This document shows positions 1 to 46,621 of a DNA stretch of 46,621 nt, one piece after another (the stretch's first letter is position 1; the number at the start of each line of letters is the position of its first letter). A program made the position numbers and the translations under genes. The DNA comes from a virus. The DNA lies in IMG/VR virus record IMGVR_UViG_3300047089_000265, positions 1 through 46,621 of that record. One strand, 5' to 3'. The notes beneath the pieces were generated by a model, which saw only the letters and a program-made list of their open reading frames with translations, ran no database searches and was not told the origin of the DNA.

Positions 1-63
1 TGTCGGTGGCCACATTCTTGTTGTGAGCGGGGGCCACCGCGCCCGGGAACACGGCAGTCTGAG
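1..63. repeat. Left copy of terminal overlap
   Basis: These 63 bases match positions 46559-46621 with five substitutions. The match lies inside the tail-spike gene and keeps its reading frame. Removing one copy closes a circle of about 46,558 bp. The mismatches suggest the two ends were assembled from slightly different strains in a population, rather than an exact terminal repeat of one virion. Confidence 0.85.
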
Positions 64-127
64 AGCGCAAACAGACTGCCGCCGGGAACAGACACACGAG
101 TAGCAATAGAGAGCGGAATGGGGTCAT
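1..127 (-). CDS. Tail-spike gene, 5' end with signal peptide (continues at 46621)
   Basis: This is the start of the beta-helix protein whose remainder lies at 44568-46621. The ATG is at 127-125, preceded by an AAAGAGA-like ribosome site. Joining 127-64 to 46621-44568 gives 2118 bases, exactly 706 codons including the stop, so the join is in frame. The first residues begin MTPFRSLLLLVCLFPAAVC: one positive residue, a hydrophobic core and small residues, a Sec-type signal peptide. It does not fit a lipobox, because valine precedes the cysteine. Phage tail proteins normally lack signal peptides, so this is odd. It could be a secreted enzyme or a virion protein acquired from a bacterial secreted protein. 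Confidence 0.8.
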   Translation of the reverse strand, partial: MTPFRSLLLLVCLFPAAVCLRSQTAVFPGAVAPAHNKNVATD

Positions 128-144
128 GTAAAGAATCTCTTTAC

Positions 145-855
145 TTACTTACCTGCGGCTTTTGCCGTAACCTGTTCGATCAGCCGGGAGCGGTCAAAGA
201 GGGCCAGCTCCATCGGTAAAATATCGAAATTCGCCGCCCGGCTCCTGGCCCGCACAAAGTCACCCAGAACGGTCATGCGGTCCAGAAAGCGGTTCAGATA
301 TTTCATGCCCCGCTGCAGGCCTTGCGCGCCTTCCTTCAGGCGCACGCGATAGATGCCGTAGTCGACCAGATCAATGTGATACTCTTCCGGGATCTCGGGA
401 AACTGATCGCCCACGATCTGCACCGGAGCGCGCGCATACGTGACTGTCAGCTGCGTGTCTGCGTTCACCTGCGGAGTGATCGCGAACAGGTTGAATCCCA
501 TGGCCACGTACCGCGCAGGCGTGCCGAGCGTCTGCTGCCATTGCTCGTTGGCCGCGTCCAGCTGTTTCAGCGTGGCCGGCCGCAGCCGTCCCGCGGGCCC
601 CAGCACCCGAAGCGGAACCAGATAATCCGGAAGCACCGTGCGAATCCCGAAAAACGCGGTACCGGCCGTCGCCGTGAACGGCGCGGTAGCCTCCAGACAC
701 AATGTCAACAGGGTGACCAGTTCCTGCCCTTCGTTGATCACGGCCAGGATCTCGGCAGGGATGCCGCCGGCAGGGTCCGCGGTGATCGAGAGCGAAGCCG
801 GGTACGAGTCGTCGGCGCGGATCAGAATGCGCTGTGCGATCTCGGCAGAGGTCAC
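145..855 (-). CDS. Virion neck/adaptor-like protein, 236 aa
   Basis: An open frame extends further upstream, but that part is a shadow of the next gene. The real start is a GTG at 855-853 overlapping the upstream TGA as GTGA, beginning VTSAEIAQR. No named domain is certain. Residues around 120-180 share a pattern with the 43878-44564 protein: LRPA, lysine, leucine, then EQ, then GTP, then a tyrosine-rich strand. The two are probably paralogues. The gene sits between the neck proteins and the tail spike, which starts 17 bases downstream, so a neck, adaptor or tail-assembly role is inferred. There are no membrane segments. Confidence 0.75.
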   Translation of the reverse strand: MTSAEIAQRILIRADDSYPASLSITADPAGGIPAEILAVINEGQELVTLLTLCLEATAPFTATAGTAFFGIRTVLPDYLVPLRVLGPAGRLRPATLKQLDAANEQWQQTLGTPARYVAMGFNLFAITPQVNADTQLTVTYARAPVQIVGDQFPEIPEEYHIDLVDYGIYRVRLKEGAQGLQRGMKYLNRFLDRMTVLGDFVRARSRAANFDILPMELALFDRSRLIEQVTAKAAGK

Positions 856-1721
856 GGTCGTTGCCAGCGGTTCAGCCGGTGCCGTATCAGATAGTCCGGC
901 AGGCGCATGCGCGTGACCGGCTGCCGCAGGGCCTCGTTGGCTCGCATGGTGGACAGTGCCCGCTGCGCCTCGGCCGCGGCCAGCTGCGCACCGTTGTAAT
1001 CCTTCTGCAGGCGCAGGATTTTGCTGGACACTCCTTCGACCAGCGCGGTAGCGGGCTCCATCCAGGCCGCAAAGGCCGCGCTGCCCGTTCCCGGCTGTAG
1101 CAGTTCTGCGGTGTAGTGAAACGGGATGCCGATGGACGCGTCCGGGCATGGGTACAGCTCCACCTGCATATCGGGAGGGGTATTGGTGTCGTCCATGAAC
1201 GACGCCCAGTTCATGGGAGTGCCGAAGGTCGGACGGCTGGGTGCGGACAGGTTCAGCTGGTCCCGCGACAGGCGCTCGAGCGGACCGAGGTCCGGTGTGG
1301 TGAAGGCGTTGTCCTCGAGGATGCGGCAGTCGGGCGGCATGGCGTAGATCGACTGGTAGACCGAATAACCTGCCAGCGTGTTGCCGGTGCCCTGGTAGGG
1401 ACGGTCGAGTATCCCGACAAGCGTATTGAGATAGGTGAACCCGTAGAACGCGTTGTCGCCGGTCACCCGAAACTGCCTGCCCGTCATGGCCCCCGTCCAC
1501 GAGCCTCCGGCCAGTGTGACGACGGTCGAGCCGGCCGTTACGGTAACGGTACCGGTCTGGTACGGCGCGACCGTTTGCAGGACCAGCGATTTCTCGAGCC
1601 GCGACCAGGCCAGCGATTGCAGGATTTCGCCGTACCTGTCGCTTATGTAGCCGTCCAAAACATCGGCATCGGTGCCGGGGTACTGCTTGAGCATGCGCAT
1701 GCGCAGCGTGCCGAGAGTCAT
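852..1721 (-). CDS. Phage neck/head-tail adaptor-like structural protein, 289 aa
   Basis: The chosen start is the ATG at 1721-1719, which overlaps the previous TGA (ATGA); the frame opens 24 codons earlier, but that part lies inside the neighbouring gene. The protein starts MTLGTLRMRMLKQY and continues with a helical segment resembling N-termini of podovirus head-tail adaptors. A beta-rich middle with TVTVTAGS-type strands follows, then a helical C-terminus. It lies in a translationally coupled run from capsid to spike. Adaptor function is inferred from position and general shape. I cannot name the family with certainty. Confidence 0.75.
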   Translation of the reverse strand: MTLGTLRMRMLKQYPGTDADVLDGYISDRYGEILQSLAWSRLEKSLVLQTVAPYQTGTVTVTAGSTVVTLAGGSWTGAMTGRQFRVTGDNAFYGFTYLNTLVGILDRPYQGTGNTLAGYSVYQSIYAMPPDCRILEDNAFTTPDLGPLERLSRDQLNLSAPSRPTFGTPMNWASFMDDTNTPPDMQVELYPCPDASIGIPFHYTAELLQPGTGSAAFAAWMEPATALVEGVSSKILRLQKDYNGAQLAAAEAQRALSTMRANEALRQPVTRMRLPDYLIRHRLNRWQRP

Positions 1722-2185
1722 CGTGCCTGCACCGATAGCGTATAGGTGATCGAGGCCGAGGCCACCAACTCGTAGCCCAGGTACGAGCCCCATGGCCCGT
1801 GCCGCACCAGTCCCGCGCCTAGCGTGCGGATGCCCTGCGCGGTTCCTGCCGTGTCAGTCTGCAGTACTGACGGGTCGTTAGCCGAGACACCGGGAGCAGC
1901 GCCCGTGACTGTGGCCGGTATGGTGTTCTGCGATACCAGCCGGGCCGTGAACGTTTTGGGGCCGGCCGTGACCTGCGGGAAATGCACGAGGTCCCAGCTG
2001 CCGTATCCGTCTCCGGTGGTCAGGTAGAAATCAGCAGTGCCCGATGCCGCGGTGACCTGCAGGGTAACGACCAGCTCGCTGAACCGGTCTAACTCCGGCT
2101 CGAACGCCGGCGCGGAAAAGTTGGCGGTCTTGGTAACGGCACTGGCGAGCAGGACATGGAATACATCTCGTTGGGTTCTTCCCAT
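1718..2185 (-). CDS. Structural protein of unknown family, 155 aa
   Basis: The protein is beta-rich, with many Thr, Ser, Ala and Gly residues and few charges, typical of small phage virion proteins. It starts MGRTQRDVFHVLL at an ATG with a GGAGGC-type ribosome site just upstream. Its stop overlaps the start of the adaptor-like gene, which implies coupled translation. It lies between a 169-residue virion protein and the adaptor, so a neck or capsid-completion role is likely. I do not recognise a family. Confidence 0.75.
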   Translation of the reverse strand: MGRTQRDVFHVLLASAVTKTANFSAPAFEPELDRFSELVVTLQVTAASGTADFYLTTGDGYGSWDLVHFPQVTAGPKTFTARLVSQNTIPATVTGAAPGVSANDPSVLQTDTAGTAQGIRTLGAGLVRHGPWGSYLGYELVASASITYTLSVQAR

Positions 2186-2234
2186 TTTGCCTCCGGTTTT
2201 GAGGGGCAGAAGCCGGTAAGCTCCTGCCCTTCTG

Positions 2235-2744
2235 CTAGCCCATGCGTTTGAACTCGCACGTGATGACCACGTTGGCCGCGGCGGTCGTCGCGCTGGGCGC
2301 CCACATAGCGAGTTCGTCGCCGTCCGCGAATTGCGAATTGGCAGCGGTCGCGTGGAGCACGCCGTTCTGGTTGGTGTCCGCCGGCTGCGTTAGATCGAAG
2401 GCCGTCGCCAGACACGGCAGGCCCGACGCCTTAGCCGTGCCGGACGGGACCTTCGTCGGCATGACGGTGCCGGCCGACCCAGCCGTCTCGTGCCGCTCCC
2501 GGGCCGAGGTAAGCTGCCAGACGGGACCGGTGGCGCTCGCGCCGGTCGGGTCCCGCGGAATGTTGATCGCCGGGAAAATGTAGACGCCGCCGTAATTCGT
2601 CGATGTGGCCGCGTCCGCTCCCTTCAGGACGAACTGAACGGTTAAGCGGGAGAGCCCGACCTCGCCTCCGCCTCTGCGCTGCGCGGTCGAGCCGGGAACC
2701 TGGGAGGTGCGTTGACTGCCGAAACGGGTTTCGCCTCTCGCCAT
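2235..2744 (-). CDS. Structural protein of unknown family, 169 aa
   Basis: It begins MARGETRFGSQRTSQVPG, a basic and polar N-terminus followed by a beta-rich body ending ITCEFKRMG. It starts three bases downstream of the major capsid stop and so belongs to the same late transcript. The length and position immediately after the capsid gene fit a minor capsid or head-completion protein. No motif allows a firmer call. Confidence 0.75.
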   Translation of the reverse strand: MARGETRFGSQRTSQVPGSTAQRRGGGEVGLSRLTVQFVLKGADAATSTNYGGVYIFPAINIPRDPTGASATGPVWQLTSARERHETAGSAGTVMPTKVPSGTAKASGLPCLATAFDLTQPADTNQNGVLHATAANSQFADGDELAMWAPSATTAAANVVITCEFKRMG

Positions 2745-2747
2745 AAC

Positions 2748-3671
2748 TTAGGCCCCCGGATTTCCATAGATCCCGCGCCAGCCGTAAAACCCGAAATCGG
2801 CGCGGTACCGCATGTACACGTAGCCGACCTCGTTCTTCTCGAGGTAATCGGACTTGGTGTAGGGCTGCTTGCGCCACAGCCACATGGTTTCGGTGTCGTT
2901 CGGAGGAGCGACTAAGAACCAGGCGTCCGGGTCGGTCAGGAACGACCAGATGATCGGGTCGATCGTGCCGCCGTTCTCGGTGTACTTGAAGGCGTTCGTT
3001 GCGCGGTTGGCGGTGTCCGAGCGGTCCTGAGATTTCAGGATCTCGTACGCGTTCCAGCGATTGCTGGGATGGATCAGCACGTTGGGAGTCGGCAAGAGCT
3101 GCAGAAAACCCTCGTGCGTTTTGGTGACTTCCCAGTCGGTCATGGCCAGCTCGAGAGAGGTGATGTCGAGGTCCGCGGCGGTGCCGAGGTTGGTCTGCGT
3201 GCCGCCGGCTTTCACTAACGGGTGGATGGCGGAGCACAGAGGCTGTCCGTCCGGGCCGGGGTAGTTGGTGCCGTCGAAGGCGTTGTTGTAGACGCTGGCT
3301 CCCTGGATCTCGATCGTCTGGTTGATCGAGTTGGCGAGAGCAACTGCGCGCTTCGAGATGATGCCGACCTGGTCGTCTTCGACCAGCTCCTGCGAGGCCG
3401 CGATGCCCAAGCCGAACTTGGCCGGCTTGAACGTCTTGTTGTAACCCTGTACGAAGGTATCTACCGGGGTGTCCGCGCCTTCGTTGATCTTGCTTGCGAG
3501 TCCTACGCCGGCCATCTGCGAGAACTGCTCGATCATGCGGTTGGTGGTGTCGGTGTTCAACAGCTTGGCGTATAGCTGCTGCTTCTGGTTGTAGGTTTTC
3601 CAGATCTTGGCGTTGAGCGCCGGCAGCATCGTGGTGTCGAAGAAGTCGGAGAAATTGCCGCGAATCATCAT
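2748..3671 (-). CDS. Major capsid protein, 307 aa
   Basis: The protein forms the icosahedral shell. Its sequence matches the Mu-like/HK97-fold major head subunit style. The N-terminal region (FFDTTMLPALNAKIW) is followed by a segment with TFKPAKFGLG and ASQELVEDD (roughly residues 80-100). An IQGASVYNNAF motif lies in the middle and a beta-rich domain ends in RADFGFYGWRGIYGN. The length is normal for the family. Two Met codons begin the frame; the first is used here. The gene sits between a decoration-like protein and minor structural proteins and downstream of the scaffold-like gene, the expected order. Confidence 0.85.
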   Translation of the reverse strand: MMIRGNFSDFFDTTMLPALNAKIWKTYNQKQQLYAKLLNTDTTNRMIEQFSQMAGVGLASKINEGADTPVDTFVQGYNKTFKPAKFGLGIAASQELVEDDQVGIISKRAVALANSINQTIEIQGASVYNNAFDGTNYPGPDGQPLCSAIHPLVKAGGTQTNLGTAADLDITSLELAMTDWEVTKTHEGFLQLLPTPNVLIHPSNRWNAYEILKSQDRSDTANRATNAFKYTENGGTIDPIIWSFLTDPDAWFLVAPPNDTETMWLWRKQPYTKSDYLEKNEVGYVYMRYRADFGFYGWRGIYGNPGA

Positions 3672-3673
3672 GG

Positions 3674-4219
3674 TTAGATACCTGCCTTTTGGTCCGCTCC
3701 GACCAGGTTATTGAAGGTGACTTCTACGCGGGCAAATGCTGCCGCCACGTTGTCGGGAGACTCCCACAGCTTGCGTACCTTGAGATCCCACGTGTTGGTT
3801 ATCGCGAGCGTGCTCTCGTCCAATTGGTGTTTGGAGAGCTTGAGGGAGGGGTTGCCTGCGGTCAGTTTGATCTTGGCGCACAGACTGAGTGAGGCGGGAA
3901 CTAAGAAGATGGCGCCGGTGCCGTCTCCCTGTGTCAGGAAAACCGCTCCGCCGTCGCCGAGAACTACGAGGTGATCGGTCGCGGTCGAAGCCGCGCCCCA
4001 GATCAGGTTGACTCCCAGCACCGGCGTGCTGCCGGGTGAGATGGCTGCGTCTATGCATGCGGTGGGCTTGGTGCCTGCCGCTGCGTGAGTAACTGCGTCG
4101 TTGATGAACAGGGCAGTCCCGTAGCCCGCCAATTTGTGGGCCGCGACCGCTTCTACCTGCCCGCCGGCCATCGTCCGCATGAGCGGACGGAACCCGAACG
4201 GGTTATTTACATTTGCCAT
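3674..4219 (-). CDS. Capsid decoration/head protein, 181 aa
   Basis: The N-terminus MANVNNPFGFRPL is typical of small phage head proteins found beside the major capsid gene. The body is beta-rich (LGVNLIWGA, VVLGDGGAVFLTQGD) and ends near an RVEVTFNNL strand. It probably coats or stabilises the capsid. It is two bases from the capsid start on the same transcript. Its ribosome site (GGAG at 4226-4229) lies inside a perfect 9-bp stem, so translation may be controlled by RNA folding. Confidence 0.75.
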   Translation of the reverse strand: MANVNNPFGFRPLMRTMAGGQVEAVAAHKLAGYGTALFINDAVTHAAAGTKPTACIDAAISPGSTPVLGVNLIWGAASTATDHLVVLGDGGAVFLTQGDGTGAIFLVPASLSLCAKIKLTAGNPSLKLSKHQLDESTLAITNTWDLKVRKLWESPDNVAAAFARVEVTFNNLVGADQKAGI

Positions 4220-4220
4220 T

Positions 4221-4267
4221 CTTCGCTCCTATTTGAGTTGGGGAACAATTGCCTCAAGGGAGCGAAG
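4221..4267 (-). promoter_or_regulatory. Hairpin covering the ribosome site of the decoration gene
   Basis: The arms CTTCGCTCC (4221-4229) and GGAGCGAAG (4259-4267) are perfectly complementary. A second 5-bp stem TTGAG/CTCAA lies inside, with a 15-base loop. On the minus-strand transcript the GGAGCGAAG arm is the Shine-Dalgarno region directly before the 4219 start codon. There is no U-tract, so it is not a terminator. It could repress translation until opened, or protect the 5' end of a processed mRNA. Confidence 0.65.
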
Positions 4268-4362
4268 ACTTCGACGTCTGAGGTGATCCGTCCTCGGCGT
4301 TCCGGGGGGCTGTTTTAGGCCACAATGAAACGCACTGGCTTCGCAGGGGTGTTACTTACTGA

Positions 4363-4539
4363 CTAGTTACTAACTTCGCGTAATTCGCTGGCTTCGGCTT
4401 TTAACTGCTGCTTCAGTTTGGCCTCTGCACAACGGGCACAGAACTTACCGCAGCTTCCGTTCCAGCGGTCAAAGACTTCTTTGCTGGCGCGTTTGGGACA
4501 CGCCGCGCACTTGACCTGAAGATATTTGAGATAGGCCAC
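4363..4539 (-). CDS. Small zinc-binding protein, 58 aa
   Basis: The downstream part of a longer open frame looks like a genuine protein. It has two Cys pairs (KCAACPK and KFCARCAE) that could bind one zinc, followed by a charged helix (AKLKQQLKAEASEL). The part upstream of the GTG at 4539 is translated 12-bp repeat array and is not credible as protein. There is no good ribosome site, so the start is uncertain; reading through the array from 4803 (146 aa) is a less likely alternative. Function is unknown. Zinc-binding mini-proteins recur in this genome. Confidence 0.5.
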   Translation of the reverse strand: MAYLKYLQVKCAACPKRASKEVFDRWNGSCGKFCARCAEAKLKQQLKAEASELREVSN

Positions 4540-4553
4540 AACGTCGTTCTTGA

Positions 4554-4870
4554 CCCGCAGCTTCCGGTGCGTGCGTTCTACCGTGCTCCCGCAGCTTCCA
4601 GACTTCGCAAACCCCGCAGCTTCCGAGCCAATCCGGCGGCACCGCAGCTTCCACGGTGACGGGCATGCCGCAGCTTCCCGCACATCGCAAAGGCGTCCCG
4701 CAGCTTCCCGGCCAGTTGGGCACCACCCGCAGCTTCTACCGGTGAACTGCCCCGCAGCTTCCGCGACCAGGCGGGCCGCATGCCGTAGCTTCCCGGTGGC
4801 CAAGCGAACAGCCCGCAGCTTCCGGCAATTCGGTCCGCCTGCCCGCAGCTTCCTGTCTTCCGAACCTGGT
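4554..4870 (-). repeat. Array A, main block: 11 copies of the 12-bp motif
   Basis: Plus-strand reading gives CCCGCAGCTTCC (minus: GGAAGCTGCGGG) eleven times, with single-base variants such as CCGTAGCTTCC. Separating segments are unrelated in sequence and 13-22 bases long, about 17 on average. The block directly abuts structured element A on the side expected if the element is read first on the minus strand. It lies inside the late structural operon between a scaffold-side gene and the decoration gene. All three minus frames stay open across much of it, producing spurious ORFs. Confidence 0.9.
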
Positions 4871-5025
4871 CCCGCAGCCGCCGGTAAAAATTCAGTGGAA
4901 GCTTACGCGGCTGCCGCGGCCTAATGCGCGGATATCGCGTACGTTTAGCAGCTTTCCGCGGACGTTCGGGCCGGCAAGCGTGCCCGACGGTGACCGCGCT
5001 GCGCCTGACGGTGGCGCTCAAGTCC
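4871..5025 (-). ncRNA. Structured array-associated element, copy A
   Basis: This copy matches copies at 28071-28221, 20514-20660 and 43471-43613. On the minus strand it begins with a GCGCC-ACCGTCA-GGCGC hairpin (5017-5001) and ends GGCGGCTGCGGG, which resembles the array repeat. An inverted near-copy of the repeat lies at 4897-4910. GCAGCCGC and GCGGCTGC can form an 8-bp stem around it. Helix conservation with base-pair compensation in copy C suggests a functional RNA. Strand is inferred from array position. Confidence 0.65.
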
Positions 5026-5033
5026 TATTCTGC

Positions 5034-5065
5034 GGGTTGTGGGTTATGGGGTGATGGGTGATGGG
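5034..5065 (+). repeat. G-tract with 7-bp period, potential G-quadruplex
   Basis: GGG tracts recur every 7-8 bases (GGGTTGT GGGTTAT GGGGTGAT GGGTGAT GGG), five tracts in all. It lies 8 bases from element A. Element B has the same kind of tract 12 bases away, so the two appear to travel together. Confidence 0.75.
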
Positions 5066-5084
5066 CAGGCCACCCTGTGCATAT

Positions 5085-5213
5085 CCCGCAGCTTCCATTT
5101 GTTGCAGCATCCCGCAGCTTCCAGGCACAAACACCCGACGTGTGCCCGCAGCTTCCTGATCAAGGTCATCTACCCCGCGGCTTCCGCTATACCCGCATTG
5201 TCCCGCAGCTTCC
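5085..5213 (-). repeat. Array A, leader-side block: five repeats
   Basis: Five copies of the motif, one of them degenerate (CCCGCGGCTTCC), lie on the other side of element A and its G-tract, in the same orientation as the main block. The last copy ends 13 bases before the stop of the 5227-5823 gene. Separating segments are 14-27 bases long. Confidence 0.85.
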
Positions 5214-5226
5214 GCTGCCATCATAT

Positions 5227-5823
5227 CTAATCGGCCACGGCTGTTCTGCCGCCCTCTTCGAGGTACTGTTGCTTGACCTGCCCGAGCAGCTTGTTGCCGT
5301 GCTCCCGTACGGCCTTGTTGCGGGCCACGGCTACCGACTCCGGCATCATGGCAAGAAACTGATTCCGGACTTTGACCTGCTTGCCGTCCGCGTCGAGCAC
5401 CGGCACCCAGCCGCGCATACCGCGCCGGTCGACTACAGACGGCGACAGGAACCGTCCACGCATGCCGGGCGGGATGTGCTCGGCCATCGCTTCCTTCATC
5501 GGGTTCGGCGCGTCCGACAGCGTCATGCCGAGATCGACCACCGCGTCTTTGCGGTGCTCGAGTGCCTTGCTGAACTCGTCGCGCGTGACCCGTGCCGCTG
5601 ATTCGCTCTTGCCCTCGTTAGCCTCGGCGATGCCTTCGTCGGTCTGCTGGTACAGGATGCGTCCCTGAGCCTCGATCGGCATATCCGACACCAGCACACC
5701 GCCCACATGCAGATCGAGCACCGGGTTTGCCGGGAAGTCGTCAGGCGGGGTGCGCGTCAGCACCGGGCTATCGCCGATGCCTGCGGCTTCTGCGCCGGTA
5801 TCAAACTGTTTCTTGTTTGGCAT
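5227..5823 (-). CDS. Conserved-looking head-region protein, 198 aa
   Basis: It starts MPNKKQFDTGAEAAG at an ATG that directly abuts the stop of the scaffold-like gene. The middle contains VDLGMTLSDAPNPMKEAM and RFLSPSVVDRRGMRGW; the C-terminus is helical (ARNKAVREHGNKLL). It is rich in charged residues with no membrane segment. The position between scaffold and capsid suggests a head-assembly or capsid-associated role. I do not recognise the family. Confidence 0.7.
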   Translation of the reverse strand: MPNKKQFDTGAEAAGIGDSPVLTRTPPDDFPANPVLDLHVGGVLVSDMPIEAQGRILYQQTDEGIAEANEGKSESAARVTRDEFSKALEHRKDAVVDLGMTLSDAPNPMKEAMAEHIPPGMRGRFLSPSVVDRRGMRGWVPVLDADGKQVKVRNQFLAMMPESVAVARNKAVREHGNKLLGQVKQQYLEEGGRTAVAD

Positions 5824-6672
5824 TTATCGTCTCCTCCGCATGCCGTCCGTTTTCTTCTTCTCAGTCAGGAATTCCTCGTTGGTGATTCCCATCTGCTTGA
5901 CCAACTGCTTCGCCTGCGGGCCGAGGCTGTCGTCGGGGTCTTCGAGCGGTGCGCGTCCGGGCCGGTTATCCTGTGCCGCTACGCGGGCACGCCGGTCGGT
6001 CTCCACGCGGTCGTACTCGTCGCCGTCGTCGCCGTCGTCCTTTTTGCTGCGCGCCTCCATCGCCAGGCGGGACTTGGCCGCTTTGGCCGCGGCGAACAGA
6101 GTTGCCGGCGATTTTTTCGCCTGCGGATCGAACGCAATCAGCTCCTGAAACTCTTCCGCCGTCGCGCGGAACAGAGCGGACTTGTTGTCGGCCAGTTCCG
6201 GGAATTTCGTCATCAGCTGCGAGTCGGTCGAGATCTTGCCGCGCTCCACATCGACCGTGCGCCGGGCTACCTTCGCCGCGATCTCGGCGACCTGCTGCGC
6301 GTTGACGTACCCCTCGGTGGCCTTGGCCACCAGAGCCTGGATGGCGCGCGGTCCTTTACTGATCGCCTCGAGCCACTTGTCGGGGTCATGGAAGATGGCT
6401 TCGTCTACGTCCGACGTGCCGGTGACTGCCGGCGGCAGCAAGTCGGATGTCTCGATCGGGTCTTCTTCTTCGGCTGGCGCAGCTTGCTGCGGGTGCCCGT
6501 TGCCATTGCCGCGGGCGCGGTCTGCCCAGAACCGTTCGCTGGCGCGGGCCTCGCCGAGCTCGCGCTCCATGCGGGCCAGCTCGGCTTTCGATACGGTGAC
6601 GGTTTCCGCCTGGCCTTTCGGCGCTGCGGGCTGGTCTACTGCCTCGTTGTCGAGGACGTCTTCATTAGGCAT
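5824..6672 (-). CDS. Probable scaffolding protein, 282 aa
   Basis: The protein is acidic at the N-terminus (MPNEDVLDNEAVDQP) and strongly helical, with a predicted coiled coil (SKAELARMERELGEAR, about residues 28-43). A basic C-terminus (EKKKTDGMRRRR) could contact capsid protein. Low-complexity, charged, coiled-coil proteins between portal and capsid genes are typically scaffolds that guide procapsid assembly. The length is in the usual range. It abuts its neighbours on both sides without a gap. The assignment rests on composition and position, not on a sequence motif. Confidence 0.65.
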   Translation of the reverse strand: MPNEDVLDNEAVDQPAAPKGQAETVTVSKAELARMERELGEARASERFWADRARGNGNGHPQQAAPAEEEDPIETSDLLPPAVTGTSDVDEAIFHDPDKWLEAISKGPRAIQALVAKATEGYVNAQQVAEIAAKVARRTVDVERGKISTDSQLMTKFPELADNKSALFRATAEEFQELIAFDPQAKKSPATLFAAAKAAKSRLAMEARSKKDDGDDGDEYDRVETDRRARVAAQDNRPGRAPLEDPDDSLGPQAKQLVKQMGITNEEFLTEKKKTDGMRRRR

Positions 6673-7020
6673 TTAACGCAATCCTGCTTTGTATCCGAAC
6701 TCCGTAGGGCCATACAGCTCCTTCCGTTTCTTCACGTACTTGGCGTCGCACGCCAGGCACATCATCCGGTAGACGCCGTTTTCCATATGGCACACCATGC
6801 GGTTCTGGCCGATTGCCCGCAGCGTGTCCCACGGCGTGTGACACTCGCTGCACTCGGTCGGAGGCGTGCCCGTGGCCAGCGCGTGCAGTGCCTCCTCGTG
6901 CCGGTGGAAGCAGTCGACACACTGACTAAAGCCGGTGTGCCGGATCATGTCGTACGGACTGCGGAACCGCCGGCAGGACGGGCAAATCTCGGCTACGTGT
7001 ACCGCTGCCGGTGCGGTCAT
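6673..7020 (-). CDS. Multi-Cys zinc-finger protein, 115 aa
   Basis: It has several CxxC pairs (ICPSCRRF, CVDCFHRHEE, CSECHTPW, CLACDAKYVKK), enough for two zinc sites. The spacing suggests treble-clef or rubredoxin-like knuckles. It starts at an ATG with an AAAGAGG ribosome site 5 bases away. Its stop abuts the scaffold-like gene, so it probably opens a short transcript that starts beside the divergent toxin-antitoxin cluster. Function is unknown; nucleic-acid binding is possible but not shown. Confidence 0.7.
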   Translation of the reverse strand: MTAPAAVHVAEICPSCRRFRSPYDMIRHTGFSQCVDCFHRHEEALHALATGTPPTECSECHTPWDTLRAIGQNRMVCHMENGVYRMMCLACDAKYVKKRKELYGPTEFGYKAGLR

Positions 7021-7045
7021 AAAACCTCTTTAGTACTCTGGTACC

Positions 7046-7075
7046 TTGCTGCTATTCCGCGTGACGGCATAGAAT
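7046..7075 (+). promoter_or_regulatory. Candidate promoter of the toxin-antitoxin cluster
   Basis: TTGCTG (7046-7051), an 18-base spacer and TAGAAT (7070-7075) resemble sigma-70 -35 and -10 boxes. Transcription would start about 6-7 bases later, at or next to the ATG at 7082, so the first gene could be translated from a leaderless mRNA. Confidence 0.45.
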
Positions 7076-7081
7076 AAAGCT

Positions 7082-7318
7082 ATGGCCCCTTCTAATCAAG
7101 TGATCGTCAGTGATCCGGAACTTATGGGCGGCACGCCGTGCTTCCGTGGCACGCGCGTACCGTTTGAAAACCTGATCGACTACCTCGAGAGCTATGAAGC
7201 TCTGGATGAATTTCTAGATAACTTTCCATCGGTTACTCGCGAAGAAGCGATTGCGGCGCTCGAGCACGCGAAAGACTTAGTTCTTGCGGAGGCGCACGCT
7301 GAAACTACTTCTCGATGA
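7082..7318 (+). CDS. DUF433-type antitoxin, 78 aa
   Basis: The core GTPCFRGTRVPFENLIDYLE followed by EALDEFLDNFPSVTREEAIAAL is the DUF433 signature, a helix-turn-helix-like fold. DUF433 proteins are commonly paired with DUF5615 PIN-like toxins as antitoxin and autorepressor. The gene precedes and overlaps such a toxin by about 35 bp. It lies on the plus strand, against the surrounding late genes, consistent with separate acquisition and lysogenic expression. Confidence 0.85.
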   Translation: MAPSNQVIVSDPELMGGTPCFRGTRVPFENLIDYLESYEALDEFLDNFPSVTREEAIAALEHAKDLVLAEAHAETTSR

Positions 7319-7628
7319 ATGTCTGCCGACCGCTCTGAGACGGCGCTTTCGTGAGCACGAGTGCTGTACGGTGCGTGAGATGGGCTGGGCCGGTAAGAAG
7401 AACGGCGCGCTCCTGGATCTTGCTATCAGCGAGCAGTTTGATGTTTTGATCACCGCCGACAAAAACATAGAGCATCAACAGAACTTCGCGGGCCGCAAGA
7501 TAGCCTTGCTCGTACTCGGGGCGCATTCGACGAAGATAAAAGATTTGCTGCCGCTCCTTCCGGCTGCTCGTACCGCGCTCGATCGTCTACAGCCTGGAAC
7601 TGTCGTGCGCGTGGCCGCGAAATCTTAA
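7284..7628 (+). CDS. DUF5615 PIN-like toxin, 114 aa
   Basis: Starting from the TTG at 7284 the protein reads MRRRTLKLLLDECLP. The N-terminal LLLDECLP acidic motif, the central ITADKNIE and the C-terminal helix fit DUF5615, a PIN-like fold expected to cleave RNA in a metal-dependent way. Family members typically begin MKLLLDE, so the first five residues may be an extension and a CTG at 7299 is an alternative start. It overlaps the DUF433 gene and is followed one base later by a HigA-type gene. Confidence 0.8.
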   Translation: MRRRTLKLLLDECLPTALRRRFREHECCTVREMGWAGKKNGALLDLAISEQFDVLITADKNIEHQQNFAGRKIALLVLGAHSTKIKDLLPLLPAARTALDRLQPGTVVRVAAKS

Positions 7629-7629
7629 A

Positions 7630-7932
7630 ATGCCCAAATCACCAAGAACTCTGCCGCCAACTCACCCTGGCGCAATCCTGCTCGAAGACCTACAGGATTG
7701 CGGAGTCAGTATTAACGGTCTGGCTCGTGCCATTGGCGTGTCGCCTAGCCGCATCAGCCAGCTCGTGAACGGGAAACGCGACATTACCGCAGACACTGCC
7801 GTGCGGCTTGCCCGTTACTTTGGCTGCTCGGCGCAGTACTGGCTGAACCTTCAGAATCATTTTGATCTGGAATCTGTGGCTGATCGGCAAAGCATCGAAA
7901 GCCACGTCGTCCCGTATAAGAAGAGCGCCTAA
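7630..7932 (+). CDS. HigA-family XRE antitoxin/regulator, 100 aa
   Basis: The N-terminus PPTHPGAILLEDLQ, then INGLARAIGVSPSRISQLVNGKRDITADTA, is a clear helix-turn-helix (about residues 25-60) of the HigA/VapI antitoxin type, followed by YFGCSAQYWLNLQ. HigA proteins usually follow a HigB toxin; here the upstream gene is a DUF5615 toxin instead. It may repress the cluster promoter and act as a second antitoxin. Its end overlaps the convergent 7929-8165 gene by 4 bp. Confidence 0.88.
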   Translation: MPKSPRTLPPTHPGAILLEDLQDCGVSINGLARAIGVSPSRISQLVNGKRDITADTAVRLARYFGCSAQYWLNLQNHFDLESVADRQSIESHVVPYKKSA

Positions 7933-8165
7933 AGGCCACCGATTCCGCCGCCGCCCCGTGAGCGTCCGCCCGGCGGTGCCGACTCCATCATTGCCGCAAT
8001 CTTCTTCCAAGCCGGTGTACCGGCACCCGCCAGCGGCATGCGTCCCTGCTTCCGCTTTTTGGCGGCCTGCACTTCACCGAAGCTCGGGCCGCCCGGCGCT
8101 CCCGGAGGGGGCGAAGCCGCCTGTAACGGTAGCGGTCCTGCTGCACCTCGTTTTGGCCATGCCAT
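7929..8165 (-). CDS. Small Gly/Pro-rich basic protein, 78 aa
   Basis: It starts MAWPKRGAAGPLPLQ with a strong AAGGAG ribosome site upstream, which supports its reality. It contains a Lys-rich centre (QAAKKRKQGRMP) and ends in a glycine run (RSRGGGGIGGL). Low complexity prevents a family assignment. It lies in the minus-strand late operon and could be a small head or DNA-associated protein. Confidence 0.6.
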   Translation of the reverse strand: MAWPKRGAAGPLPLQAASPPPGAPGGPSFGEVQAAKKRKQGRMPLAGAGTPAWKKIAAMMESAPPGGRSRGGGGIGGL

Positions 8166-8180
8166 ATCGTTGTTCTCCTT

Positions 8181-8480
8181 TTATCTATGCCAGCCGTGCT
8201 TCCGCGGCGCTTCCGCCTTGTCAGCTACCGGCGCTTCGGACGGCGGCGCGGCGGCCACGGCGTCAGCCGGCGGTTGTTCCGGCGGCGCATAGACCAGCTC
8301 GCAGATGGCGTCCACTATTTCGAGGGCCCGTGCCGCCAGGTCGGACGGAGGAATGCCGCCGGCGTCGACGCCGTGCGGTGCGACCAGTCCGGAGGTCACA
8401 ATGGCCGCTGCCTGGACGCGCTGTTCCGGCGGTATCGGAGAGGCCGCGGCCTCGGTTGCTGTTTGTCGTTCTTGCTTCAT
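8181..8480 (-). CDS. Small late protein, paralogue of 9656-9946, 99 aa
   Basis: The real start is the ATG at 8480 (MKQERQTATEAAA); the longer frame runs backwards through the beta-propeller gene. Residues about 15-60 (QRVQAAAIVTSGLV, DAGGIPPSDLAARALEIV) are nearly identical to the protein at 9656-9946. The C-terminus is Ala/Pro-rich and unrelated between them. The repeated block looks like a short helical domain. The two copies flank the beta-propeller and a small 88-residue protein, pointing to an internal duplication. Function is unknown. Confidence 0.7.
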   Translation of the reverse strand: MKQERQTATEAAASPIPPEQRVQAAAIVTSGLVAPHGVDAGGIPPSDLAARALEIVDAICELVYAPPEQPPADAVAAAPPSEAPVADKAEAPRKHGWHR

Positions 8481-8488
8481 AGTGTTCC

Positions 8489-9382
8489 TCAGCCGTGCAG
8501 AACAATCGAGAACGGGTAGATCCCCACCTTCTCGAGCGTGCTCTTCACCGTGTTGCTGGCGGTGTCGATCGTGGTGAGCGAATACCCGTAGCCGTTGGTG
8601 ACATGCGCCGTCTTGCCGTCCGCCGAGACGGCCACGGCAGTCGGCAGGGCAGCGACCGGAATCTTGGCTCTTACCGCCAGCGACGAACGGTCGAGCGCCC
8701 ACACCGTTTGACTGTTGGCGTTGACCACATACAACTGGCTGCCGTCCGGGGTTACGGCCACGGCATTGGGGGCCACCATGTCGGAAACCTTGGTCAGGAT
8801 CGTGCCAGTAGCCAGGTTGTGAACCGAGAGCGTGCAGGCGTACTGGTTGGCGACATAGACCTTGTCCTCGAAGACCGCGATACCGGCAGGCCCGGACAGC
8901 GCCGTCCAGACAGCCGAGCCGCCCTGGCTGCCGGTGTCGATCACCGAGATGTTGGAGCTTGCGATATTGGCGATCAGCACGCGACTGCCGTCGGGAGTGA
9001 CCGCCAACGCGTTAGGCTTGTCGCCGACAGGAACGGTGGCCACTACGGACGCCTCCAACGTATCGATCACCGACACGTTGTCGTCCTTGGCATTGAGAAC
9101 GAGAGCGTACCGGCCGTCCGGAGTAAACGCGATCTGCACCGGGCCGGAACCGACGGCGATGTGGCCAACCACCGCGTAGGTCGCGGTATTGATGACGGCC
9201 ACCGCGTTTTTGCTCTGCTCGCAGACGTACAGCAGGCTTTTATCCGGCGTGAGCGCACAGCCGCCGACGCCGGAGGCGCTCAGGCTGATCGTGGCGAGGA
9301 TCTTGCCGGTGTGGAAGTTCACTACCGTGACGTTGTTGCCGGAGGTGTTTGCGACGTACGCGATATTTTGTTTTTCAGCCAT
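8489..9382 (-). CDS. YVTN-type beta-propeller protein, 297 aa
   Basis: About seven blades of roughly 40 residues are visible. Each has a pattern like NVSVIDT, then a turn, then VAVTPDG, then a tyrosine or valine strand and N (for example YVANTSGNNVTVVN, LVLNAKDDNVSVIDT, YVVNANSQTVW). This is the YVTN/lactonase-like propeller fold, usually seen in surface or secreted proteins of bacteria and archaea. No signal peptide is present. It lies in the late operon between portal and scaffold, so it may be a capsid-surface decoration or a host-binding protein. It is unusual in a phage and probably acquired. Confidence 0.85.
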   Translation of the reverse strand: MAEKQNIAYVANTSGNNVTVVNFHTGKILATISLSASGVGGCALTPDKSLLYVCEQSKNAVAVINTATYAVVGHIAVGSGPVQIAFTPDGRYALVLNAKDDNVSVIDTLEASVVATVPVGDKPNALAVTPDGSRVLIANIASSNISVIDTGSQGGSAVWTALSGPAGIAVFEDKVYVANQYACTLSVHNLATGTILTKVSDMVAPNAVAVTPDGSQLYVVNANSQTVWALDRSSLAVRAKIPVAALPTAVAVSADGKTAHVTNGYGYSLTTIDTASNTVKSTLEKVGIYPFSIVLHG

Positions 9383-9385
9383 TAG

Positions 9386-9652
9386 TTACCTTTTCGCTTT
9401 TTGAGATATGAGTCCGGTTATTTCAGTCCGCAGAATCACCGGCAGGTCCAACGCGTCCCGCAGGGCCTTGACGTAGCCGCGCAGGTAGCAAGTCTTCGGA
9501 TAGTCGCCCTCGCGCTCGAGGTCGTTGCGGGTCCACTCGATCATCTTGTCAATGCGGGCCCGCACCAGCTCGTAGCCGCGGTCCCGCTTCAGCTTCAGCT
9601 CTTCGAGCGCGTCCAGATCGCCGGTATCCCACTCTGTCGACACAGTGTCCAT
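9386..9652 (-). CDS. Small helical protein, 88 aa
   Basis: The protein is charged and helical (DLDALEELKLKRDRGYELVRARIDKMI), with YLRGYVKALRDALDLP near the C-terminus. It resembles small phage head-region proteins that sit near the portal, but no family is certain. It lies between the beta-propeller and the 9656-9946 gene with gaps of only 3 bases. Confidence 0.65.
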   Translation of the reverse strand: MDTVSTEWDTGDLDALEELKLKRDRGYELVRARIDKMIEWTRNDLEREGDYPKTCYLRGYVKALRDALDLPVILRTEITGLISQKAKR

Positions 9653-9655
9653 ACG

Positions 9656-9946
9656 TCAGACCGGCGTCAGCGTAATCACGCCGCTGACGGCCTCGCCGCC
9701 GGCGCCTGGAGGCGGGATCACGATCGGATGCTCCGGCACGGCAGGCGGCTCATAGACCGCCTGGGTAATCGCGTTCACGATTTCGAGAGCCCGCGCCGCC
9801 AGTTCGGACGGAGGAATGCCGCCGGCGTCTATGCCGTGCGCGGATACGAGGCCGGAGGCGACGATTGCCGCGGCCTGTACCTGCTGTTCCGGCGTGATCG
9901 GATTGCCGGCGGCCAGCTCCAATGTTTTTAGCCGGACGAGTTTCAT
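9656..9946 (-). CDS. Small late protein, paralogue of 8181-8480, 96 aa
   Basis: It starts MKLVRLKTLELAAG at 9946, overlapping the upstream TGA. The block QQVQAAAIVASGLV followed by DAGGIPPSELAARALEIV matches the 8181-8480 protein closely. The C-terminus is different, with Pro/Gly-rich VIPPPGAGGEAV. Function is unknown. Confidence 0.7.
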   Translation of the reverse strand: MKLVRLKTLELAAGNPITPEQQVQAAAIVASGLVSAHGIDAGGIPPSELAARALEIVNAITQAVYEPPAVPEHPIVIPPPGAGGEAVSGVITLTPV

Positions 9947-10287
9947 TTGGCGGCTGGCGTAAACGTGATGTCGCCGCCCTGGGCTTCGCCGCCGATGACC
10001 GTGATGTCGATCGTCGAAGTGACCGGCCGCACGCCCTCACCCATGTCCGCGTCGGCAGTGGCCTGTATCTGCACCGTGCCGATCGGGCCGGGCGCATAGC
10101 AATTCGCGATCAGCGGATTGCCGGTGGCCACCACGCATTCGAGCGTGAGCGGGTCAGACGATACCCACGTCGTGGGGCCGTCTACTTTGGCCGATTGTCC
10201 GTTCGCGTCGTTCCACTGCACGTGAGCAGTGGCGCGGCCTCCTACTGTCAAGGTGCCTGTCGCCTGCTTCGATGTTGCCTGTCCCAT
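9943..10287 (-). CDS. Ig-like/decoration-type protein, 114 aa
   Basis: The start chosen is the ATG at 10287 (MGQATSKQATGTLT), with an AAGGAG ribosome site; the open frame upstream includes a G-tract repeat and is rejected. The body is beta-rich with alternating strands (GRATAHVQW, TVQIQATADAD, STIDITVIGG), suggestive of a single immunoglobulin-like domain, common on phage capsid surfaces. Its stop overlaps the next start. A decoration role is inferred only. Confidence 0.65.
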   Translation of the reverse strand: MGQATSKQATGTLTVGGRATAHVQWNDANGQSAKVDGPTTWVSSDPLTLECVVATGNPLIANCYAPGPIGTVQIQATADADMGEGVRPVTSTIDITVIGGEAQGGDITFTPAAK

Positions 10288-10344
10288 TGGTTTCTCCTTT
10301 TCTAGGTCAAATTCCACGATGTCGACATGTCGTCGGCTGCGTTG

Positions 10345-10374
10345 CCCAACACCCAGCACCCAAGACCCAGCACC
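10345..10374 (-). repeat. C-tract with 7-bp period (G-rich on minus strand)
   Basis: Five CCC tracts occur every 7 bases, separated by AACA, AGCA, AAGA and AGCA. The tract lies between the portal stop and the 114-residue gene. It is the same repeat family as the tracts at 5034, 13275, 25264, 27337, 28234 and 38028, and could form a G-quadruplex on the minus strand. Confidence 0.75.
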
Positions 10375-10378
10375 CGCT

Positions 10379-12778
10379 TTACAGCATGCCGTTCTGCGCC
10401 TGCGGAGCCGCGCTCGAGCCGACTCCCGGAGGCGGCATCGGCGGCACGCCCGGGGTTTGCGGCCCCTGCGGTGCGCCTCCCGGCGCCGGACCCGGCGGTG
10501 GCATTCCCGGCGGCATTCCGGGCGGGCCGCCTCCTGGCATGCCGCCTTGCTGGTGTACTTGCTGGATCAGCTGGTCCATGGGGTTCGAAGGCGGCTGGTT
10601 CTGCGGCTGGATGGACTGCACCAGCTGCTGGGTCAGAGCCTGCACCGCCATCTTCGAGGCCTTCTGCTGCTGCTGTTCCTGGATGTGCCGCACGAGCAGG
10701 TGATGGGCCTGCACGTCCGGGTTCGGCTCGGCACGCTCGGAGGCAAGCTGCTTGGCGTGCTGCTGCAGGTGGTAATCGTCGTTATCCTGCGGGTTCGGGT
10801 GGACGTCGTCGTCGCCCTCGAGCATCTTGGTCCATTCCTGATCGGGGCTGATCGGCTGATCGAGGTCCGGAGGCTGCGGAATGATGTCGGAAAAGTCCTG
10901 GACACCGAGGGCCTTTGCCGTTTCGTTTAACAGCATCCACAGCGCGCGCGGGTTCTGCATGACCAGCGGGTTCTGCATGGCGAGCGAGTAGAACGTGAGC
11001 TGCTTCTGGGCCTGCGCTTCCCGCGACCAGGCCGAGGTGGCAAACTTCAGCCGGAAGTCGAACCGCCCGCCGAACTCTTCGGGCGTCATGTAGGCGCCGC
11101 CTTTGGCCACGTCGAAGCCGGCCGCGCCGATCGAGGCGCTTTCCGTTACCCGAAACCAGATGCCGGGGTCTTCTTTGGGCGCCAGGTCGCAGTCCATGTA
11201 CCAGAAGTCCGCGATGATCTGTTCCATGTCCTCGCGCAGCACAGTGCTGTCGAGATACGCGCGGACGTTCCCCTCCTCGATCAGGGCAAGCTGGCCTGTT
11301 GCCGTGCGGGGCGCGTTCGGCCGGTCGATGGCGCGGCCGAGTGACTGGTCGGTGATGCCGGTGACCCGTTCCGCGGTGGCCAGCGTTTCCTGGTTCTTGG
11401 CCATCGCATATTCGAGGTTCGGCGTCAGTCGGATCACGTTCACGCCGGCAGGGTCTTCGGTCGGAATGGCCATTCCCGGCTCGAGCCGCATGAGCTTGGG
11501 ATTCATGCCGCCTCCGGGCTTGTAGAAGATGATCGGCCACACGCCCAGCTCGCCGCAGGCCGTAAGCAGCCGCGAGTTTGCCGTAGCTTCGTCCTCGATC
11601 GACTCGAGCAGTGCCCCGAATCCCTGGCCCCAGTAATTGCCGTCCTTGATCAGCGAAGACTCGCAGAACGGGCGGCGCTTGCGCATGCGCGGGTACAGCT
11701 CCATCAGGTCCTGTACGCCAACGATCTTCCGCCAGCCGGGGATGAACCGGACCACCCAATCGGCTTCGAAGGGCTGCCGTGCGTCCAGATCGTCCTGTGC
11801 GCCATCCGCGGTGCCCCTCTTGAGCGGGCGCCACTTGCCGAACCATTCCCAGAGCCAGATGATGCGCCGGGCCGCCGGATTGCCGGAGTCGTAATCGATG
11901 CCCTGGGACTGCTCGACCTCGGTCTGCACCGGGTCCTGCGCCCCCAGCATGTAGTCGTTGTAGCCGTTCTTGGCCCAGTTGATGGCTTCCTTGACGAAGT
12001 CCGGATCGGAGGTTCCCTGGTACAGGCTGCCGTCGCCGTGCTGCAGGTCGTCTACCGTCACCGGCACGCGCCGGATGACATAGGAGAAGTCCTGAATGGA
12101 CTGCACCCCCCTTTCTGGGGGTACGACGATGTAATCGGGCTCGCACGGGAAAAAGCCGGGACCGCGGTAGTCGCACACCCTCTTTCGCTTTCCGTTCTCC
12201 ATCCAGTCGAACTCGCGCTCGTACCAGGGCCGGTACGCGATCGCCCGCCCGAACAGGATGCGCCGGAACTGAAAGACCGCCAGCGGGTTGAGCAGTTCCA
12301 TCTGGTCGAATACCCGCGACGTCATGTACGCACCGACCTTGCGGGCCGCCGCGGCGTCCGACGGTCCTGTGGGCCTGGCCGTAATTTCGGCGTCGTCCCC
12401 GATCAGCGCCTGAAGATCCCGGGCCATCTTCGCGAAGCACTGCCACTGGGTGAGCGGGACGGTGTGGTTGGGCTTGTCCTCGTCGCCCATCTGCGGAGGG
12501 TCGACGCGGTTTTCCCACCGCTGCATGTAGCTCGCAAACTTCTGGCACCGCGCCATGTGACTGGCCTTCGCCATCTGGAAGTCCTGCTCGATGCGGTTGA
12601 TCAGCCGGTTCTGTTCCGCCTCGCTGAGCTTGATCTGAAACGATCTGCCCGACCGCGGAGCGGGCTGGCTGCCGTCGCCGTATCCGTTGCCGTTGCCGGG
12701 CGCAGCTTGCCCGTTGGCAGGCTGGCCGCCCTGGATGCGGCTGAAGATACGGCTAAGTAAATTGGGCGGACTTGTCAT
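10379..12778 (-). CDS. Portal protein, 799 aa
   Basis: Forms the dodecameric DNA channel at the capsid vertex and binds terminase. Size and style (an N-terminal IEQDFQMAKASHMARCQKF helix; ARPTGPSDAAAARKVGAY; FGRAIAYRPWYERE; RLTPNLEYAMAKNQETL; TGITDQSLGRA around the middle) fit podovirus-type portals. The last 150 residues are Gln/Pro/Gly-rich, including a QQQQQKASKM stretch and a low-complexity PGGGPPGMPPGMPP tail. It lies downstream of terL, separated by two plus-strand ORFs. No strong ribosome site is seen. Confidence 0.88.
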   Translation of the reverse strand: MTSPPNLLSRIFSRIQGGQPANGQAAPGNGNGYGDGSQPAPRSGRSFQIKLSEAEQNRLINRIEQDFQMAKASHMARCQKFASYMQRWENRVDPPQMGDEDKPNHTVPLTQWQCFAKMARDLQALIGDDAEITARPTGPSDAAAARKVGAYMTSRVFDQMELLNPLAVFQFRRILFGRAIAYRPWYEREFDWMENGKRKRVCDYRGPGFFPCEPDYIVVPPERGVQSIQDFSYVIRRVPVTVDDLQHGDGSLYQGTSDPDFVKEAINWAKNGYNDYMLGAQDPVQTEVEQSQGIDYDSGNPAARRIIWLWEWFGKWRPLKRGTADGAQDDLDARQPFEADWVVRFIPGWRKIVGVQDLMELYPRMRKRRPFCESSLIKDGNYWGQGFGALLESIEDEATANSRLLTACGELGVWPIIFYKPGGGMNPKLMRLEPGMAIPTEDPAGVNVIRLTPNLEYAMAKNQETLATAERVTGITDQSLGRAIDRPNAPRTATGQLALIEEGNVRAYLDSTVLREDMEQIIADFWYMDCDLAPKEDPGIWFRVTESASIGAAGFDVAKGGAYMTPEEFGGRFDFRLKFATSAWSREAQAQKQLTFYSLAMQNPLVMQNPRALWMLLNETAKALGVQDFSDIIPQPPDLDQPISPDQEWTKMLEGDDDVHPNPQDNDDYHLQQHAKQLASERAEPNPDVQAHHLLVRHIQEQQQQKASKMAVQALTQQLVQSIQPQNQPPSNPMDQLIQQVHQQGGMPGGGPPGMPPGMPPPGPAPGGAPQGPQTPGVPPMPPPGVGSSAAPQAQNGML

Positions 12779-12801
12779 CTGCGGTAATAAACTGAGCGTT
12801 A

Positions 12802-13107
12802 ATGACTGACTACGAGTACTTCGGTGAACTGAACCGGTGGTTAGCTCTCGACCCGCCGGTCATGGGCGCGTTCTGTCTGACGTTGGCGACCGCCGCGCAC
12901 TGTCTCGGGTATCGTGTGACCTTCGATCAGATGCGGCAGCTTGCGGGATGCGCAAGTCCCCAGGAAGGGCATATGCTGGCCGCGCAATTCTGGGGTCCGT
13001 TCTTCTTTCAGCGGTTCCAGGCCCGTGCGCCGGAACCTGAACACCGGAATCTGGAGCCGATAGACCGGCACCGCTTCAGTCACCGTCCGCGGCCTTCTGT
13101 GGGGTAG
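12802..13107 (+). CDS. Small plus-strand protein of unknown function, 101 aa
   Basis: Residues 1-75 (MTDYEYFGELNRWLAL, then FCLTLATAAHCLGYRVTFDQMRQLAGC) look protein-like. The last 25 residues are rich in Arg and Pro and less convincing. It lies between terL and portal on the opposite strand, starting 24 bases from the divergent portal start. No ribosome site is obvious. It may form a two-gene set with 13113-13304. Confidence 0.45.
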   Translation: MTDYEYFGELNRWLALDPPVMGAFCLTLATAAHCLGYRVTFDQMRQLAGCASPQEGHMLAAQFWGPFFFQRFQARAPEPEHRNLEPIDRHRFSHRPRPSVG

Positions 13108-13112
13108 GTTCT

Positions 13113-13304
13113 ATGCCCGAACACAACTACCGGCTCAAACTGCTTAAGATGGTCGCCGACGGAAAGGTGCCGACAAGCGGACTCTGGCACACCAATATCC
13201 GGCACGATGACTGGTGCAACTCGTTCTGCGGAGGGTACTGCAATTGCGATCCCGATATTCAGTTCGTTGAAGAACCCAACACCCAGAACCCAAAACCCAA
13301 CTAG
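13113..13304 (+). CDS. Small Cys-rich plus-strand protein, 63 aa
   Basis: It starts MPEHNYRLKLLKMVADGK and contains a Cys cluster WCNSFCGGYCNCDP that could bind metal. The C-terminal PNTQNPKPN is encoded by a C-tract repeat, so the repeat has been absorbed into the gene end. Its TAG stop and the terL TAG stop share the palindrome CTAG at 13301-13304. Confidence 0.5.
   Translation: MPEHNYRLKLLKMVADGKVPTSGLWHTNIRHDDWCNSFCGGYCNCDPDIQFVEEPNTQNPKPN
13275..13298 (-). repeat. C-tract with 7-bp period inside the end of a gene
   Basis: Four CCC tracts are spaced by AACA, AGAA and AAAA. It overlaps the last codons of the 13113-13304 ORF and is translated as Thr-Gln-Asn-Pro-Lys-Pro. Confidence 0.75.
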
Positions 13305-15052
13305 TCATCGTCAGCCTGCCGCTTCGGCCTGCGGTAGTTAGTGCTTTCCCACTGCTTGTACTCGTCGACCGCGCGCCGCTTGCGGTACGCAAAGGCCCGC
13401 CGCGCCTTCGGCAGGCCGACGACAGCCAGGGCCACTCCGAACACGTCGTCATCGTGCTTGATGCCCTCTTCCCTGCCGTTCGGCTTGCGGACGAACTGCC
13501 GCAGCTGCTGCATGGTGGCCGCGTCGTGCAGCTTGATGCTGCCTTCGCGGATCGCCGTGTCGAGAGCACTGATCAGAACGGGCCGCAGCACCGTGTTGGT
13601 GTCGAAGCCTAATTCCTGCAGCAAGGCCGGCCGCCGGTCGGACGGGTCGCGCTCCGCACTGTAGATCAGCTCGAGCGGATAGCCGCCCTCGATCTCGAGC
13701 AGATGCCCGATAACCGCTTTGCCGACAGCCTTCTGCTCCGGCGTGATGTACGCCCACTGGTAAAACCGTGCCAGCCAGTACACCCGTTCGGCCCACGGTC
13801 TCGGCTCGTACCGTTCCGAGATCTTGGCGACCTCTTCGCCGGTATCTGCGTCCAGGATCGTCATGGAACAGTAATCCGGATCCGATACGCCGTCCTTGGC
13901 GCCGGGGTCAATCCCCTCGGCATGGTCTGCGCCGGCGGCGTAGTTCCTGCCCTTCTCCGGCAGCTTGTAGATGGCCAGCTCGCCGCGGCCGTCCTCCGAC
14001 TGGATGAACTGCACCCGCTTCTCGATGCCGACCGTGACCACTTCCAGGCGGCCGCGCACCGGGTTCTGCACCGTCGGCATCCTCGACAAAGCAGCCATGT
14101 CGAAGATCGTTCTGCCGGCACCTTGGAAGCACTCCTGCGGGTTGGCGCCGTGCTCCTGCCGGAACCGCTGCAGCTTGCCTTCGCAGGACGTTTCCAGGAC
14201 AAAGCGGCGCCAGGCCAGCTGTTCGAGGTTCAGGTTGTACTTGCTGCGCTCTTCCTGCTCGAGTCCGGACAGCGTGCGTTGAAACGCGCCCGGGTCTTTG
14301 TAGCCGAGCCGTTCCGGAGACATGCGGTTTTCCGGGTGCTCGTGCCAGCCGAAGAAAACAAAGGCCCATCCGGACTTGCCGGACATGGCCAGCTGGCACA
14401 GGTCGTAGAAGTCCCCGCCCTCACCCGACGGCGTCGATTCCACGATCACGCCCGAGTCCGGACTGTTCGGAACCCGCTGCATCAGGCCGGTCATCACCGC
14501 GCCTAATGCCCGGTAGAACGCAGCCTCGGACAGTTGCGCCCAGTTGAACGGAGCAGAACGCCCGATGTCTACGTTGTTCGAGGTGCCGACCAGGATCGAC
14601 GAGCCGTTGTTCCAGCGCAGGTGCTGGTCGGTGTCTTTGTCCAGCTTCGGCAGCTCCACCGCGCAGTTCCATTCCGCGCCGTACGGATTGTCGCTATACG
14701 ACTTGATGTACTGCTCGTAATATTCGAAAACCAGATCCGCGTGCTTCTGCGAGTCGGCCAGGATCAGGGCACGCCGGCCGGGGAAAAACGGCACGCGCCG
14801 GAAGATCTCGGTGGCCGCCGAGCTGGACATCCAGACCTGCGAGGCTTTCAGGACTACTTGCCGCACAGGGACGCCGGCCAGTTCCTGCTTGCGGATCGAG
14901 GCGTTCAGCTTCAGGCCGGCCGCACTGGCCCGGTACGGTACCGCGATGCCTTCCTTGTTGCGGATCTGCAGGTGGTCGCAGAACTTCGCGTGGTTCGCGA
15001 AACCCTGGATCATCTCCTGCATCTCTGCGTGGGCGAGCGGGGCGGCGGTCAT
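13301..15052 (-). CDS. Terminase large subunit, 583 aa
   Basis: Packaging motor ATPase and nuclease. A Walker-A-like segment lies at about residues 68-77 (LKASQVWMSS), a deviant P-loop of the KxxQxxxS kind seen in many phage terminases. A Walker-B-like strand lies near 170-176 (NWAQLSEAAF), with the usual acidic pair replaced by SE. The coupling motif VIVESTPSGEGGDFY follows. The C-terminal RNase H-like nuclease begins at YAAGADHAEGIDPG with further acids in DGVSDPDY. Length is normal. The start at ATG 15052 lacks a clear ribosome site, and a downstream Met (MQEMIQGF) is possible. Confidence 0.9.
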   Translation of the reverse strand: MTAAPLAHAEMQEMIQGFANHAKFCDHLQIRNKEGIAVPYRASAAGLKLNASIRKQELAGVPVRQVVLKASQVWMSSSAATEIFRRVPFFPGRRALILADSQKHADLVFEYYEQYIKSYSDNPYGAEWNCAVELPKLDKDTDQHLRWNNGSSILVGTSNNVDIGRSAPFNWAQLSEAAFYRALGAVMTGLMQRVPNSPDSGVIVESTPSGEGGDFYDLCQLAMSGKSGWAFVFFGWHEHPENRMSPERLGYKDPGAFQRTLSGLEQEERSKYNLNLEQLAWRRFVLETSCEGKLQRFRQEHGANPQECFQGAGRTIFDMAALSRMPTVQNPVRGRLEVVTVGIEKRVQFIQSEDGRGELAIYKLPEKGRNYAAGADHAEGIDPGAKDGVSDPDYCSMTILDADTGEEVAKISERYEPRPWAERVYWLARFYQWAYITPEQKAVGKAVIGHLLEIEGGYPLELIYSAERDPSDRRPALLQELGFDTNTVLRPVLISALDTAIREGSIKLHDAATMQQLRQFVRKPNGREEGIKHDDDVFGVALAVVGLPKARRAFAYRKRRAVDEYKQWESTNYRRPKRQADDD

Positions 15053-15060
15053 AACCCGGT

Positions 15061-15136
15061 CAGCGTTTAAACCAGGGCGGCAGAGCCATGACCCTGCATT
15101 GGAGACAGCGTTTATACCAGAGCGGCATGATCCTGC
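15061..15136 (-). promoter_or_regulatory. Tandem direct repeat upstream of terL
   Basis: Two imperfect copies, CAGCGTTTAAACCAG (from 15061) and CAGCGTTTATACCAG (from 15106), continue with related GGCGGCA...CCTGC segments. On the minus strand each contains an AT-rich core (GGTTTAAACG, GGTATAAACG) resembling a -10 box. They lie directly upstream of the terL start. They could be tandem promoters or operator sites, or a simple duplication. Confidence 0.4.
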
Positions 15137-15178
15137 CGCACGCGCATCGTTTGCCCTTCATTTATGATGCGCCCGGCT

Positions 15179-16024
15179 TCATACGGCTATGAATAGTTGC
15201 GGCAACGAACGCAGAACAGCCACCAACCCCGCATACTCCTTCTGCTGCTGCTGAATGGCTTTGATCTCGTTCTGCCACTGAGATACTATGTCCGGGTCTG
15301 GTTCCCCATGTTCCTCGATCGTCTTACGCCGTGCTTCCGCAAATTCTTCCTGGCAGAGTTTGGGGGCGAGTCGGGCAGCCCGCTTGTCACACTCGCGATC
15401 CAGGCCCTGCGCCCTACACTCGTCATAGGAAAGATTGCGGTCCTCCCTCGCCTTCCTTTCCATTCGGTTGGACAATCCGTAAATGTAGGAGGCTGACGTA
15501 GGCTTGGCTCTGATCTCTAAAAGATGCCCGTGCAGATCGATCAATGTATGAGCCGTTGTGGTGTCGAGCAACCCGTGAATTACACCGACCGGAGAGTCGT
15601 AGCGCATCTCCAGCGTATGTTTTGGCGCCTCACCCGAGTTGTACGAGTGACTCTTGCGTGTGATTTCCGGGTGGCACCCGTCCAGCCTGTTCAGTAAGTC
15701 ATACAGAAACAGGTCGGTCACTACGTCGTCTAAACGGCCCCTGGCGATTTGCCTATGAGAATCCGGCAAGTAGTCAGTAACGCAGGACCGCCGCAGTTCC
15801 TCTCCCTTTTGCCAAACCACATGCAAGTGGGTCGGTTCACAAGGTGGCGGAAAATAATTGACCGTACCCCACGGCACGCCGGCCAGGACAGGCCCCGGCA
15901 AGATCAGGGGCTCGTTCTGCAGTTGGCGGAAAACCGCCAGGGTGACCTGTTTCCCGCTGACCGTCAGAGTCTTGACGCTGACAGCGACTGTGGATATCTC
16001 CGCGGAATGGACGTCTATTTTCAT
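15179..16024 (-). CDS. Unknown late protein, 281 aa
   Basis: The start is the ATG at 16024 (MKIDVHSAEISTVAV), overlapping the upstream TGA. The N-terminal half is beta-rich (SVKTLTVSGKQVTLAVF). The middle contains CEPTHLHVVWQKGEELRR and HTLIDLHGHLLEIRAK. The C-terminal third is helical, charged and Cys-containing (RNLSYDECRAQGLDRECDKRAA). No family is recognised. It lies between terL and terS in a chain of coupled small genes, so a packaging-linked or lysogeny-independent accessory role is possible. Confidence 0.65.
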   Translation of the reverse strand: MKIDVHSAEISTVAVSVKTLTVSGKQVTLAVFRQLQNEPLILPGPVLAGVPWGTVNYFPPPCEPTHLHVVWQKGEELRRSCVTDYLPDSHRQIARGRLDDVVTDLFLYDLLNRLDGCHPEITRKSHSYNSGEAPKHTLEMRYDSPVGVIHGLLDTTTAHTLIDLHGHLLEIRAKPTSASYIYGLSNRMERKAREDRNLSYDECRAQGLDRECDKRAARLAPKLCQEEFAEARRKTIEEHGEPDPDIVSQWQNEIKAIQQQQKEYAGLVAVLRSLPQLFIAV

Positions 16025-16308
16025 GGCCGCTTGCAGTAGTCCGGATAATAGTTGAGGGCTTTGCACCCGAGGTCTATCACGCGGCCTAGCAGCCTGACCG
16101 GCCATGACGGGCGCGGAAGCGTCAGGCCATAGTGCTCTTCAACCACGCGTATCGTGCCTGCTAGCGTATCTTCACGGGCCACCAGAGGCACGATGCGCCC
16201 TAGCTCCGCTTCGTCCGGCGCCTGGCCCTCTTCTGTCACTCCGCAGACTTTCATCGCCATCAGCGTCAAGGTGCGCCCGTCGTCGTCGAATAGCAATTGC
16301 ACGCTCAT
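16021..16308 (-). CDS. Small unknown protein, 95 aa
   Basis: It starts MSVQLLFDDDGRTLTLM and has an acidic middle and a C-terminus PVRLLGRVIDLGCKALNY. It overlaps the downstream gene by ATGA. No known motif is seen. It is part of the minus-strand accessory set between terS and terL. Confidence 0.6.
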   Translation of the reverse strand: MSVQLLFDDDGRTLTLMAMKVCGVTEEGQAPDEAELGRIVPLVAREDTLAGTIRVVEEHYGLTLPRPSWPVRLLGRVIDLGCKALNYYPDYCKRP

Positions 16309-16335
16309 ATCACGCCGAGCAGGTATCTGGAATAT

Positions 16336-16662
16336 TCATGCGAAGAGTTCCGCCAGTTCCCGCGCCCGCTTTTTAGCGTCGCGAAGTTTCTGTTCAGTGG
16401 TAAACCCGAAATTGTGCAAGAGATGAACCAGATGGTTATCGATATCTTCCCAAAGGGTGTATCCCCACTGCCGCGCCATTGCCTGGTAGTCACATTGCCC
16501 TTTGTGAAGGTGCAGGCATGTCCTGCCGGTCTCATCGGATGATTCCTCGCCACGCCACACCGCAATGCCGCCTGGCGACTCACCTGCCTTGATGGGTGTG
16601 CGGCATTGATCGCAGATGACCCTCGGGCACCACCTGCCGTTCTCATATCTGACTTCGATCAT
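16336..16662 (-). CDS. Small Cys-containing protein, 108 aa
   Basis: The start is the ATG at 16662, with a strong AAGGAGG site five bases upstream; this ATG overlaps the previous TGA. The N-terminal half has ICDQCRTPIK and a later CLHLHKGQC, a possible zinc site with two Cys and Cys/His partners. The C-terminal half is helical (HLVHLLHNFGFTTEQKLRDAKKRAREL). This resembles small phage zinc proteins, function unknown. Confidence 0.68.
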   Translation of the reverse strand: MIEVRYENGRWCPRVICDQCRTPIKAGESPGGIAVWRGEESSDETGRTCLHLHKGQCDYQAMARQWGYTLWEDIDNHLVHLLHNFGFTTEQKLRDAKKRARELAELFA

Positions 16663-17171
16663 TCCGCCTCCTTGCACAGGAGTCCAGGATGAGCCATCTG
16701 GGACTTGCTCCGCAAATAGAGCACGGTATCGAACATGGCGGCCTTGGCTTCGTCTACGCCGGCATAGCTCGCCTTGGAGGGTATTGCTTCCTCAGTCATC
16801 GTGTTCGTAACGCGGAAACACCATCGCTCCCCGTAGCGGAAAATCACCGCATGGATATTCCCGCGAGCCGTGGTATACGGATTTCCTTTGCGGGAGATTC
16901 GCCATGGACGATTCAGCCATCTCCGGCGTTGCCCCGCGATCTTCGACCTTTCCCGGCGCGCGTACCTGCCCTCGAGAGAGTCCGGGTCCGGAACGACGGG
17001 CTCGTCCTGCTGCCGCTTCGGCTGACCGTAACGCTCCCGCCATCTTTCGGCCCACTCTACGGGCAGGCCGGCATAGCGGTCAGGGTCCGACAGGATAATC
17101 CAGGCCGCGCCCTCATTGCACCGGTGCGCTTCTTCGCGCTTTGCGCGTTGGCTCTTGGGTGCAGTCGCCAT
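16659..17171 (-). CDS. Basic small protein, 170 aa
   Basis: It starts MATAPKSQRAKREEAHRC and is Arg/Lys-rich throughout (RRERSKIAGQRRRWLNRPW). The second half has a beta pattern (IHAVIFRYGERWCFRV) reminiscent of small nucleic-acid-binding folds. Its 5' end overlaps the coiled-coil gene by 59 bp in another frame. No family is assigned. Confidence 0.62.
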   Translation of the reverse strand: MATAPKSQRAKREEAHRCNEGAAWIILSDPDRYAGLPVEWAERWRERYGQPKRQQDEPVVPDPDSLEGRYARRERSKIAGQRRRWLNRPWRISRKGNPYTTARGNIHAVIFRYGERWCFRVTNTMTEEAIPSKASYAGVDEAKAAMFDTVLYLRSKSQMAHPGLLCKEAE

Positions 17172-17841
17172 CCAGTAACGAAGGGGGAATCCGCGCGAAC
17201 TTTCCGCCTACCCGGAAGCGCGCGATGTGCTTTTTCGCCACCATGAGCCTGAGCAATACCGGCGTCGGTTTGACGTCCAGTTCCGGCCAGGGGCGAAACA
17301 ATTCCCGCAATTCCTCTTCCTGTTCCCGGCTTTTGGCCATCCAGCCCACGGTATCCGCATAATGCTGACTCAGAATCTCCTCAATGGTCAGCGGGTGTTT
17401 TTCCCAAGGTACGAAATTCAATGCGCGATAGCCGGGGTGGCTGCCGCCTATGGGCGAGCGCAGGTTCTGTGTGACCTGCTCGCGCAGCCGGTTTACTTCC
17501 TCTTCTAAAGCACGGGTCTTGCCTCGAAGGGCCGCGGCATCGCCGCGCTCTTCATTGAGCGTCTTTTCCAGGTCCCCGGCTCTCAGGCGCCATCGCTCCG
17601 GAGTGGTATGCTGCTGACGCCGTATAGTCTCATGCGCGTGTGCCAGTTCCGTTTCCAGCTGCACGTTTCGCTGGCAGAATCCTTCCAGGGCTACATGCTC
17701 GCTGTGGTGAGCACTTTCCATTTGAGAAATCTGGCTTATCAGGCCACGATTCTGGCTCATTAGCGCGCGATTGCGCTCTTCCAACTCGAGGACTTGCTGT
17801 CCCAACTTGCGCCCACAGGCGTACAGCAGTTCCGGCGTCAT
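17113..17841 (-). CDS. Coiled-coil protein, 242 aa
   Basis: A long predicted coiled coil spans about residues 10-120, with heptad-rich LGQQVLELEERNRAL and LEEEVNRLREQV. The C-terminal third is more globular (PWEKHPLTIEEILSQHYADTVGWM). The basic tail EPTRKARRSAPVQ lies in the part that overlaps the next gene. It sits six bases downstream of terS. A structural or regulatory role in packaging is possible, but no family is recognised. Confidence 0.65.
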   Translation of the reverse strand: MTPELLYACGRKLGQQVLELEERNRALMSQNRGLISQISQMESAHHSEHVALEGFCQRNVQLETELAHAHETIRRQQHTTPERWRLRAGDLEKTLNEERGDAAALRGKTRALEEEVNRLREQVTQNLRSPIGGSHPGYRALNFVPWEKHPLTIEEILSQHYADTVGWMAKSREQEEELRELFRPWPELDVKPTPVLLRLMVAKKHIARFRVGGKFARIPPSLLDGDCTQEPTRKARRSAPVQ

Positions 17842-17847
17842 CTCTTT

Positions 17848-18399
17848 TTATGATGCCTCCGGAGCCGTGGTCATCCGGTACAGAATCAGCAGCTCCTCGA
17901 ACGTGCCCGTAAACCGCCGCGCCACCGGCGACCGGTCCTCTTCCCGTTCTTCCGACCACTGGCCGAGCTCCTGGGCCGCCTGTTTCTCGTGCAGCCTCAT
18001 TTCAGCAAGCAGGCCGGTATCGACCCGGTAGATCGGCTGGGTGGCATCTTTGCCCTTGAAATCACGCACCAGCAGGCCGGTGGTTCCGCCTGGGACGGTG
18101 GCGAAATCCGGGGACTCGCCGCGCTCCTTGATCACTCGATTCAACAGGTTCAAGCGGTGCTGCAGGAGCTTTACGCGCGCGGTGCGCTCCGCTACCTCGA
18201 CGGCAACGCTTACCGCGGCCATCGCGGCGGCCAGTTCCTTTACACGGGCTGCGATGTTAGCATTTCGGAGCAACCGGGCCGCCGAAGGCGCGGCGCCGGC
18301 GGCTGAGTATCCGACGGAAGTGTATGCCTCGCTTGGTTTTACTCCGCGCGCAATTCGTTGGGCGAAGTTTTCATGCCTTGTGTTCTTCAGTGCTTCCAT
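17848..18399 (-). CDS. Terminase small subunit, 183 aa
   Basis: Recognises phage DNA and feeds it to the large subunit. The start is the ATG at 18399 (MEALKNTRHENFAQR). The N-terminal helix-turn-helix signature is characteristic: ENFAQRIARGVKPSEAYTSVGY followed by AARLLRNANIAARVKEL, the 'A-L..G.S...A...AGY' pattern of small terminases. A coiled oligomerisation region and a C-terminal tail follow. terL lies about 2.8 kb downstream, unusually far, with five small genes between. Confidence 0.85.
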   Translation of the reverse strand: MEALKNTRHENFAQRIARGVKPSEAYTSVGYSAAGAAPSAARLLRNANIAARVKELAAAMAAVSVAVEVAERTARVKLLQHRLNLLNRVIKERGESPDFATVPGGTTGLLVRDFKGKDATQPIYRVDTGLLAEMRLHEKQAAQELGQWSEEREEDRSPVARRFTGTFEELLILYRMTTAPEAS

Positions 18400-18468
18400 G
18401 TTGTGAAATGCTCTGCTGCCGGCCGCCCAAAAACAGGCCGAAACAGGCCCGGAAACCGTCAAAATAGC

Positions 18469-18497
18469 GTATTAGAATGGATATTATAATATTGCAA
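18469..18497 (-). promoter_or_regulatory. Candidate late promoter upstream of terS
   Basis: On the minus strand TTGCAA (18497-18492), 17 bases, then TAATAC (18474-18469) fit a sigma-70-like promoter. A perfect 12-bp AT palindrome ATATTATAATAT (18481-18492) containing TATAAT lies in the same stretch. This AT-rich island stands out from its GC-rich surroundings and lies about 70 bases upstream of the terS start. Confidence 0.5.
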
Positions 18498-18561
18498 TGC
18501 GTTTTGGCGGCACGTAGAGGGCCAAACCTAAAGAGCCGACTGCCCATTCTCGTGCTTCGGC

Positions 18562-18585
18562 GTTTTCCTATTTTATTAGGAAAAC
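18562..18585 (-). terminator. AT-rich hairpin after the membrane protein gene
   Basis: A perfect 9-bp stem GTTTTCCTA/TAGGAAAAC with a 6-base loop lies three bases beyond the stop of the 18589-18780 gene and upstream of the candidate terS promoter. There is no long U-tract, so it may be a weak terminator or a processing/stability hairpin. It marks the boundary between two minus-strand transcription units. Confidence 0.5.
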
Positions 18586-18588
18586 CGG

Positions 18589-18780
18589 TCAGCCCCGCGC
18601 CGGCCCCACGATGTAGTGGCCGGTCAGCCCGAACACGTTGAGCAACCAGAGAATCAGGAACAGCACGATCACCACGTTAATGATCATTTTGATCGGCTGA
18701 GCGATCGGCAGGTAGGTCTGCACCAGATACAGGCACACGCCCACGATGATCAGCACCACCAAAACCTGAATGATGTCCAT
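18589..18780 (-). CDS. Thivi_2564-type small membrane protein (possible holin), 63 aa
   Basis: Two transmembrane segments are clear: about residues 4-22 (IIQVLVVLIIVGVCLYLV) and 33-50 (IINVVIVLFLILWLL), separated by a short loop with LPIAQPIK. The pattern matches the Thivi_2564 family of small phage/bacterial membrane proteins. Small two-helix membrane proteins in phage late regions are often holins, which would permeabilise the inner membrane. No endolysin is recognised next to it, so the lysis role is only inferred. Confidence 0.75.
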   Translation of the reverse strand: MDIIQVLVVLIIVGVCLYLVQTYLPIAQPIKMIINVVIVLFLILWLLNVFGLTGHYIVGPARG

Positions 18781-19084
18781 CTAAGCTCCAGTGAACCCAA
18801 AACCGCGGGTCCAGATAACGGAAGGTGATTACCCGAGGCGGGTTATCGTCGTTCTCGTTGTCGTGCGTATACTTGCTGGCCGAGGCACCCCGCGACTTCT
18901 CGCGGTAACTCTCGCCGAAGTCCAGGATCTCGAGGGCCACAATTTGCCGCTTCTTGAAACCGCCGCGAATGGCGCGCACGTTGGGGCCGTTCAGTAAACA
19001 CGCAACACGCTCCCGCCCGGCCAGCTCGATCACGCGCTCACCGGCGAGCACGGGCACCTTGTACTTCGGGGAACTACTATTCAT
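18677..19084 (-). CDS. Unknown small protein with 3' overlap, 135 aa
   Basis: It starts MNSSSPKYKVPVLAGERV; residues 1-95 (VIELAGRERVACLLNG, RAIRGGFKKRQIVALEILD) look like a normal soluble domain. The last 35 residues are encoded in the region overlapping the membrane protein gene in another frame (about 104 bp). They are His/Asp/Gly-rich and probably unconstrained. The start of the membrane gene lies inside this gene, suggesting translational coupling. No family is recognised. Confidence 0.55.
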   Translation of the reverse strand: MNSSSPKYKVPVLAGERVIELAGRERVACLLNGPNVRAIRGGFKKRQIVALEILDFGESYREKSRGASASKYTHDNENDDNPPRVITFRYLDPRFWVHWSLDGHHSGFGGADHRGRVPVSGADLPADRSADQNDH

Positions 19085-19173
19085 TTGTCAAAGAACGCAG
19101 ATGTCTTGCACTCACTACGGCGAGATATCTTTTCGGACCGTCCCGCCGGTCCTGTGCGCACCGCCTGGCTGCT

Positions 19174-19530
19174 TCAGCCCGGGATGTACACGCCGCCGTC
19201 AGCTTTATTGAAATAGCTGACGCCGCGGTAGGTGAAGCTCACGCCGCTGTTGAACGCAATCCGTTTCAGCTGCGTGTCATCCGGGCCGCCGCCGGCGTCC
19301 TGGATGATGATGATCTGGTTGAGTACGCCCGTCCAGTCGGCCCATTCCTGGTAGGCCGCGTTATGCATCGCGGGGTCTTGCGGGCCGGCGCCCCCGTGCG
19401 GTAAAGACGGCGGTTTCGGCGGTTCCACGCCGGCAAAAGCCGCGTCCACATCGAGCAGCACTTTCGTCGGGTACTGGCGGGCAGGATTGCCGTACAGCGA
19501 TGCTGGGTCAGCGGCCGTCTTAGTTATCAT
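19174..19530 (-). CDS. Unknown protein, 118 aa
   Basis: It starts at ATG 19530 (MITKTAADPASLYGN), overlapping the previous stop as ATGA; the longer frame is a shadow. The sequence contains KVLLDVDAAFAGVE, YQEWADWTGVLNQIIIIQD and a C-terminal beta segment (SFTYRGVSYFNKADGGVYIPG). It might be a small virion or regulatory protein. It is transcribed with the 148-residue gene. Confidence 0.62.
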   Translation of the reverse strand: MITKTAADPASLYGNPARQYPTKVLLDVDAAFAGVEPPKPPSLPHGGAGPQDPAMHNAAYQEWADWTGVLNQIIIIQDAGGGPDDTQLKRIAFNSGVSFTYRGVSYFNKADGGVYIPG

Positions 19531-19973
19531 GCTTTGCCTTTCCGTTTCGGGACAGCTTTCAGCCTGCTCTTGGTCAGCCGCGGGAATGCTTTCAGGTGCC
19601 GCGGGCCCGTGCAGTTCAGTTCTGTGTACAGCCCTTCGCGGTCTTCCGGATCCGGCAAGTTCTTCAGATACACGATGCATTTGTCCGCGAACGTGCGCGG
19701 ACCCCACAGCTTCTGCAGCCGGATTTTGCCATCCGAGGTGACCTTCCGCTCGTTGTCCCGCGGCGTGATCACTACCGTTGCCTGGTCCCCGTCGACTGTC
19801 GTACCTGCCTCGGCGGGCAGGTTGGCGTACCAACCCAGAATCAGCTCCCGCAGTTTCTCGTGACGGGTGATGACGGGCCGCAGCCGGGCCAACTCGGCAT
19901 CCAACGCCGCGTATTCGTCGATGACCGGCCCCCGGCCTTCGACGACCGCGGCGGCTCGCGCTGTGGATGCCAT
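19527..19973 (-). CDS. Unknown protein, 148 aa
   Basis: It starts MASTARAAAVVEGRG. The middle helix (DAELARLRPVITRHEKLRELI) is followed by a beta region (TTVDGDQATVVITPRD) and a basic C-terminus (RLKAVPKRKGKA). It resembles small proteins seen in phage replication or recombination clusters, but no specific family can be assigned. It is the first gene of a leftward transcript, divergent from the LuxR-type gene. Confidence 0.6.
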   Translation of the reverse strand: MASTARAAAVVEGRGPVIDEYAALDAELARLRPVITRHEKLRELILGWYANLPAEAGTTVDGDQATVVITPRDNERKVTSDGKIRLQKLWGPRTFADKCIVYLKNLPDPEDREGLYTELNCTGPRHLKAFPRLTKSRLKAVPKRKGKA

Positions 19974-20009
19974 TCTGCGTATTATGAGTCACAGCTTGTG
20001 GAAAAAAAT

Positions 20010-20027
20010 AGAGTAGAAAGTTACTCT
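20010..20027. promoter_or_regulatory. Inverted repeat between divergent genes
   Basis: AGAGTA (20010-20015) and TACTCT (20022-20027) are perfect inverted arms with a 6-base spacer. They lie in the AT-rich gap between the 19973 leftward start and the LuxR-type gene, 15 bases before the latter's ATG. This is a plausible operator, perhaps for autoregulation. Confidence 0.4.
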
Positions 20028-20041
20028 AGTTGAAGACCAAA

Positions 20042-20374
20042 ATGCGATTTATGGTGCAGGTAGCCGATGACCAACCCGTGCCGCAGGTTCGCCTGTCACG
20101 GCTCGAACGGTCCATTCTGCGACTGTTAATCCGCTGCTATTCGACCAAACAGATTGCCGATATGCTCGGGATTCGCCCGCAAACCGTCAGCAATTATCTG
20201 AGCACGCTCAGCATCGAGCTGGGCGCGACCGGACGTGCCCGCCTGGTGCGGTGGACGCTGCTCTATCCGCGCGTGCTGGCCGGCGCCGCAGCTCCTGTCA
20301 CGCTGCATGCCGAGGGCTGCCGGTGCTCGGCTAGTTACTGCCAGGCCAGCTCTTTCGGGGAAATGCACGGCTAG
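20042..20374 (+). CDS. LuxR/GerE-type HTH protein, 110 aa
   Basis: The segment LSRLERSILRLLIRCYSTKQIADMLGIRPQTVSNYLSTLSIELG (about residues 18-62) matches the GerE helix-turn-helix: a scaffold helix, then KQIADMLGI and the recognition helix QTVSNYLST. It lacks a receiver domain, so it is a stand-alone DNA-binding regulator. A TTG four codons upstream is an alternative start. It lies beside the integrase and array C, so a lysogeny or early-gene control role is likely. The last residues include four cysteines of unknown role. Confidence 0.8.
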   Translation: MRFMVQVADDQPVPQVRLSRLERSILRLLIRCYSTKQIADMLGIRPQTVSNYLSTLSIELGATGRARLVRWTLLYPRVLAGAAAPVTLHAEGCRCSASYCQASSFGEMHG

Positions 20375-20388
20375 CCGGCCTGATCACA

Positions 20389-20487
20389 CCCGCAGCTTCC
20401 GCGCACGCGCGAGCGGCTACGCGGGCAGCGGCCGGCTTTACCGCACCAGCGCATCCCGCAGCTTCCGCGCACGCGCGAGCAGCTACG
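20389..20487 (-). repeat. Array C: two long-form repeats
   Basis: Two copies start at 20389 and 20455. Each is the 12-bp motif extended on the plus strand by GCGCACGCGCGAGC and an (A/G)GCTAC block, giving a unit of about 32 bp, separated by about 33 unrelated bases. The extended form also occurs at 27952 and 28006. On either strand the unit can fold as an imperfect hairpin. Element C follows at 20514. Confidence 0.8.
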
Positions 20488-20513
20488 GCCCAATCCGAAC
20501 TGACTGAACTGCC

Positions 20514-20660
20514 CCCGCAGCTGGCGCTAAAAACAAAGTGGAAGCCCACGGGGCTGCCGCGCGGCGAACCGCGAATATCCCGTGCGTTTAACAGCCTTCC
20601 GCGAGCGGCTGGGCCGGTAAACGTACCCGCCGGTGATCGCGCTGGGCTTGTCGGTAGCCC
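20514..20660 (-). ncRNA. Structured array-associated element, copy C (divergent)
   Basis: The most divergent of the four copies. The terminal hairpin that reads GCGCC/GGCGC in the others is GGGCT-TGTCGGT-AGCCC here (20644-20660), so two base pairs changed on both sides together. The inverted repeat-like segment (20540-20553) reads GGAAGCCCACGGGG, and the flanking stem is shorter (GCAGC/GCTGC). The helical compensation is the best single line of evidence for conserved RNA structure. Strand is inferred from the array. Confidence 0.6.
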
Positions 20661-20673
20661 AAAATGGTCGAAC

Positions 20674-20702
20674 ATTTCCACAGAATCCACAGGAATTCAC
20701 AG
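20674..20702 (+). repeat. Three tandem TCCACAG-type repeats (DnaA-box-like)
   Basis: ATTTCCACAG, GAATCCACAG and GAATTCACAG follow each other with a 9-10 bp period. They resemble the DnaA box TTATCCACA, with one or two mismatches each. They lie between array C and the integrase in a gene-free stretch. This could be part of a replication origin or a protein-binding iteron cluster. Confidence 0.4.
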
Positions 20703-21228
20703 AACCCGCGAGACGGTGGCTCAAAAAAAAGCCGGTTTCACCCAAAGGTCAGAGTGATAAACTGAACCACGTAATTTAAGGGCGACAAATTTCGGGTTCC
20801 CCCCAGCCCGAACCGTAAACCTAATCTGACTGCCGATTTTCCTTGAGCGGGAGAAGACAGTTCGGGTCAGGTCTTCCGGCTCGGAATCGGGGGGCCTTCG
20901 TATGCAAGGCTACGATAACACATGCGGCGCGTCATTTCTGCACGCGCTGCGGCTAATTCCACATAGACAGACGCGCAATCTAGTCCTGGATCTGCCATGC
21001 GCACATTCTTTCTTTACCTGGACTTGCACACATGCCGCTCATCTGTGGGATACTGGTCAGCGCCGGTTTGCTCCCGGCATAAGTGTTGAGGGCGGCGCGG
21101 GCCGTGGCTCCCGCTGCGGGTTGACCCCGCGCCGTACCCTCAAACCCCAGTCAACGGGGATGCAGATCAAATCAGAAACTGAGCATCTACGGAGCAGTGA
21201 ACCGGAGGCAAGCGGCCCCGGAGGTCAC
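20703..21228. other. Gene-free stretch beside the integrase stop
   Basis: I see no convincing gene here; a long plus-strand frame starting at 20902 is a shadow of the integrase. It contains an A8 run flanked by GGCT/AGCC (about 20717-20732) and a dyad GTTGAC...GTCAAC near 21120-21155. Next to the 3' end of a tyrosine integrase this is where attP would be expected, but no core can be defined without the host sequence. Confidence 0.4.
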
Positions 21229-22188
21229 TTAGAGGCCAATCAAGCCGGCAGCGCAAGCGTTAAACAGACCTATCGGTCTGAAGTAAGTTTTGAGGCTGTC
21301 CAAAGATCGATGGCCGGAGGTGGCCGCTATAACGAGTGGCGAGACTCCTGCGATTCCTGCTTCGGTGATGAGGCCGGCCCTAAGCGAATGGGGTCCGCAG
21401 AGAGCCGCATCGAGTCCAGTCGCTGCGATCGATTTTTTCACAATCTTGCCGATGGCGTTGAAGCTCAGCGGCTCCAGATCACTCTTCCGGTTGCTATCCA
21501 GCCGCGTGAACAGTGGCCCGCTCTCCGAACCTCTGATAGCCAGCCATCGATTCAGCGCCCGTACAGGACAGGTAGATTCGTTGGTTCCGCGCGGCACGGC
21601 GATCAGACGCCCGATGCTCTGCCGGTCGTTTTTTTCGCGTCTGACCAGCACGACGAATCCCTTATCGCAAAATGTGATGTCTTCCCTGCGGAGCATCGAC
21701 AGATTCGATCTTCTGAGAGCACTTGCGAATCCGACCAGCAGAAGGCCGCAATCCCTTATTGCGGGAGGCGTCCCTTTTTGGCTGAGTATGAGTGCAGCCT
21801 GGCGAAGTTCCTGGACAGCGAGAGGCCGCATCTGCCTAAGCTGCTCGCAGCGCAACCGGCGGGCCCCGCGGAGCAGCTGGCGTACCGAAGTATCCGCCGG
21901 CGACGGATAGCCTGCCCGCTCGTGCATGTAAGTGACAGCCGCAGCGCGCCGCGAAACGGTCGATACCTTTTTGCGGGTGAGTTGATCAACCAGAAAAAGC
22001 GAAAGTGTCTCGCTGGTCGCGGGCATGGGGACGCGTTCGACCCAGGCGCACCACTTACAAAAGTTTTCCCAATCGCGTTTATATCCATACTCGGTGATCG
22101 GCGCCAGTTCCGCAGCCCGCAGTCTACGGATTTCGGTACGAAGCGATTCCAGATCAGGGCGAGAGGGAATAGAGGAAATTACAGTCAC
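21229..22188 (-). CDS. Tyrosine integrase, 319 aa
   Basis: Catalyses site-specific integration and excision between attP and the host attB. The N-terminal SAM-like domain (about residues 15-110) contains the core-binding pattern. The catalytic domain shows Arg159 (SALRRSNL), Lys186 (RREKNDRQ), His267-x-x-Arg270 (GPHSLRAG), His293 (SGHRSL) and the nucleophile Tyr302 (KTYFRP). All active-site residues are present, so it should be functional. The start is GTG at 22188. It establishes the phage as temperate. Confidence 0.92.
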   Translation of the reverse strand: MTVISSIPSRPDLESLRTEIRRLRAAELAPITEYGYKRDWENFCKWCAWVERVPMPATSETLSLFLVDQLTRKKVSTVSRRAAAVTYMHERAGYPSPADTSVRQLLRGARRLRCEQLRQMRPLAVQELRQAALILSQKGTPPAIRDCGLLLVGFASALRRSNLSMLRREDITFCDKGFVVLVRREKNDRQSIGRLIAVPRGTNESTCPVRALNRWLAIRGSESGPLFTRLDSNRKSDLEPLSFNAIGKIVKKSIAATGLDAALCGPHSLRAGLITEAGIAGVSPLVIAATSGHRSLDSLKTYFRPIGLFNACAAGLIGL

Positions 22189-22556
22189 ATGCCCGAGTGT
22201 GGCGTAACCGACCGGGCTTTGCTATGGAACTCTCTGGGGCTGGGTACCGAAACTGTCACCAGTTTTGTAACAGTACCTTTCTCGGGAAAAATCCTGTGGG
22301 TGCGACAATGAGGGTCGTACAACCCGAGCTTTTCGGCCGCGGAAAACCCCCTCCTTGACTCTGTAATTCTCACTTACTGCGCAATCAATCTTGGCGGATA
22401 AGAAACGCAGCCGGTGAGTGCAAACAGAAAGCACTGGAGGGGAACGGCCCTTTTCATTCTGACACGTCCTGTGTCGCTTTTGAATCCTCCCCCAGCGCAA
22501 ACTTTCCCTTTTTGATTTGCAGCCGTGCCGGCGTGTTCCGGCGGAGGACTTGTCTA
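22189..22556. promoter_or_regulatory. Divergent control region between integrase and early operon
   Basis: This 368-base gap separates the leftward integrase from the rightward replication operon. It contains a TTGACT box (22354-22359) without a good -10 partner at 17 bases, an imperfect ACTGT/ACAGT dyad near 22249-22271 and a small CCGA/TCGG hairpin near 22325. I could not define a definite promoter or operator. No gene is visible. Confidence 0.4.
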
Positions 22557-23714
22557 GTGAGTGCTTACAAGGTCAAAGCGGCAGATGGCAGTATCATCGA
22601 GATCCCGGACGGCGAGTATTTCATCACCGTCAAAGCCAGAACACGGCGCCTGATGCTGAATTCTCTTACGAGCGATGCGCGCCGCGTATATGCCTGCCTG
22701 GAATTAGCCACTATGGGCTTTCAGCAAGAGTTGGCCGTAACCATGTCAAATGGCAAGCAACGGCCGTTGAGCCCTGCCGATATCACACACCAGACGGGTC
22801 TATCGCGCCAGCATGTACGCAGCGGACTCGCCGAGTTGGAGCGCGCCGGATTAGCGAAGCGGGTAGCTGACGACGGCAAGGACTTGCGTCATGGGCATGT
22901 TTTGATTTACTCTTTTGCCTATCCGCAATCGACCGCGGGAGAAAAACCTGATGTAGCCGCGCGCGGCTACATCCCGACCTGGTTCCCGGAATCCTGGGAA
23001 GCCTTCAGACCCCTCATTAACCGCTTTAAATTGAGGCTTATCCCCGATGATGTAGCTGCGCGCGCATACTTTGCCGAGGGTGAGCAAATTGCGCGCAGCT
23101 ACTTGGAAGCCGAGGAAGTAGCGGCGCGCTTCCTGGAACGAGTCTGCGCGCAGCCGCGCATTAATAAGGTGGAAAGAAATGAAAGAGATAGTAGTAATAC
23201 TGTAGGTAGGTCAGTAGCTGACGACCGACCGACCGACAAAGTCCAGGACGCGACCCCACCAAAGCTCAGTCACCGGCTACAAGCCATCCAAGACGCAATC
23301 CCGCCGGATCTCTGCCAAAAGCTCCAAGACACACCCACACCGCAGTTGCTACAAAAGATCGCCGATGCGCTGAAAGATGCGCCGCCCGAAAACCTCACCG
23401 CTCGCATCCGTGCGCGATGGGAAAACATTACGTCACTCGGTATGCTCGTCAACCTGGCCGCCGACGTGTACAAAGCATTTCACGCAAAACCACCAGCACA
23501 ACCACCCCCGCGACCGCGGCAAGCGCCAGTGCAGGAAACCCGCGAGGAAAAACTCAGTTCTTTGAGAAGTGCGATTGAAACCTGCCAAGGGATTGCGGAA
23601 GACCGCATGAAGCCACCAGCGGAACGCGACTATCAGCGCCAGAGGATCAGAGAATTTACTGAACAGATAGCTGCGCTCAACGGCAACGCAGAGGCTGTAG
23701 GGGGTGTCCCATGA
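22557..23714 (+). CDS. Winged-helix replication-initiator-like protein, 385 aa
   Basis: The start chosen is GTG 22557 (VSAYKVKAADGS), with GGAGG about 9 bases upstream; the frame opens earlier but without a ribosome site. Residues about 25-50 (EYFITVKARTRRLMLNSL) precede a winged helix-turn-helix at about 75-105 (LSPADITHQTGLSRQHVRSGLAELERAGL). The C-terminal half is rich in helices and Pro/Gln. This architecture is typical of phage initiators that bind the origin and load host helicase, though a repressor role is possible. It begins the rightward early operon. Confidence 0.7.
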   Translation: MSAYKVKAADGSIIEIPDGEYFITVKARTRRLMLNSLTSDARRVYACLELATMGFQQELAVTMSNGKQRPLSPADITHQTGLSRQHVRSGLAELERAGLAKRVADDGKDLRHGHVLIYSFAYPQSTAGEKPDVAARGYIPTWFPESWEAFRPLINRFKLRLIPDDVAARAYFAEGEQIARSYLEAEEVAARFLERVCAQPRINKVERNERDSSNTVGRSVADDRPTDKVQDATPPKLSHRLQAIQDAIPPDLCQKLQDTPTPQLLQKIADALKDAPPENLTARIRARWENITSLGMLVNLAADVYKAFHAKPPAQPPPRPRQAPVQETREEKLSSLRSAIETCQGIAEDRMKPPAERDYQRQRIREFTEQIAALNGNAEAVGGVP

Positions 23715-23977
23715 GTGCTGACATCGACACCGCCCGCATACTCCAAGGTGTCCTGGAGCGTGAAGCCAGCCCCCGCGGCCCAGATGAAGGCCCCTGCCCG
23801 GTCTGTGAAGAGCACGGCATGGTGCGTACAGGAAACGGTATCCGGTATTGCCTGTGCCGCACCGGACGTGAGAAAAAAAAGGAATGGCTTGCGCTGCCTG
23901 CTGTCGACCGCGCACCGTTCGAAGCGGAATGCCCGACCCTGCCGGACGCGAACGACGTGGTGCGGCGCGGAGCGTGA
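23711..23977 (+). CDS. Zinc-ribbon protein, 88 aa
   Basis: It starts at ATG 23711, overlapping the previous stop. CPVCEEHGMVRTGNGIRYCLC is a compact zinc ribbon (CxxC, about 15 residues, CxC). Such domains occur in phage replication or helicase-loader partners. An A8 run at 23873-23882 follows the ribbon; slippage there would join it to the frame of the next small gene. Function is not established. Confidence 0.7.
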   Translation: MSADIDTARILQGVLEREASPRGPDEGPCPVCEEHGMVRTGNGIRYCLCRTGREKKKEWLALPAVDRAPFEAECPTLPDANDVVRRGA

Positions 23978-23984
23978 CCCGCTT

Positions 23985-24170
23985 ATGACCGTCCTCGAAC
24001 TAGCCCTGCTCCGCGGCGGCTTCACGCCGGAAGAGCTGGGCCTGCCCGACAGCGTGCTCGACGGCGCCGGCAACCAGCCGCTCAGCCTGCGGGCCGACCT
24101 TCCGCAGCTGCCGAAACAGAAACAGGTACCGCATGACAGCACCCAAAGACCCAGCGGCCAAAACCGTTAA
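23985..24170 (+). CDS. Small unknown protein, 61 aa
   Basis: It starts MTVLELALLRGGFTPEELGLP at ATG 23985, seven bases after the zinc-ribbon stop. It is acidic at the N-terminus, with a Gln/Pro-rich end (DLPQLPKQKQVPHDS). Its frame is open upstream back to 23715, so a frameshifted fusion with the zinc ribbon is conceivable. No family is recognised. Confidence 0.5.
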   Translation: MTVLELALLRGGFTPEELGLPDSVLDGAGNQPLSLRADLPQLPKQKQVPHDSTQRPSGQNR

Positions 24171-24303
24171 GGACCTCGTGGCCGAGGGTTTCGCGGAGCG
24201 GCAGCAGAAGCGCCTGGCGCGGCGCAAACGAAAGGCGCGCATACGGGCCGCACGTGAGAAAGACTTTAAGCCCATGTTTTTCGAAGGGCGGGGATTGGTG
24301 TGA
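24133..24303 (+). CDS. Small basic protein, 56 aa
   Basis: A short frame beginning MTAPKDPAAKTVKDLVAEGF, with a very basic centre (RQQKRLARRKRKARIRAAREK), ends at TGA 24301-24303. It overlaps the upstream gene by about 38 bases and the radical SAM start by GTGA. The basic helix suggests nucleic-acid binding. It is shorter than usual gene-finder cutoffs but fits the coupled-gene pattern. Confidence 0.5.
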   Translation: MTAPKDPAAKTVKDLVAEGFAERQQKRLARRKRKARIRAAREKDFKPMFFEGRGLV

Positions 24304-25256
24304 GAGCCGCGGTCATCAACCTGAGCCACCCGCATTACAACCTGGGCGCTTGTAAGCTGGCGGCATGGTTGACGTCCGAAGGCTGGCAGGTTGTAGAGTT
24401 TGACCGTGATCCAGGGTTATTCCTCGTTGATTTTGAGCTGGTTTGTCTCTCGGCTATTTTTTCCTGGGACGTGCCGAAGGGTGTGCAGTCGGCTCTTCGG
24501 GGGAGCGGATATGAGGTATGGGTCGGCGGGCCTGGGTTTGCACATATGGCGGATTGGTGGCGCGATCGCACAGGCATGGAAGCCACGTTAGGACTCGATG
24601 CCCGGTTTGAACGGCAGCGAGGGACGTATCGCATGTGCTTCGCGGCGCGCGGGTGTCCCGTTAATTGTCATTTCTGCGGAGTGACTGCATGGGAAGGCAA
24701 GTCGTACAGTCTTGATTGGGATTTTCAGCCTGTTCCGATTCTCTGCGATAACAACCTCACCGACGAACCAATCGAGTTTCAAGAGCACATCATCCGGCGC
24801 TATCGAGAGACTGGCGTTCCGCTGCTGGATGCCAATAGCGGATTCGAGCCGAAGAACTTCACAGCAGAGACGTATCGCCGCTGGAAGCCTATCCTGCGCG
24901 GGCCGTGGCGATTGGGGTATGACTATCTTGCGGAGCGATCCGCCGTCAAGCGGGTGCTCAATATCCTGAAGGCTGAGCCGCCGAAGCGCAAACGTGTCTA
25001 CGTCATGATCGGCAATGAGCCGTTCGATTTTTGCCTCCAGCGTGCGACCGAGGTAGTGGAGTGGGGCGGCGAGCCGTACTGCCAGCCATACCTGCCCAAG
25101 ACTGCTACTGATCGCCATGAGTATGTAATCCGCTATGACTGGACGCCGGATCGTCTCACACATTTCGCTCGTTACTTCAATCGCTTTCTCTGGAAATATA
25201 CGCCGCTCGAGGAATACCGTTGCGGGACGAAACAGCCGTTCGCGGTGGTGGCGTGA
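24300..25256 (+). CDS. Radical SAM protein, 318 aa
   Basis: The motif CPVNCHFC (Cys119, Cys123, Cys126; CxxxCxxC) binds the [4Fe-4S] cluster that cleaves S-adenosylmethionine into a radical. The N-terminal part before it resembles a cobalamin-binding or Rossmann-like fold (INLSHPHYNLGACKLAAWL, then VWVGGPGF), as in B12-type radical SAM enzymes. The rest fits the TIM-barrel core (GVPLLDANSGFEP, RVYVMIGNEP). The GTG start overlaps the upstream stop. The substrate is unknown; modification of DNA, RNA or a peptide is possible. Confidence 0.85.
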   Translation: MRAAVINLSHPHYNLGACKLAAWLTSEGWQVVEFDRDPGLFLVDFELVCLSAIFSWDVPKGVQSALRGSGYEVWVGGPGFAHMADWWRDRTGMEATLGLDARFERQRGTYRMCFAARGCPVNCHFCGVTAWEGKSYSLDWDFQPVPILCDNNLTDEPIEFQEHIIRRYRETGVPLLDANSGFEPKNFTAETYRRWKPILRGPWRLGYDYLAERSAVKRVLNILKAEPPKRKRVYVMIGNEPFDFCLQRATEVVEWGGEPYCQPYLPKTATDRHEYVIRYDWTPDRLTHFARYFNRFLWKYTPLEEYRCGTKQPFAVVA

Positions 25257-25447
25257 AGGTGATGGGTTATGGGTTATGGGTGCGGTATCTTGTGCGCATA
25301 CCGGACGCGCCGCAGGTGCGCACCGTCTGTGCCGGCTGCGGGCTGCTGTTTTTCGCGGGCGAACCGCATGATTATGCTGCATGCGTGAGCGTGCGGCAGT
25401 GGCGGGAACGGCAAATACTGCTTGATAAGCTTGTAAGCACGCAATGA
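25253..25447 (+). CDS. Small zinc-type protein, 64 aa
   Basis: It starts at GTG 25253, overlapping the radical SAM stop. The first codons (VKVMGYGLWV) are encoded by a G-tract repeat. A CAGCG pair and a later HDYAAC could form one zinc site. It ends in a helical, charged stretch and overlaps the next gene by ATGA. Function is unknown. Confidence 0.55.
   Translation: MKVMGYGLWVRYLVRIPDAPQVRTVCAGCGLLFFAGEPHDYAACVSVRQWRERQILLDKLVSTQ
25264..25281 (+). repeat. G-tract with 7-bp period in a gene start
   Basis: GGGTTAT GGGTTAT GGG gives three tracts inside the 5' end of the 25253-25447 gene. It belongs to the same family as the other six tracts but is shorter. Confidence 0.65.
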
Positions 25448-25695
25448 AAATCGCGATACGCGGATTTGTGGAGGGGCGCCGCTTCAAGATTTTTGAAGAG
25501 CGGCTTGAGGTCGCGGAGGCTGATCTCGAGAGCCTGATACCTGCGATGGCCGAACGGCACGCCAGCATCATGTTCGACCGCGGCCCGCACATGATCGAGA
25601 TCGAATTCCTCGATGAGCTGAACCCTGCGGAGCGGTTCCTGCGGTTCGGAACCGACCCCGCCGGCATGGTAGTGCCGCTGCCGTGGCTGCACTAG
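25444..25695 (+). CDS. Small unknown protein, 83 aa
   Basis: It starts MKIAIRGFVEGRRFKIFEERL and has an alpha/beta pattern (LEVAEADLESLIPAMAE, HMIEIEFLDEL). It ends with the stop TAG, which overlaps the convergent TAG of the next gene in CTAG (25692-25695). No family is recognised. It is the last gene of the first part of the rightward operon. Confidence 0.6.
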   Translation: MKIAIRGFVEGRRFKIFEERLEVAEADLESLIPAMAERHASIMFDRGPHMIEIEFLDELNPAERFLRFGTDPAGMVVPLPWLH

Positions 25696-26072
25696 ATTTT
25701 CCGCGCCCGTAACCTGCCCACCAGTTCCTCGATATTCAATCCATGCGCCTGCTCAAACGCCGGCCGCCCGATGACGTGGTATGCCCTCGGTCCGAACCGG
25801 TGACATGCCGGACACAGCGGAATGCAGCTTGTGTCCGATGATTTGATTCTCATGCCGCCGTCTGCCCCTGTGTGGGCCGCTTCTCCCGCGGGTTCGATTC
25901 CACAACCCGCGCAGGGTAGCGATCGGATCCACGCAAGGTACTTGGAGTCCCGCACGATTGCGCTATTCTTGCGGGCGCGGGTTGGAGGTTTACGGCCGAT
26001 GTCGATACCGTGAACCTGCCGCATCAGCCAGCGTGTGAGTTGATGTCCGGAGCGCACTACTTCACGCCCCAC
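25692..26072 (-). CDS. HNH-type nuclease-like protein, 126 aa
   Basis: The segment LPCAGCGIEPAGEAAHTG, then SSDTSCIPLCPACH (about residues 55-95), carries the Cys pairs and His positions of small HNH-like phage nucleases of the DUF968/DUF1364/NinG kind that act in recombination. The catalytic-like His lies in EAAHTG. The start is GTG 26072 or a Met 16 codons later; no ribosome site decides. It runs against the surrounding rightward operon in a three-gene leftward set with 4-16 bp overlaps. Confidence 0.7.
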   Translation of the reverse strand: MGREVVRSGHQLTRWLMRQVHGIDIGRKPPTRARKNSAIVRDSKYLAWIRSLPCAGCGIEPAGEAAHTGADGGMRIKSSDTSCIPLCPACHRFGPRAYHVIGRPAFEQAHGLNIEELVGRLRARKI

Positions 26073-26161
26073 ACATCGAGAATGCCGATGATCAAAGTGA
26101 TCACCAGGCCGGCGACGAATCCCAGGAAAAGACCGAACGCCTTCGGGTTGATGGGCCTCAC
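26057..26161 (-). CDS. Single-helix membrane peptide, 34 aa
   Basis: The frame begins with GTG 26161 (VRPINPKAFGLFLGF), overlapping the previous TGA, and contains one membrane helix (FGLFLGFVAGLVITLIIGIL). It ends DVWGVK. Very short, but the exact GTGA coupling and the hydrophobic helix support it. It could be a small regulatory or holin-like peptide. Confidence 0.45.
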   Translation of the reverse strand: MRPINPKAFGLFLGFVAGLVITLIIGILDVWGVK

Positions 26162-26475
26162 AGGACCTCCCGCACGGCCTGTACCGGGAACCATGCGCCC
26201 GTAGTTACGCTGAGACCGTACGCTACGCCGCGGACCGTTTTGTAGTTGTAGATACGGACCCACTGGCCGGCGCCGACGGCCTGGGCCTGCACCATCCCTC
26301 CGCACTGGGACGCTTTGAACATCAGCGCCTTGACCTGTGCAGTGGATGCCAGCCAGCGGCCGCGGCCGGCCTCTACGGGAACTTGTATATCGATGTGCTT
26401 GCGGGACTCGAGCTTGTCGGGGTTCGCCCCGAGGATCAAGGAATCCAGATTGTATTGTCGGTGATTGTTGGGCAT
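26158..26475 (-). CDS. Unknown protein, 105 aa
   Basis: It starts MPNNHRQYNLDSLILG. The middle (ASTAQVKALMFKASQ) is helical; the second half is a beta-rich stretch (AGQWVRIYNYKTVRG, VTTGAWFPV). It is the first gene of the leftward three-gene set and diverges from the 26609 gene across an operator-like palindrome. No family is recognised. Confidence 0.6.
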   Translation of the reverse strand: MPNNHRQYNLDSLILGANPDKLESRKHIDIQVPVEAGRGRWLASTAQVKALMFKASQCGGMVQAQAVGAGQWVRIYNYKTVRGVAYGLSVTTGAWFPVQAVREVL

Positions 26476-26488
26476 GAGTTCAGTATGT

Positions 26489-26506
26489 CATCCTACCGCT
26501 AGGATG
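26489..26506. promoter_or_regulatory. Palindromic operator candidate between divergent genes
   Basis: CATCCTA and TAGGATG (4-base spacer) form a perfect 7-bp inverted repeat directly upstream of the leftward 26475 start. Two direct repeats AAGTACCAGG follow at 26539-26548 and 26558-26567, 19 bp apart. The region controls two divergent transcripts, so a repressor site is plausible. Confidence 0.5.
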
Positions 26507-26608
26507 GCATAGCGAAAAGGGCATAAATAAAGGCGGACAAGTACCAGGGCAATGAGAAAGTACCAGGACGTCCCGCACACCTCCTAGCGGATGGAGTATG
26601 ATCGACAC

Positions 26609-26758
26609 ATGACGGATCGGGCAGCTAGAGCACTCGGCAAGAAACGATGGGCTGGCAAAACCGAAGAGGAAAAACGGGCGCATTCCGAAGCGATGAACCG
26701 TGCGAGGTGGGGACCGAAGAAGAAGGCGGGTAAGAAGAAGGGGAAGAAGGCGAAATGA
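26609..26758 (+). CDS. Small basic protein, 49 aa
   Basis: Starts MTDRAARALGKKRWAGK with GGAG about 11 bases upstream; an in-frame ATG at 26591 is an alternative. The segment TEEEKRAHSEAMNRARWG recalls the short basic motif shared by many phage and NUMOD-like small proteins. It ends in a Lys-rich tail (KKKAGKKKGKKAK) and overlaps the next gene by ATGA. DNA binding is likely but not shown. Confidence 0.55.
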   Translation: MTDRAARALGKKRWAGKTEEEKRAHSEAMNRARWGPKKKAGKKKGKKAK

Positions 26759-26961
26759 CGGATACCCAGCTTTATCTGGCGATCGGCCTGCCGTCGTTTG
26801 TTGCGCTGGTGGGGATTTTGGTGAACGTGGGTTATTTCGTTGTGGTGAATGCCCGTCTCGGGCGGGTGGAGGATAAGATCGATATCCTTACCGGGAAATT
26901 CTCCGAACTGGATAACCGGGTGATCCGCATTGAAGACAAATTGGGGATTGTGCCGCGATGA
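26755..26961 (+). CDS. Membrane-anchored coiled-coil protein, 68 aa
   Basis: It starts MTDTQLYLAIGLPSF. One transmembrane helix (about residues 8-30, AIGLPSFVALVGILVNVGYFVVV) is followed by a short coiled coil (RLGRVEDKIDILTGKFSELDNRV). This organisation resembles small phage proteins that anchor at the inner membrane, such as spanin-like or superinfection-exclusion peptides. It is coupled to its neighbours by ATGA overlaps. Confidence 0.65.
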   Translation: MTDTQLYLAIGLPSFVALVGILVNVGYFVVVNARLGRVEDKIDILTGKFSELDNRVIRIEDKLGIVPR

Positions 26962-27329
26962 GCGAACACAAAAACATCAGGCTGCTGGTCCAGGAAGACG
27001 GCGGCACGGTATGGCGCACGCTGAAAGGTGAGTTGCTGGTGGGCGCGCTGACCGATGACTGCCGCCCGCTTCTTTCATACCAGGCCGATTATGAGCAGCG
27101 CGAACGCTGGGGGTTTGATATGTGGTACGTCATCCGCAGCACCTCCGGTAAGCTGGTGGTCTACCGCCAGCCGATGCTCAACGAAGATGGGCCTCCAACC
27201 GTTACTGTCTACGATTCCTTCGAAGCTATGCAGCCGCACGTACCGCCCAACATCTACAACACGGCGATGGAGAAGGCCGGTCTGAAGCCGCCGCCGCAGT
27301 TTCCGGAACTGCCACTCGAAGGCGTGTGA
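26958..27329 (+). CDS. Unknown protein, 123 aa
   Basis: It starts MSEHKNIRLLVQEDGG. It has several beta strands (GTVWRTLKGELLVGAL, WYVIRSTSGKLVVYRQP) and a helical C-terminus (PNIYNTAMEKAGLKPP). No family is assigned. It is co-transcribed with the next HTH gene through overlapping stop and start. Confidence 0.6.
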   Translation: MSEHKNIRLLVQEDGGTVWRTLKGELLVGALTDDCRPLLSYQADYEQRERWGFDMWYVIRSTSGKLVVYRQPMLNEDGPPTVTVYDSFEAMQPHVPPNIYNTAMEKAGLKPPPQFPELPLEGV

Positions 27330-27862
27330 TGCCGCGCCCAGCACCCAAAACCCAGAACCCAGCACCCTCCGCTTGGGCTAAAACCGGCAAAACGAAAGCT
27401 GAAGCCGCCTCGCTCCTCGGCATCTCGGAGAAAGCCGTAGAGCGAGCCTCGCAGCGCGCGGTCGATCCGATCCGCGCCGCCTGGCGCCAGGAACCGGGCA
27501 AGCGGTCTTACCGGGTTTATCACCCGGAAGACCTGGCCAAGCTGCGCCGTGCCCTGCCCCGGCAGGTAACCGGCGAGTTGGTGCCGACCGCTACAACTGC
27601 CGTTGCCGCCATAAAAACCGCCCTAGGTTCGTCCAACGGCACCAAACTGACAGTCCAGGTCCTTCCGGCGCCGCGACGGAGGCCGGTGATGACCGTTGCC
27701 GAGGTAGCCGAGGAGCTGGGAGTTTCCCGCACGATGGTCAGGCGAGCCATCGCCATTGGCGATTTGGCGAGTTTTCGGGACGGGCACGTACGGGTGTTCC
27801 GCAGCGCCGCCGAGGCTTGGCTGGCGCGGCTGGAAGCGGCTTGTCGACAGGGTGGGTTCTAG
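27329..27862 (+). CDS. MerR/excisionase-type HTH protein, 177 aa
   Basis: The N-terminus is encoded by a C-tract (PRPAPKTQNPAPS). A first HTH-like segment lies at about residues 20-45 (TKAEAASLLGISEKAVERASQRA). A second clear helix-turn-helix lies at about 118-145 (MTVAEVAEELGVSRTMVRRAIAIGDL), of the excisionase/DNA-binding domain type with a wing. Such a protein could be an excisionase, repressor or transposition-like regulator. It is the last gene of the rightward operon, facing the TnpB-like gene and array B. Confidence 0.72.
   Translation: MPRPAPKTQNPAPSAWAKTGKTKAEAASLLGISEKAVERASQRAVDPIRAAWRQEPGKRSYRVYHPEDLAKLRRALPRQVTGELVPTATTAVAAIKTALGSSNGTKLTVQVLPAPRRRPVMTVAEVAEELGVSRTMVRRAIAIGDLASFRDGHVRVFRSAAEAWLARLEAACRQGGF
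27337..27367 (-). repeat. C-tract with 7-bp period at a gene start
   Basis: Five CCC tracts are spaced by AGCA, AAAA, AGAA and AGCA. It encodes part of the N-terminus of the HTH protein (Pro-Lys-Thr-Gln-Asn-Pro). Confidence 0.75.
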
Positions 27863-27898
27863 GGCAACGTACACAACATACACAACATACACAGGGGG

Positions 27899-28038
27899 CC
27901 CGCAGCTTCCACGCGCGCGCGAACGGCTAGTCGATTAGATCGTAGCCTCTACCCGCAGCTTCCGCGCGCGTGCGAGCGGCTACGGAAGGTTGCCCGCAAT
28001 GCGTACCCGCAGCTTCCGCGCGCGTGCGAGCGGCTACG
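27899..28038 (-). repeat. Array B, distal block: three repeats, long form
   Basis: Copies begin at 27899, 27952 and 28006, spaced 53 and 54 bp, the most regular spacing of any block. The last two carry the extension GCGCGCGTGCGAGC plus GGCTACG, giving a unit of about 32 bp; the first has a diverged extension. Between 27863 and 27898 there is also a short tandem (ACACAACAT three times). Read on the minus strand, the block follows element B. Confidence 0.85.
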
Positions 28039-28070
28039 CGGTTTCTGCGGTTTTCTTACGCGCAGATAGC

Positions 28071-28221
28071 CCCGCAGCCGCCGGTAAATTCAGTGGAAGC
28101 TTACGCGGCTGCTGCAGTTGCCTGCAGATATCGCGTACGTTTAGCAGCTTTCCGGGAGCGTTCAGGCCGGTAAACGTGCCTGACGGTGATCCCGCTGCGC
28201 CTGACGGTGGCGCTCAAGTCC
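28071..28221 (-). ncRNA. Structured array-associated element, copy B
   Basis: Nearly identical in key segments to copy A. It has the GCGCC/GGCGC hairpin at 28197-28213, a 9-bp helix GTACGTTTA/TAAACGTGC (28135-28143 with 28171-28179, one wobble) and an inverted repeat-like segment GGAAGCTTACGCGG (28095-28108). An 8-bp stem GCAGCCGC/GCGGCTGC flanks the last. It sits inside array B, downstream of the TnpB-like gene on the same strand. It is a candidate guide-scaffold or trans-acting RNA; function is inferred. Confidence 0.7.
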
Positions 28222-28233
28222 AATATACGCTGC

Positions 28234-28265
28234 GGGTGTTGGGTTATGGGGTGTTGGGTTTTGGG
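28234..28265 (+). repeat. G-tract with 7-bp period next to element B
   Basis: GGG tracts recur every 7-8 bases (GGGTGTT GGGTTAT GGGGTGTT GGGTTTT GGG). The order element, G-tract, repeats is the same as at copy A. Confidence 0.75.
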
Positions 28266-28276
28266 CAGGCCGATTA

Positions 28277-28635
28277 CCCGTAGCTTCCCTTTCAGGATGA
28301 AAGCATCCCGCAGCTTCCATGTCTGCCCCGCAGCTTCCAACCTCGCACGCCGCCCGCAGCTTCCTCACGTCGAAGCCTTCCCGCAGCTTCCATTCCCTGT
28401 TCCGCGCAGCTTTAGACCGCGACCGACTCCCGCAGCTTCCAAAATTCCAGTCTGAACATTGGCATCGATCCCGCAGCTTCCTCTTCGTCTATCCCCGCAG
28501 CTTCCAGCAGATGCCCTGCCCCATCCCGCAGCTTCCGCAACCTCGATGTAACGCCCGCAGCTTCCGCCCATCACCTATACCCGCAGCTTCCACCTTCTCG
28601 TCCCGCAGCTTCCACCTTCTCATTCCGTAGCTTCC
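28277..28635 (-). repeat. Array B, main block: 13-14 repeats beside the TnpB-like gene
   Basis: Thirteen good copies and one degenerate copy (GCGCAGCTTT) of the 12-bp motif. Intervening segments range from 8 to 29 bases and are otherwise unrelated, except that the last two are almost the same (ACCTTCTCGT, ACCTTCTCAT), a recent unit duplication. The copy at 28624-28635 lies inside the final codons of the 28620-29831 gene. The block could therefore be the 3' part of that gene's transcript. Confidence 0.9.
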
Positions 28636-29831
28636 GGTTCCGGCTCCGCTGCCGGTGCCTCGCCGGCCGCATGCTCGAACTCCAGACCGGCCGCGCCCAC
28701 TTTTTCCTGGATCAGCGCCCGGAGCCTGTACCAGGGTAACCCTTCGCAAAAACTCTGGTCGCTGTCATCGTACACTACCGCGCTGAAGCGCCGCCGTGCC
28801 GCATAGCCTGCCAGTTGCGCGGCAATCTCATGCGTTGCCGAGTCCATGCGGTTGCGATACTTGGCCGCTGCCGCCTCGCGCCGTTGCGCGAACGCCGGTA
28901 CCGGCCGCTGCTCGTATTTCTGATCATCGGACCATCGATCGAGCTGCTTGCGATGCTCTGCGCTCCACCTGCGCAGGTGGTCGCCGTTGTACGTCCACAG
29001 CTTTTCGTCGTTCAAATTTACCGCGACCAACAGCGAGTCTTTGGACGTGTGTACCCGGAGTGTCGACAGCCTGACCGGTGACACCGCAGCCTGCCTGGGC
29101 AGCCACGCGACCATCTTGCACATCAGGACTGGCGGGTTACCGCGCTGGTACAGGGCGGCCTCGCCGGCGATCGCCTCCCCGCGGGCCAGCAGGCGCACCG
29201 AGGCCAGCTGCCGCCGGAACTGCGAGCCGCTCTTCAGCCGCATTTCCCGCCGCGCCTCGCCGATGCGGATCGACAATATCGGCTTGTCTTCTTCGATCCG
29301 GACGGCCCAGCTCTGGTTGTGGACGGGCACCGGGATCGGATACCGGAAGCTCGGCAGGGAGTTGGCTCGGGTCCAGATGACGGGGTAGCGGATCGCCCGG
29401 TATTTGCGGGTGATGGCCTGCTCGAGCGCGACCACGGTAGCCGGCGACAGTGCTGGAAACTCGGCACGTAAGGCCGGGTACAGGTAGGTTCTTGCCATCG
29501 GCGGCATTTTCTCTTCGCCCGGATGCCGGCGCACGTCGGTTGCGTACAGCTCCGTAATGATGTAGTTGGCGGCTCGTGTAGTTTCCCGCCAGGCCGCTTT
29601 CACGTCGTCTCGCAGTTCCTTCCAGGTACAGCCGATCGGGGCTGCTACCGGCATGCTGACGGCGCGGAGCAGGTATCGCTTGTTCCAGCAGTCGGCGCAG
29701 TACGTTTCATCCTCGTGGGCTTTCCAGCCGCGGGGCGTGCGCGGCTTGTTGGCCGGCGTGAGTTTGGTTTTGCAGGTTTTGCGGCAGTCCGTACAGACCG
29801 CTTCGGTTGCTTCGGGGGTCAAGACTGGCAT
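28620..29831 (-). CDS. TnpB/Cas12-like RuvC-fold protein, probably nuclease-impaired, 403 aa
   Basis: The start is ATG 29831 (MPVLTPEATEAVC); an earlier frame crosses a terminator and palindrome and is rejected. Cys13, Cys16, Cys45 and Cys48 form an N-terminal zinc knuckle. Helices at about residues 70-145 are followed by SLPSFRYPIPVPVHNQ (158-173), a WED-like segment of TnpB and small Cas12 proteins. The RuvC-I strand reads VAVNLN (269-274), with Asn where the family has Asp. RuvC-II reads AVVYDD (351-356), where Glu is usual, followed by LPWYRLRALIQEKVGAAG (365-382). The usual C-terminal zinc ribbon and third Asp are missing. It is next to array B and the structured element, with no transposon ends or TnpA. 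An RNA-guided binder is my inference; the family call is moderate. Confidence 0.6.
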   Translation of the reverse strand: MPVLTPEATEAVCTDCRKTCKTKLTPANKPRTPRGWKAHEDETYCADCWNKRYLLRAVSMPVAAPIGCTWKELRDDVKAAWRETTRAANYIITELYATDVRRHPGEEKMPPMARTYLYPALRAEFPALSPATVVALEQAITRKYRAIRYPVIWTRANSLPSFRYPIPVPVHNQSWAVRIEEDKPILSIRIGEARREMRLKSGSQFRRQLASVRLLARGEAIAGEAALYQRGNPPVLMCKMVAWLPRQAAVSPVRLSTLRVHTSKDSLLVAVNLNDEKLWTYNGDHLRRWSAEHRKQLDRWSDDQKYEQRPVPAFAQRREAAAAKYRNRMDSATHEIAAQLAGYAARRRFSAVVYDDSDQSFCEGLPWYRLRALIQEKVGAAGLEFEHAAGEAPAAEPEPEATE

Positions 29832-29870
29832 GACGAGACATTGTAGTCCCGGGCTGGCGGATTGGCTAGT

Positions 29871-29894
29871 GGACAGGCTGTCGACAGCCTGTCC
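29871..29894. promoter_or_regulatory. Perfect 24-bp palindrome upstream of the TnpB-like gene
   Basis: The arms GGACAGGCTGTC/GACAGCCTGTCC meet without a spacer. It lies about 40 bases upstream of the ATG at 29831 and just downstream of a terminator on the minus strand. A TACAAT -10-like box lies at about 29840-29845. It is an operator candidate for a repressor, possibly the gene product itself or the HTH protein of the facing operon. Confidence 0.6.
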
Positions 29895-29899
29895 GGAGC

Positions 29900-29937
29900 A
29901 AAAAAAACGGCGCGGCCGGCAGTTTACCGGTCGCGCC
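29900..29937 (-). terminator. Rho-independent terminator
   Basis: On the minus strand an 11-bp GC-rich stem (GGCGCGACCGG / CCGGCCGCGCC, one G-T pair) with a 7-base loop is followed by C and eight Ts. It ends the long late transcript from the 30029-30274 gene and insulates the TnpB-like gene, which must have its own promoter. Confidence 0.85.
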
Positions 29938-30028
29938 ACATTTCAGGGGTTAGTCACTTTGGAAAAGGCCGGCGCCGCCGTGTGGCGTCCGCCTCGTTTA
30001 GCAGGATAACGCAATTCGCGGAAGGTCG

Positions 30029-30274
30029 TTAGCCTTCGTCTACGGACTTATAGTTGGGGTGACGCACTTCCTTGGGAAATTCCATCTCGAGCTCCGCACC
30101 AAGGTCCATGTCGGGCTTGATCTTGGGGTCCATGAACCCTAATGCGAGGTAGTTAGCGCGAGTCACCGGAAGACCCAGGCTCTTCAGCAAGGCCAGTGTT
30201 CCACTTTCCTCTTGGGTACCATGCCGGCCGGTCGAATCCCCCGCCGAGTTGGAGTGCCCGTTCACGTGCTTCAT
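30029..30274 (-). CDS. Small phage protein, 81 aa
   Basis: The first 40 codons overlap the 3' end of the 1540-residue gene in another frame. The C-terminal half (LALLKSLGLPVTRANYLALGF, then an acidic DPKIKPDMDLGAELEMEF) resembles a common small tail-side phage protein that reads 'TR.NYL.L.Y'. It is the last gene of the leftward late transcript before the terminator. Confidence 0.65.
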   Translation of the reverse strand: MKHVNGHSNSAGDSTGRHGTQEESGTLALLKSLGLPVTRANYLALGFMDPKIKPDMDLGAELEMEFPKEVRHPNYKSVDEG

Positions 30275-33200
30275 CTGCTGTTATTTTACCAGACGAGACG
30301 TCTTTCCAAAGCGAATCAATCATAGCTTTGTTGGCCTGAGGACCCTTAAACTCTGGCGAAAACATAGAACGTATGCCTTCCCAGGTGATGCTTTGCATTT
30401 CCCGCGGCAGTAGATCCCTGGCCGCGGCAGCTCGGCGATAGGCTTCCTTGTACAGCGCATAGGTCCCCTGTTCGCCGGAGATCTGGGATGACGAGGAACC
30501 GGTGCCCCCGAAATTCTGATCCACTTCTAGAGACTTCTGCGACATTGGCCGCAGCAAAGCGGCGCCAACGGCATGCGTGTCCATGGTGGTATGGTCCCGT
30601 GCGCTATTCGGGTTGATGATGTTGTTGAAAAAGTTTCTGACCTTATGCTTCAGTCCGAGCTTGGCGTGGATGTTGGCCTTGCTCCCATCCTCCAGGATGC
30701 TCATGGATTTGGCGATATGGTCTAAATAGGCGAAGCTGAATGCCGTCGGCGAGCCGTCGTTATTGCGTTGCAGATCGCCCGGTTTCCCTTCCGGAGTGAG
30801 CGTCGGATATTCCTTCGGGTTGACCGCTTCGTCATACAGCCGGAACCATACGGGCCGATCTTCCTGCCGCACATCGTTAAAACTCTTCCCTTGAATGCGC
30901 CTGTATAATTGTGCCCGCACTTCCTCCGGAATTGCCGCGCTTACTTTGTCTCGCCATGCCTGCCCCATGCGCGGATCCCATTGCATGGAGTCCCGATCCT
31001 TCCAAAATTCGACAAGGCGGCGGGCTCGTTCGGCATTCAAGAACCATTCTGTTTTTGGCGAGTTGACTGCCATGGCGCCGGCTGCCTGTTCCGGAGTGGT
31101 GCCGTACTGCTTGGCCCAGCGTTTGGCCATGGTGTTCGTCCCGTCGTACCAGAGCCGTGCGCGTTGGCGAAACTCTGGGGACATGTTGTCGTGCAGCCAC
31201 TCCAGGTTGTCCTGCATGCGGTTGATCATTTCTTCTGCAGCGTCCGGTATGGAGAGCTTGCCGCTTTTTACTTGCTTCTGCAGATCCAGGAAGTTGGGGT
31301 ACTGGAGCATGGCATTAATATTATTGGCCATTTTCTCCGGATCACGTTTCCAGGAATCGTAGCCCGTGGTCAGAATGTTGGACATCGGGTCTTCGGTCGA
31401 GCTCACCGCGGTAGGTACTCGCGTGGACTGCTCGCTGCCGGTCGCGCCTTCCGCCTTGAACTGGCGCGCCACGTTATAGAGCCGCTCGATATGGGGTTCG
31501 ATCTGCGCCCCGAATTTGTCGATCATGGCGGTGGTGAACTTCGCGAGTCCACCGGCAACTCTGGACGCGCCCCAGATCGCCATGTCTTTGATATCCGCGG
31601 GGTCGATGCCGCCAGCGAGAGAGGGCAACTTGGTTCCGCTGAAGTTGCCGCGGTCGCGCATGCGCTGCAGGGCTTCGTCGCCGGCCTTCTGCAGTCTCGA
31701 TGGCTCGGTTACTTTGTCGAGGAATTTCTGCTGTGCTTCCGGTGAAGCCTCGGGACCAGAGGGCTCCGCTTGCAGCGGATTTTCGGTTATACCGAAGCGT
31801 TCTGCTAGCGATCCCGCCGGCGGTACCCACGGTTTCCCCGACTTCCCCGCCCAGGTGTCGAAGCTGGCCTTTCCGGTATCGATCACCTGTCCATCAGCGT
31901 ACTTGAGTGAAATATGAGGCCATTCCGCGTTATATGCCGTAGCGGTCACTGTGGCTTGCCCACGCGGAGTCTGGACCACCTCACCGGGCTGGACTTTGCC
32001 CCATACGTCCCCGGGGGCCAACGCCTCTCCAGTGCGGGCGGCTGCGTTTACCTTGTCGCGAAACGCCTGCTGCGCCTCGGGCGAAGCCTCGGGGCCTGCG
32101 GCGGCAGACCTGGAAGAAATCCAGTTTTCAAATGCCGCCTTATCGTCCATGCTGGGAATTCCCAGACTGTTGCGGGTTGCTCTCACTAAGTTAGCTTTGT
32201 CCCGCGCCGCGTAAAGGCCTTCACCGACCGAAGCTAACTTGTCCTTTAATCGGGCGACGACCTCAGCCGCAGTAAGCCGCTGTGCGGAGAGATTTTCGAT
32301 ATCCTTCACAACCCCTAATTGCTTCGCTTGCTCTACCAGACGCCCAGACTCTTCTTCGTACCAGGGTCTGGTCGCCGCCCCTGCTGGCTGCTGCTGTTCC
32401 GCTTCCTGCCCGCCGGCTGCTTTCGCCTGGTCGATGAAGCCCTGCCGTGCCGCTGCCTGCCGTTGCCGCTCGTCGATCATCCACTGGCGCGGGTTCTCCG
32501 GTACATCGTGTTCCGGCTGCGTGCCGCCGAACGCCTGTGCTTCGGGCGATAGCGGTGCTCCTGGCGGTGCTTCCGGCGGTGCCGCTGCTGCCGGTGGCGC
32601 TCCTGGCGGTGCGCCGGGTGGTGGCGGCGGGGGCGGGCCTCCGCCCTCGTCTTCTGGCGGTGCTCCTCCTCCGGGCGGTTCGTCCGGCGCCGCTCCCGGC
32701 TGCGGCGGTGGCGTGCCGCCCCTTCCGGGGCTGATGATGGCGTTGATCTGGCGGCCTATCTGACGTCCCCGTGGTGAGTTGGGGTTGGTGTGCATTCCCT
32801 CGGTGAGGAGTTGGTTTCCGAATCTGGAATGAAACAGCTTCGACATGGCGCCGGTGCCGAGGATGGTTTGGACCGCAGTCCATGGATTGTAGAACAATAG
32901 GCCGAGTTGGCTTTGCGCGACGAGTAGAGGTCCCGTACCGCTGGGGTTCGGGTTCTGAGCGAGCATTTTATTGCCGAGTAAAAAGTTACTGATAGCCGAG
33001 ACTTGCTCCGGGTCCCGGAACTTGGCCCGCTTTTCGGCGGGGTTCATGTCGTTCCACTTATTCAGAATTCGCTGGGCACGCTCAAACTCTCCCTCCCGCA
33101 TTTGCAGCTGGAATTGATCCGATAACCACTTCGAGCCGGCTTCCTTGCCTGCCGCTACCCTGGCCTCCTGTAGATGTTCTACGGCTTCGGGTCCTCCGAT

Positions 33201-34775
33201 GTCCCGGGCACTCGCGTCGATCGCCGCTTGCAGTTTCGGCACGAGGGACTTTGCCAGGCCGGCGGCACGCCCTGTTCCGCTCATGGCTTCTTCTTTCAAG
33301 CTGCTCAGGCCCACCTCGGCGGTTTTTAACGGGATATGGTTGGGCGAGTTGAGAATAGTTTCGGCAGTGCTCAATGCGCCGCTTATGGACTTGTCCGCTC
33401 CTGGAGCGAAGGAGTACAAGTCCACAATCTCTTGCATCGCGGGCTTGAACTGACCGACATTTACCGGCATCTGCACGTCGGCCATGACGGGGTTGCCCTC
33501 TGCGTCTTTTCTTCCGGTGGGTACTGACTGGCTACTCGAGGGGTCGTCCGCTATGTCGTAAATCGCTTTATAGTGGTCCGCGGCCGGCGTTTCCGGTTTG
33601 GCCTGCTCGATCAGATAATCTGCGTGGGCCCTCTGTTTTTCTATGTTGTGGGCTGTTTCTTTAGCGGTGATGTAAGAGCCGATCGGCGATACGTCTACGC
33701 CTTTTTGTAGAAATTGCAGACCGACATTGCCCGATGCGGTGCCCGCATTCACGTTTGCCCCCACTACGTCCTGCATGTATTGAGCGGCCGCTCTTTTTTG
33801 CGGGTTGCGATTCGGAAACAGTGCCGGTATGTGGACATCCGGGGCATTGCGGGCCATGTCCCGCACGCCCACGCCGGTGTTGGCTGCCGCGGCCAGTGCG
33901 GTCGGATAGTCCGCTCCGGCCCTCCGTGCCTGCCAGTAGGCCGGGACTCCCCCGGGCGCTGTCAGGGCGCTCAGGGCGCCCATCTTGATGGCTTCCGCGA
34001 TCGCCGTCTGATCGTCGGCACCCTCCAGCTTGGCTCCCGCACCGGCCGCGGCCGCCATGACCGGCGCCTGAACCATGCGGGAAGCGGGCCCCATGAACTC
34101 GTAGGCCCGACCGGTGAGCAGGCCTTTGACTCCAGCTTCCAAGGCCGCTCGCGGCCCCTTATCCGCTTCGGTTAACGCTGCCAGGGCCGCGAAGCCCTCG
34201 GCGGGTCCGGCAAGATGGGCGGCTATCATCTGTTCCGGGATGCCGAGCACCGCCTCGGTGCCGCCGCGAATGAGTTTGCTGGGCCAGTCCTCGCGGCCTC
34301 CGGCCCATTCCTGCGCACTTTTCTGCTGCGCTGCCTGCCCTTGCCGCGCCCAATCCGCGATGGATTGCAGAACGTGTTCCTTGGGAAGACCGGTCGCTTG
34401 GGAGATGGCGTGCGAAGTATTGGAGAGCAAGTCGGCCGCATTCGCGACAAGGCGATTCGCGTGCGCGCTGATGCCGTAGACCCCGGAGACTACCTGGTGC
34501 GGGGCATTCACGCCGGCCTCGTTCCAGACCGTCTGCAAGAATCCCGGGTCTTGCTGCTCCTGCTGCCGCTGCGCGTGAATGCGCGACAGGAGATCATCGC
34601 CACCGGCGGCAGGCTGCGGCGGCTGCTGCGCCTGCTCTTGCTGGCGCTGCGCATGGATGCGGGACAGCAGATCATCGCCGCCGGCGGCAGGCGCCTGCTG
34701 CGGTTGATCGCCCAGTATGGTGATCTGCCCGGGCGGTCTATAGCCGGGCGCTACCTGCTCCACTGTGTCAGGCAT
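30153..34775 (-). CDS. Giant multi-domain internal virion protein, 1540 aa
   Basis: Begins MPDTVEQVAPGYRPPGQ. The N-terminus holds a nearly exact tandem repeat of about 22 residues with GGDDLLSRIHAQRQQEQ (twice within residues 30-75). Helical, Ala-rich regions with amphipathic character follow, then a Pro-rich linker (runs of P and G, about residues 670-740). Two similar blocks, SPEAQQAFRDKV and SPEAQQKFLDKV, each precede a small beta domain. The C-terminal globular domain has RARLWYDGTNTMAKRW, PKTEWFLNAER and DHTTMDTHAVGAAL. Size and context suit a DNA-ejection or internal core protein as in T7-like phages. No enzymatic motif is certain. Confidence 0.7.
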   Translation of the reverse strand: MPDTVEQVAPGYRPPGQITILGDQPQQAPAAGGDDLLSRIHAQRQQEQAQQPPQPAAGGDDLLSRIHAQRQQEQQDPGFLQTVWNEAGVNAPHQVVSGVYGISAHANRLVANAADLLSNTSHAISQATGLPKEHVLQSIADWARQGQAAQQKSAQEWAGGREDWPSKLIRGGTEAVLGIPEQMIAAHLAGPAEGFAALAALTEADKGPRAALEAGVKGLLTGRAYEFMGPASRMVQAPVMAAAAGAGAKLEGADDQTAIAEAIKMGALSALTAPGGVPAYWQARRAGADYPTALAAAANTGVGVRDMARNAPDVHIPALFPNRNPQKRAAAQYMQDVVGANVNAGTASGNVGLQFLQKGVDVSPIGSYITAKETAHNIEKQRAHADYLIEQAKPETPAADHYKAIYDIADDPSSSQSVPTGRKDAEGNPVMADVQMPVNVGQFKPAMQEIVDLYSFAPGADKSISGALSTAETILNSPNHIPLKTAEVGLSSLKEEAMSGTGRAAGLAKSLVPKLQAAIDASARDIGGPEAVEHLQEARVAAGKEAGSKWLSDQFQLQMREGEFERAQRILNKWNDMNPAEKRAKFRDPEQVSAISNFLLGNKMLAQNPNPSGTGPLLVAQSQLGLLFYNPWTAVQTILGTGAMSKLFHSRFGNQLLTEGMHTNPNSPRGRQIGRQINAIISPGRGGTPPPQPGAAPDEPPGGGAPPEDEGGGPPPPPPPGAPPGAPPAAAAPPEAPPGAPLSPEAQAFGGTQPEHDVPENPRQWMIDERQRQAAARQGFIDQAKAAGGQEAEQQQPAGAATRPWYEEESGRLVEQAKQLGVVKDIENLSAQRLTAAEVVARLKDKLASVGEGLYAARDKANLVRATRNSLGIPSMDDKAAFENWISSRSAAAGPEASPEAQQAFRDKVNAAARTGEALAPGDVWGKVQPGEVVQTPRGQATVTATAYNAEWPHISLKYADGQVIDTGKASFDTWAGKSGKPWVPPAGSLAERFGITENPLQAEPSGPEASPEAQQKFLDKVTEPSRLQKAGDEALQRMRDRGNFSGTKLPSLAGGIDPADIKDMAIWGASRVAGGLAKFTTAMIDKFGAQIEPHIERLYNVARQFKAEGATGSEQSTRVPTAVSSTEDPMSNILTTGYDSWKRDPEKMANNINAMLQYPNFLDLQKQVKSGKLSIPDAAEEMINRMQDNLEWLHDNMSPEFRQRARLWYDGTNTMAKRWAKQYGTTPEQAAGAMAVNSPKTEWFLNAERARRLVEFWKDRDSMQWDPRMGQAWRDKVSAAIPEEVRAQLYRRIQGKSFNDVRQEDRPVWFRLYDEAVNPKEYPTLTPEGKPGDLQRNNDGSPTAFSFAYLDHIAKSMSILEDGSKANIHAKLGLKHKVRNFFNNIINPNSARDHTTMDTHAVGAALLRPMSQKSLEVDQNFGGTGSSSSQISGEQGTYALYKEAYRRAAAARDLLPREMQSITWEGIRSMFSPEFKGPQANKAMIDSLWKDVSSGKITADEARERALQLGGGFDRPAWYPRGKWNTGLAEEPGSSGDSR

Positions 34776-34777
34776 AT

Positions 34778-36784
34778 TTATTTAAACCCGTTGCTATGCA
34801 GAGCATTAATTACCTTGGCGTCGTCGTCTCCGTAGGCGTCCCGATACTGCTTGAGTACGGCGTCGCTCACTGGCTTGCCGTTGCCTTTCGGCAGCTTCGC
34901 TATCAGCGCATTCGCTGCCGCTGCCTGTGCTGCCGGGTTCGGTGCTCTGGGAAGGTTGGCTTGGCCGCCCGCTTGGCCGCCCGCTTGTAACGGCTTCAGG
35001 GTGTCCGGATCGAATCCGCGGCGCGTGAGAATTTCCCGGGCCGACGGTCCCAGCATGTGATATTTGCCCTCGAGCTTAGCCTCCTGCAACCTTTCCGTCA
35101 GAGGCTGGGCCCTCCCTCCGGCAAGCTGAAATAGCCGATTGCCGGCGCCTTGGATCTGGTCAGGCCCTGCATCCCGGTTGAGTTTCTCCAAAACCCGTCC
35201 GACCTCCTGCTCTCCCGGTACGCCCGAAGTGGACAGCTTGGCCCCTTCTCCCGCCAGAAAAATCGATACCAGGCCGGCGTCATTCGCTGGCGCCTTCCCG
35301 AAGATCGTGGCGAACTTGTTGTAAGCCGCATTGCCTGGTGTGAAGTCGTGATTGTGGAGCGCTTGCGCCACCTCCAGGTACAGGTCGGCGTGATGGATCA
35401 TGGTATTGATGGCGATCTTCTGCCCCCCTAAGCTGGTCGGCGTCGTGCTGGCTAATTCATCTATGGTCTTTTTGCGGAACTGTGCGGTGCCCGGGTCGTA
35501 GTCCCTGTCGTACTGATGCACGGCTTGCATCAGTTTCTGCATAGCTCCCGCTCCGCCCACTGTTCGCGTAGTGGGCTGCTCTATACCTAACGCAGTGTTT
35601 TTGACCTGTGATGCAAACCATCCGGGCAAAGTGGCCAGGTACGCTTCGCCGGTCAGTTCGGACGGAGCCTGTACAGGGACGCCTGCAGGTCCCGCGTTTT
35701 TGTTGGTTAAAGTCTGCTGTTTGAGAGCGTCCGACAATTGACGGCTGGAGTCTGCCGCTTGCTTACTCGCTATCGTGAGGGACCGGAGGTTGGGGTCTTC
35801 GCCGTGGATCCGATTACGCTCCCGGACTTTATCCACCTCGTCCGGGGTGAGATCCTTCCACGTCTTCGGCGTACCGTCCAAATTGGTATAGGCGGACGCG
35901 TACTTGTCGAGGGTCTTCTCTTCCTGTGTCTGCTTCTCCGGGTTCTGGTACAGCAGGCGCCCACCTGCCCCATTCGCCGCATTCTTGAAAGTCTGCCGGT
36001 TGCCGTCCCGCTTGTCCTGGATGCCCGCAAACGGCGGAGGCAGAGGGCCGGGCGGAGTTGCTGTAACTGGTGCTGAGCCGCCCGTTGGAGCGCCGACCGT
36101 AGGCGCGCCGCTGCCGAAGGGCGTAGGCGTATTAGGCGCAGGCGGTGCCGCACCGGGAGCCTCCGCAGGTTGCGGTGGTGCTCCTGCGTTGAGGCCGGAG
36201 ATGGCCGCGGCTCCCTGAGGGACGATCGTCGGCTTGTTCAGCTCATAGACCTTCGACTGCAGCTCTTGAAAGTCTTTTGGTGTTACCTTCCGTCCGGCTG
36301 GAGCCAGTCCCATCCTCACCGCTTCCGCCGGCGGCGCTATGCCGTACTGCTGCAGGATCTGATCGGCGATGTCCGCCCCGCCGAACGCCTCCATGCGCTG
36401 GCCGGCCAGCTGCATCTTCGCGGCGCGTGTCGCAAACTCGTCCGGCGTATACCGCTCCGACTGCAGGGTGCGGCCGTCGCTGGTCGTATAGGACATTAAC
36501 CGGCTCTTGTCCACGGGACGCGGAAAGGGAACGGTCTTCACCTGACCGGGCGTGTCCGGGTCCGGGATCGAGGTGGTGTCCTGCACCATGTTGCCCGTAA
36601 CCGGCCGCCCGTACTGCGTCATCATCTGCTGAGCCTGCATGTCCCGCATCTGGGAGTCCTGCTGGTCGCGGACCAGCGAACGCTGGTACATCTCTTGCTG
36701 CTGCGACTCGTTGCGCAGCTGCTGCGCCAGCGCGTGGCCTTGCAGCACGCCTTGGATTAAGTCATGGAACGGGTCTACGACCAT
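34778..36784 (-). CDS. Internal virion protein-like, 668 aa
   Basis: It starts MVVDPFHDLIQGVLQG. The N-terminal 80 residues are Gln-rich and helical. The next part contains DEFATRAAKMQLAGQRMEAFGG, then a Pro/Gly/Ala-rich linker (about residues 210-270). The C-terminal part is helical with LVSIFLAGEGAKL and IQGAGNRLFQLAGG. It is encoded between the 1540-residue and 248-residue proteins in the tail operon. Internal core or tail-tube accessory function is inferred from length, composition and place. Confidence 0.7.
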   Translation of the reverse strand: MVVDPFHDLIQGVLQGHALAQQLRNESQQQEMYQRSLVRDQQDSQMRDMQAQQMMTQYGRPVTGNMVQDTTSIPDPDTPGQVKTVPFPRPVDKSRLMSYTTSDGRTLQSERYTPDEFATRAAKMQLAGQRMEAFGGADIADQILQQYGIAPPAEAVRMGLAPAGRKVTPKDFQELQSKVYELNKPTIVPQGAAAISGLNAGAPPQPAEAPGAAPPAPNTPTPFGSGAPTVGAPTGGSAPVTATPPGPLPPPFAGIQDKRDGNRQTFKNAANGAGGRLLYQNPEKQTQEEKTLDKYASAYTNLDGTPKTWKDLTPDEVDKVRERNRIHGEDPNLRSLTIASKQAADSSRQLSDALKQQTLTNKNAGPAGVPVQAPSELTGEAYLATLPGWFASQVKNTALGIEQPTTRTVGGAGAMQKLMQAVHQYDRDYDPGTAQFRKKTIDELASTTPTSLGGQKIAINTMIHHADLYLEVAQALHNHDFTPGNAAYNKFATIFGKAPANDAGLVSIFLAGEGAKLSTSGVPGEQEVGRVLEKLNRDAGPDQIQGAGNRLFQLAGGRAQPLTERLQEAKLEGKYHMLGPSAREILTRRGFDPDTLKPLQAGGQAGGQANLPRAPNPAAQAAAANALIAKLPKGNGKPVSDAVLKQYRDAYGDDDAKVINALHSNGFK

Positions 36785-36793
36785 GTGAGCCTC

Positions 36794-37540
36794 CTAAAAG
36801 CCAAAGTCCCAGCCGCTTAGGTCACCTGACAGATCTGCTGCGCCGGACATGTCGATGGAGCCGCCGATGTCCGGCGCCATGCTTGCAAAGCCCGACAGGT
36901 CAGGATTGGTCGTTGGCATGGTGAACGGGCTTGCGTTGGCGTAAATATTGCCCGGGCCGCCCTGGGTGCCGCCCTGATTGCCTTGGCCGTACTTCTTCAT
37001 AATTTGCTGAAGCGTGTACAGCTGGGATATGCCCATCAGCGCGTTGCCGCCGGACATGAACGCGTCCTGTAGGGACGTGCCCGGCCCGGTGGTCTTGCTG
37101 GTCGCAATGCGGTTCATCTGCAGCAACTGATCGGCGAGCGAAGCGCCCTGGTTCTTCTGCGCCAGGGTCGCCTGGGCGATCATGTTGTTCAGGTTGGATG
37201 TGTCGCCTGCGCGTGCGTAGGCCGTGTTGTAGAGCGAGCTGCCGAAGTTGCCGCTCGAGCCGTAGCCGCGAGAGGCAAACTGCCTGCTGAGCGAATCAGG
37301 GACCGACGCGTACCGGCGGTTGATCGCTTCCTGGTTGGCCGCCTGAATCGGCGCCATCCCCGCCGACGGGTCCGTCAGCAGGTTCGAGCTGTACTGCTTC
37401 AGCTGGTCCTGCAGCTGCTGCATTTCCGGCGTCCAGCTGGGCGTCACTGTCGATGTGGTGGTCTTCGCCCGCCCGCCCAGAATCCCGCCGATGATCGAGG
37501 CCACTCCCCCGATCCCGGCCGCTGCTGCCTTCCACGGCAT
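36794..37540 (-). CDS. Virion protein with N-terminal hydrophobic segment, 248 aa
   Basis: The start is the ATG at 37540 (MPWKAAAAGIGG). The first 25 residues (AAAAGIGGVASIIGGILGG) are a hydrophobic Gly-rich segment that could insert in a membrane, common in podovirus internal proteins. The next part is helical and polar (EMQQLQDQLKQYSSNLL); the C-terminus is Gly/Asn/Ser-rich. It fits a small ejection protein in the same transcript as the two longer ones. An upstream in-frame Met is less likely. Confidence 0.7.
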   Translation of the reverse strand: MPWKAAAAGIGGVASIIGGILGGRAKTTTSTVTPSWTPEMQQLQDQLKQYSSNLLTDPSAGMAPIQAANQEAINRRYASVPDSLSRQFASRGYGSSGNFGSSLYNTAYARAGDTSNLNNMIAQATLAQKNQGASLADQLLQMNRIATSKTTGPGTSLQDAFMSGGNALMGISQLYTLQQIMKKYGQGNQGGTQGGPGNIYANASPFTMPTTNPDLSGFASMAPDIGGSIDMSGAADLSGDLSGWDFGF

Positions 37541-38060
37541 AAAATGCCTCCTTGAACAACGCAAAAGGCACCATGTCGACAAGCTGTCCGCCGCGCATGG
37601 TGTGCCTGCTGTAGTGCCCTTCCGGAACCGCGCCCAGCCTTCTCAGAAGCGCGATGATGGGCCGGTTATCCGCAAACATGCACAGCGCCAGTTTGCTGAT
37701 GCCGCTGTCGAACATTTCGCCGATGACTTGGCGGAGAGCCGGCACCGTCGTCTGGTGTCCCCACAGCTCCCGCTTGAACAGGCAGTGAAACGTGCCCAGT
37801 ACCGGATTCCATCTCTCGAAGCTGACCAGCCCGCCCAGCTCGCCGTCGCGGTAAATCGCCCAGGTCTTCACCCGCTGAAACTCCGCGAGAGAGTGCTCCA
37901 CAAACTCGTCGAGCGTTTGCGGGCCGAAGTCGTCCGCTACCCGGTCGCGGAACGTCTGGATCCAGGCCCACACGCGGGGCAGGGACTGGACCGGAAACGG
38001 AGACACTACGGTGACCGCGGCGGTTGTGGGTTGTGGGTTTTGGGTTATGGATGCAGCCAT
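37296..38060 (-). CDS. GNAT-like acetyltransferase with overlapping tail, 254 aa
   Basis: It starts MAASITQNPQPTT at ATG 38060, right at a G-tract repeat. Residues about 25-170 have the GNAT pattern: an N-terminal helix, KTWAIYRDGELGGLVSF, then VPALRQVIGEMFDSGISKLALCMFADNRPIIALLRRLGA (the acetyl-CoA and C-terminal strands). The last 80 residues lie in a frame overlapping the downstream gene by 245 bp and are Gly/Asp/Ala-rich, probably unconstrained. Such enzymes occur in phage tail regions and may acetylate or sense substrates; the role is unknown. Confidence 0.7.
   Translation of the reverse strand: MAASITQNPQPTTAAVTVVSPFPVQSLPRVWAWIQTFRDRVADDFGPQTLDEFVEHSLAEFQRVKTWAIYRDGELGGLVSFERWNPVLGTFHCLFKRELWGHQTTVPALRQVIGEMFDSGISKLALCMFADNRPIIALLRRLGAVPEGHYSRHTMRGGQLVDMVPFALFKEAFYAVEGSSGRDRGSGLDHRRDSGRAGEDHHIDSDAQLDAGNAAAAGPAEAVQLEPADGPVGGDGADSGGQPGSDQPPVRVGP
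38028..38050 (+). repeat. G-tract with 7-bp period at a gene start
   Basis: GGGTTGT GGGTTTT GGGTTAT GG occurs at the start of the acetyltransferase gene and is translated there into Thr-Gln-Asn-Pro-Gln-Pro on the opposite strand. It is the seventh member of the dispersed tract family. Confidence 0.75.
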
Positions 38061-38866
38061 ATTGCAGATATGCTGGTGGCCGAGGCTGTGATGTTGCTGC
38101 TTCCCGTGCCGCCCGTGTCTTTCAGTCCCTGCAGCTTCGCTATTTGGTTCGCGCTGTTCGGCCGCGCCAGCCACTGATTGGAAGAACAGGCACGAGAGCC
38201 GGTAGTGGCGAACGCAACGAAGGCCTGCTGCGGCAGAAGGCCACCCCCAACCACCAGTTGGCCGCGCATGACGATGCCGGTGTCGGCTCCGATGCAGTTG
38301 AACGAAAAGATGCCCGTCACCAGATACACTCCCGCGTACGGCAGCGTCAATGTGCAGTTCGGGATATCCGCAGCCGTCGTTGTCAGCGTCAGAGAGCCCG
38401 ACGCGAACGCCTGCAGCTCCGGCGCTCCCGGCTGGATCTGTACCCCCCAGGCCGTTCCCGACCACTGGAACCGCTGCCAGGTGTCGGACGCCAGAAACCG
38501 GAAGCCCTTGTCGTTGGTGCCGAGGTCCGCGGGACGGTTCGCCAGCACGTCCACATACTCGCCGCTGACATAGATCCAGGCCGATCCCTGTGAGCTGTAG
38601 CCTACGTTGCCGCGGTCGCTCTCGAAATACAACGCGCCGGGTGTCGCCGATGCTGTCTTAGTAGCCCGCGCCGCGTGCGTGCCGTAAAACGAAATTGTGG
38701 TCGTTGACGGCTGCTGGATGATCGTGGGAGGCGGAGCCACTACCGCCGGCGGCGCCGCCGCGGGCGCGGCGATCTGCGTGCCGAGCTGCCGGAAGCGGTC
38801 GTTCAGCATCCAGATGAGCTGGTCGGATACGCCCTCGATGGCCGGTAGGGGAGTTGCGCCAGGCAT
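38045..38866 (-). CDS. Virion/fibre-like protein with beta-rich C-terminus, 273 aa
   Basis: It starts MPGATPLPAIEGVSDQLIWML. The N-terminus is a short helix and Pro/Ala-rich stretch. The second half (GSLTLTTTAADIPNCTLTL, then YAGVYLVTGIFSFNC) has the strand spacing of a C1q/TNF-like jelly-roll tip as in phage fibres. It overlaps the acetyltransferase start by 16 bases. A receptor-binding or tail-fibre tip role is plausible but not certain. Confidence 0.65.
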   Translation of the reverse strand: MPGATPLPAIEGVSDQLIWMLNDRFRQLGTQIAAPAAAPPAVVAPPPTIIQQPSTTTISFYGTHAARATKTASATPGALYFESDRGNVGYSSQGSAWIYVSGEYVDVLANRPADLGTNDKGFRFLASDTWQRFQWSGTAWGVQIQPGAPELQAFASGSLTLTTTAADIPNCTLTLPYAGVYLVTGIFSFNCIGADTGIVMRGQLVVGGGLLPQQAFVAFATTGSRACSSNQWLARPNSANQIAKLQGLKDTGGTGSSNITASATSISAIWLHP

Positions 38867-39018
38867 GCTTACAGAATCCAGTACGTCTTTAGTACTAAGA
38901 GCGTGCGTCTAGACCTAGTAAACATTGGGTTTCAAGCGCACACTGGTATAAGCGGGACGCACCGATGCGCAAACATCGGTACGGCCCTAACCACACGATC
39001 TGATGAGGACCAGAACGC

Positions 39019-39918
39019 ATGGCTGCAAACAAGCTTACCCCAGAAGAGAAAAGAGCCCGCAAGGCCGAGTACATGCGCAGCTGGAACAAAGCGCATCCTG
39101 AAAAGATAAGGGAAGCTCGGCGCAAGCATAAAGAGAGAGCCACGCCAGAGAGCAAGGCGAGAACCACGGAGCGGCAGAATGAGTGGATGCGCCAATGGCG
39201 CAAGGCAAATCCCGAAAAGAACAAGGAAGCTCAGCGCAAACATTATGAGCAGCATGCTGAGGCGTGCCGTGAACACTCTCGCCAGTGGCGCAAGGCGAAT
39301 CTCGAAAAGGCGAAGGAAGCTGTGCGCAAATATTACGAGCTGCATGCTGAGACGCTCCGTGAGGGCGCTCGCCAATGGCGGAAGGCCAATCCCGAAAAGA
39401 AACGCCAGTCCAGCCTTGCGTGGCGTGCAGCCAACCTTGAGAGGGACCGAGACAACAGCCGAAGGTGGCGCGAAGAAAATCGCGAGACATTGATCGAAAA
39501 AGAGCGCCAGAGGTATCAGCGGATTCGCGACGAGAAGGTGGAATATAGCCGCCAGTGGCGCAAGGCTAATCCTGAGCGTCTTCGAGAGTCCATTCGCGAA
39601 TATAAGCGGAACAATCCAGAGAAAGTAGAACAGCAGTATCGGAATCGACGGGCTCGTAGGGTCGGCGCGACCGGCAGGCACACACCGGCAGACATCGCCC
39701 TTCTGTTTGAGCAGCAGGGCGGCAAGTGCCACGCCTGTAAGGTCGCTCTGATCAGGAAAGGCAAAGGTAAATTTCACATCGATCACGTAATGCCGTTAGC
39801 TCTCGGAGGTTCTAACGGTCCTGAAAATCTGCAGTTGCTGTGCCCTCCATGCAATCACAGCAAGCACTGCAAAGACCCGTACGAATGGGCCGCTGAACAG
39901 GGCAGGCTGTTCGCCTAA
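39019..39918 (+). CDS. Freestanding HNH endonuclease with repeated coiled-coil units, 299 aa
   Basis: The C-terminal 70 residues form an HNH domain: CHACKVALIRKGKGKFHIDHVMPLALGG, then NLQLLCPPCNHSKHCKDP. The catalytic His is in IDHV and zinc-binding Cys pairs flank it. The N-terminal 200 residues are about eight copies of a 20-24-residue unit such as RQWRKANPEKxKEAxRKH, highly charged and helical, likely a DNA-binding spacer. It is inserted on the plus strand among leftward tail genes, as mobile homing endonuclease genes often are. GAGGA lies about ten bases upstream of its ATG. Confidence 0.88.
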   Translation: MAANKLTPEEKRARKAEYMRSWNKAHPEKIREARRKHKERATPESKARTTERQNEWMRQWRKANPEKNKEAQRKHYEQHAEACREHSRQWRKANLEKAKEAVRKYYELHAETLREGARQWRKANPEKKRQSSLAWRAANLERDRDNSRRWREENRETLIEKERQRYQRIRDEKVEYSRQWRKANPERLRESIREYKRNNPEKVEQQYRNRRARRVGATGRHTPADIALLFEQQGGKCHACKVALIRKGKGKFHIDHVMPLALGGSNGPENLQLLCPPCNHSKHCKDPYEWAAEQGRLFA

Positions 39919-40472
39919 TCGTCAGTCGGTAGATTCACCCAGCTAGGTATCGGCGGCGTAGGAATCACCGGCAGCTTCAACTCGCTGAACGTGTCCGAGG
40001 TGCCGTCGATCGGCAGCTTCTGCTCTGCCCAGTCGTCCGAGGTCGGCTGAATCGGCAGCTTCTGTTCCGACCAGACGTCGCTAGTCGGCGGTATCGGCAA
40101 CTGACGCTCTTCCCATGTCTCGCTCGTGGGGATGATCGGCAGGTTGACCGGCTGCCACTCTACCGGAGTCGGCAGCACCGGCACCATATACCAGGCCCAG
40201 GCTGTCGGCGCGGGACCGAGCACGCGCGCGTAGACCTTCGCTTCGTAGATGGCCATCTGGCCATTGGGTACGATCTTCAGCGCGTACAGCTTGCCCTTGC
40301 ACCAGCCCGGCAAGGTCACCCGGTAAGGGTGCCTGCCGGCGGTTGCCGGAAGCACGACCGTCGCTCGCACAGTCATTGCATTGCCGGACAGATCAGTACT
40401 GAATGTCAGCGTGCAGCCGTGCGCTGCATCGATCAGCACTTCCACATACTTGAACAGAGTCAGTAATTCCAT
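39915..40472 (-). CDS. Tail protein with short tandem repeats, 185 aa
   Basis: It starts MELLTLFKYVEVLIDAAHG. The first 110 residues form a beta domain (GCTLTFSTDLSGNAMTVRA, ending in VPVLPTP). The last 70 hold five approximate 14-residue repeats with the pattern LPI-PTSD-W-EQK, such as LPIQPTSDDWAEQK. The front domain is related to those of the next two genes upstream. It belongs to the tail-fibre cluster; the repeats may form an extended stalk. Confidence 0.7.
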   Translation of the reverse strand: MELLTLFKYVEVLIDAAHGCTLTFSTDLSGNAMTVRATVVLPATAGRHPYRVTLPGWCKGKLYALKIVPNGQMAIYEAKVYARVLGPAPTAWAWYMVPVLPTPVEWQPVNLPIIPTSETWEERQLPIPPTSDVWSEQKLPIQPTSDDWAEQKLPIDGTSDTFSELKLPVIPTPPIPSWVNLPTDD

Positions 40473-40475
40473 GCG

Positions 40476-40814
40476 CTAGGTGCCGACCGAGATCGGCGGC
40501 GTGCTCCAGATTTCGCCGAGTGAGCCGTCGATGTACACGCCTATCGGGCGAATGTAGACCACGGCGCTGTAGAGCGACATTTGACACGTGGCTGAAGGGG
40601 TGACCTGGCAGACGTATTCCGTCCCAAAAATTCCGTCAAGCGGCACCGTCGTGGTCTTCCGAGTCGAGCCGGTGGACGGCAGGTTCACTGCCGGTGCGAG
40701 GCGAGGCGCGAGCGTGCCGCCCGGCATGTCGGTCGTCCACTGAAACGTGGCGGTGCTGTTGCTCTGGTACTGCAGGCTGCACTCTTTGAACTCCGCTACT
40801 TTTCTGAATGCCAT
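40476..40814 (-). CDS. Tail protein, single beta domain, 112 aa
   Basis: It starts MAFRKVAEFKECSLQYQS. Its sequence (TATFQWTTDMPGGTLAPRLAP, then VVYIRPIGVYIDGSLGEIW) strongly resembles the last 100 residues of the 850-residue gene. It is thus a separate copy of that module. Gaps of 3 bases on both sides show it is part of the same operon. Confidence 0.75.
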   Translation of the reverse strand: MAFRKVAEFKECSLQYQSNSTATFQWTTDMPGGTLAPRLAPAVNLPSTGSTRKTTTVPLDGIFGTEYVCQVTPSATCQMSLYSAVVYIRPIGVYIDGSLGEIWSTPPISVGT

Positions 40815-40817
40815 AAT

Positions 40818-43370
40818 CTATATCCCTACCGGAGTCGCCCGGTGGTCCCATGTCTCGGTGATGCTGCCGTCTACATACACTCCAATTGGAGTGACCCGCG
40901 AACGAAAGCCGTACACGTTAAAGCCGGTCGTAGTGGTCGCCACGTACCGCAATAATTTGCCGTCGATCGTAGGCGAAATCACGATCCGCACAAGCTGCCG
41001 CGTAGTGGTCTGCGCGATCGGCACGCCCAGGCCCGCTCCGAGCCGCGGCGCCATTGAGCCGCCCGGGATGTCCGAGTAAATCTGTAGCACGCCCGGGCCG
41101 CTCAGAGCTTCGATGTCGAACTCCACCTCGGAAACCACCTTGACCACTCCCGGCATGCCGTGATCGGTTTCGTCGGTGTCGAACATGAAGCCGTTGCGCG
41201 CCTCGAGGTAGTAATGCAGCAACAGCGGCGCTTCGATGACTACCGGCGGCCCCGATGTCGTCTGCGTGCCCGTGCCGACGATCCGTACCGACAGGTTGCG
41301 TGCGCGGATCGGCTGCCCCCGCAGCGCGGTTACGGAGTAAGTTGCCGGGTACACGAGCGGGATGATGCTGCGGGTGGGCGTAGTCGAATTAATGGTGGCG
41401 TCCAGTAAGATCGTGTCCGCCGCGGTGGCCTTCTTGTTGGTTCGGATCGGGAAGGAGAAGGTGATGCCCTGCGTGTTGTGTTTGAACACGAGATCCGCGT
41501 ACGTCTTGTCATGGTCGGGCAATCCGCAGTCCAGATAGGCAGACTGATATTGCAGAGGCGGGGCGCTTCCTCCGTCCGAGTAGCCGCTCTCGAGCTGGAC
41601 CACATACCCGGCCGTCCCGCCCAGCATGGCGGTGCCGGTGTCCAAAAACGCGTTGACTCCGACTATGTCGTCAAACCATCGGTCGGTGGCCGTGTCGTAG
41701 ATAAAGCTGCTGCCGTTGCCGAGAGAGCTCTGGTACGTGTACGAGACCCACAGCCGGCCGGCGTGCAGGCCGAGAGCGCAGTTGGACTGAGCGCCGGGAG
41801 ACTCGACCGCGAAATTCTCGTTCGGCAGTCCGACAAAGACCGGGTCCAGCCGTCGGCTGACTTTCGCCGCCCAGTCCCCGTTGAATTTGTAGATGCCTTC
41901 CGGCGCGCGGAAGTAGTCGCCCTGCGAGCTGCACGCGACCGAGCGGTATCCGACCGTGCCGAGCTCGGGCACCACAGCCTCGATCCGGCTGTTCGGGTCC
42001 TCGAAGTCGTACAGAAGCCGCCAGATGCTTTTCTGTCGGTAGATGATGAGCTGCTGCGGCTTGACCGCGATGTACAGGATGGCATCTCCGCGGTCGGTGC
42101 CGATATCCACCCAGTCCCCTTGATTCGGGTTGCCGGAGCCGCGGAAGAAGCCCGGCTGCAGTGCCGGCGTGTACCAGATCCGGTTCGGATACTGCGTGGT
42201 GACCGCGCCGACGGTGACCGAGCCGTTGGCCACCACGATGCGGCCCATGTAAATCTGGTTGGCGATCACGGTAGCGGCCGGCGGCGCGTCGTGGTTGAAC
42301 TCGAGCTGCTTGCCGAGATCGTCGGTCAAAAACGTGTCGTCCTGGCTGTGGATGGCATCGCCGAAGTCGTCGTAGGAGGTGGTGGCGATCGGAATGATCT
42401 TCGCGTTGACCACGTACGGCCAGGACATAGCCGGAGACTGCCGGTACACGTTCCATCCGGTCGTGCCGGCAGGCGGAGTGAGAGCCGCAATACTGATCGT
42501 GATCTTGCTGCCATTGCTCGGAACTTTGAACGTAACGGGAGGCGACGGGTTACTCTCGCCGAGGTCCGCGTATTGCCATGTGATGTAGTAGATGTGCGAG
42601 CCGGGAACCACTCCGGGATTCGCATAGGTGAAGGAACCGCTCGAGCCGATAGGGCTGGGCGTGGCGTCCTTCGACAGCGAGCCGAGGACCACCACCAGAC
42701 TTTGGCCGGCGTTTACGCCGCCACTCTTTGATCCGTAATGGACTGTTTCGACGGTCCATGTCCCGTTATAGATCGGGTTGGTATTACCGCTGATGGTAAT
42801 GGCCCCGCCGGCCAGTACGTTGTCCACTCCGCCGGTCGGGCCGGACGGGGTGAATACATTGATGTGGGTATAGGGTCCGCTCGGCAGTTGGGTGGTTCCG
42901 TCGGGGTCGCACTCGCTGATAGGAATTGAGGCCGAGGTCAGCCCGGGATTGGTGATGGTCGGTGCTGCCGGTGCGAGCGGAAACCAGTCTGAATACGTGG
43001 TGCCGTCGTCCTTTCGCCGGTGGGCCCGGTTCATGACGAACAGGTAGCCCTGGTACGAAATCATGCCCAAAGGCAGGCCGTCAAAGCCGCCGTCCAGTTG
43101 CGCATCGCCGCCGCCGCCGCGGGCCACCTGCCACAGGAAGCCCGCGCCGCCGTAATAAATGCGCCCGTTCACCTGGCACAGGCTGTCGATCGCTTTGCCG
43201 GCCTGGAAGATCGACAGGTTGCGCCATCCCATCGCCTGTAGGAGCTCCCCTGCCGAGCCTTGCCACCAGCCGGTCAGGTCCAGACAGTCGGTTTCCGGGA
43301 TCTGGTCGCCGGGCGCGGCCAGGTTGAGCGAGCCGGGGGTTAGTTTGAGATCGAGAAGCTTATAGGCCAC
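40818..43370 (-). CDS. Large tail protein, 850 aa
   Basis: It starts at GTG 43370 (MAYKLLDLKLTPGSL). The N-terminus (TPGSLNLAAPGDQIPETDCLDLTGWW) and the WQVARGGGG segment resemble proteins that lie beside phage tail tube and baseplate genes. A large beta-rich middle follows. The last 120 residues (SDIPGGSMAPRLGAGLGV, then VTPIGVYVDGSITETWDH) are the module shared with the next two genes. It is likely a tail tube, hub or spike-associated protein. No domain name is certain. There is no clear ribosome site upstream, and array D follows 16 bases away. Confidence 0.72.
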   Translation of the reverse strand: MAYKLLDLKLTPGSLNLAAPGDQIPETDCLDLTGWWQGSAGELLQAMGWRNLSIFQAGKAIDSLCQVNGRIYYGGAGFLWQVARGGGGDAQLDGGFDGLPLGMISYQGYLFVMNRAHRRKDDGTTYSDWFPLAPAAPTITNPGLTSASIPISECDPDGTTQLPSGPYTHINVFTPSGPTGGVDNVLAGGAITISGNTNPIYNGTWTVETVHYGSKSGGVNAGQSLVVVLGSLSKDATPSPIGSSGSFTYANPGVVPGSHIYYITWQYADLGESNPSPPVTFKVPSNGSKITISIAALTPPAGTTGWNVYRQSPAMSWPYVVNAKIIPIATTSYDDFGDAIHSQDDTFLTDDLGKQLEFNHDAPPAATVIANQIYMGRIVVANGSVTVGAVTTQYPNRIWYTPALQPGFFRGSGNPNQGDWVDIGTDRGDAILYIAVKPQQLIIYRQKSIWRLLYDFEDPNSRIEAVVPELGTVGYRSVACSSQGDYFRAPEGIYKFNGDWAAKVSRRLDPVFVGLPNENFAVESPGAQSNCALGLHAGRLWVSYTYQSSLGNGSSFIYDTATDRWFDDIVGVNAFLDTGTAMLGGTAGYVVQLESGYSDGGSAPPLQYQSAYLDCGLPDHDKTYADLVFKHNTQGITFSFPIRTNKKATAADTILLDATINSTTPTRSIIPLVYPATYSVTALRGQPIRARNLSVRIVGTGTQTTSGPPVVIEAPLLLHYYLEARNGFMFDTDETDHGMPGVVKVVSEVEFDIEALSGPGVLQIYSDIPGGSMAPRLGAGLGVPIAQTTTRQLVRIVISPTIDGKLLRYVATTTTGFNVYGFRSRVTPIGVYVDGSITETWDHRATPVGI

Positions 43371-43386
43371 AATGATTCAGTTGTTC

Positions 43387-43427
43387 GGAAGCTGCGGGTA
43401 TGACGACAAAGACCAGGAAGCTACGGG
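43387..43427 (+). repeat. Array D, leader-side repeats
   Basis: Two copies (43387-43398 GGAAGCTGCGGG and 43416-43427 GGAAGCTACGGG) lie upstream of element D when read on the plus strand. Confidence 0.8.
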
Positions 43428-43470
43428 GCGAGCCGTGGGTTATCATTTGAACTCGTGCTAAATTTCTTTT

Positions 43471-43613
43471 GCGCCACCGTCAGGCGCAGCGCGGTCACCG
43501 GCGGATACGTTTACCGGTCCAGCCGTCCGCGGAAAGCTGCAAAACGTACGGGATATCTGCAGGCCACTGCGGCAGCCCCGTAAGCTTCCACTGAATTAAC
43601 CGGCGGCTGCGGG
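43471..43613 (+). ncRNA. Structured array-associated element, copy D
   Basis: Opposite orientation to the other three copies. It contains the GCGCC/GGCGC hairpin (43471-43487), the inverted repeat-like segment CCCCGTAAGCTTCC (43576-43589) and ends CGGCGGCTGCGGG. Its direction is against the leftward tail genes on both sides, so transcription of this copy would be antisense to the operon. Confidence 0.65.
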
Positions 43614-43654
43614 TCGCTCGTCGTCGTGCGGGCGTGGGTCATGGAGCATCAGCC

Positions 43655-43863
43655 GGAAGCTGCGGGTTGCCCCCGGATTGCCGGAAGCTGCGGGTGAGCG
43701 CCGCACAAGCCGGAAGCTGCGGGTGCGGCATGATTCTGATCACCCGGAAGCTGCGGTGGACCGCCAGCCGGGAAGCTACGGCATGCCCGCCACCGTGGAA
43801 GCTGCGGGGCTGATGTCAGTCGTCCGGAAGCTGCGGGATGCGCGAGAATTGGAAAGCTGCGGG
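43655..43863 (+). repeat. Array D, main block: eight repeats
   Basis: Eight copies of GGAAGCTGCGGG or single-base variants, separated by unrelated 13-22-base segments. The block ends 14 bases before the stop of the 43878-44564 gene. Reading on the plus strand, the order is two repeats, element D, then this block, mirroring array A. Confidence 0.9.
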
Positions 43864-43877
43864 ACGCCTTGGCGGTA

Positions 43878-44564
43878 TCACACGCCTTTGCCGTAGTACG
43901 CCTCGAAAACCTGATAGTACAAATCCAGCCTGCCGCGGCAGTGCTGTGCCACGTCCGGCATTTCGATTTCGGACTCCCGCCCGTACGCCTCGCCTAACAG
44001 AGCCATCGCCAGATAGCCCTTCAGCGGCGCCGGCCCGGGCACCAGCGTCTGCTGCCCGCCCGCGTCCAGTGTCGGCGGCCAGCTATCGTAAATATTCGCC
44101 AGCGTGCCCGGCGCGGACGGCACCGGGTACAGTCCGATCATGTCCATGCCCAGCAGGTCCGGATACCAGTGGTCCGGAGTGCCGGCCGTCGTCAGGTATT
44201 GCTCGTCTTTGCCTTCCAGCTCTTTGGTGTTGGCAGGCCGCAGAGCGATACCGTTGAGCGATAGATGCCGTGTCGAGAGGTGCTGCGGAGGCGCGTTGTA
44301 GCTGCCCTGGTTCGCGATCATCAGGCCGGTCACGCGGGTGAGGAACACGCCCGTACGCAGAGCCAGGCGCTTCAGCGACTCGTCGAGCCATTGGATCAGG
44401 TCTCCGGTTGTCCAGTACACGAGGTCCGCACGCGATGCCGCGTGCAGGTCCGGCAGCTCGTTGTCGATCACCTGGTTGATGTCGACTCCGCCCAGCCCGC
44501 CGCCGACGCCTGTGCCGCCGCCCGGCAGCACCTGCCCCCACAGGATTTCATTCCAATTCGCCAT
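43878..44564 (-). CDS. Neck/adaptor-like virion protein, 228 aa
   Basis: It starts MANWNEILWGQVLPGGG. Residues about 110-150 (RPANTKELEGKDEQYLTTAGTP) resemble those of the 145-855 protein (RPATLKQLDAANEQW), so the two seem paralogous. The C-terminal part (PLKGYLAMALLGEAYG, then RLDLYYQVFEAYYGKG) is helical and typical of phage head-tail adaptor or tail-completion proteins. It lies between the spike and the 850-residue tail gene. Confidence 0.72.
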   Translation of the reverse strand: MANWNEILWGQVLPGGGTGVGGGLGGVDINQVIDNELPDLHAASRADLVYWTTGDLIQWLDESLKRLALRTGVFLTRVTGLMIANQGSYNAPPQHLSTRHLSLNGIALRPANTKELEGKDEQYLTTAGTPDHWYPDLLGMDMIGLYPVPSAPGTLANIYDSWPPTLDAGGQQTLVPGPAPLKGYLAMALLGEAYGRESEIEMPDVAQHCRGRLDLYYQVFEAYYGKGV

Positions 44565-44567
44565 GAC

Positions 44568-46621
44568 TTAGTGGCAGTTAAACTGAGTGCCGGTGAACAC
44601 GGCGATCGCGCCCGTGCCGCTACCTGTGCATGGCGCGCTGTTCGGAGTGCCGTCGGTTATGTACAGTTCGATGCCCGCCTGTAAGCCGGGTATGCCGGCG
44701 ACGATGTTGGCCATCGCGGTCTTGTACAGAAAGCCGGGAGTCAGAGGCGCGGAAGCCAGGGCACGCTGGCAGAGTCCGGATGTCGTACCGGAAACGATGT
44801 TGCCCGCCTCGGCGATCTGCGCATTGTTGCCGCAGACTACCGCATAGTTGCTGCCCCCCTGAATGATAATATTCCCGACCAGGTTCATGCCGGTCGAGGC
44901 GTTGATCTGCACGGTAGGCAGGGTCGCGGAGTTCTGGTTGAACTGATTGGCTACCAGGGTCAGATTATTCTGGGTGATCTGCGTCGATCCGACCTGACTG
45001 CCGATCATGGTGTTGAGCTGCCCGGAGATCGGGAAGTGCGCCGCAAAGTTATTGGACTGCGACGTATTGCCGCCCACTCCGCAGGAGAGCGCATTCACGT
45101 TCACTAGACGGTTTTGGGTGCCTCCGATGTAGAGACACCTTCCCTGATTCTGGAAGAACAGCACGTCGGTGATATTGATGTTGGTTGCCGAGGAATCCAG
45201 CTCGATGCCGATGGCCGCTGTGTTGGTAGCCCACGGCGCACCGCTGTACGGCATACCTTCGTACTGGATCGTGACGTGATTGATCTGGCCGCCGTACCCG
45301 TTGATGTAGAGGCCGCCCGAATAATCGTTGTTCAAGTAACTAAGATGTCCGCCAAGCCAAAAGCCGCTCTGCGCTGCGTGAATGCCCCATCCTCCGTTGC
45401 CGAAAGTCTGCACGCCTCCGAACCAGACACCACCGTTGCCGGTGTGGGTCGAGTTATTGACATATTCGATGCCGTGCTGGCCCGCAGCTACGGTGATGAT
45501 GTCGACAAAGTGTCCCTGACCCCCTCCGAGCGTGATGTTGTCGAGCACCGAACCGGCCACGATCAGGTTGTCGGCTTGGCCGTTGCCGCCTCCGCCGTCC
45601 ACATAGAGCCCCTGGTAGAATTTGCTGATACTGACATCGTTGATCGACCAGTTATTGGCCAGTGCCGGATTGCCCGAGCAGCCGCCGCCGCAGGTGTGGA
45701 TGCCGATGGACGAGGTCGGCGTGCCCACCTGGCTGAGCATGCAGCCTCCAGACATCGAAAAGCCGTCAAACACCACGTTGAACATGCTGCCGGTCAGCGC
45801 ATTGTATTTCAGCTGCACGCCTGCCGTGCCGTAGCTGTAGGCCGCTCCGCAGTTCACGCTGCCGACGTTGGGCGGGGTGGTGGGCGCATAGAAATTGTAG
45901 GTACCCGCCGTAGGCGCAAGAAACGGGCCGAGCGTCCAGGCCTCGGCGAATCCTGCCGATGCGCTGTTGATGGCGTAAGGGCCGGAGTGCGCGTTAGGAC
46001 AGTTCAGAATCATCTGCCCGTTGACCTGTCCCGAGGTGCCCGTGCCGCCGGTGATCGCGCAGGCCTCCGACGGGCCGGTGCCGCCCGACACGTACACGTT
46101 GTGCAGGTAGTCCGAGCCGTTCATGCCGATCGGAACCACGGGGAACGTGACCGTAGTGTTGCCCGCGATCAGCGGTGTGGACGGCTTGACCGCCGCGAAG
46201 TTGTACAGGTTCGGGTTGAGCGTCGATACCACCGCGGCCAGGTTGGTCATGTTCGGGCCGAGTACGCTTTCGATGGACTTGATCTCCGCAGTCGTCGAGT
46301 TGAAATTCCAGGCCGTGATGAAGGCCGAGACAATCGCGCCGGCGTTGTGACCGGCAGCCGCCGTGTGATTGAAGCCGCGCCCGTCCACGTTCGGGCAGCT
46401 CGAGTGCCCGACGTTCATAGTGGAGCCGACAATCGAACAGACCGAGATCTGCTCGTTATCGATCGTGACCAGTTCGTTGGCGACAAACTTAGCCGCGGTC
46501 ACTACGGTGAACGAGGTTGCCGTCGTGTTCAACGGCGTCGTGAGCACGGTCTGGGCATTGTCGGTGGCCACCTTCATGTTCTGATCGGTGGCCACCGCGC
46601 CCGGGAACACGGCAGTCTGAG
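44568..46621 (-). CDS. Tail-spike gene, main body: right-handed beta-helix protein (continues into 127-1)
   Basis: Together with 1-127 this encodes about 705 residues. After the signal peptide comes a short N-terminal beta domain with TAAKFVANELVTIDNEQI and CPNVDGRGFNHTAAAGHNAG. A long series of beta-helix rungs follows, with Asn, Gly and Ser stacks (for example YQGLYVDGGGGNGQADNLIVAG, NNLTLVANQFNQ). These are characteristic of pectate-lyase-like spikes that bind or cleave host surface polysaccharide. More than ten Cys residues are present, unusual for phage spikes and in keeping with secretion. Possible catalytic residues cannot be assigned. The C-terminus ends FTGTQFNCH. Confidence 0.8.
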   Translation of the reverse strand, partial: QTAVFPGAVATDQNMKVATDNAQTVLTTPLNTTATSFTVVTAAKFVANELVTIDNEQISVCSIVGSTMNVGHSSCPNVDGRGFNHTAAAGHNAGAIVSAFITAWNFNSTTAEIKSIESVLGPNMTNLAAVVSTLNPNLYNFAAVKPSTPLIAGNTTVTFPVVPIGMNGSDYLHNVYVSGGTGPSEACAITGGTGTSGQVNGQMILNCPNAHSGPYAINSASAGFAEAWTLGPFLAPTAGTYNFYAPTTPPNVGSVNCGAAYSYGTAGVQLKYNALTGSMFNVVFDGFSMSGGCMLSQVGTPTSSIGIHTCGGGCSGNPALANNWSINDVSISKFYQGLYVDGGGGNGQADNLIVAGSVLDNITLGGGQGHFVDIITVAAGQHGIEYVNNSTHTGNGGVWFGGVQTFGNGGWGIHAAQSGFWLGGHLSYLNNDYSGGLYINGYGGQINHVTIQYEGMPYSGAPWATNTAAIGIELDSSATNINITDVLFFQNQGRCLYIGGTQNRLVNVNALSCGVGGNTSQSNNFAAHFPISGQLNTMIGSQVGSTQITQNNLTLVANQFNQNSATLPTVQINASTGMNLVGNIIIQGGSNYAVVCGNNAQIAEAGNIVSGTTSGLCQRALASAPLTPGFLYKTAMANIVAGIPGLQAGIELYITDGTPNSAPCTGSGTGAIAVFTGTQFNCH
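46559..46621. repeat. Right copy of terminal overlap
   Basis: Matches positions 1-63 with five substitutions in frame. The two versions of the segment read VAPAHNKNVATD and VATDQNMKVATD in the spike protein, so the differences change amino acids. Confidence 0.85.

What the first reader, a model, noticed from the sequence alone, without database searches (positions are those of the whole stretch)
27899..29937. TnpB/Cas12-like protein encoded next to a short-repeat array and a structured RNA element
Seen: a 403-residue protein with a RuvC-like order of motifs lies head to tail with 16 or more short repeats and a 150-bp element on the same strand. The first repeat is inside its stop-proximal codons. 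It has its own likely promoter, operator palindrome and upstream terminator. Known: TnpB uses a guide RNA from its own 3' region, and Cas12 proteins use repeat arrays; nuclease-dead TnpB relatives act as RNA-guided repressors in phages. Inferred: this may be an intermediate arrangement, a phage RNA-guided protein with several guides per array. RuvC-I Asp appears as Asn and RuvC-II Glu as Asp, suggesting binding without cutting.
Basis: partly seen in the sequence, partly recalled or inferred. Interest (0 to 1): 0.95.

Follow-up and report, generated by a model that had tools for sequence, protein, structure and literature searches.

The report
Phage dead-Cas12f with miniature guide arrays
A soil-bacterium phage, and about twenty relatives, carry a cutting-dead Cas12f protein with its own conserved guide-RNA scaffold and, in several of them, CRISPR-like arrays shrunk to about 12-letter repeats and 10-20-letter spacers, which looks like a compact many-target gene silencer that I did not find described.

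Summary
The 403-aa protein is a Cas12f homologue (AF2 pLDDT 87; AsCas12f Z 22.5; PADLOC Cas12f 2e-6), not merely "TnpB-like". It lacks RuvC-III, and its RuvC-I Asp and RuvC-II Glu are replaced; RuvC-III is missing in some 20 phage homologues too. Probable hosts are Acidobacteriota. The "150-bp element" is a tracrRNA-like RNA: compensatory changes in 15 of 16 pairs, present just 3' of nearly every family gene, four copies in the window. The repeats are the 3' ends of CRISPR repeats. Relatives have ordinary 36-nt-repeat/36-nt-spacer arrays in the same place; in the window and at least five relatives these are reduced to 8-12-nt mini-repeats, which pair with an anti-repeat in their own scaffold and covary with it between phages (best of 720 permutations). 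Best reading: a stand-alone, nuclease-dead type V-F effector that binds DNA under the direction of many short guides, silencing without cutting. Scaffold and array logic are well supported; targets are not (one 19-nt candidate with a TTTA flank). A TnpB-to-Cas12 intermediate is not supported; reduction from a canonical array fits better. New variant of a known kind.

The parts
28620..29831 (-). dCas12f gene (403 aa; N-terminal zinc finger, Cas12f fold, no RuvC-III)
28277..28635 (-). array A3, gene-proximal part: 13 mini-repeats with spacers of 8-37 nt; the first overlaps the last codons of the gene
28103..28215 (-). tracrRNA-like scaffold of A3 (core of the covariance model)
   Evidence: 104.8 bits
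28095..28108 (-). anti-repeat CCGCGTAAGCTTCC at the 3' end of the A3 scaffold, pairs with mini-repeat GGAAGCTGCGG
   Evidence: -18.6 kcal/mol
28071..28082 (-). scaffold-adjacent diverged repeat GGCGGCTGCGGG (natural single-guide form)
27899..28037 (-). array A3, distal part: three full-length 32-nt repeats
4447..5213 (-). array A1: 18 repeat sites around its own scaffold
4905..5019 (-). scaffold of A1
   Evidence: 101.2 bits
4566..4587 (-). A1 spacer AGCACGGTAGAACGCACGCACC whose first 19 nt match phage contig L077 next to TTTAG (candidate target)
20389..20525 (-). array A2: two full-length repeats and one diverged copy
20548..20662 (-). scaffold of A2
   Evidence: 105 bits
43387..43863 (+). 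array A4: 11 repeat sites around its own scaffold
43469..43581 (+). scaffold of A4
   Evidence: 106.6 bits
29871..29894 (.). perfect palindrome upstream of the gene (possible operator)
   Evidence: function not tested
29840..29868 (-). sigma-70-like promoter match upstream of the gene
   Evidence: consensus match only

Best explanation
A phage-borne, stand-alone, nuclease-dead type V-F (Cas12f) system. The dCas12f gene and the scaffold elements give a protein and a tracrRNA-like RNA. Each mini-repeat (about 12 nt, the 3' end of an ancestral 32-36-nt CRISPR repeat) pairs with the anti-repeat of the scaffold, so every mini-repeat plus its 3' spacer can act as a crRNA with a short (about 10-20 nt) guide; the repeat next to the scaffold gives a natural single-guide RNA. 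The complex binds matching DNA and blocks transcription or replication without cutting. With 49 repeat sites in four arrays the phage can address about 40 sites. Shown here: fold, loss of catalytic motifs, conserved covarying scaffold, repeat/anti-repeat covariation, homology to canonical arrays, purifying selection on the protein. Inferred: transcription and processing of the arrays, DNA binding, and the purpose. Silencing of competing phages or prophages is my first guess, host gene control the second.
For: Fold: AF2 pLDDT 87.2; Foldseek AsCas12f 2.1e-17, natural dCas12f (9n9c) 2.5e-15; VIA Z 22.5 over 314 residues to AsCas12f and 19.4 to dCas12f, against about 13 for Cas12k/TnpB; PADLOC Cas12f 2.4e-6, relatives down to 1.9e-13; family profile to PDB Cas12f 6.7e-10 and dCas12f 2.3e-4. 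Dead: RuvC-III absent in all full-length members, RuvC-I Asp and RuvC-II Glu replaced. Scaffold: 15 of 16 pairs with compensatory changes, a third stem also covaries; the model finds it just 3' of the gene in loci not used to build it (L055 94.8 bits, L017 79.8, L056 68.7) and four times in the window. Arrays: relatives have 36/36-nt arrays in the same place; L008 and L009 hold both full and mini repeats. Mini-repeat with own anti-repeat: summed duplex energy -94.6 against a mean of -65.6 kcal/mol, rank 1 of 720 permutations. Selection: differences per codon position 0.35/0.24/0.55. Precedent: Cas12m blocks by binding (PMC11013384); TldR guides as short as 6 nt repress (PMC13418256).
Against: No RNA or binding data. 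No spacer has a secure target: self-targeting is at chance level; 46 long spacers match nothing outside arrays in 22 family contigs, nor credibly in phage records or 399 host-class genomes; pooled guides show no enrichment in fetched DNA. Spacer lengths in mini-arrays scatter widely (8-37 nt in A3), which would also fit decay. The 19-nt candidate match is in a phage with no detectable similarity to this one, and a 19-mer hit in a collection of this size is not very unlikely by chance.
Confidence: 0.68

Rival explanations
1. The mini-arrays are decaying CRISPR arrays. Only the scaffold-adjacent guide (and any full-length repeats) still work, and the short repeats are remnants kept by chance or duplication.
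For: Spacer lengths scatter; mixed full and mini repeats in L008 and L009; single-guide versions exist (L026, L055).
Against: 27 of the repeats in the array orientation plus 6 in A4 are perfect 12-mers; mini-repeats covary with the anti-repeat in six phages; mini state recurs on the tree.
Confidence: 0.2
2. dCas12f with these guides recruits host RNA polymerase and activates genes, as described for natural dCas12f that works with a sigma factor, rather than repressing them.
For: The nearest solved dead homologue is a natural dCas12f (9n9c, Z 19.4). The link of that protein to a sigma factor is from my own memory of the field.
Against: No sigma-factor gene recurs next to the phage genes; no neighbour of any kind recurs in 23 loci.
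Confidence: 0.08
3. The repeats are DNA sites (operators, iterons or partition sites) for a phage DNA-binding protein.
For: Short directly repeated asymmetric sites in intergenic clusters, as in known iterons and stoperators (general knowledge).
Against: Full-length CRISPR repeats and canonical arrays occupy the same place in relatives; covariation with a structured RNA; spacers differ and are irregular.
Confidence: 0.04

Closest known systems
Type V-F Cas12f nucleases (AsCas12f, OsCas12f)
   Same: Fold from residue 54 onward (Z up to 22.5, 314 residues), tracrRNA-like scaffold, and in relatives a canonical CRISPR array
   Different: RuvC-III and the following region missing, catalytic residues replaced, mini-repeat arrays, phage-borne, no second cas gene recurring nearby
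Natural nuclease-deactivated Cas12f (PDB 9n9c, 9n9m)
   Same: About the same size, Cas12f-derived, solved with guide RNA and DNA; aligned over the whole solved chain, which ends where the phage proteins end
   Different: 14% identical over the structural alignment; no recurring partner gene in the phage family; tens of mini-repeats
CasMu-V (V-F CAST; PMC10910872, PMC11656645)
   Same: Cas12 inactivated by loss of RuvC-III, CRISPR array, mobile element
   Different: No Mu transposase found among the main window ORFs and no recurring neighbour
TldR, TnpB-like nuclease-dead repressors (PMC13418256)
   Same: Phage-encoded, nuclease-dead, structured guide RNA, short guides suffice
   Different: TldR derives from TnpB with one guide per locus; here Cas12f ancestry, tracrRNA-like scaffold and multi-guide arrays
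Cas12m (type V-M; PMC11013384)
   Same: Interferes by binding, not by cutting
   Different: A different Cas12 lineage (Z about 12 here)
TIGR-Tas (PMC12045711)
   Same: Phage-encoded effector with a tandem array of short spacers
   Different: TIGR uses Nop-domain proteins and dual-spacer units and is PAM-independent; here a Cas12f fold, single-spacer units and a scaffold RNA

Membership tests
Type V-F Cas12f | Cas12f fold / profile | tested here: met
Type V-F Cas12f | complete RuvC catalytic triad (nuclease) | tested here: not met
   RuvC-III absent, RuvC-I Asp and RuvC-II Glu replaced; cleavage itself not assayed
Type V-F Cas12f | tracrRNA-like RNA next to the effector | tested here: met
   covarying scaffold 3' of the gene across the family; expression not tested
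Type V-F Cas12f | CRISPR array of full-length repeats | tested here: inconclusive
   met in relatives (36/36 nt); the window has 5 full-length repeats, the rest are mini-repeats
Type V-F Cas12f | T-rich PAM | tested here: inconclusive
   one candidate site flanked by TTTA
Type V-F Cas12f | functions as a dimer | not testable with these tools
   no complex prediction available
CasMu-V (V-F CAST) | associated Mu transposase (MuA/MuB) | tested here: not met
   none among the main window ORFs scanned; no recurring neighbour in the family
dCas12f with sigma factor | linked sigma-factor gene | tested here: not met
   no recurring neighbour gene in 23 loci
TldR / TnpB | closest to TnpB rather than Cas12 | tested here: not met
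   Cas12f Z 16-22 against TnpB about 13; profile hits are Cas12f
TIGR-Tas | Nop-domain effector | tested here: inconclusive
   the model matches Cas12f from residue 52 to 393; a Nop domain was not searched separately
TIGR-Tas | dual-spacer repeat unit | tested here: not met
   one mini-repeat and one spacer per unit

The most novel reading that the evidence does not exclude
A new format of guide storage: a nuclease-dead Cas12f in phages reads arrays whose repeats have shrunk to the 8-12 nt that pair with the tracrRNA anti-repeat. Tens of short guides per phage are scattered over several arrays, each with its own scaffold copy, forming a multiplexed RNA-guided repressor against other phages or host genes; the format has evolved more than once.
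Probability: 0.55. Interest if true: 0.9.

Novelty: new variant of a known kind. Interest (0 to 1): 0.82.

Why it matters
If true, phages of soil Acidobacteriota have a natural CRISPR-interference device with very small guide cassettes (about 12 + 10-20 nt against 36 + 36), run by a 400-aa protein. It would show that only a short 3' stretch of the repeat is needed when the 5' arm stays in the tracrRNA, give a natural series from canonical arrays through mixed arrays and mini-arrays to single guides, and suggest a compact multiplex repressor. It also raises a testable question: how a phage without adaptation genes fills such arrays.

Tried and rejected
Self-targeting of window spacers: longest prefix matches of real spacers 12 nt, as chance gives. 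Targets of 46 long spacers: none outside arrays in fetched loci or in whole contigs of 22 family phages; only chance-level hits in reference phages; hits in 399 host-class genomes are weak and several span spacer joins. Exact scans of IMG/VR with two other spacer 18-22-mers found only the own array; with the 29-nt window spacer nothing. Pooled guide prefixes with a TT flank: no enrichment apart from the known candidate. Host target of the single guides in G200 and G001: nothing beyond chance. Partner genes: none recur. Mu transposase: none found. Rfam: no match in the window. Pfam and PHROGs gave no usable family for the protein. The literature library (open-licence PMC papers only) gave no description of mini-repeat arrays for Cas12f; absence there is weak evidence. 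TnpB/TldR membership rejected on profile and fold scores. Repeats as operator or iteron sites rejected on covariation. One genome-contig scan with a three-member alignment found nothing; the 17-member alignment found two MAG contigs.

Full report
WHAT IS THERE. The window is a 46,621-base IMG/VR virus record; a contig from another metagenome (L076, >99.9% identical) bridges its two ends, so the genome is probably circularly closed. The finding's ORF (29831..28620, minus strand, 403 aa) is followed on the same strand by repeats of GGAAGCTGCGGG. Sites with up to two mismatches number 61 in the window against 9.2 expected (maximum 20 in 100 shuffles). They fall in four arrays, A1 4447-5213 (-), A2 20389-20525 (-), A3 27899-28635 (-) and A4 43387-43863 (+), with 18, 3, 17 and 11 repeat sites. 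Spacers are nearly all unique, median 17 nt. Each array contains or adjoins one copy of a roughly 115-150-nt element. Five repeats are full length (32 nt; A2 and distal A3), and the 12-mer is their 3' end.

THE PROTEIN. A three-member family profile gave only a hint of Cas12f (E 0.13). PADLOC gave Cas12f at 2.4e-6 for this protein and 1.9e-13 for a relative. Iterated searches of viral contigs found about 20 phage relatives; none is in the phage reference records. A 17-member profile hits PDB Cas12f at 6.7e-10 and the natural 'Nuclease-deactivated Cas12f' at 2.3e-4. The AF2 model (pLDDT 87.2, pTM 0.61) matches AsCas12f with Foldseek E 2.1e-17 and VIA Z 22.5 over 314 residues, dCas12f 9n9c with Z 19.4, Cas12k and TnpB about 13. 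The large rmsd over whole chains (8-13 A) probably reflects lobe positions; the N-terminal lobe alone aligns at 2-3 A. The alignment to AsCas12f ends at its residue 367 and the proteins end there, so RuvC-III is missing in all full-length members. The gene is under purifying selection (codon-position differences 0.35/0.24/0.55 against L007).

THE SCAFFOLD RNA. Twenty copies of the element from the family were aligned. RNAalifold gives 16 pairs, 15 with at least one change on both sides that keeps the pair; a third stem (GCTGC/GCAGC, GCCGC/GCGGC, GCGGT/ACCGC) covaries too. Because the structure was predicted from the same sequences, the independent test matters more: the covariance model finds the element just 3' of the gene in loci not used to build it (L055 94.8 bits, L017 79.8, L056 68.7, L021 50.7), a second copy in L012 (85.2), and exactly four copies in the window. 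In whole contigs, 20 of 21 family records have it. It is not in Rfam.

THE ARRAYS ARE REDUCED CRISPR ARRAYS. In L008, L010, L013, L015, L018, L019, L022, L024, L025, L034, L037, L048 and L056 the scaffold is followed by 35-39-nt repeats with spacers of about 36 nt. In the window, L007, L009, L012, L016 and L023 it is followed mainly by 8-12-nt mini-repeats. L009 and L008 hold both kinds: in L008 thirteen full repeats are followed by copies of only the last 12 nt, GGAGGCGCTGGC, with short spacers. Two loci have a single guide after the scaffold: a Bryobacteraceae MAG (L026) and an Acidobacteriota chromosome (L055). On the protein tree the mini state needs 4 changes, at least 3 forced by well-supported branches, so it arose or was lost repeatedly.

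MINI-REPEAT AND SCAFFOLD PAIR. A full repeat folds on itself. A mini-repeat has lost the 5' arm, but an arm complementary to it is kept at the 3' end of the scaffold. For the window, CCGC-GTA-AGCTTCC in the scaffold pairs with GGAAGCT-GCGG (-18.6 kcal/mol). In six mini-array phages with different repeats, each mini-repeat was matched to each scaffold: the true pairing sums to -94.6 kcal/mol, the mean of permutations is -65.6, and the true pairing ranks first of 720. Individually five of six beat at least 97% of shuffled mini-repeats; L023 is marginal (5.6% of shuffles as good). This is the strongest evidence that the mini-repeats are RNA parts (crRNA handles) and not DNA sites.

GUIDES AND TARGETS. 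No spacer has a secure target. Self-matches are at chance level. Long spacers of relatives hit nothing outside arrays in family contigs or credibly elsewhere. One 19-mer from an A1 spacer, scanned over IMG/VR, hit the same phage in two other samples (L076, L078) and one unrelated phage contig, L077, inside a small ORF next to tail genes. There the match is preceded by TTTA and then a G. If the last base of the repeat counts as guide position 1, as its variability (G, C, T or A) suggests, this is a 20-nt match with a TTTR flank, the PAM class of Cas12f (PMC8763643). I estimate a chance 19-mer hit at some tenths and chance with the flank at about one in a hundred, but the shift by one base was chosen after seeing the site, and L077 shares nothing else with this phage. 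I call it a candidate only. Nine of 40 window spacers begin with ATG (0.5 expected, P 1e-9), not seen in relatives; ATGCCCGTCACCGT in A1 and ATGCCCGCCACCGT in A4 look like guides for two alleles of one gene start. This could mean aiming at start codons, but it is unexplained.

WHERE IT LIVES. Host evidence points to Acidobacteriota: a Bryobacteraceae MAG, an Acidobacteria MAG (one copy on the same contig as viral L017) and a large contig of a third genome. Only 3 of 399 genomes of the class have a match, one of them weak, so it is mainly a phage trait. No other gene recurs beside dCas12f in 23 loci: no cas1/cas2, sigma factor or transposase.

MECHANISM. Shown: fold, missing catalysis, conserved scaffold, repeat/anti-repeat covariation, reduced arrays. 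From published work: Cas12m protects by binding DNA without cutting (PMC11013384), and phage TldR represses with guides as short as 6 nt (PMC13418256), so 10-20-nt guides are sufficient in principle. Inferred: the arrays are transcribed, each mini-repeat plus spacer pairs with scaffold RNA, and the complex silences matching DNA. Competition with other phages is my first guess at the purpose, on the pattern of phage-borne mini-arrays in general (PMC11656645).

COMPARISON AND NOVELTY. By fold it is Cas12f-derived, but it fails the nuclease feature of type V-F and lacks the partners of CasMu-V (PMC10910872) or of a dCas12f-sigma system, so I file it as a new variant: a phage dCas12f family with mini-repeat arrays. 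The library searched holds only open-licence PMC papers, so prior description in preprints or subscription journals cannot be excluded.

Noticed in passing
window arrays A1-A4 (spacers): 9 of 40 spacers begin with ATG directly after the mini-repeat (0.5 expected); the three repeats that end in C instead of G are all followed by ATG. Not seen in relatives.
   Followed up: partly
window 4653-4666 (A1) and 43783-43796 (A4): Near-identical spacers ATGCCCGTCACCGT and ATGCCCGCCACCGT sit in two different arrays, as if aimed at two alleles of one gene start; similar variant pairs occur in the long arrays of L008, L015 and L022.
   Followed up: partly
window ends 1-63 and 46559-46621: The ends are alike at 58 of 63 bases and contig L076 from another metagenome bridges them, so the phage genome is probably circular or circularly permuted and complete.
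   Followed up: partly
L026:9225-9557: In a Bryobacteraceae MAG the dCas12f gene, scaffold and one guide lie about 150 nt before a tRNA-Val gene, as at a prophage attachment site.
   Followed up: no
L055 (G200:C1:1139298-1140446): dCas12f with a single guide in an Acidobacteriota chromosome among host-like genes; the guide region runs into the start codon of the next gene. Possibly domesticated.
   Followed up: partly
window 8281-8451 and 9744-9914: A 171-bp direct repeat, 79.5% identical, close to a beta-propeller-like ORF.
   Followed up: no
window 27326-27862: Two-HTH excisionase/MerR-like protein on the opposite strand, just beyond the distal end of array A3.
   Followed up: no
L007 (G401): A relative also carries four scaffold copies (59243, 1082, 1336 and 1651 of its contig), so scattered multi-scaffold arrays are not unique to the window.
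   Followed up: no

What the first reader, a model, noticed from the sequence alone, without database searches (positions are those of the whole stretch)
27952..28038. Long-form 32-bp repeat with regular 53-54-bp period
In arrays B and C some copies carry the extension GCGC(A/G)CG(C/T)GCGAGC and (A/G)GCTAC, so the unit is about 32 bp, close to the length of CRISPR repeats, with spacers of about 22-33 bp. The CGC/GCG arms can fold into an imperfect hairpin with a TTC bulge. The short-form arrays may be eroded or expanded versions of these units.
Basis: seen in the sequence. Interest (0 to 1): 0.7.

Follow-up and report, generated by a model that had tools for sequence, protein, structure and literature searches.

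The report
Phage guide arrays for dead Cas12f
The repeats are the CRISPR array of a small phage-borne system built around a Cas12f-like protein that has lost its cutting site, so the phage probably uses it to bind and silence chosen genes rather than to cut DNA; most of its repeats have shrunk to 12 letters.

Summary
The long-form repeat is real: five copies of 32-36 nt, two in array B and three in array C. It is the full repeat of a CRISPR array. The ORF beside array C (28620-29831, -) is a Cas12f-type protein: PADLOC Cas12f E 2.4e-6, PDB profile hit to Cas12f E 1.1e-5, predicted fold AsCas12f Z 20.8. The RuvC Asp and Glu are replaced, and RuvC-III and the C-terminal zinc domain are absent.

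Homologues in seven other phage records, an Acidobacteriota contig and an Acidobacteriota chromosome show the design: effector, structured RNA, array. Six arrays were resolved, each with its own 34-36-nt repeat and spacers of about 34-40 nt. The tracr-like RNA occurs four times in the window; across 18 copies, 38 of 40 pairs show compensatory changes.

The short form GGAAGCTGCGGG is the spacer-proximal 12 nt of the repeat. The window has 5 full and about 37 short copies; one relative has 14 and 5.

Most likely mechanism: RNA-guided DNA binding, gene silencing rather than cutting. No expression or targeting was tested.

The parts
28620..29831 (-). Effector gene: Cas12f-type protein, 403 aa from the likely Met start (open frame to 29939). 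N-terminal CxxC..CxxC zinc motif, RuvC-I Asp and RuvC-II Glu replaced, no RuvC-III and no C-terminal zinc ribbon
   Evidence: PADLOC Cas12f E 2.4e-6; family profile vs PDB Cas12f 9nzq E 1.1e-5; AlphaFold on 4 sequences pLDDT 74.6; Foldseek AsCas12f E 5e-15; Z 20.8
28066..28218 (-). Core C: tracr-like structured RNA ending in a full repeat
   Evidence: covariance model 177 bits; covariation
4866..5022 (-). Core A: second copy of the structured RNA
   Evidence: 189.6 bits
20509..20665 (-). Core B: third copy
   Evidence: 173.8 bits
43466..43618 (+). Core D: fourth copy, inverted
   Evidence: 173 bits
27899..27934 (-). Full-length (long-form) repeat C1, the most diverged copy
27952..27987 (-). 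Full-length repeat C2 (the finding)
28006..28041 (-). Full-length repeat C3, 36 nt: CCGCGTAGCCGCTCGCACGCGCGCGGAAGCTGCGGG read on the effector strand
20389..20424 (-). Full-length repeat B1
20455..20490 (-). Full-length repeat B2
28277..28636 (-). Short-form array C: 12-nt GGAAGCTGCGGG units with 8-29 nt spacers, between core C and the effector
4447..5213 (-). Short-form array A, on both sides of core A
43387..43863 (+). Short-form array D, on both sides of core D

Best explanation
The arrays, the four structured cores and the gene at 28620-29831 form one phage-borne CRISPR system of type V, related to V-F. Read on the effector strand the order is cas12f-like gene, tracr-like RNA that runs straight into a repeat, then spacers. 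Guide RNAs made from this locus would load the Cas12f-like protein and direct it to matching DNA. The nuclease site is gone, so it would bind rather than cut, most likely blocking transcription of chosen genes. Full repeats are the ancestral 36-nt form. The 12-nt short form keeps only the part of the repeat that touches the spacer. Shown: the repeats, their comparative identity, the RNA structure, the effector's predicted fold and the loss of catalytic residues. Inferred: expression, guide loading, DNA binding, silencing, and any function of the short forms.
For: Effector fold and homology to Cas12f. Effector homologues lie beside arrays in six resolved systems, each with its own 34-36-nt repeat and spacers of about 34-40 nt. 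A window-trained covariance model finds the core directly after the effector in seven loci outside the window, with 38 of 40 pairs showing compensatory changes and 0 of 500 shuffles as good (with the four window copies alone 11 of 47 pairs). The short form equals the spacer-proximal 12 nt and coexists with full repeats in the window and in L243. Loss of catalysis: RuvC-I Asp aligns with Thr (Ile in one member), RuvC-II Glu with Asp, RuvC-III absent. Two full-length spacers match their own phage genome perfectly, which a cutting enzyme should not tolerate. In the chromosomal relative L241, which shows no array, the guide-like sequence after the single core has a 15-nt seed match to a TonB-receptor-type gene on the same contig, like the gene that follows the guide.
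Against: No target was found for the window's own guides: seed matches to its own genome are near the chance level (a weak excess of 12-nt matches, p about 0.01). Irregular 6-29 nt spacers next to 12-nt repeats are not a known functional CRISPR form. The effector has no significant Pfam hit and AlphaFold confidence is moderate. The two self-matching spacers have no T-rich flank as expected of Cas12f. No Cas1 was found in eight phage records, so how spacers are gained is unknown. The first four-copy fold was made on the opposite strand; the strand choice rests on gene order and the wider alignment.
Confidence: 0.75

Rival explanations
1. The CRISPR module is real by descent but dead in this phage. 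The short forms are relics left by recombination between repeats, and the four cores are duplicated debris.
For: Irregular short spacers; distal repeats also decay in G564 and L243; no targets for the window guides.
Against: The 12-mer is kept exactly in 27 copies on one strand and six on the other, where neutral decay would blur it. All four cores keep their pairing through compensatory changes. The effector frame is open and conserved in key residues.
Confidence: 0.25
2. The 12-mers are DNA-binding sites (iterons, operators or stoperators) for a phage protein, for example the HTH protein at 27326-27862; the resemblance to CRISPR is accidental.
For: Clusters are intergenic and the 12-mer is nearly invariant while spacers drift.
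Against: The 12-mer is the end of a 36-nt repeat, lies next to a Cas12f-type gene, and a related layout recurs with unrelated repeat sequences in other phages.
Confidence: 0.05
3. The arrays are TIGR arrays of a TIGR-Tas system.
For: A phage relative with a terminase 66% identical (L143) carries a TIGR-Tas locus.
Against: No Tas protein in the window by a 44-member profile; one repeat type and irregular spacers instead of two alternating repeats with 9-nt spacers (PMC12045711).
Confidence: 0.01

Closest known systems
Type V-F CRISPR-Cas12f (AsCas12f, OsCas12f, Un1Cas12f1)
   Same: Predicted effector fold, size class, RNA scaffold next to the effector gene, repeats of about 36 nt
   Different: RuvC-I Asp and RuvC-II Glu replaced, RuvC-III and C-terminal zinc ribbon absent, zinc motif at the N terminus; phage-borne without Cas1
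Nuclease-dead Cas12f (PDB 9n9c, 9n9m, named dCas12f)
   Same: Fold matched at E 1.5e-13. From my own knowledge, a natural dCas12f works in RNA-guided transcription with a sigma factor; no paper on it was found in the library
   Different: No sigma factor partner was looked for systematically here; the present family sits in phages beside multi-spacer arrays
TldR, phage-encoded TnpB-like nuclease-dead repressors (PMC13418256)
   Same: Phage-borne, nuclease-dead RNA-guided DNA binder of the TnpB/Cas12 superfamily, used as a transcription factor
   Different: TldR derives from TnpB and uses single guide RNAs; here a Cas12f-type protein with multi-spacer arrays
Cas12m2, type V-M (PMC10442227)
   Same: Cas12 effector without dsDNA cleavage that silences by binding
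   Different: Different subtype, larger (596 aa), bacterial and not phage-borne
TIGR-Tas (PMC12045711)
   Same: Phage-borne RNA-guided arrays; present in a relative of this phage
   Different: Nop-domain protein, two alternating repeats, 9-nt spacers; no Tas in the window

Membership tests
CRISPR array | Direct repeats of about 25-40 nt separated by unique spacers | tested here: inconclusive
   Window: five 32-36 nt copies with spacers of about 17-30 nt, most other copies only 12 nt. Met without doubt in related loci L243, L254, L255, L240, G564
CRISPR array | Associated cas effector gene | tested here: met
   Cas12f-type gene adjacent to array C and adjacent to homologous arrays
CRISPR adaptation module | Cas1 | tested here: not met
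   PF01867 absent from the window and seven phage records, two or more of which are fragments; control genomes positive
Type V-F (Cas12f) | Cas12f fold and sequence relationship of the effector | tested here: met
Type V-F (Cas12f) | Three RuvC motifs with DED catalytic residues and C-terminal zinc ribbon | tested here: not met
   Asp to Thr, Glu to Asp, RuvC-III and zinc ribbon absent. So it is filed as Cas12f-related, not as an active V-F system
Type V-F (Cas12f) | tracrRNA between effector and array | tested here: met
   Structured core with covariation after the effector in the related loci; its binding to the effector was not testable
TldR | Nuclease-dead TnpB-superfamily protein with guide RNA acting as repressor | not testable with these tools
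   Dead RuvC supported by sequence; repression needs experiments
TIGR-Tas | Nop-domain Tas protein | tested here: not met
   44-member Tas profile finds none in the window
TIGR-Tas | Two alternating 8-12 nt repeats with 9-nt spacers | tested here: not met
   One repeat type, spacers 6-29 nt

The most novel reading that the evidence does not exclude
The phage runs a programmable RNA-guided gene-silencing network with a nuclease-dead Cas12f and tens of mini guides, each a 12-nt handle plus a spacer of about 10-20 nt, while four dispersed scaffold RNAs supply the rest of the guide in trans. The CRISPR repeat would have been cut to a third of its length without loss of function.
Probability: 0.3. 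Interest if true: 0.9.

Novelty: new variant of a known kind. Interest (0 to 1): 0.8.

Why it matters
It points to a family of phage-borne CRISPR systems whose Cas12f-type effector appears unable to cut, found here in eight phage records and in Acidobacteriota genomes, with some self-matching spacers. That makes it a candidate for natural RNA-guided gene regulation by phages using real CRISPR arrays, a step between TldR single-guide repressors and CRISPR immunity. The truncated repeats pose a direct, testable question: how little of a repeat a type V guide needs.

Tried and rejected
TIGR-Tas (rejected: no Tas protein). Host-genome repeats: the paired 12-mer gives 113 stretches in 84,980 genomes; of those inspected none is a comparable array, most look like coding repeats or chance. 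Known RNA family: Rfam has no match at gathering score, only chance-level hits below it. tRNA: none. Spacers of the window as targets in its own genome: near the chance level for seeds. Core motif in other viral contigs by DNA pattern: only chance coding matches apart from the same phage. Effector in GenBank phages and PLSDB plasmids: no match; one marginal match in 149 Planctomycetota genomes (E 9.4e-4, 25% identity, two stops), not followed. Single-sequence AlphaFold: useless (pLDDT 36). Papers on natural dCas12f with a sigma factor: not in the library.

Full report
The observation. The sequence at the stated place holds two copies of a 32-nt unit 54 nt apart, with a third copy 53 nt upstream; two more lie in array B, 66 nt apart. 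The better copies extend to 36 nt. The short 11-mer CCGCAGCTTCC occurs 48 times with at most one mismatch against 2.0 expected, nearly all in four intergenic clusters. Spacer lengths between short copies run from 6 to 29 nt. The record is a tailed phage (terminase, major head protein). A second contig of the same phage joins its two ends (G001), so the genome is circular or terminally redundant and close to complete.

The core. Each cluster holds a conserved element of about 150 nt. In the four copies 11 of 47 predicted pairs changed on both sides and stayed paired, with 0 of 500 shuffles reaching this and slid controls at 0-1. So a structured RNA is under selection in all four places.

The lead through relatives. 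Thirteen contigs with a related terminase (65-67% identity) lack the 12-mer. One of them, L143, carries a different array of two alternating 10-nt repeats with 8-nt spacers, and the gene between its arrays matches TasH of TIGR-Tas (E 3e-8). That system is known (PMC12045711). A 44-member Tas profile finds no Tas in the window, so the window is not TIGR-Tas.

The effector. The ORF next to array C looked like a TnpB or Cas12 protein by eye. It had no significant hit alone in Pfam, the PDB, phages or plasmids. Homologues came from Acidobacteriota genomes and viral contigs. The family profile matches Cas12f in the PDB (E 1.1e-5) and its members match PADLOC Cas12f (best 8.9e-11, window 2.4e-6). 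An AlphaFold model from four sequences (pLDDT 74.6) matches AsCas12f best (Foldseek E 5e-15; Z 20.8, rmsd 7.8 over 313 residues in the span 54-391). In the profile alignment the RuvC-I Asp falls on Thr (Ile in L244) and the RuvC-II Glu on Asp; the protein ends before RuvC-III and the C-terminal zinc ribbon.

The arrays of relatives. L243 has 13 identical 36-nt repeats, most spacers 35-38 nt; L254 and L255 have six each; L240 four; G564 fifteen, degenerate at the distal end; G565 six, degenerate. Repeat sequences differ between systems. One of the two contigs first taken from an Acidobacteriota genome (G369:C112) is the same record as viral contig G565. A covariance model from the window cores finds a core directly after the effector in L243, L240, L241, L255 (as L263), G564 (as L247), G565 (as L250/L251) and G566, where there are several copies (two or three of the weakest listed matches are probably chance). 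L254 was not found by the model, though a structured stretch lies in the same place. Across 18 aligned matches 38 of 40 pairs have compensatory changes, with 94.5% of cells paired against 66% in shuffles (the alignment was fitted to the structure). The other window proteins tested have no match in these records, apart from one weak hit in G566, so the module appears to move between unrelated phages. No Cas1 was found.

The short form. Read on the effector strand, repeats are followed by spacers and end in a handle. The short form GGAAGCTGCGGG is the last 12 nt of the window repeat. The window has 5 full and 37 short copies; L243 has 14 full and 5 short. I therefore read the short arrays as derived from the full array by truncation and expansion. 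Whether they still make guides is not known.

Function. A dead nuclease with guides points to silencing, as in Cas12m2 (PMC10442227) and phage TldR (PMC13418256). Two full-length spacers match their own phage exactly: L254 spacer 5 near the start of a methyltransferase-like gene, and L255 spacer 1 in a small ORF upstream of the effector. In the Acidobacteriota chromosome L241 a single core is followed directly by a guide-like sequence and a TonB-receptor-type gene; the first 15 nt match inside another TonB-receptor-type gene on the same contig, after TTG. This is one case, found after looking, and the search tested one 16-nt word. For the window itself no target was found, and its host is unknown.

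Limits. Nothing here shows expression, RNA binding or silencing. The naming of gene functions in L241 and G568 rests on my reading of sequence motifs, not on a database search.

Noticed in passing
L143:905-3240 and viral loci L166-L225: A period-18 array of GAGCGAGCCG-N8-GAGAGAACCG-N8 flanks a Tas homologue; the same array type with Tas occurs in about 40 viral loci. TIGR-Tas is a known system.
   Followed up: partly
window 1-63 and 46559-46621: The two ends of the record are 92% alike and a second contig of the same phage spans the junction.
   Followed up: partly
window 5035-5067, 28226-28268, 10331-10375, 13261-13305, 27323-27367, 38022-38057: Short GGGTTNTGGGT-like runs, also next to cores A and C; origin unknown.
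   Followed up: no
window 27865-27893: Three tandem copies of CAACATACA just before array C.
   Followed up: no
G566 (L256:1079-1835, L258:19240-19336): The closest effector relative (about 60% identity) also has several core copies, as in the window, rather than one core and a regular array.
   Followed up: partly
L241:8411-9790: A chromosomal Acidobacteriota effector with one core and no array found, followed by a TonB-receptor-type gene; its guide seed matches a similar gene on the same contig.
   Followed up: partly
G564 contig ends: The effector crosses the ends of the contig and its frame breaks there; probably an assembly join, not checked.
   Followed up: no
window 39190-39401: A 90-nt tandem repeat, probably inside a coding region.
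   Followed up: no

What the first reader, a model, noticed from the sequence alone, without database searches (positions are those of the whole stretch)
28095..28108. Anti-repeat-like segment inside each element
The segments at 4897-4910, 28095-28108, 43576-43589 and 20540-20553 are inverted near-copies of the repeat. GGAAGCT and CGG can pair with the array motif with a short bulge, and in copy C by a G-U wobble. This is the layout expected of a tracrRNA-like partner. It may instead pair inside the element with the GGAAAGCTGC-like segment.
Basis: partly seen in the sequence, partly recalled or inferred. Interest (0 to 1): 0.8.

Follow-up and report, generated by a model that had tools for sequence, protein, structure and literature searches.

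The report
Phage Cas12f-like protein, miniature guide arrays
A phage genome carries four clusters of a 12-letter repeat with unrelated sequences between the copies, each cluster holding one folded-RNA element partly complementary to the repeat, beside a gene for a shortened Cas12f-like protein that has lost its DNA-cutting residues, which suggests an unusual miniature RNA-guided DNA-binding system.

Summary
GGAAGCTTACGCGG (copies A, B), GGAAGCTTACGGGG (C) and GGAAGCCCACGGGG (D) lie at the stated positions, inside the only four copies of a ~150-nt element, each within or beside an array of CCCGCAGCTTCC. In each element this segment is the repeat's best pairing site (10-11 bp with a short bulge). 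The excess over chance is modest (joint shuffle p = 0.009). The element is a structured RNA on the repeat strand: 11 of 47 pairs carry compensatory changes, none when slid by one column. The distal half of the anti-repeat lies in such an internal helix, and cofolding of whole elements with the repeat is no better than with shuffled repeats.

RuvC-I Asp is Asn, RuvC-II Glu is Asp, and the chain ends before RuvC-III. Related phages lack the protein, arrays and element.

Best reading: a phage-borne, nuclease-dead, Cas12f-like RNA-guided DNA binder with tracrRNA-like elements and very short repeats. No spacer target was found and transcription is untested.

The parts
4447..5213 (+). Array B: copies of CCCGCAGCTTCC on both sides of element B; spacers mostly 13-22 nt
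4871..5022 (+). Element B (structured RNA)
4897..4910 (+). Anti-repeat segment, copy B (GGAAGCTTACGCGG)
5030..5036 (+). CTGCGGG just 3' of element B, complement of the first 7 nt of the repeat (possible second anti-repeat)
20389..20466 (+). Array D: two exact repeats with a shared ~21-nt following sequence
20514..20665 (+). Element D, the most diverged copy
20540..20553 (+). Anti-repeat segment, copy D (GGAAGCCCACGGGG)
27899..28635 (+). Array A: repeats on both sides of element A
28071..28218 (+). Element A (structured RNA)
28095..28108 (+). Anti-repeat segment, copy A (the finding's coordinates)
28144..28153 (+). GCAGCTTTCC, repeat-like segment inside element A that could pair in cis with GGAAG
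28229..28236 (+). GCTGCGGG just 3' of element A, complement of the first 8 nt of the repeat (-17.9 kcal/mol)
28620..29939 (-). Cas12f-like protein, nuclease-dead by sequence and truncated; GTG at 29939, more likely start ATG at 29831; its 3' end lies in the last repeat of array A
43387..43863 (-). Array C: repeats on both sides of element C
43466..43613 (-). Element C (structured RNA)
43576..43589 (-). Anti-repeat segment, copy C (GGAAGCTTACGGGG)

Best explanation
The segment is the anti-repeat of a tracrRNA-like (or split omegaRNA-like) scaffold RNA. The arrays would be transcribed on the strand reading CCCGCAGCUUCC and give short crRNA-like pieces, 5' repeat then a 13-20 nt guide. AGCUUCC of the repeat, next to the guide, pairs with GGAAGCU of the element, beside an internal helix formed by TACGCGG/UCGCGUA; in copies A and B CCCGCAG(C) may pair with (G)CUGCGGG just 3' of the element. 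The duplex is held by the Cas12f-like protein encoded at array A. As the protein lacks RuvC-I Asp, RuvC-II Glu and RuvC-III, the complex would bind DNA without cutting and act as a programmable repressor or roadblock on host, rival-phage or plasmid targets. Shown: the arrays, four elements, covarying structure, complementarity, the Cas12f-like homology and the loss of catalytic positions. Inferred: transcription, processing, complex formation, DNA binding, repression. Unknown: targets.
For: Cas12f similarity: PADLOC PDLC01699 E=2.9e-6; hhalign score 56 against two Cas12f versus at most 21 for any other window protein tested and 20.6 for 60 shuffles; residues 101-424 aligned with a 27-protein Cas12f/TnpB profile, E=3.4e-8, and the C-terminal part alone E=2.1e-4, score 34 versus at most 19.6 for shuffles. 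Element structure: 11 of 47 pairs with changes on both sides, 0 of 500 shuffles as high, 0 of 47 when slid by one column. G-U pairs and the model score (183 vs 17 bits) place the RNA on the strand whose repeat reads CCCGCAGCUUCC, the 5'-repeat-guide-3' order of type V crRNAs. Complementarity at the same segment in all copies, joint p=0.009/0.004. Observed repeat variants C5T, A6G, C11T, C12T keep the duplex (p=0.01; 0.013 among transitions only). Nine relatives from the same phage group lack repeat arrays and element, and none shows a Cas12f match.
Against: Cofolding whole elements with the repeat gives -1.7 to -5.2 kcal/mol, no better than shuffled repeats, whereas a real Cas12f tracrRNA gives a clear signal. 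Half of the anti-repeat sits in a covarying internal helix. Copy D breaks one pair with the repeat. Spacer lengths vary more than in known guide arrays, about 8-22 nt with longer outliers. No spacer target above chance in the own genome, nine relatives or about 50 other viral contigs. No Cas1/Cas2 seen among the proteins scanned. Only one phage lineage carries the parts, so protein-RNA co-evolution cannot be tested. No transcription data. The structure model failed (pLDDT 35).
Confidence: 0.55

Rival explanations
1. The segment is only one strand of an internal hairpin. The element is a phage regulatory or structural RNA (or a DNA hairpin site), and its likeness to the repeat arises because element and repeats share ancestry: the element begins with CCCGCAGC and holds GCAGCTTTCC, which could pair with GGAAG in cis. 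It does not pair with the arrays.
For: Compensatory changes TACGCG/CGCGTA to TACGGG/CCCGTA to CACGGG/CCCGTG support the internal helix; whole-element cofolding shows no preference for the repeat.
Against: Does not explain repeats kept over 12 nt with unrelated spacers, repeat variants that favour pairing, or a Cas12f-like gene beside the array.
Confidence: 0.25
2. The repeats are binding sites for a DNA-binding protein (partition, replication, packaging or repressor sites), and the elements are part of that locus; the Cas12f-like gene is an unrelated neighbour.
For: Short, sharply bounded 12-nt direct repeats in dispersed intergenic arrays resemble iterons, centromere-like sites or phage stoperators (general knowledge); the phage encodes an integrase and several HTH proteins.
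Against: Single-strand base-pair covariation with G-U pairs on one strand points to RNA. Element and array are always together, and relatives with the same structural genes lack them.
Confidence: 0.13
3. RNA decoy: repeats and element mimic guide RNAs of a host type V system, and the truncated Cas12f-like protein is a dominant-negative competitor, in the manner of RNA anti-CRISPRs (Racr).
For: [quoted passage not shown] the protein is nuclease-dead by sequence.
Against: Racr units copy host CRISPR repeats, here the repeat is 12 nt. A search for two neighbouring copies of the repeat in genome contigs found only tandem or coding repeats. About 40 different spacers are unnecessary for a decoy.
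Confidence: 0.07

Closest known systems
Type V-F CRISPR-Cas (Cas12f) with tracrRNA
   Same: Effector homology over the N-terminal and RuvC regions; a structured RNA with a segment complementary to the repeat; 5'-repeat-spacer order.
   Different: Repeat 12 nt instead of 37 nt in L139 and 35 nt in L138; spacers about 13-22 nt and uneven; four arrays each with its own scaffold copy; RuvC residues lost and C-terminus missing; carried by a phage.
TldR, TnpB-like nuclease-dead repressors (some phage-encoded)
   Same: Nuclease-dead RuvC protein in phages; one branch has a dual-guide RNA described as a possible intermediate of crRNA-tracrRNA systems (PMC13418256).
   Different: TldRs use a gRNA cassette beside the gene, not arrays of many guides; the protein here resembles Cas12f and matched no TnpB family in Pfam.
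Type V-M (Cas12m), inactive RuvC effector that blocks transcription
   Same: Catalytically inactive type V effector on mobile elements, binds without cutting (PMC11656645).
   Different: PADLOC matched Cas12f and Cas12u3, not Cas12m; repeat and array architecture differ.
TIGR-Tas arrays
   Same: Phage arrays of 8-12 nt repeats with short spacers (PMC12045711); found in a relative of this phage, L021.
   Different: TIGR has two alternating repeats and 9-nt spacers with a Nop-domain protein; here there is a single repeat, longer uneven spacers, a separate scaffold-like RNA and a Cas12f-like protein.

Membership tests
Type V-F CRISPR-Cas (Cas12f) | Effector homologous to Cas12f | tested here: met
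   PADLOC Cas12f E=2.9e-6; profile alignment over residues 101-424, E=3.4e-8, far above shuffles and other window proteins
Type V-F CRISPR-Cas (Cas12f) | Intact RuvC catalytic D-E-D | tested here: not met
   D to N, E to D, RuvC-III and C-terminal zinc ribbon absent
Type V-F CRISPR-Cas (Cas12f) | Array with repeats of about 30-37 nt and spacers of even length | tested here: not met
   12-nt repeats, spacers mostly 13-22 nt; compare 37-nt repeats with ~36-nt spacers in L139
Type V-F CRISPR-Cas (Cas12f) | tracrRNA with accessible anti-repeat | tested here: inconclusive
   Complementarity above chance but occluded in predicted folds, unlike a control tracrRNA
Type V-F CRISPR-Cas (Cas12f) | Guides match foreign or own DNA | tested here: inconclusive
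   No match above chance in own genome, relatives or ~50 other viral contigs; large databases not searchable with 16-nt queries
TldR (nuclease-dead TnpB repressor) | Nuclease-dead RuvC protein of the TnpB family | tested here: inconclusive
   Nuclease-dead by sequence; best family match is Cas12f, no TnpB family hit in Pfam
TldR (nuclease-dead TnpB repressor) | Single gRNA cassette beside the gene | tested here: not met
   Four dispersed arrays of many repeats
TIGR-Tas | Two alternating repeats with ~9-nt spacers and a Nop-domain Tas protein | tested here: not met
   One repeat type; no IS110/Nop match among the window proteins scanned with Pfam
RNA anti-CRISPR (Racr) | Repeat copies the host CRISPR repeat | not testable with these tools
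   Host unknown; the paired-repeat pattern found no comparable array in the genome collection

The most novel reading that the evidence does not exclude
A distinct lineage of phage-encoded RNA-guided system: a truncated nuclease-dead Cas12f-like protein served by about 40 guides in four dispersed arrays with 12-nt repeats, each array carrying its own tracrRNA-like element. It would be the most compact repeat-plus-tracr guide architecture known to me and an example of multiplexed RNA-guided gene control by a phage.
Probability: 0.5. Interest if true: 0.88.

Novelty: new variant of a known kind. Interest (0 to 1): 0.74.

Why it matters
If right, it shows a phage that turned a Cas12f-type effector into a multiplexed DNA-binding regulator with repeats a third of normal length, outside the length range in which CRISPR finders usually look. 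That would suggest that repeat-guide arrays with short repeats and separate scaffold RNAs are being missed in viral genomes, and it would give a test case for how guide RNAs split into crRNA and tracrRNA. The claim is directly testable in E. coli.

Tried and rejected
Rfam: no family at gathering threshold, only noise at E 5-7. Similar DNA in phage and plasmid collections: none useful. Element core in viral contigs: only a contig of the same phage. Paired repeat in viral contigs: two contigs of the same phage plus two coding coincidences; in genome contigs: nine hits, all simple tandem or coding repeats without the element. Homologues of the Cas12f-like protein: none in viral contigs, phages, plasmids or about 400 genomes of the phylum of an Amycolatopsis genome beyond weak noise; a Cas12f motif pattern that matches the window found nothing in IMG/VR. 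Structure prediction without homologues was unusable. Self-targeting spacers rejected; spacers against relatives and other viral contigs at chance. TIGR-Tas considered because a relative has such arrays, but repeat layout and protein do not fit. Promoter and terminator scans were uninformative.

Full report
What is there. The window is a whole IMG/VR virus record. A second contig joins its two ends with a 63-nt overlap, so the genome is circularly permuted and about 46.56 kb. The 12-mer CCCGCAGCTTCC occurs 33 times exactly, and the same letters read backwards never. With 1-2 mismatches it forms four arrays, at 4447-5213, 20389-20466, 27899-28635 (plus) and 43387-43863 (minus). Start-to-start steps are mostly 25-30 nt in arrays B and C and less regular in A; the spacers are largely unrelated. 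Each array contains or borders one copy of a ~150-nt element; a covariance model finds those four and no fifth.

The element is a structured RNA. RNAalifold gives 47 pairs, 11 of them with a change on both sides. Counted against controls, 96.8% of cells pair, no shuffle of 500 reaches the covariation, and a slide of one column destroys it. The clearest cases are TACGCGG/TCGCGTA in A and B, TACGGGG/TCCCGTA in C and CACGGGG/TCCCGTG in D; CGCGG/CCGCG against CGGGA/TCCCG; and a 3' hairpin GCGCC/GGCGC that becomes GGGCT/AGCCC in D. The structure was derived from these same four homologous sequences, so control values lean towards it; the two-sided changes do not depend on that. G-U pairs and the model score (183 vs 17 bits) place the RNA on the strand on which the repeat reads CCCGCAGCUUCC. 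There is no Rfam match.

Does the segment pair with the repeat? It is the best site for the repeat in every copy: 11 bp with a short bulge in A, B and C, 10 bp in D, -15.7 to -17.4 kcal/mol. The repeat start CCCGC lets it pair with either GCGG (A, B) or CGGG (C, D). Copy C pairs 12/12 with the repeat variant CCCGTAGCTTCC (-20.1), which is the first repeat 3' of the element in both A and C. The joint shuffle test gives p=0.009 for the consensus and 0.004 with that variant. The single substitutions seen at paired positions, C5T, A6G, C11T and C12T, keep the duplex better than random substitutions (p=0.01; 0.013 among transitions only). These are modest figures. In whole-element cofolding the internal structure wins and the repeat does no better than its shuffles, while the tracrRNA of a real Cas12f locus (L139) gives a clear signal in the same test. 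Trimming the first 12-14 nt, which are themselves repeat-like, raises the gain from about -2 to -7 kcal/mol in A and B, still with only moderate p values. The likeliest reconciliation is that the distal half stays in the internal helix and only GGAAGCU meets AGCUUCC of the repeat; this is inferred. Copies A and B also have (G)CTGCGGG, complementary to the repeat start, just 3' of the element; C and D do not.

The partner protein. The gene at 28620-29939 (minus) ends inside the last repeat of array A. Pfam, NCBIfam, PHROGs and PDB sequence searches found nothing significant, but PADLOC matched Cas12f at E=2.9e-6 and Cas12u3 at 6e-4. Aligned with two Cas12f proteins fetched for comparison, it shares SLPSFRYPIPVPVHNQSW against SIPSFKLDTPISIYNQSY; hhalign covers residues 93-424. 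Score 56 compares with at most 21 for the other window proteins tested and 20.6 for shuffles. With a 27-protein profile the full protein gives E=3.4e-8 and the C-terminal part alone E=2.1e-4, above all shuffles. RuvC-I reads VAVNLN where the intact L098 Cas12f has MGVDMG, RuvC-II reads VVYDDS against IQIEDL, and the chain stops before the second zinc ribbon and RuvC-III. An N-terminal CxxC...CxxC pair is present. A promoter-like site ends at 29840, so the start is probably ATG 29831.

Comparative context. Among relatives the coat protein is 65-83% and the terminase 65-81% identical. In G018, G007/G008, G015 and G017 the place of array B holds a short intergenic region without the array, and the place of array C holds a small gap or other small genes. 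No relative shows the element or a Cas12f match, though several are fragments. Protein, arrays and elements are thus absent together, which fits joint gain, but this is one lineage. One relative, L021, instead has alternating 10-nt repeats of the TIGR-Tas type with an IS110-like gene between the arrays (PMC12045711).

Targets. About 40 spacers show no matches above chance in the own genome, in nine relatives or in about 50 other viral contigs. Sixteen-letter guides cannot be searched meaningfully in the larger collections with these tools.

Judgement. What it works like: a Cas12f/TldR/Cas12m-type RNA-guided DNA binder without cleavage. Whether it is a member: it meets the homology criterion of type V-F but fails on catalytic residues, repeat length and spacer regularity, so I do not file it as a type V-F CRISPR system. 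I give 0.55 that the element and arrays are guide RNA parts of the Cas12f-like protein.

Noticed in passing
L021 (IMGVR_UViG_3300010359_000124) 905-1820 and 2736-3235: Intergenic arrays of alternating GAGCGAGCCG / GAGAGAACCG with ~8-nt spacers around a gene matching Transposase_20, i.e. probably a TIGR-Tas locus in a relative of the window phage; the same repeats occur in 50 IMG/VR stretches.
   Followed up: partly
window 1-63 and 46559-46621: 92% identical ends; contig L007 crosses the junction, so the record is a circularly permuted, effectively complete genome of about 46,558 bp.
   Followed up: yes
G008 36090-36360, G015 31990-32280, G017 43860-44060, G018 18400-18700 (place of array B): Conserved, hairpin-rich intergenic sequence (GCGAAGCAGGCG..GTCCCGCAAGGGCA..AGTCTTCGCTC..TGAGGC) just before a structural gene; a possible phage leader RNA.
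   Followed up: no
L012 (G003, IMGVR_UViG_3300035698_001390): At least 10 dispersed copies of a palindrome including GGTCTCACGTGAGA.
   Followed up: no
L138 6008-7294 (G085): A second nuclease-dead Cas12f (RuvC-I D to N, RuvC-II E to A) among conjugation-like genes, with 35-nt repeats nearby.
   Followed up: partly
window 27899-28038 and 20389-20490: Repeat followed by a conserved GCGCRCGYGCGAGCRGCTACG-like sequence in five copies in arrays A and D, unlike the other spacers.
   Followed up: partly
window 29905-29945 (-): Terminator-like hairpin upstream of the Cas12f-like gene whose loop CCGGTAAAC matches the conserved CCGGTAAACGT loop of the element.
   Followed up: no
window 4363-4540 (-): A small cysteine-rich ORF contains one repeat copy (4447-4458) read as Gly-Ser-Cys-Gly.
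   Followed up: no
window 7284-7932: Likely toxin-antitoxin pair: DUF5615 PIN-like protein and HTH_3 protein.
   Followed up: no
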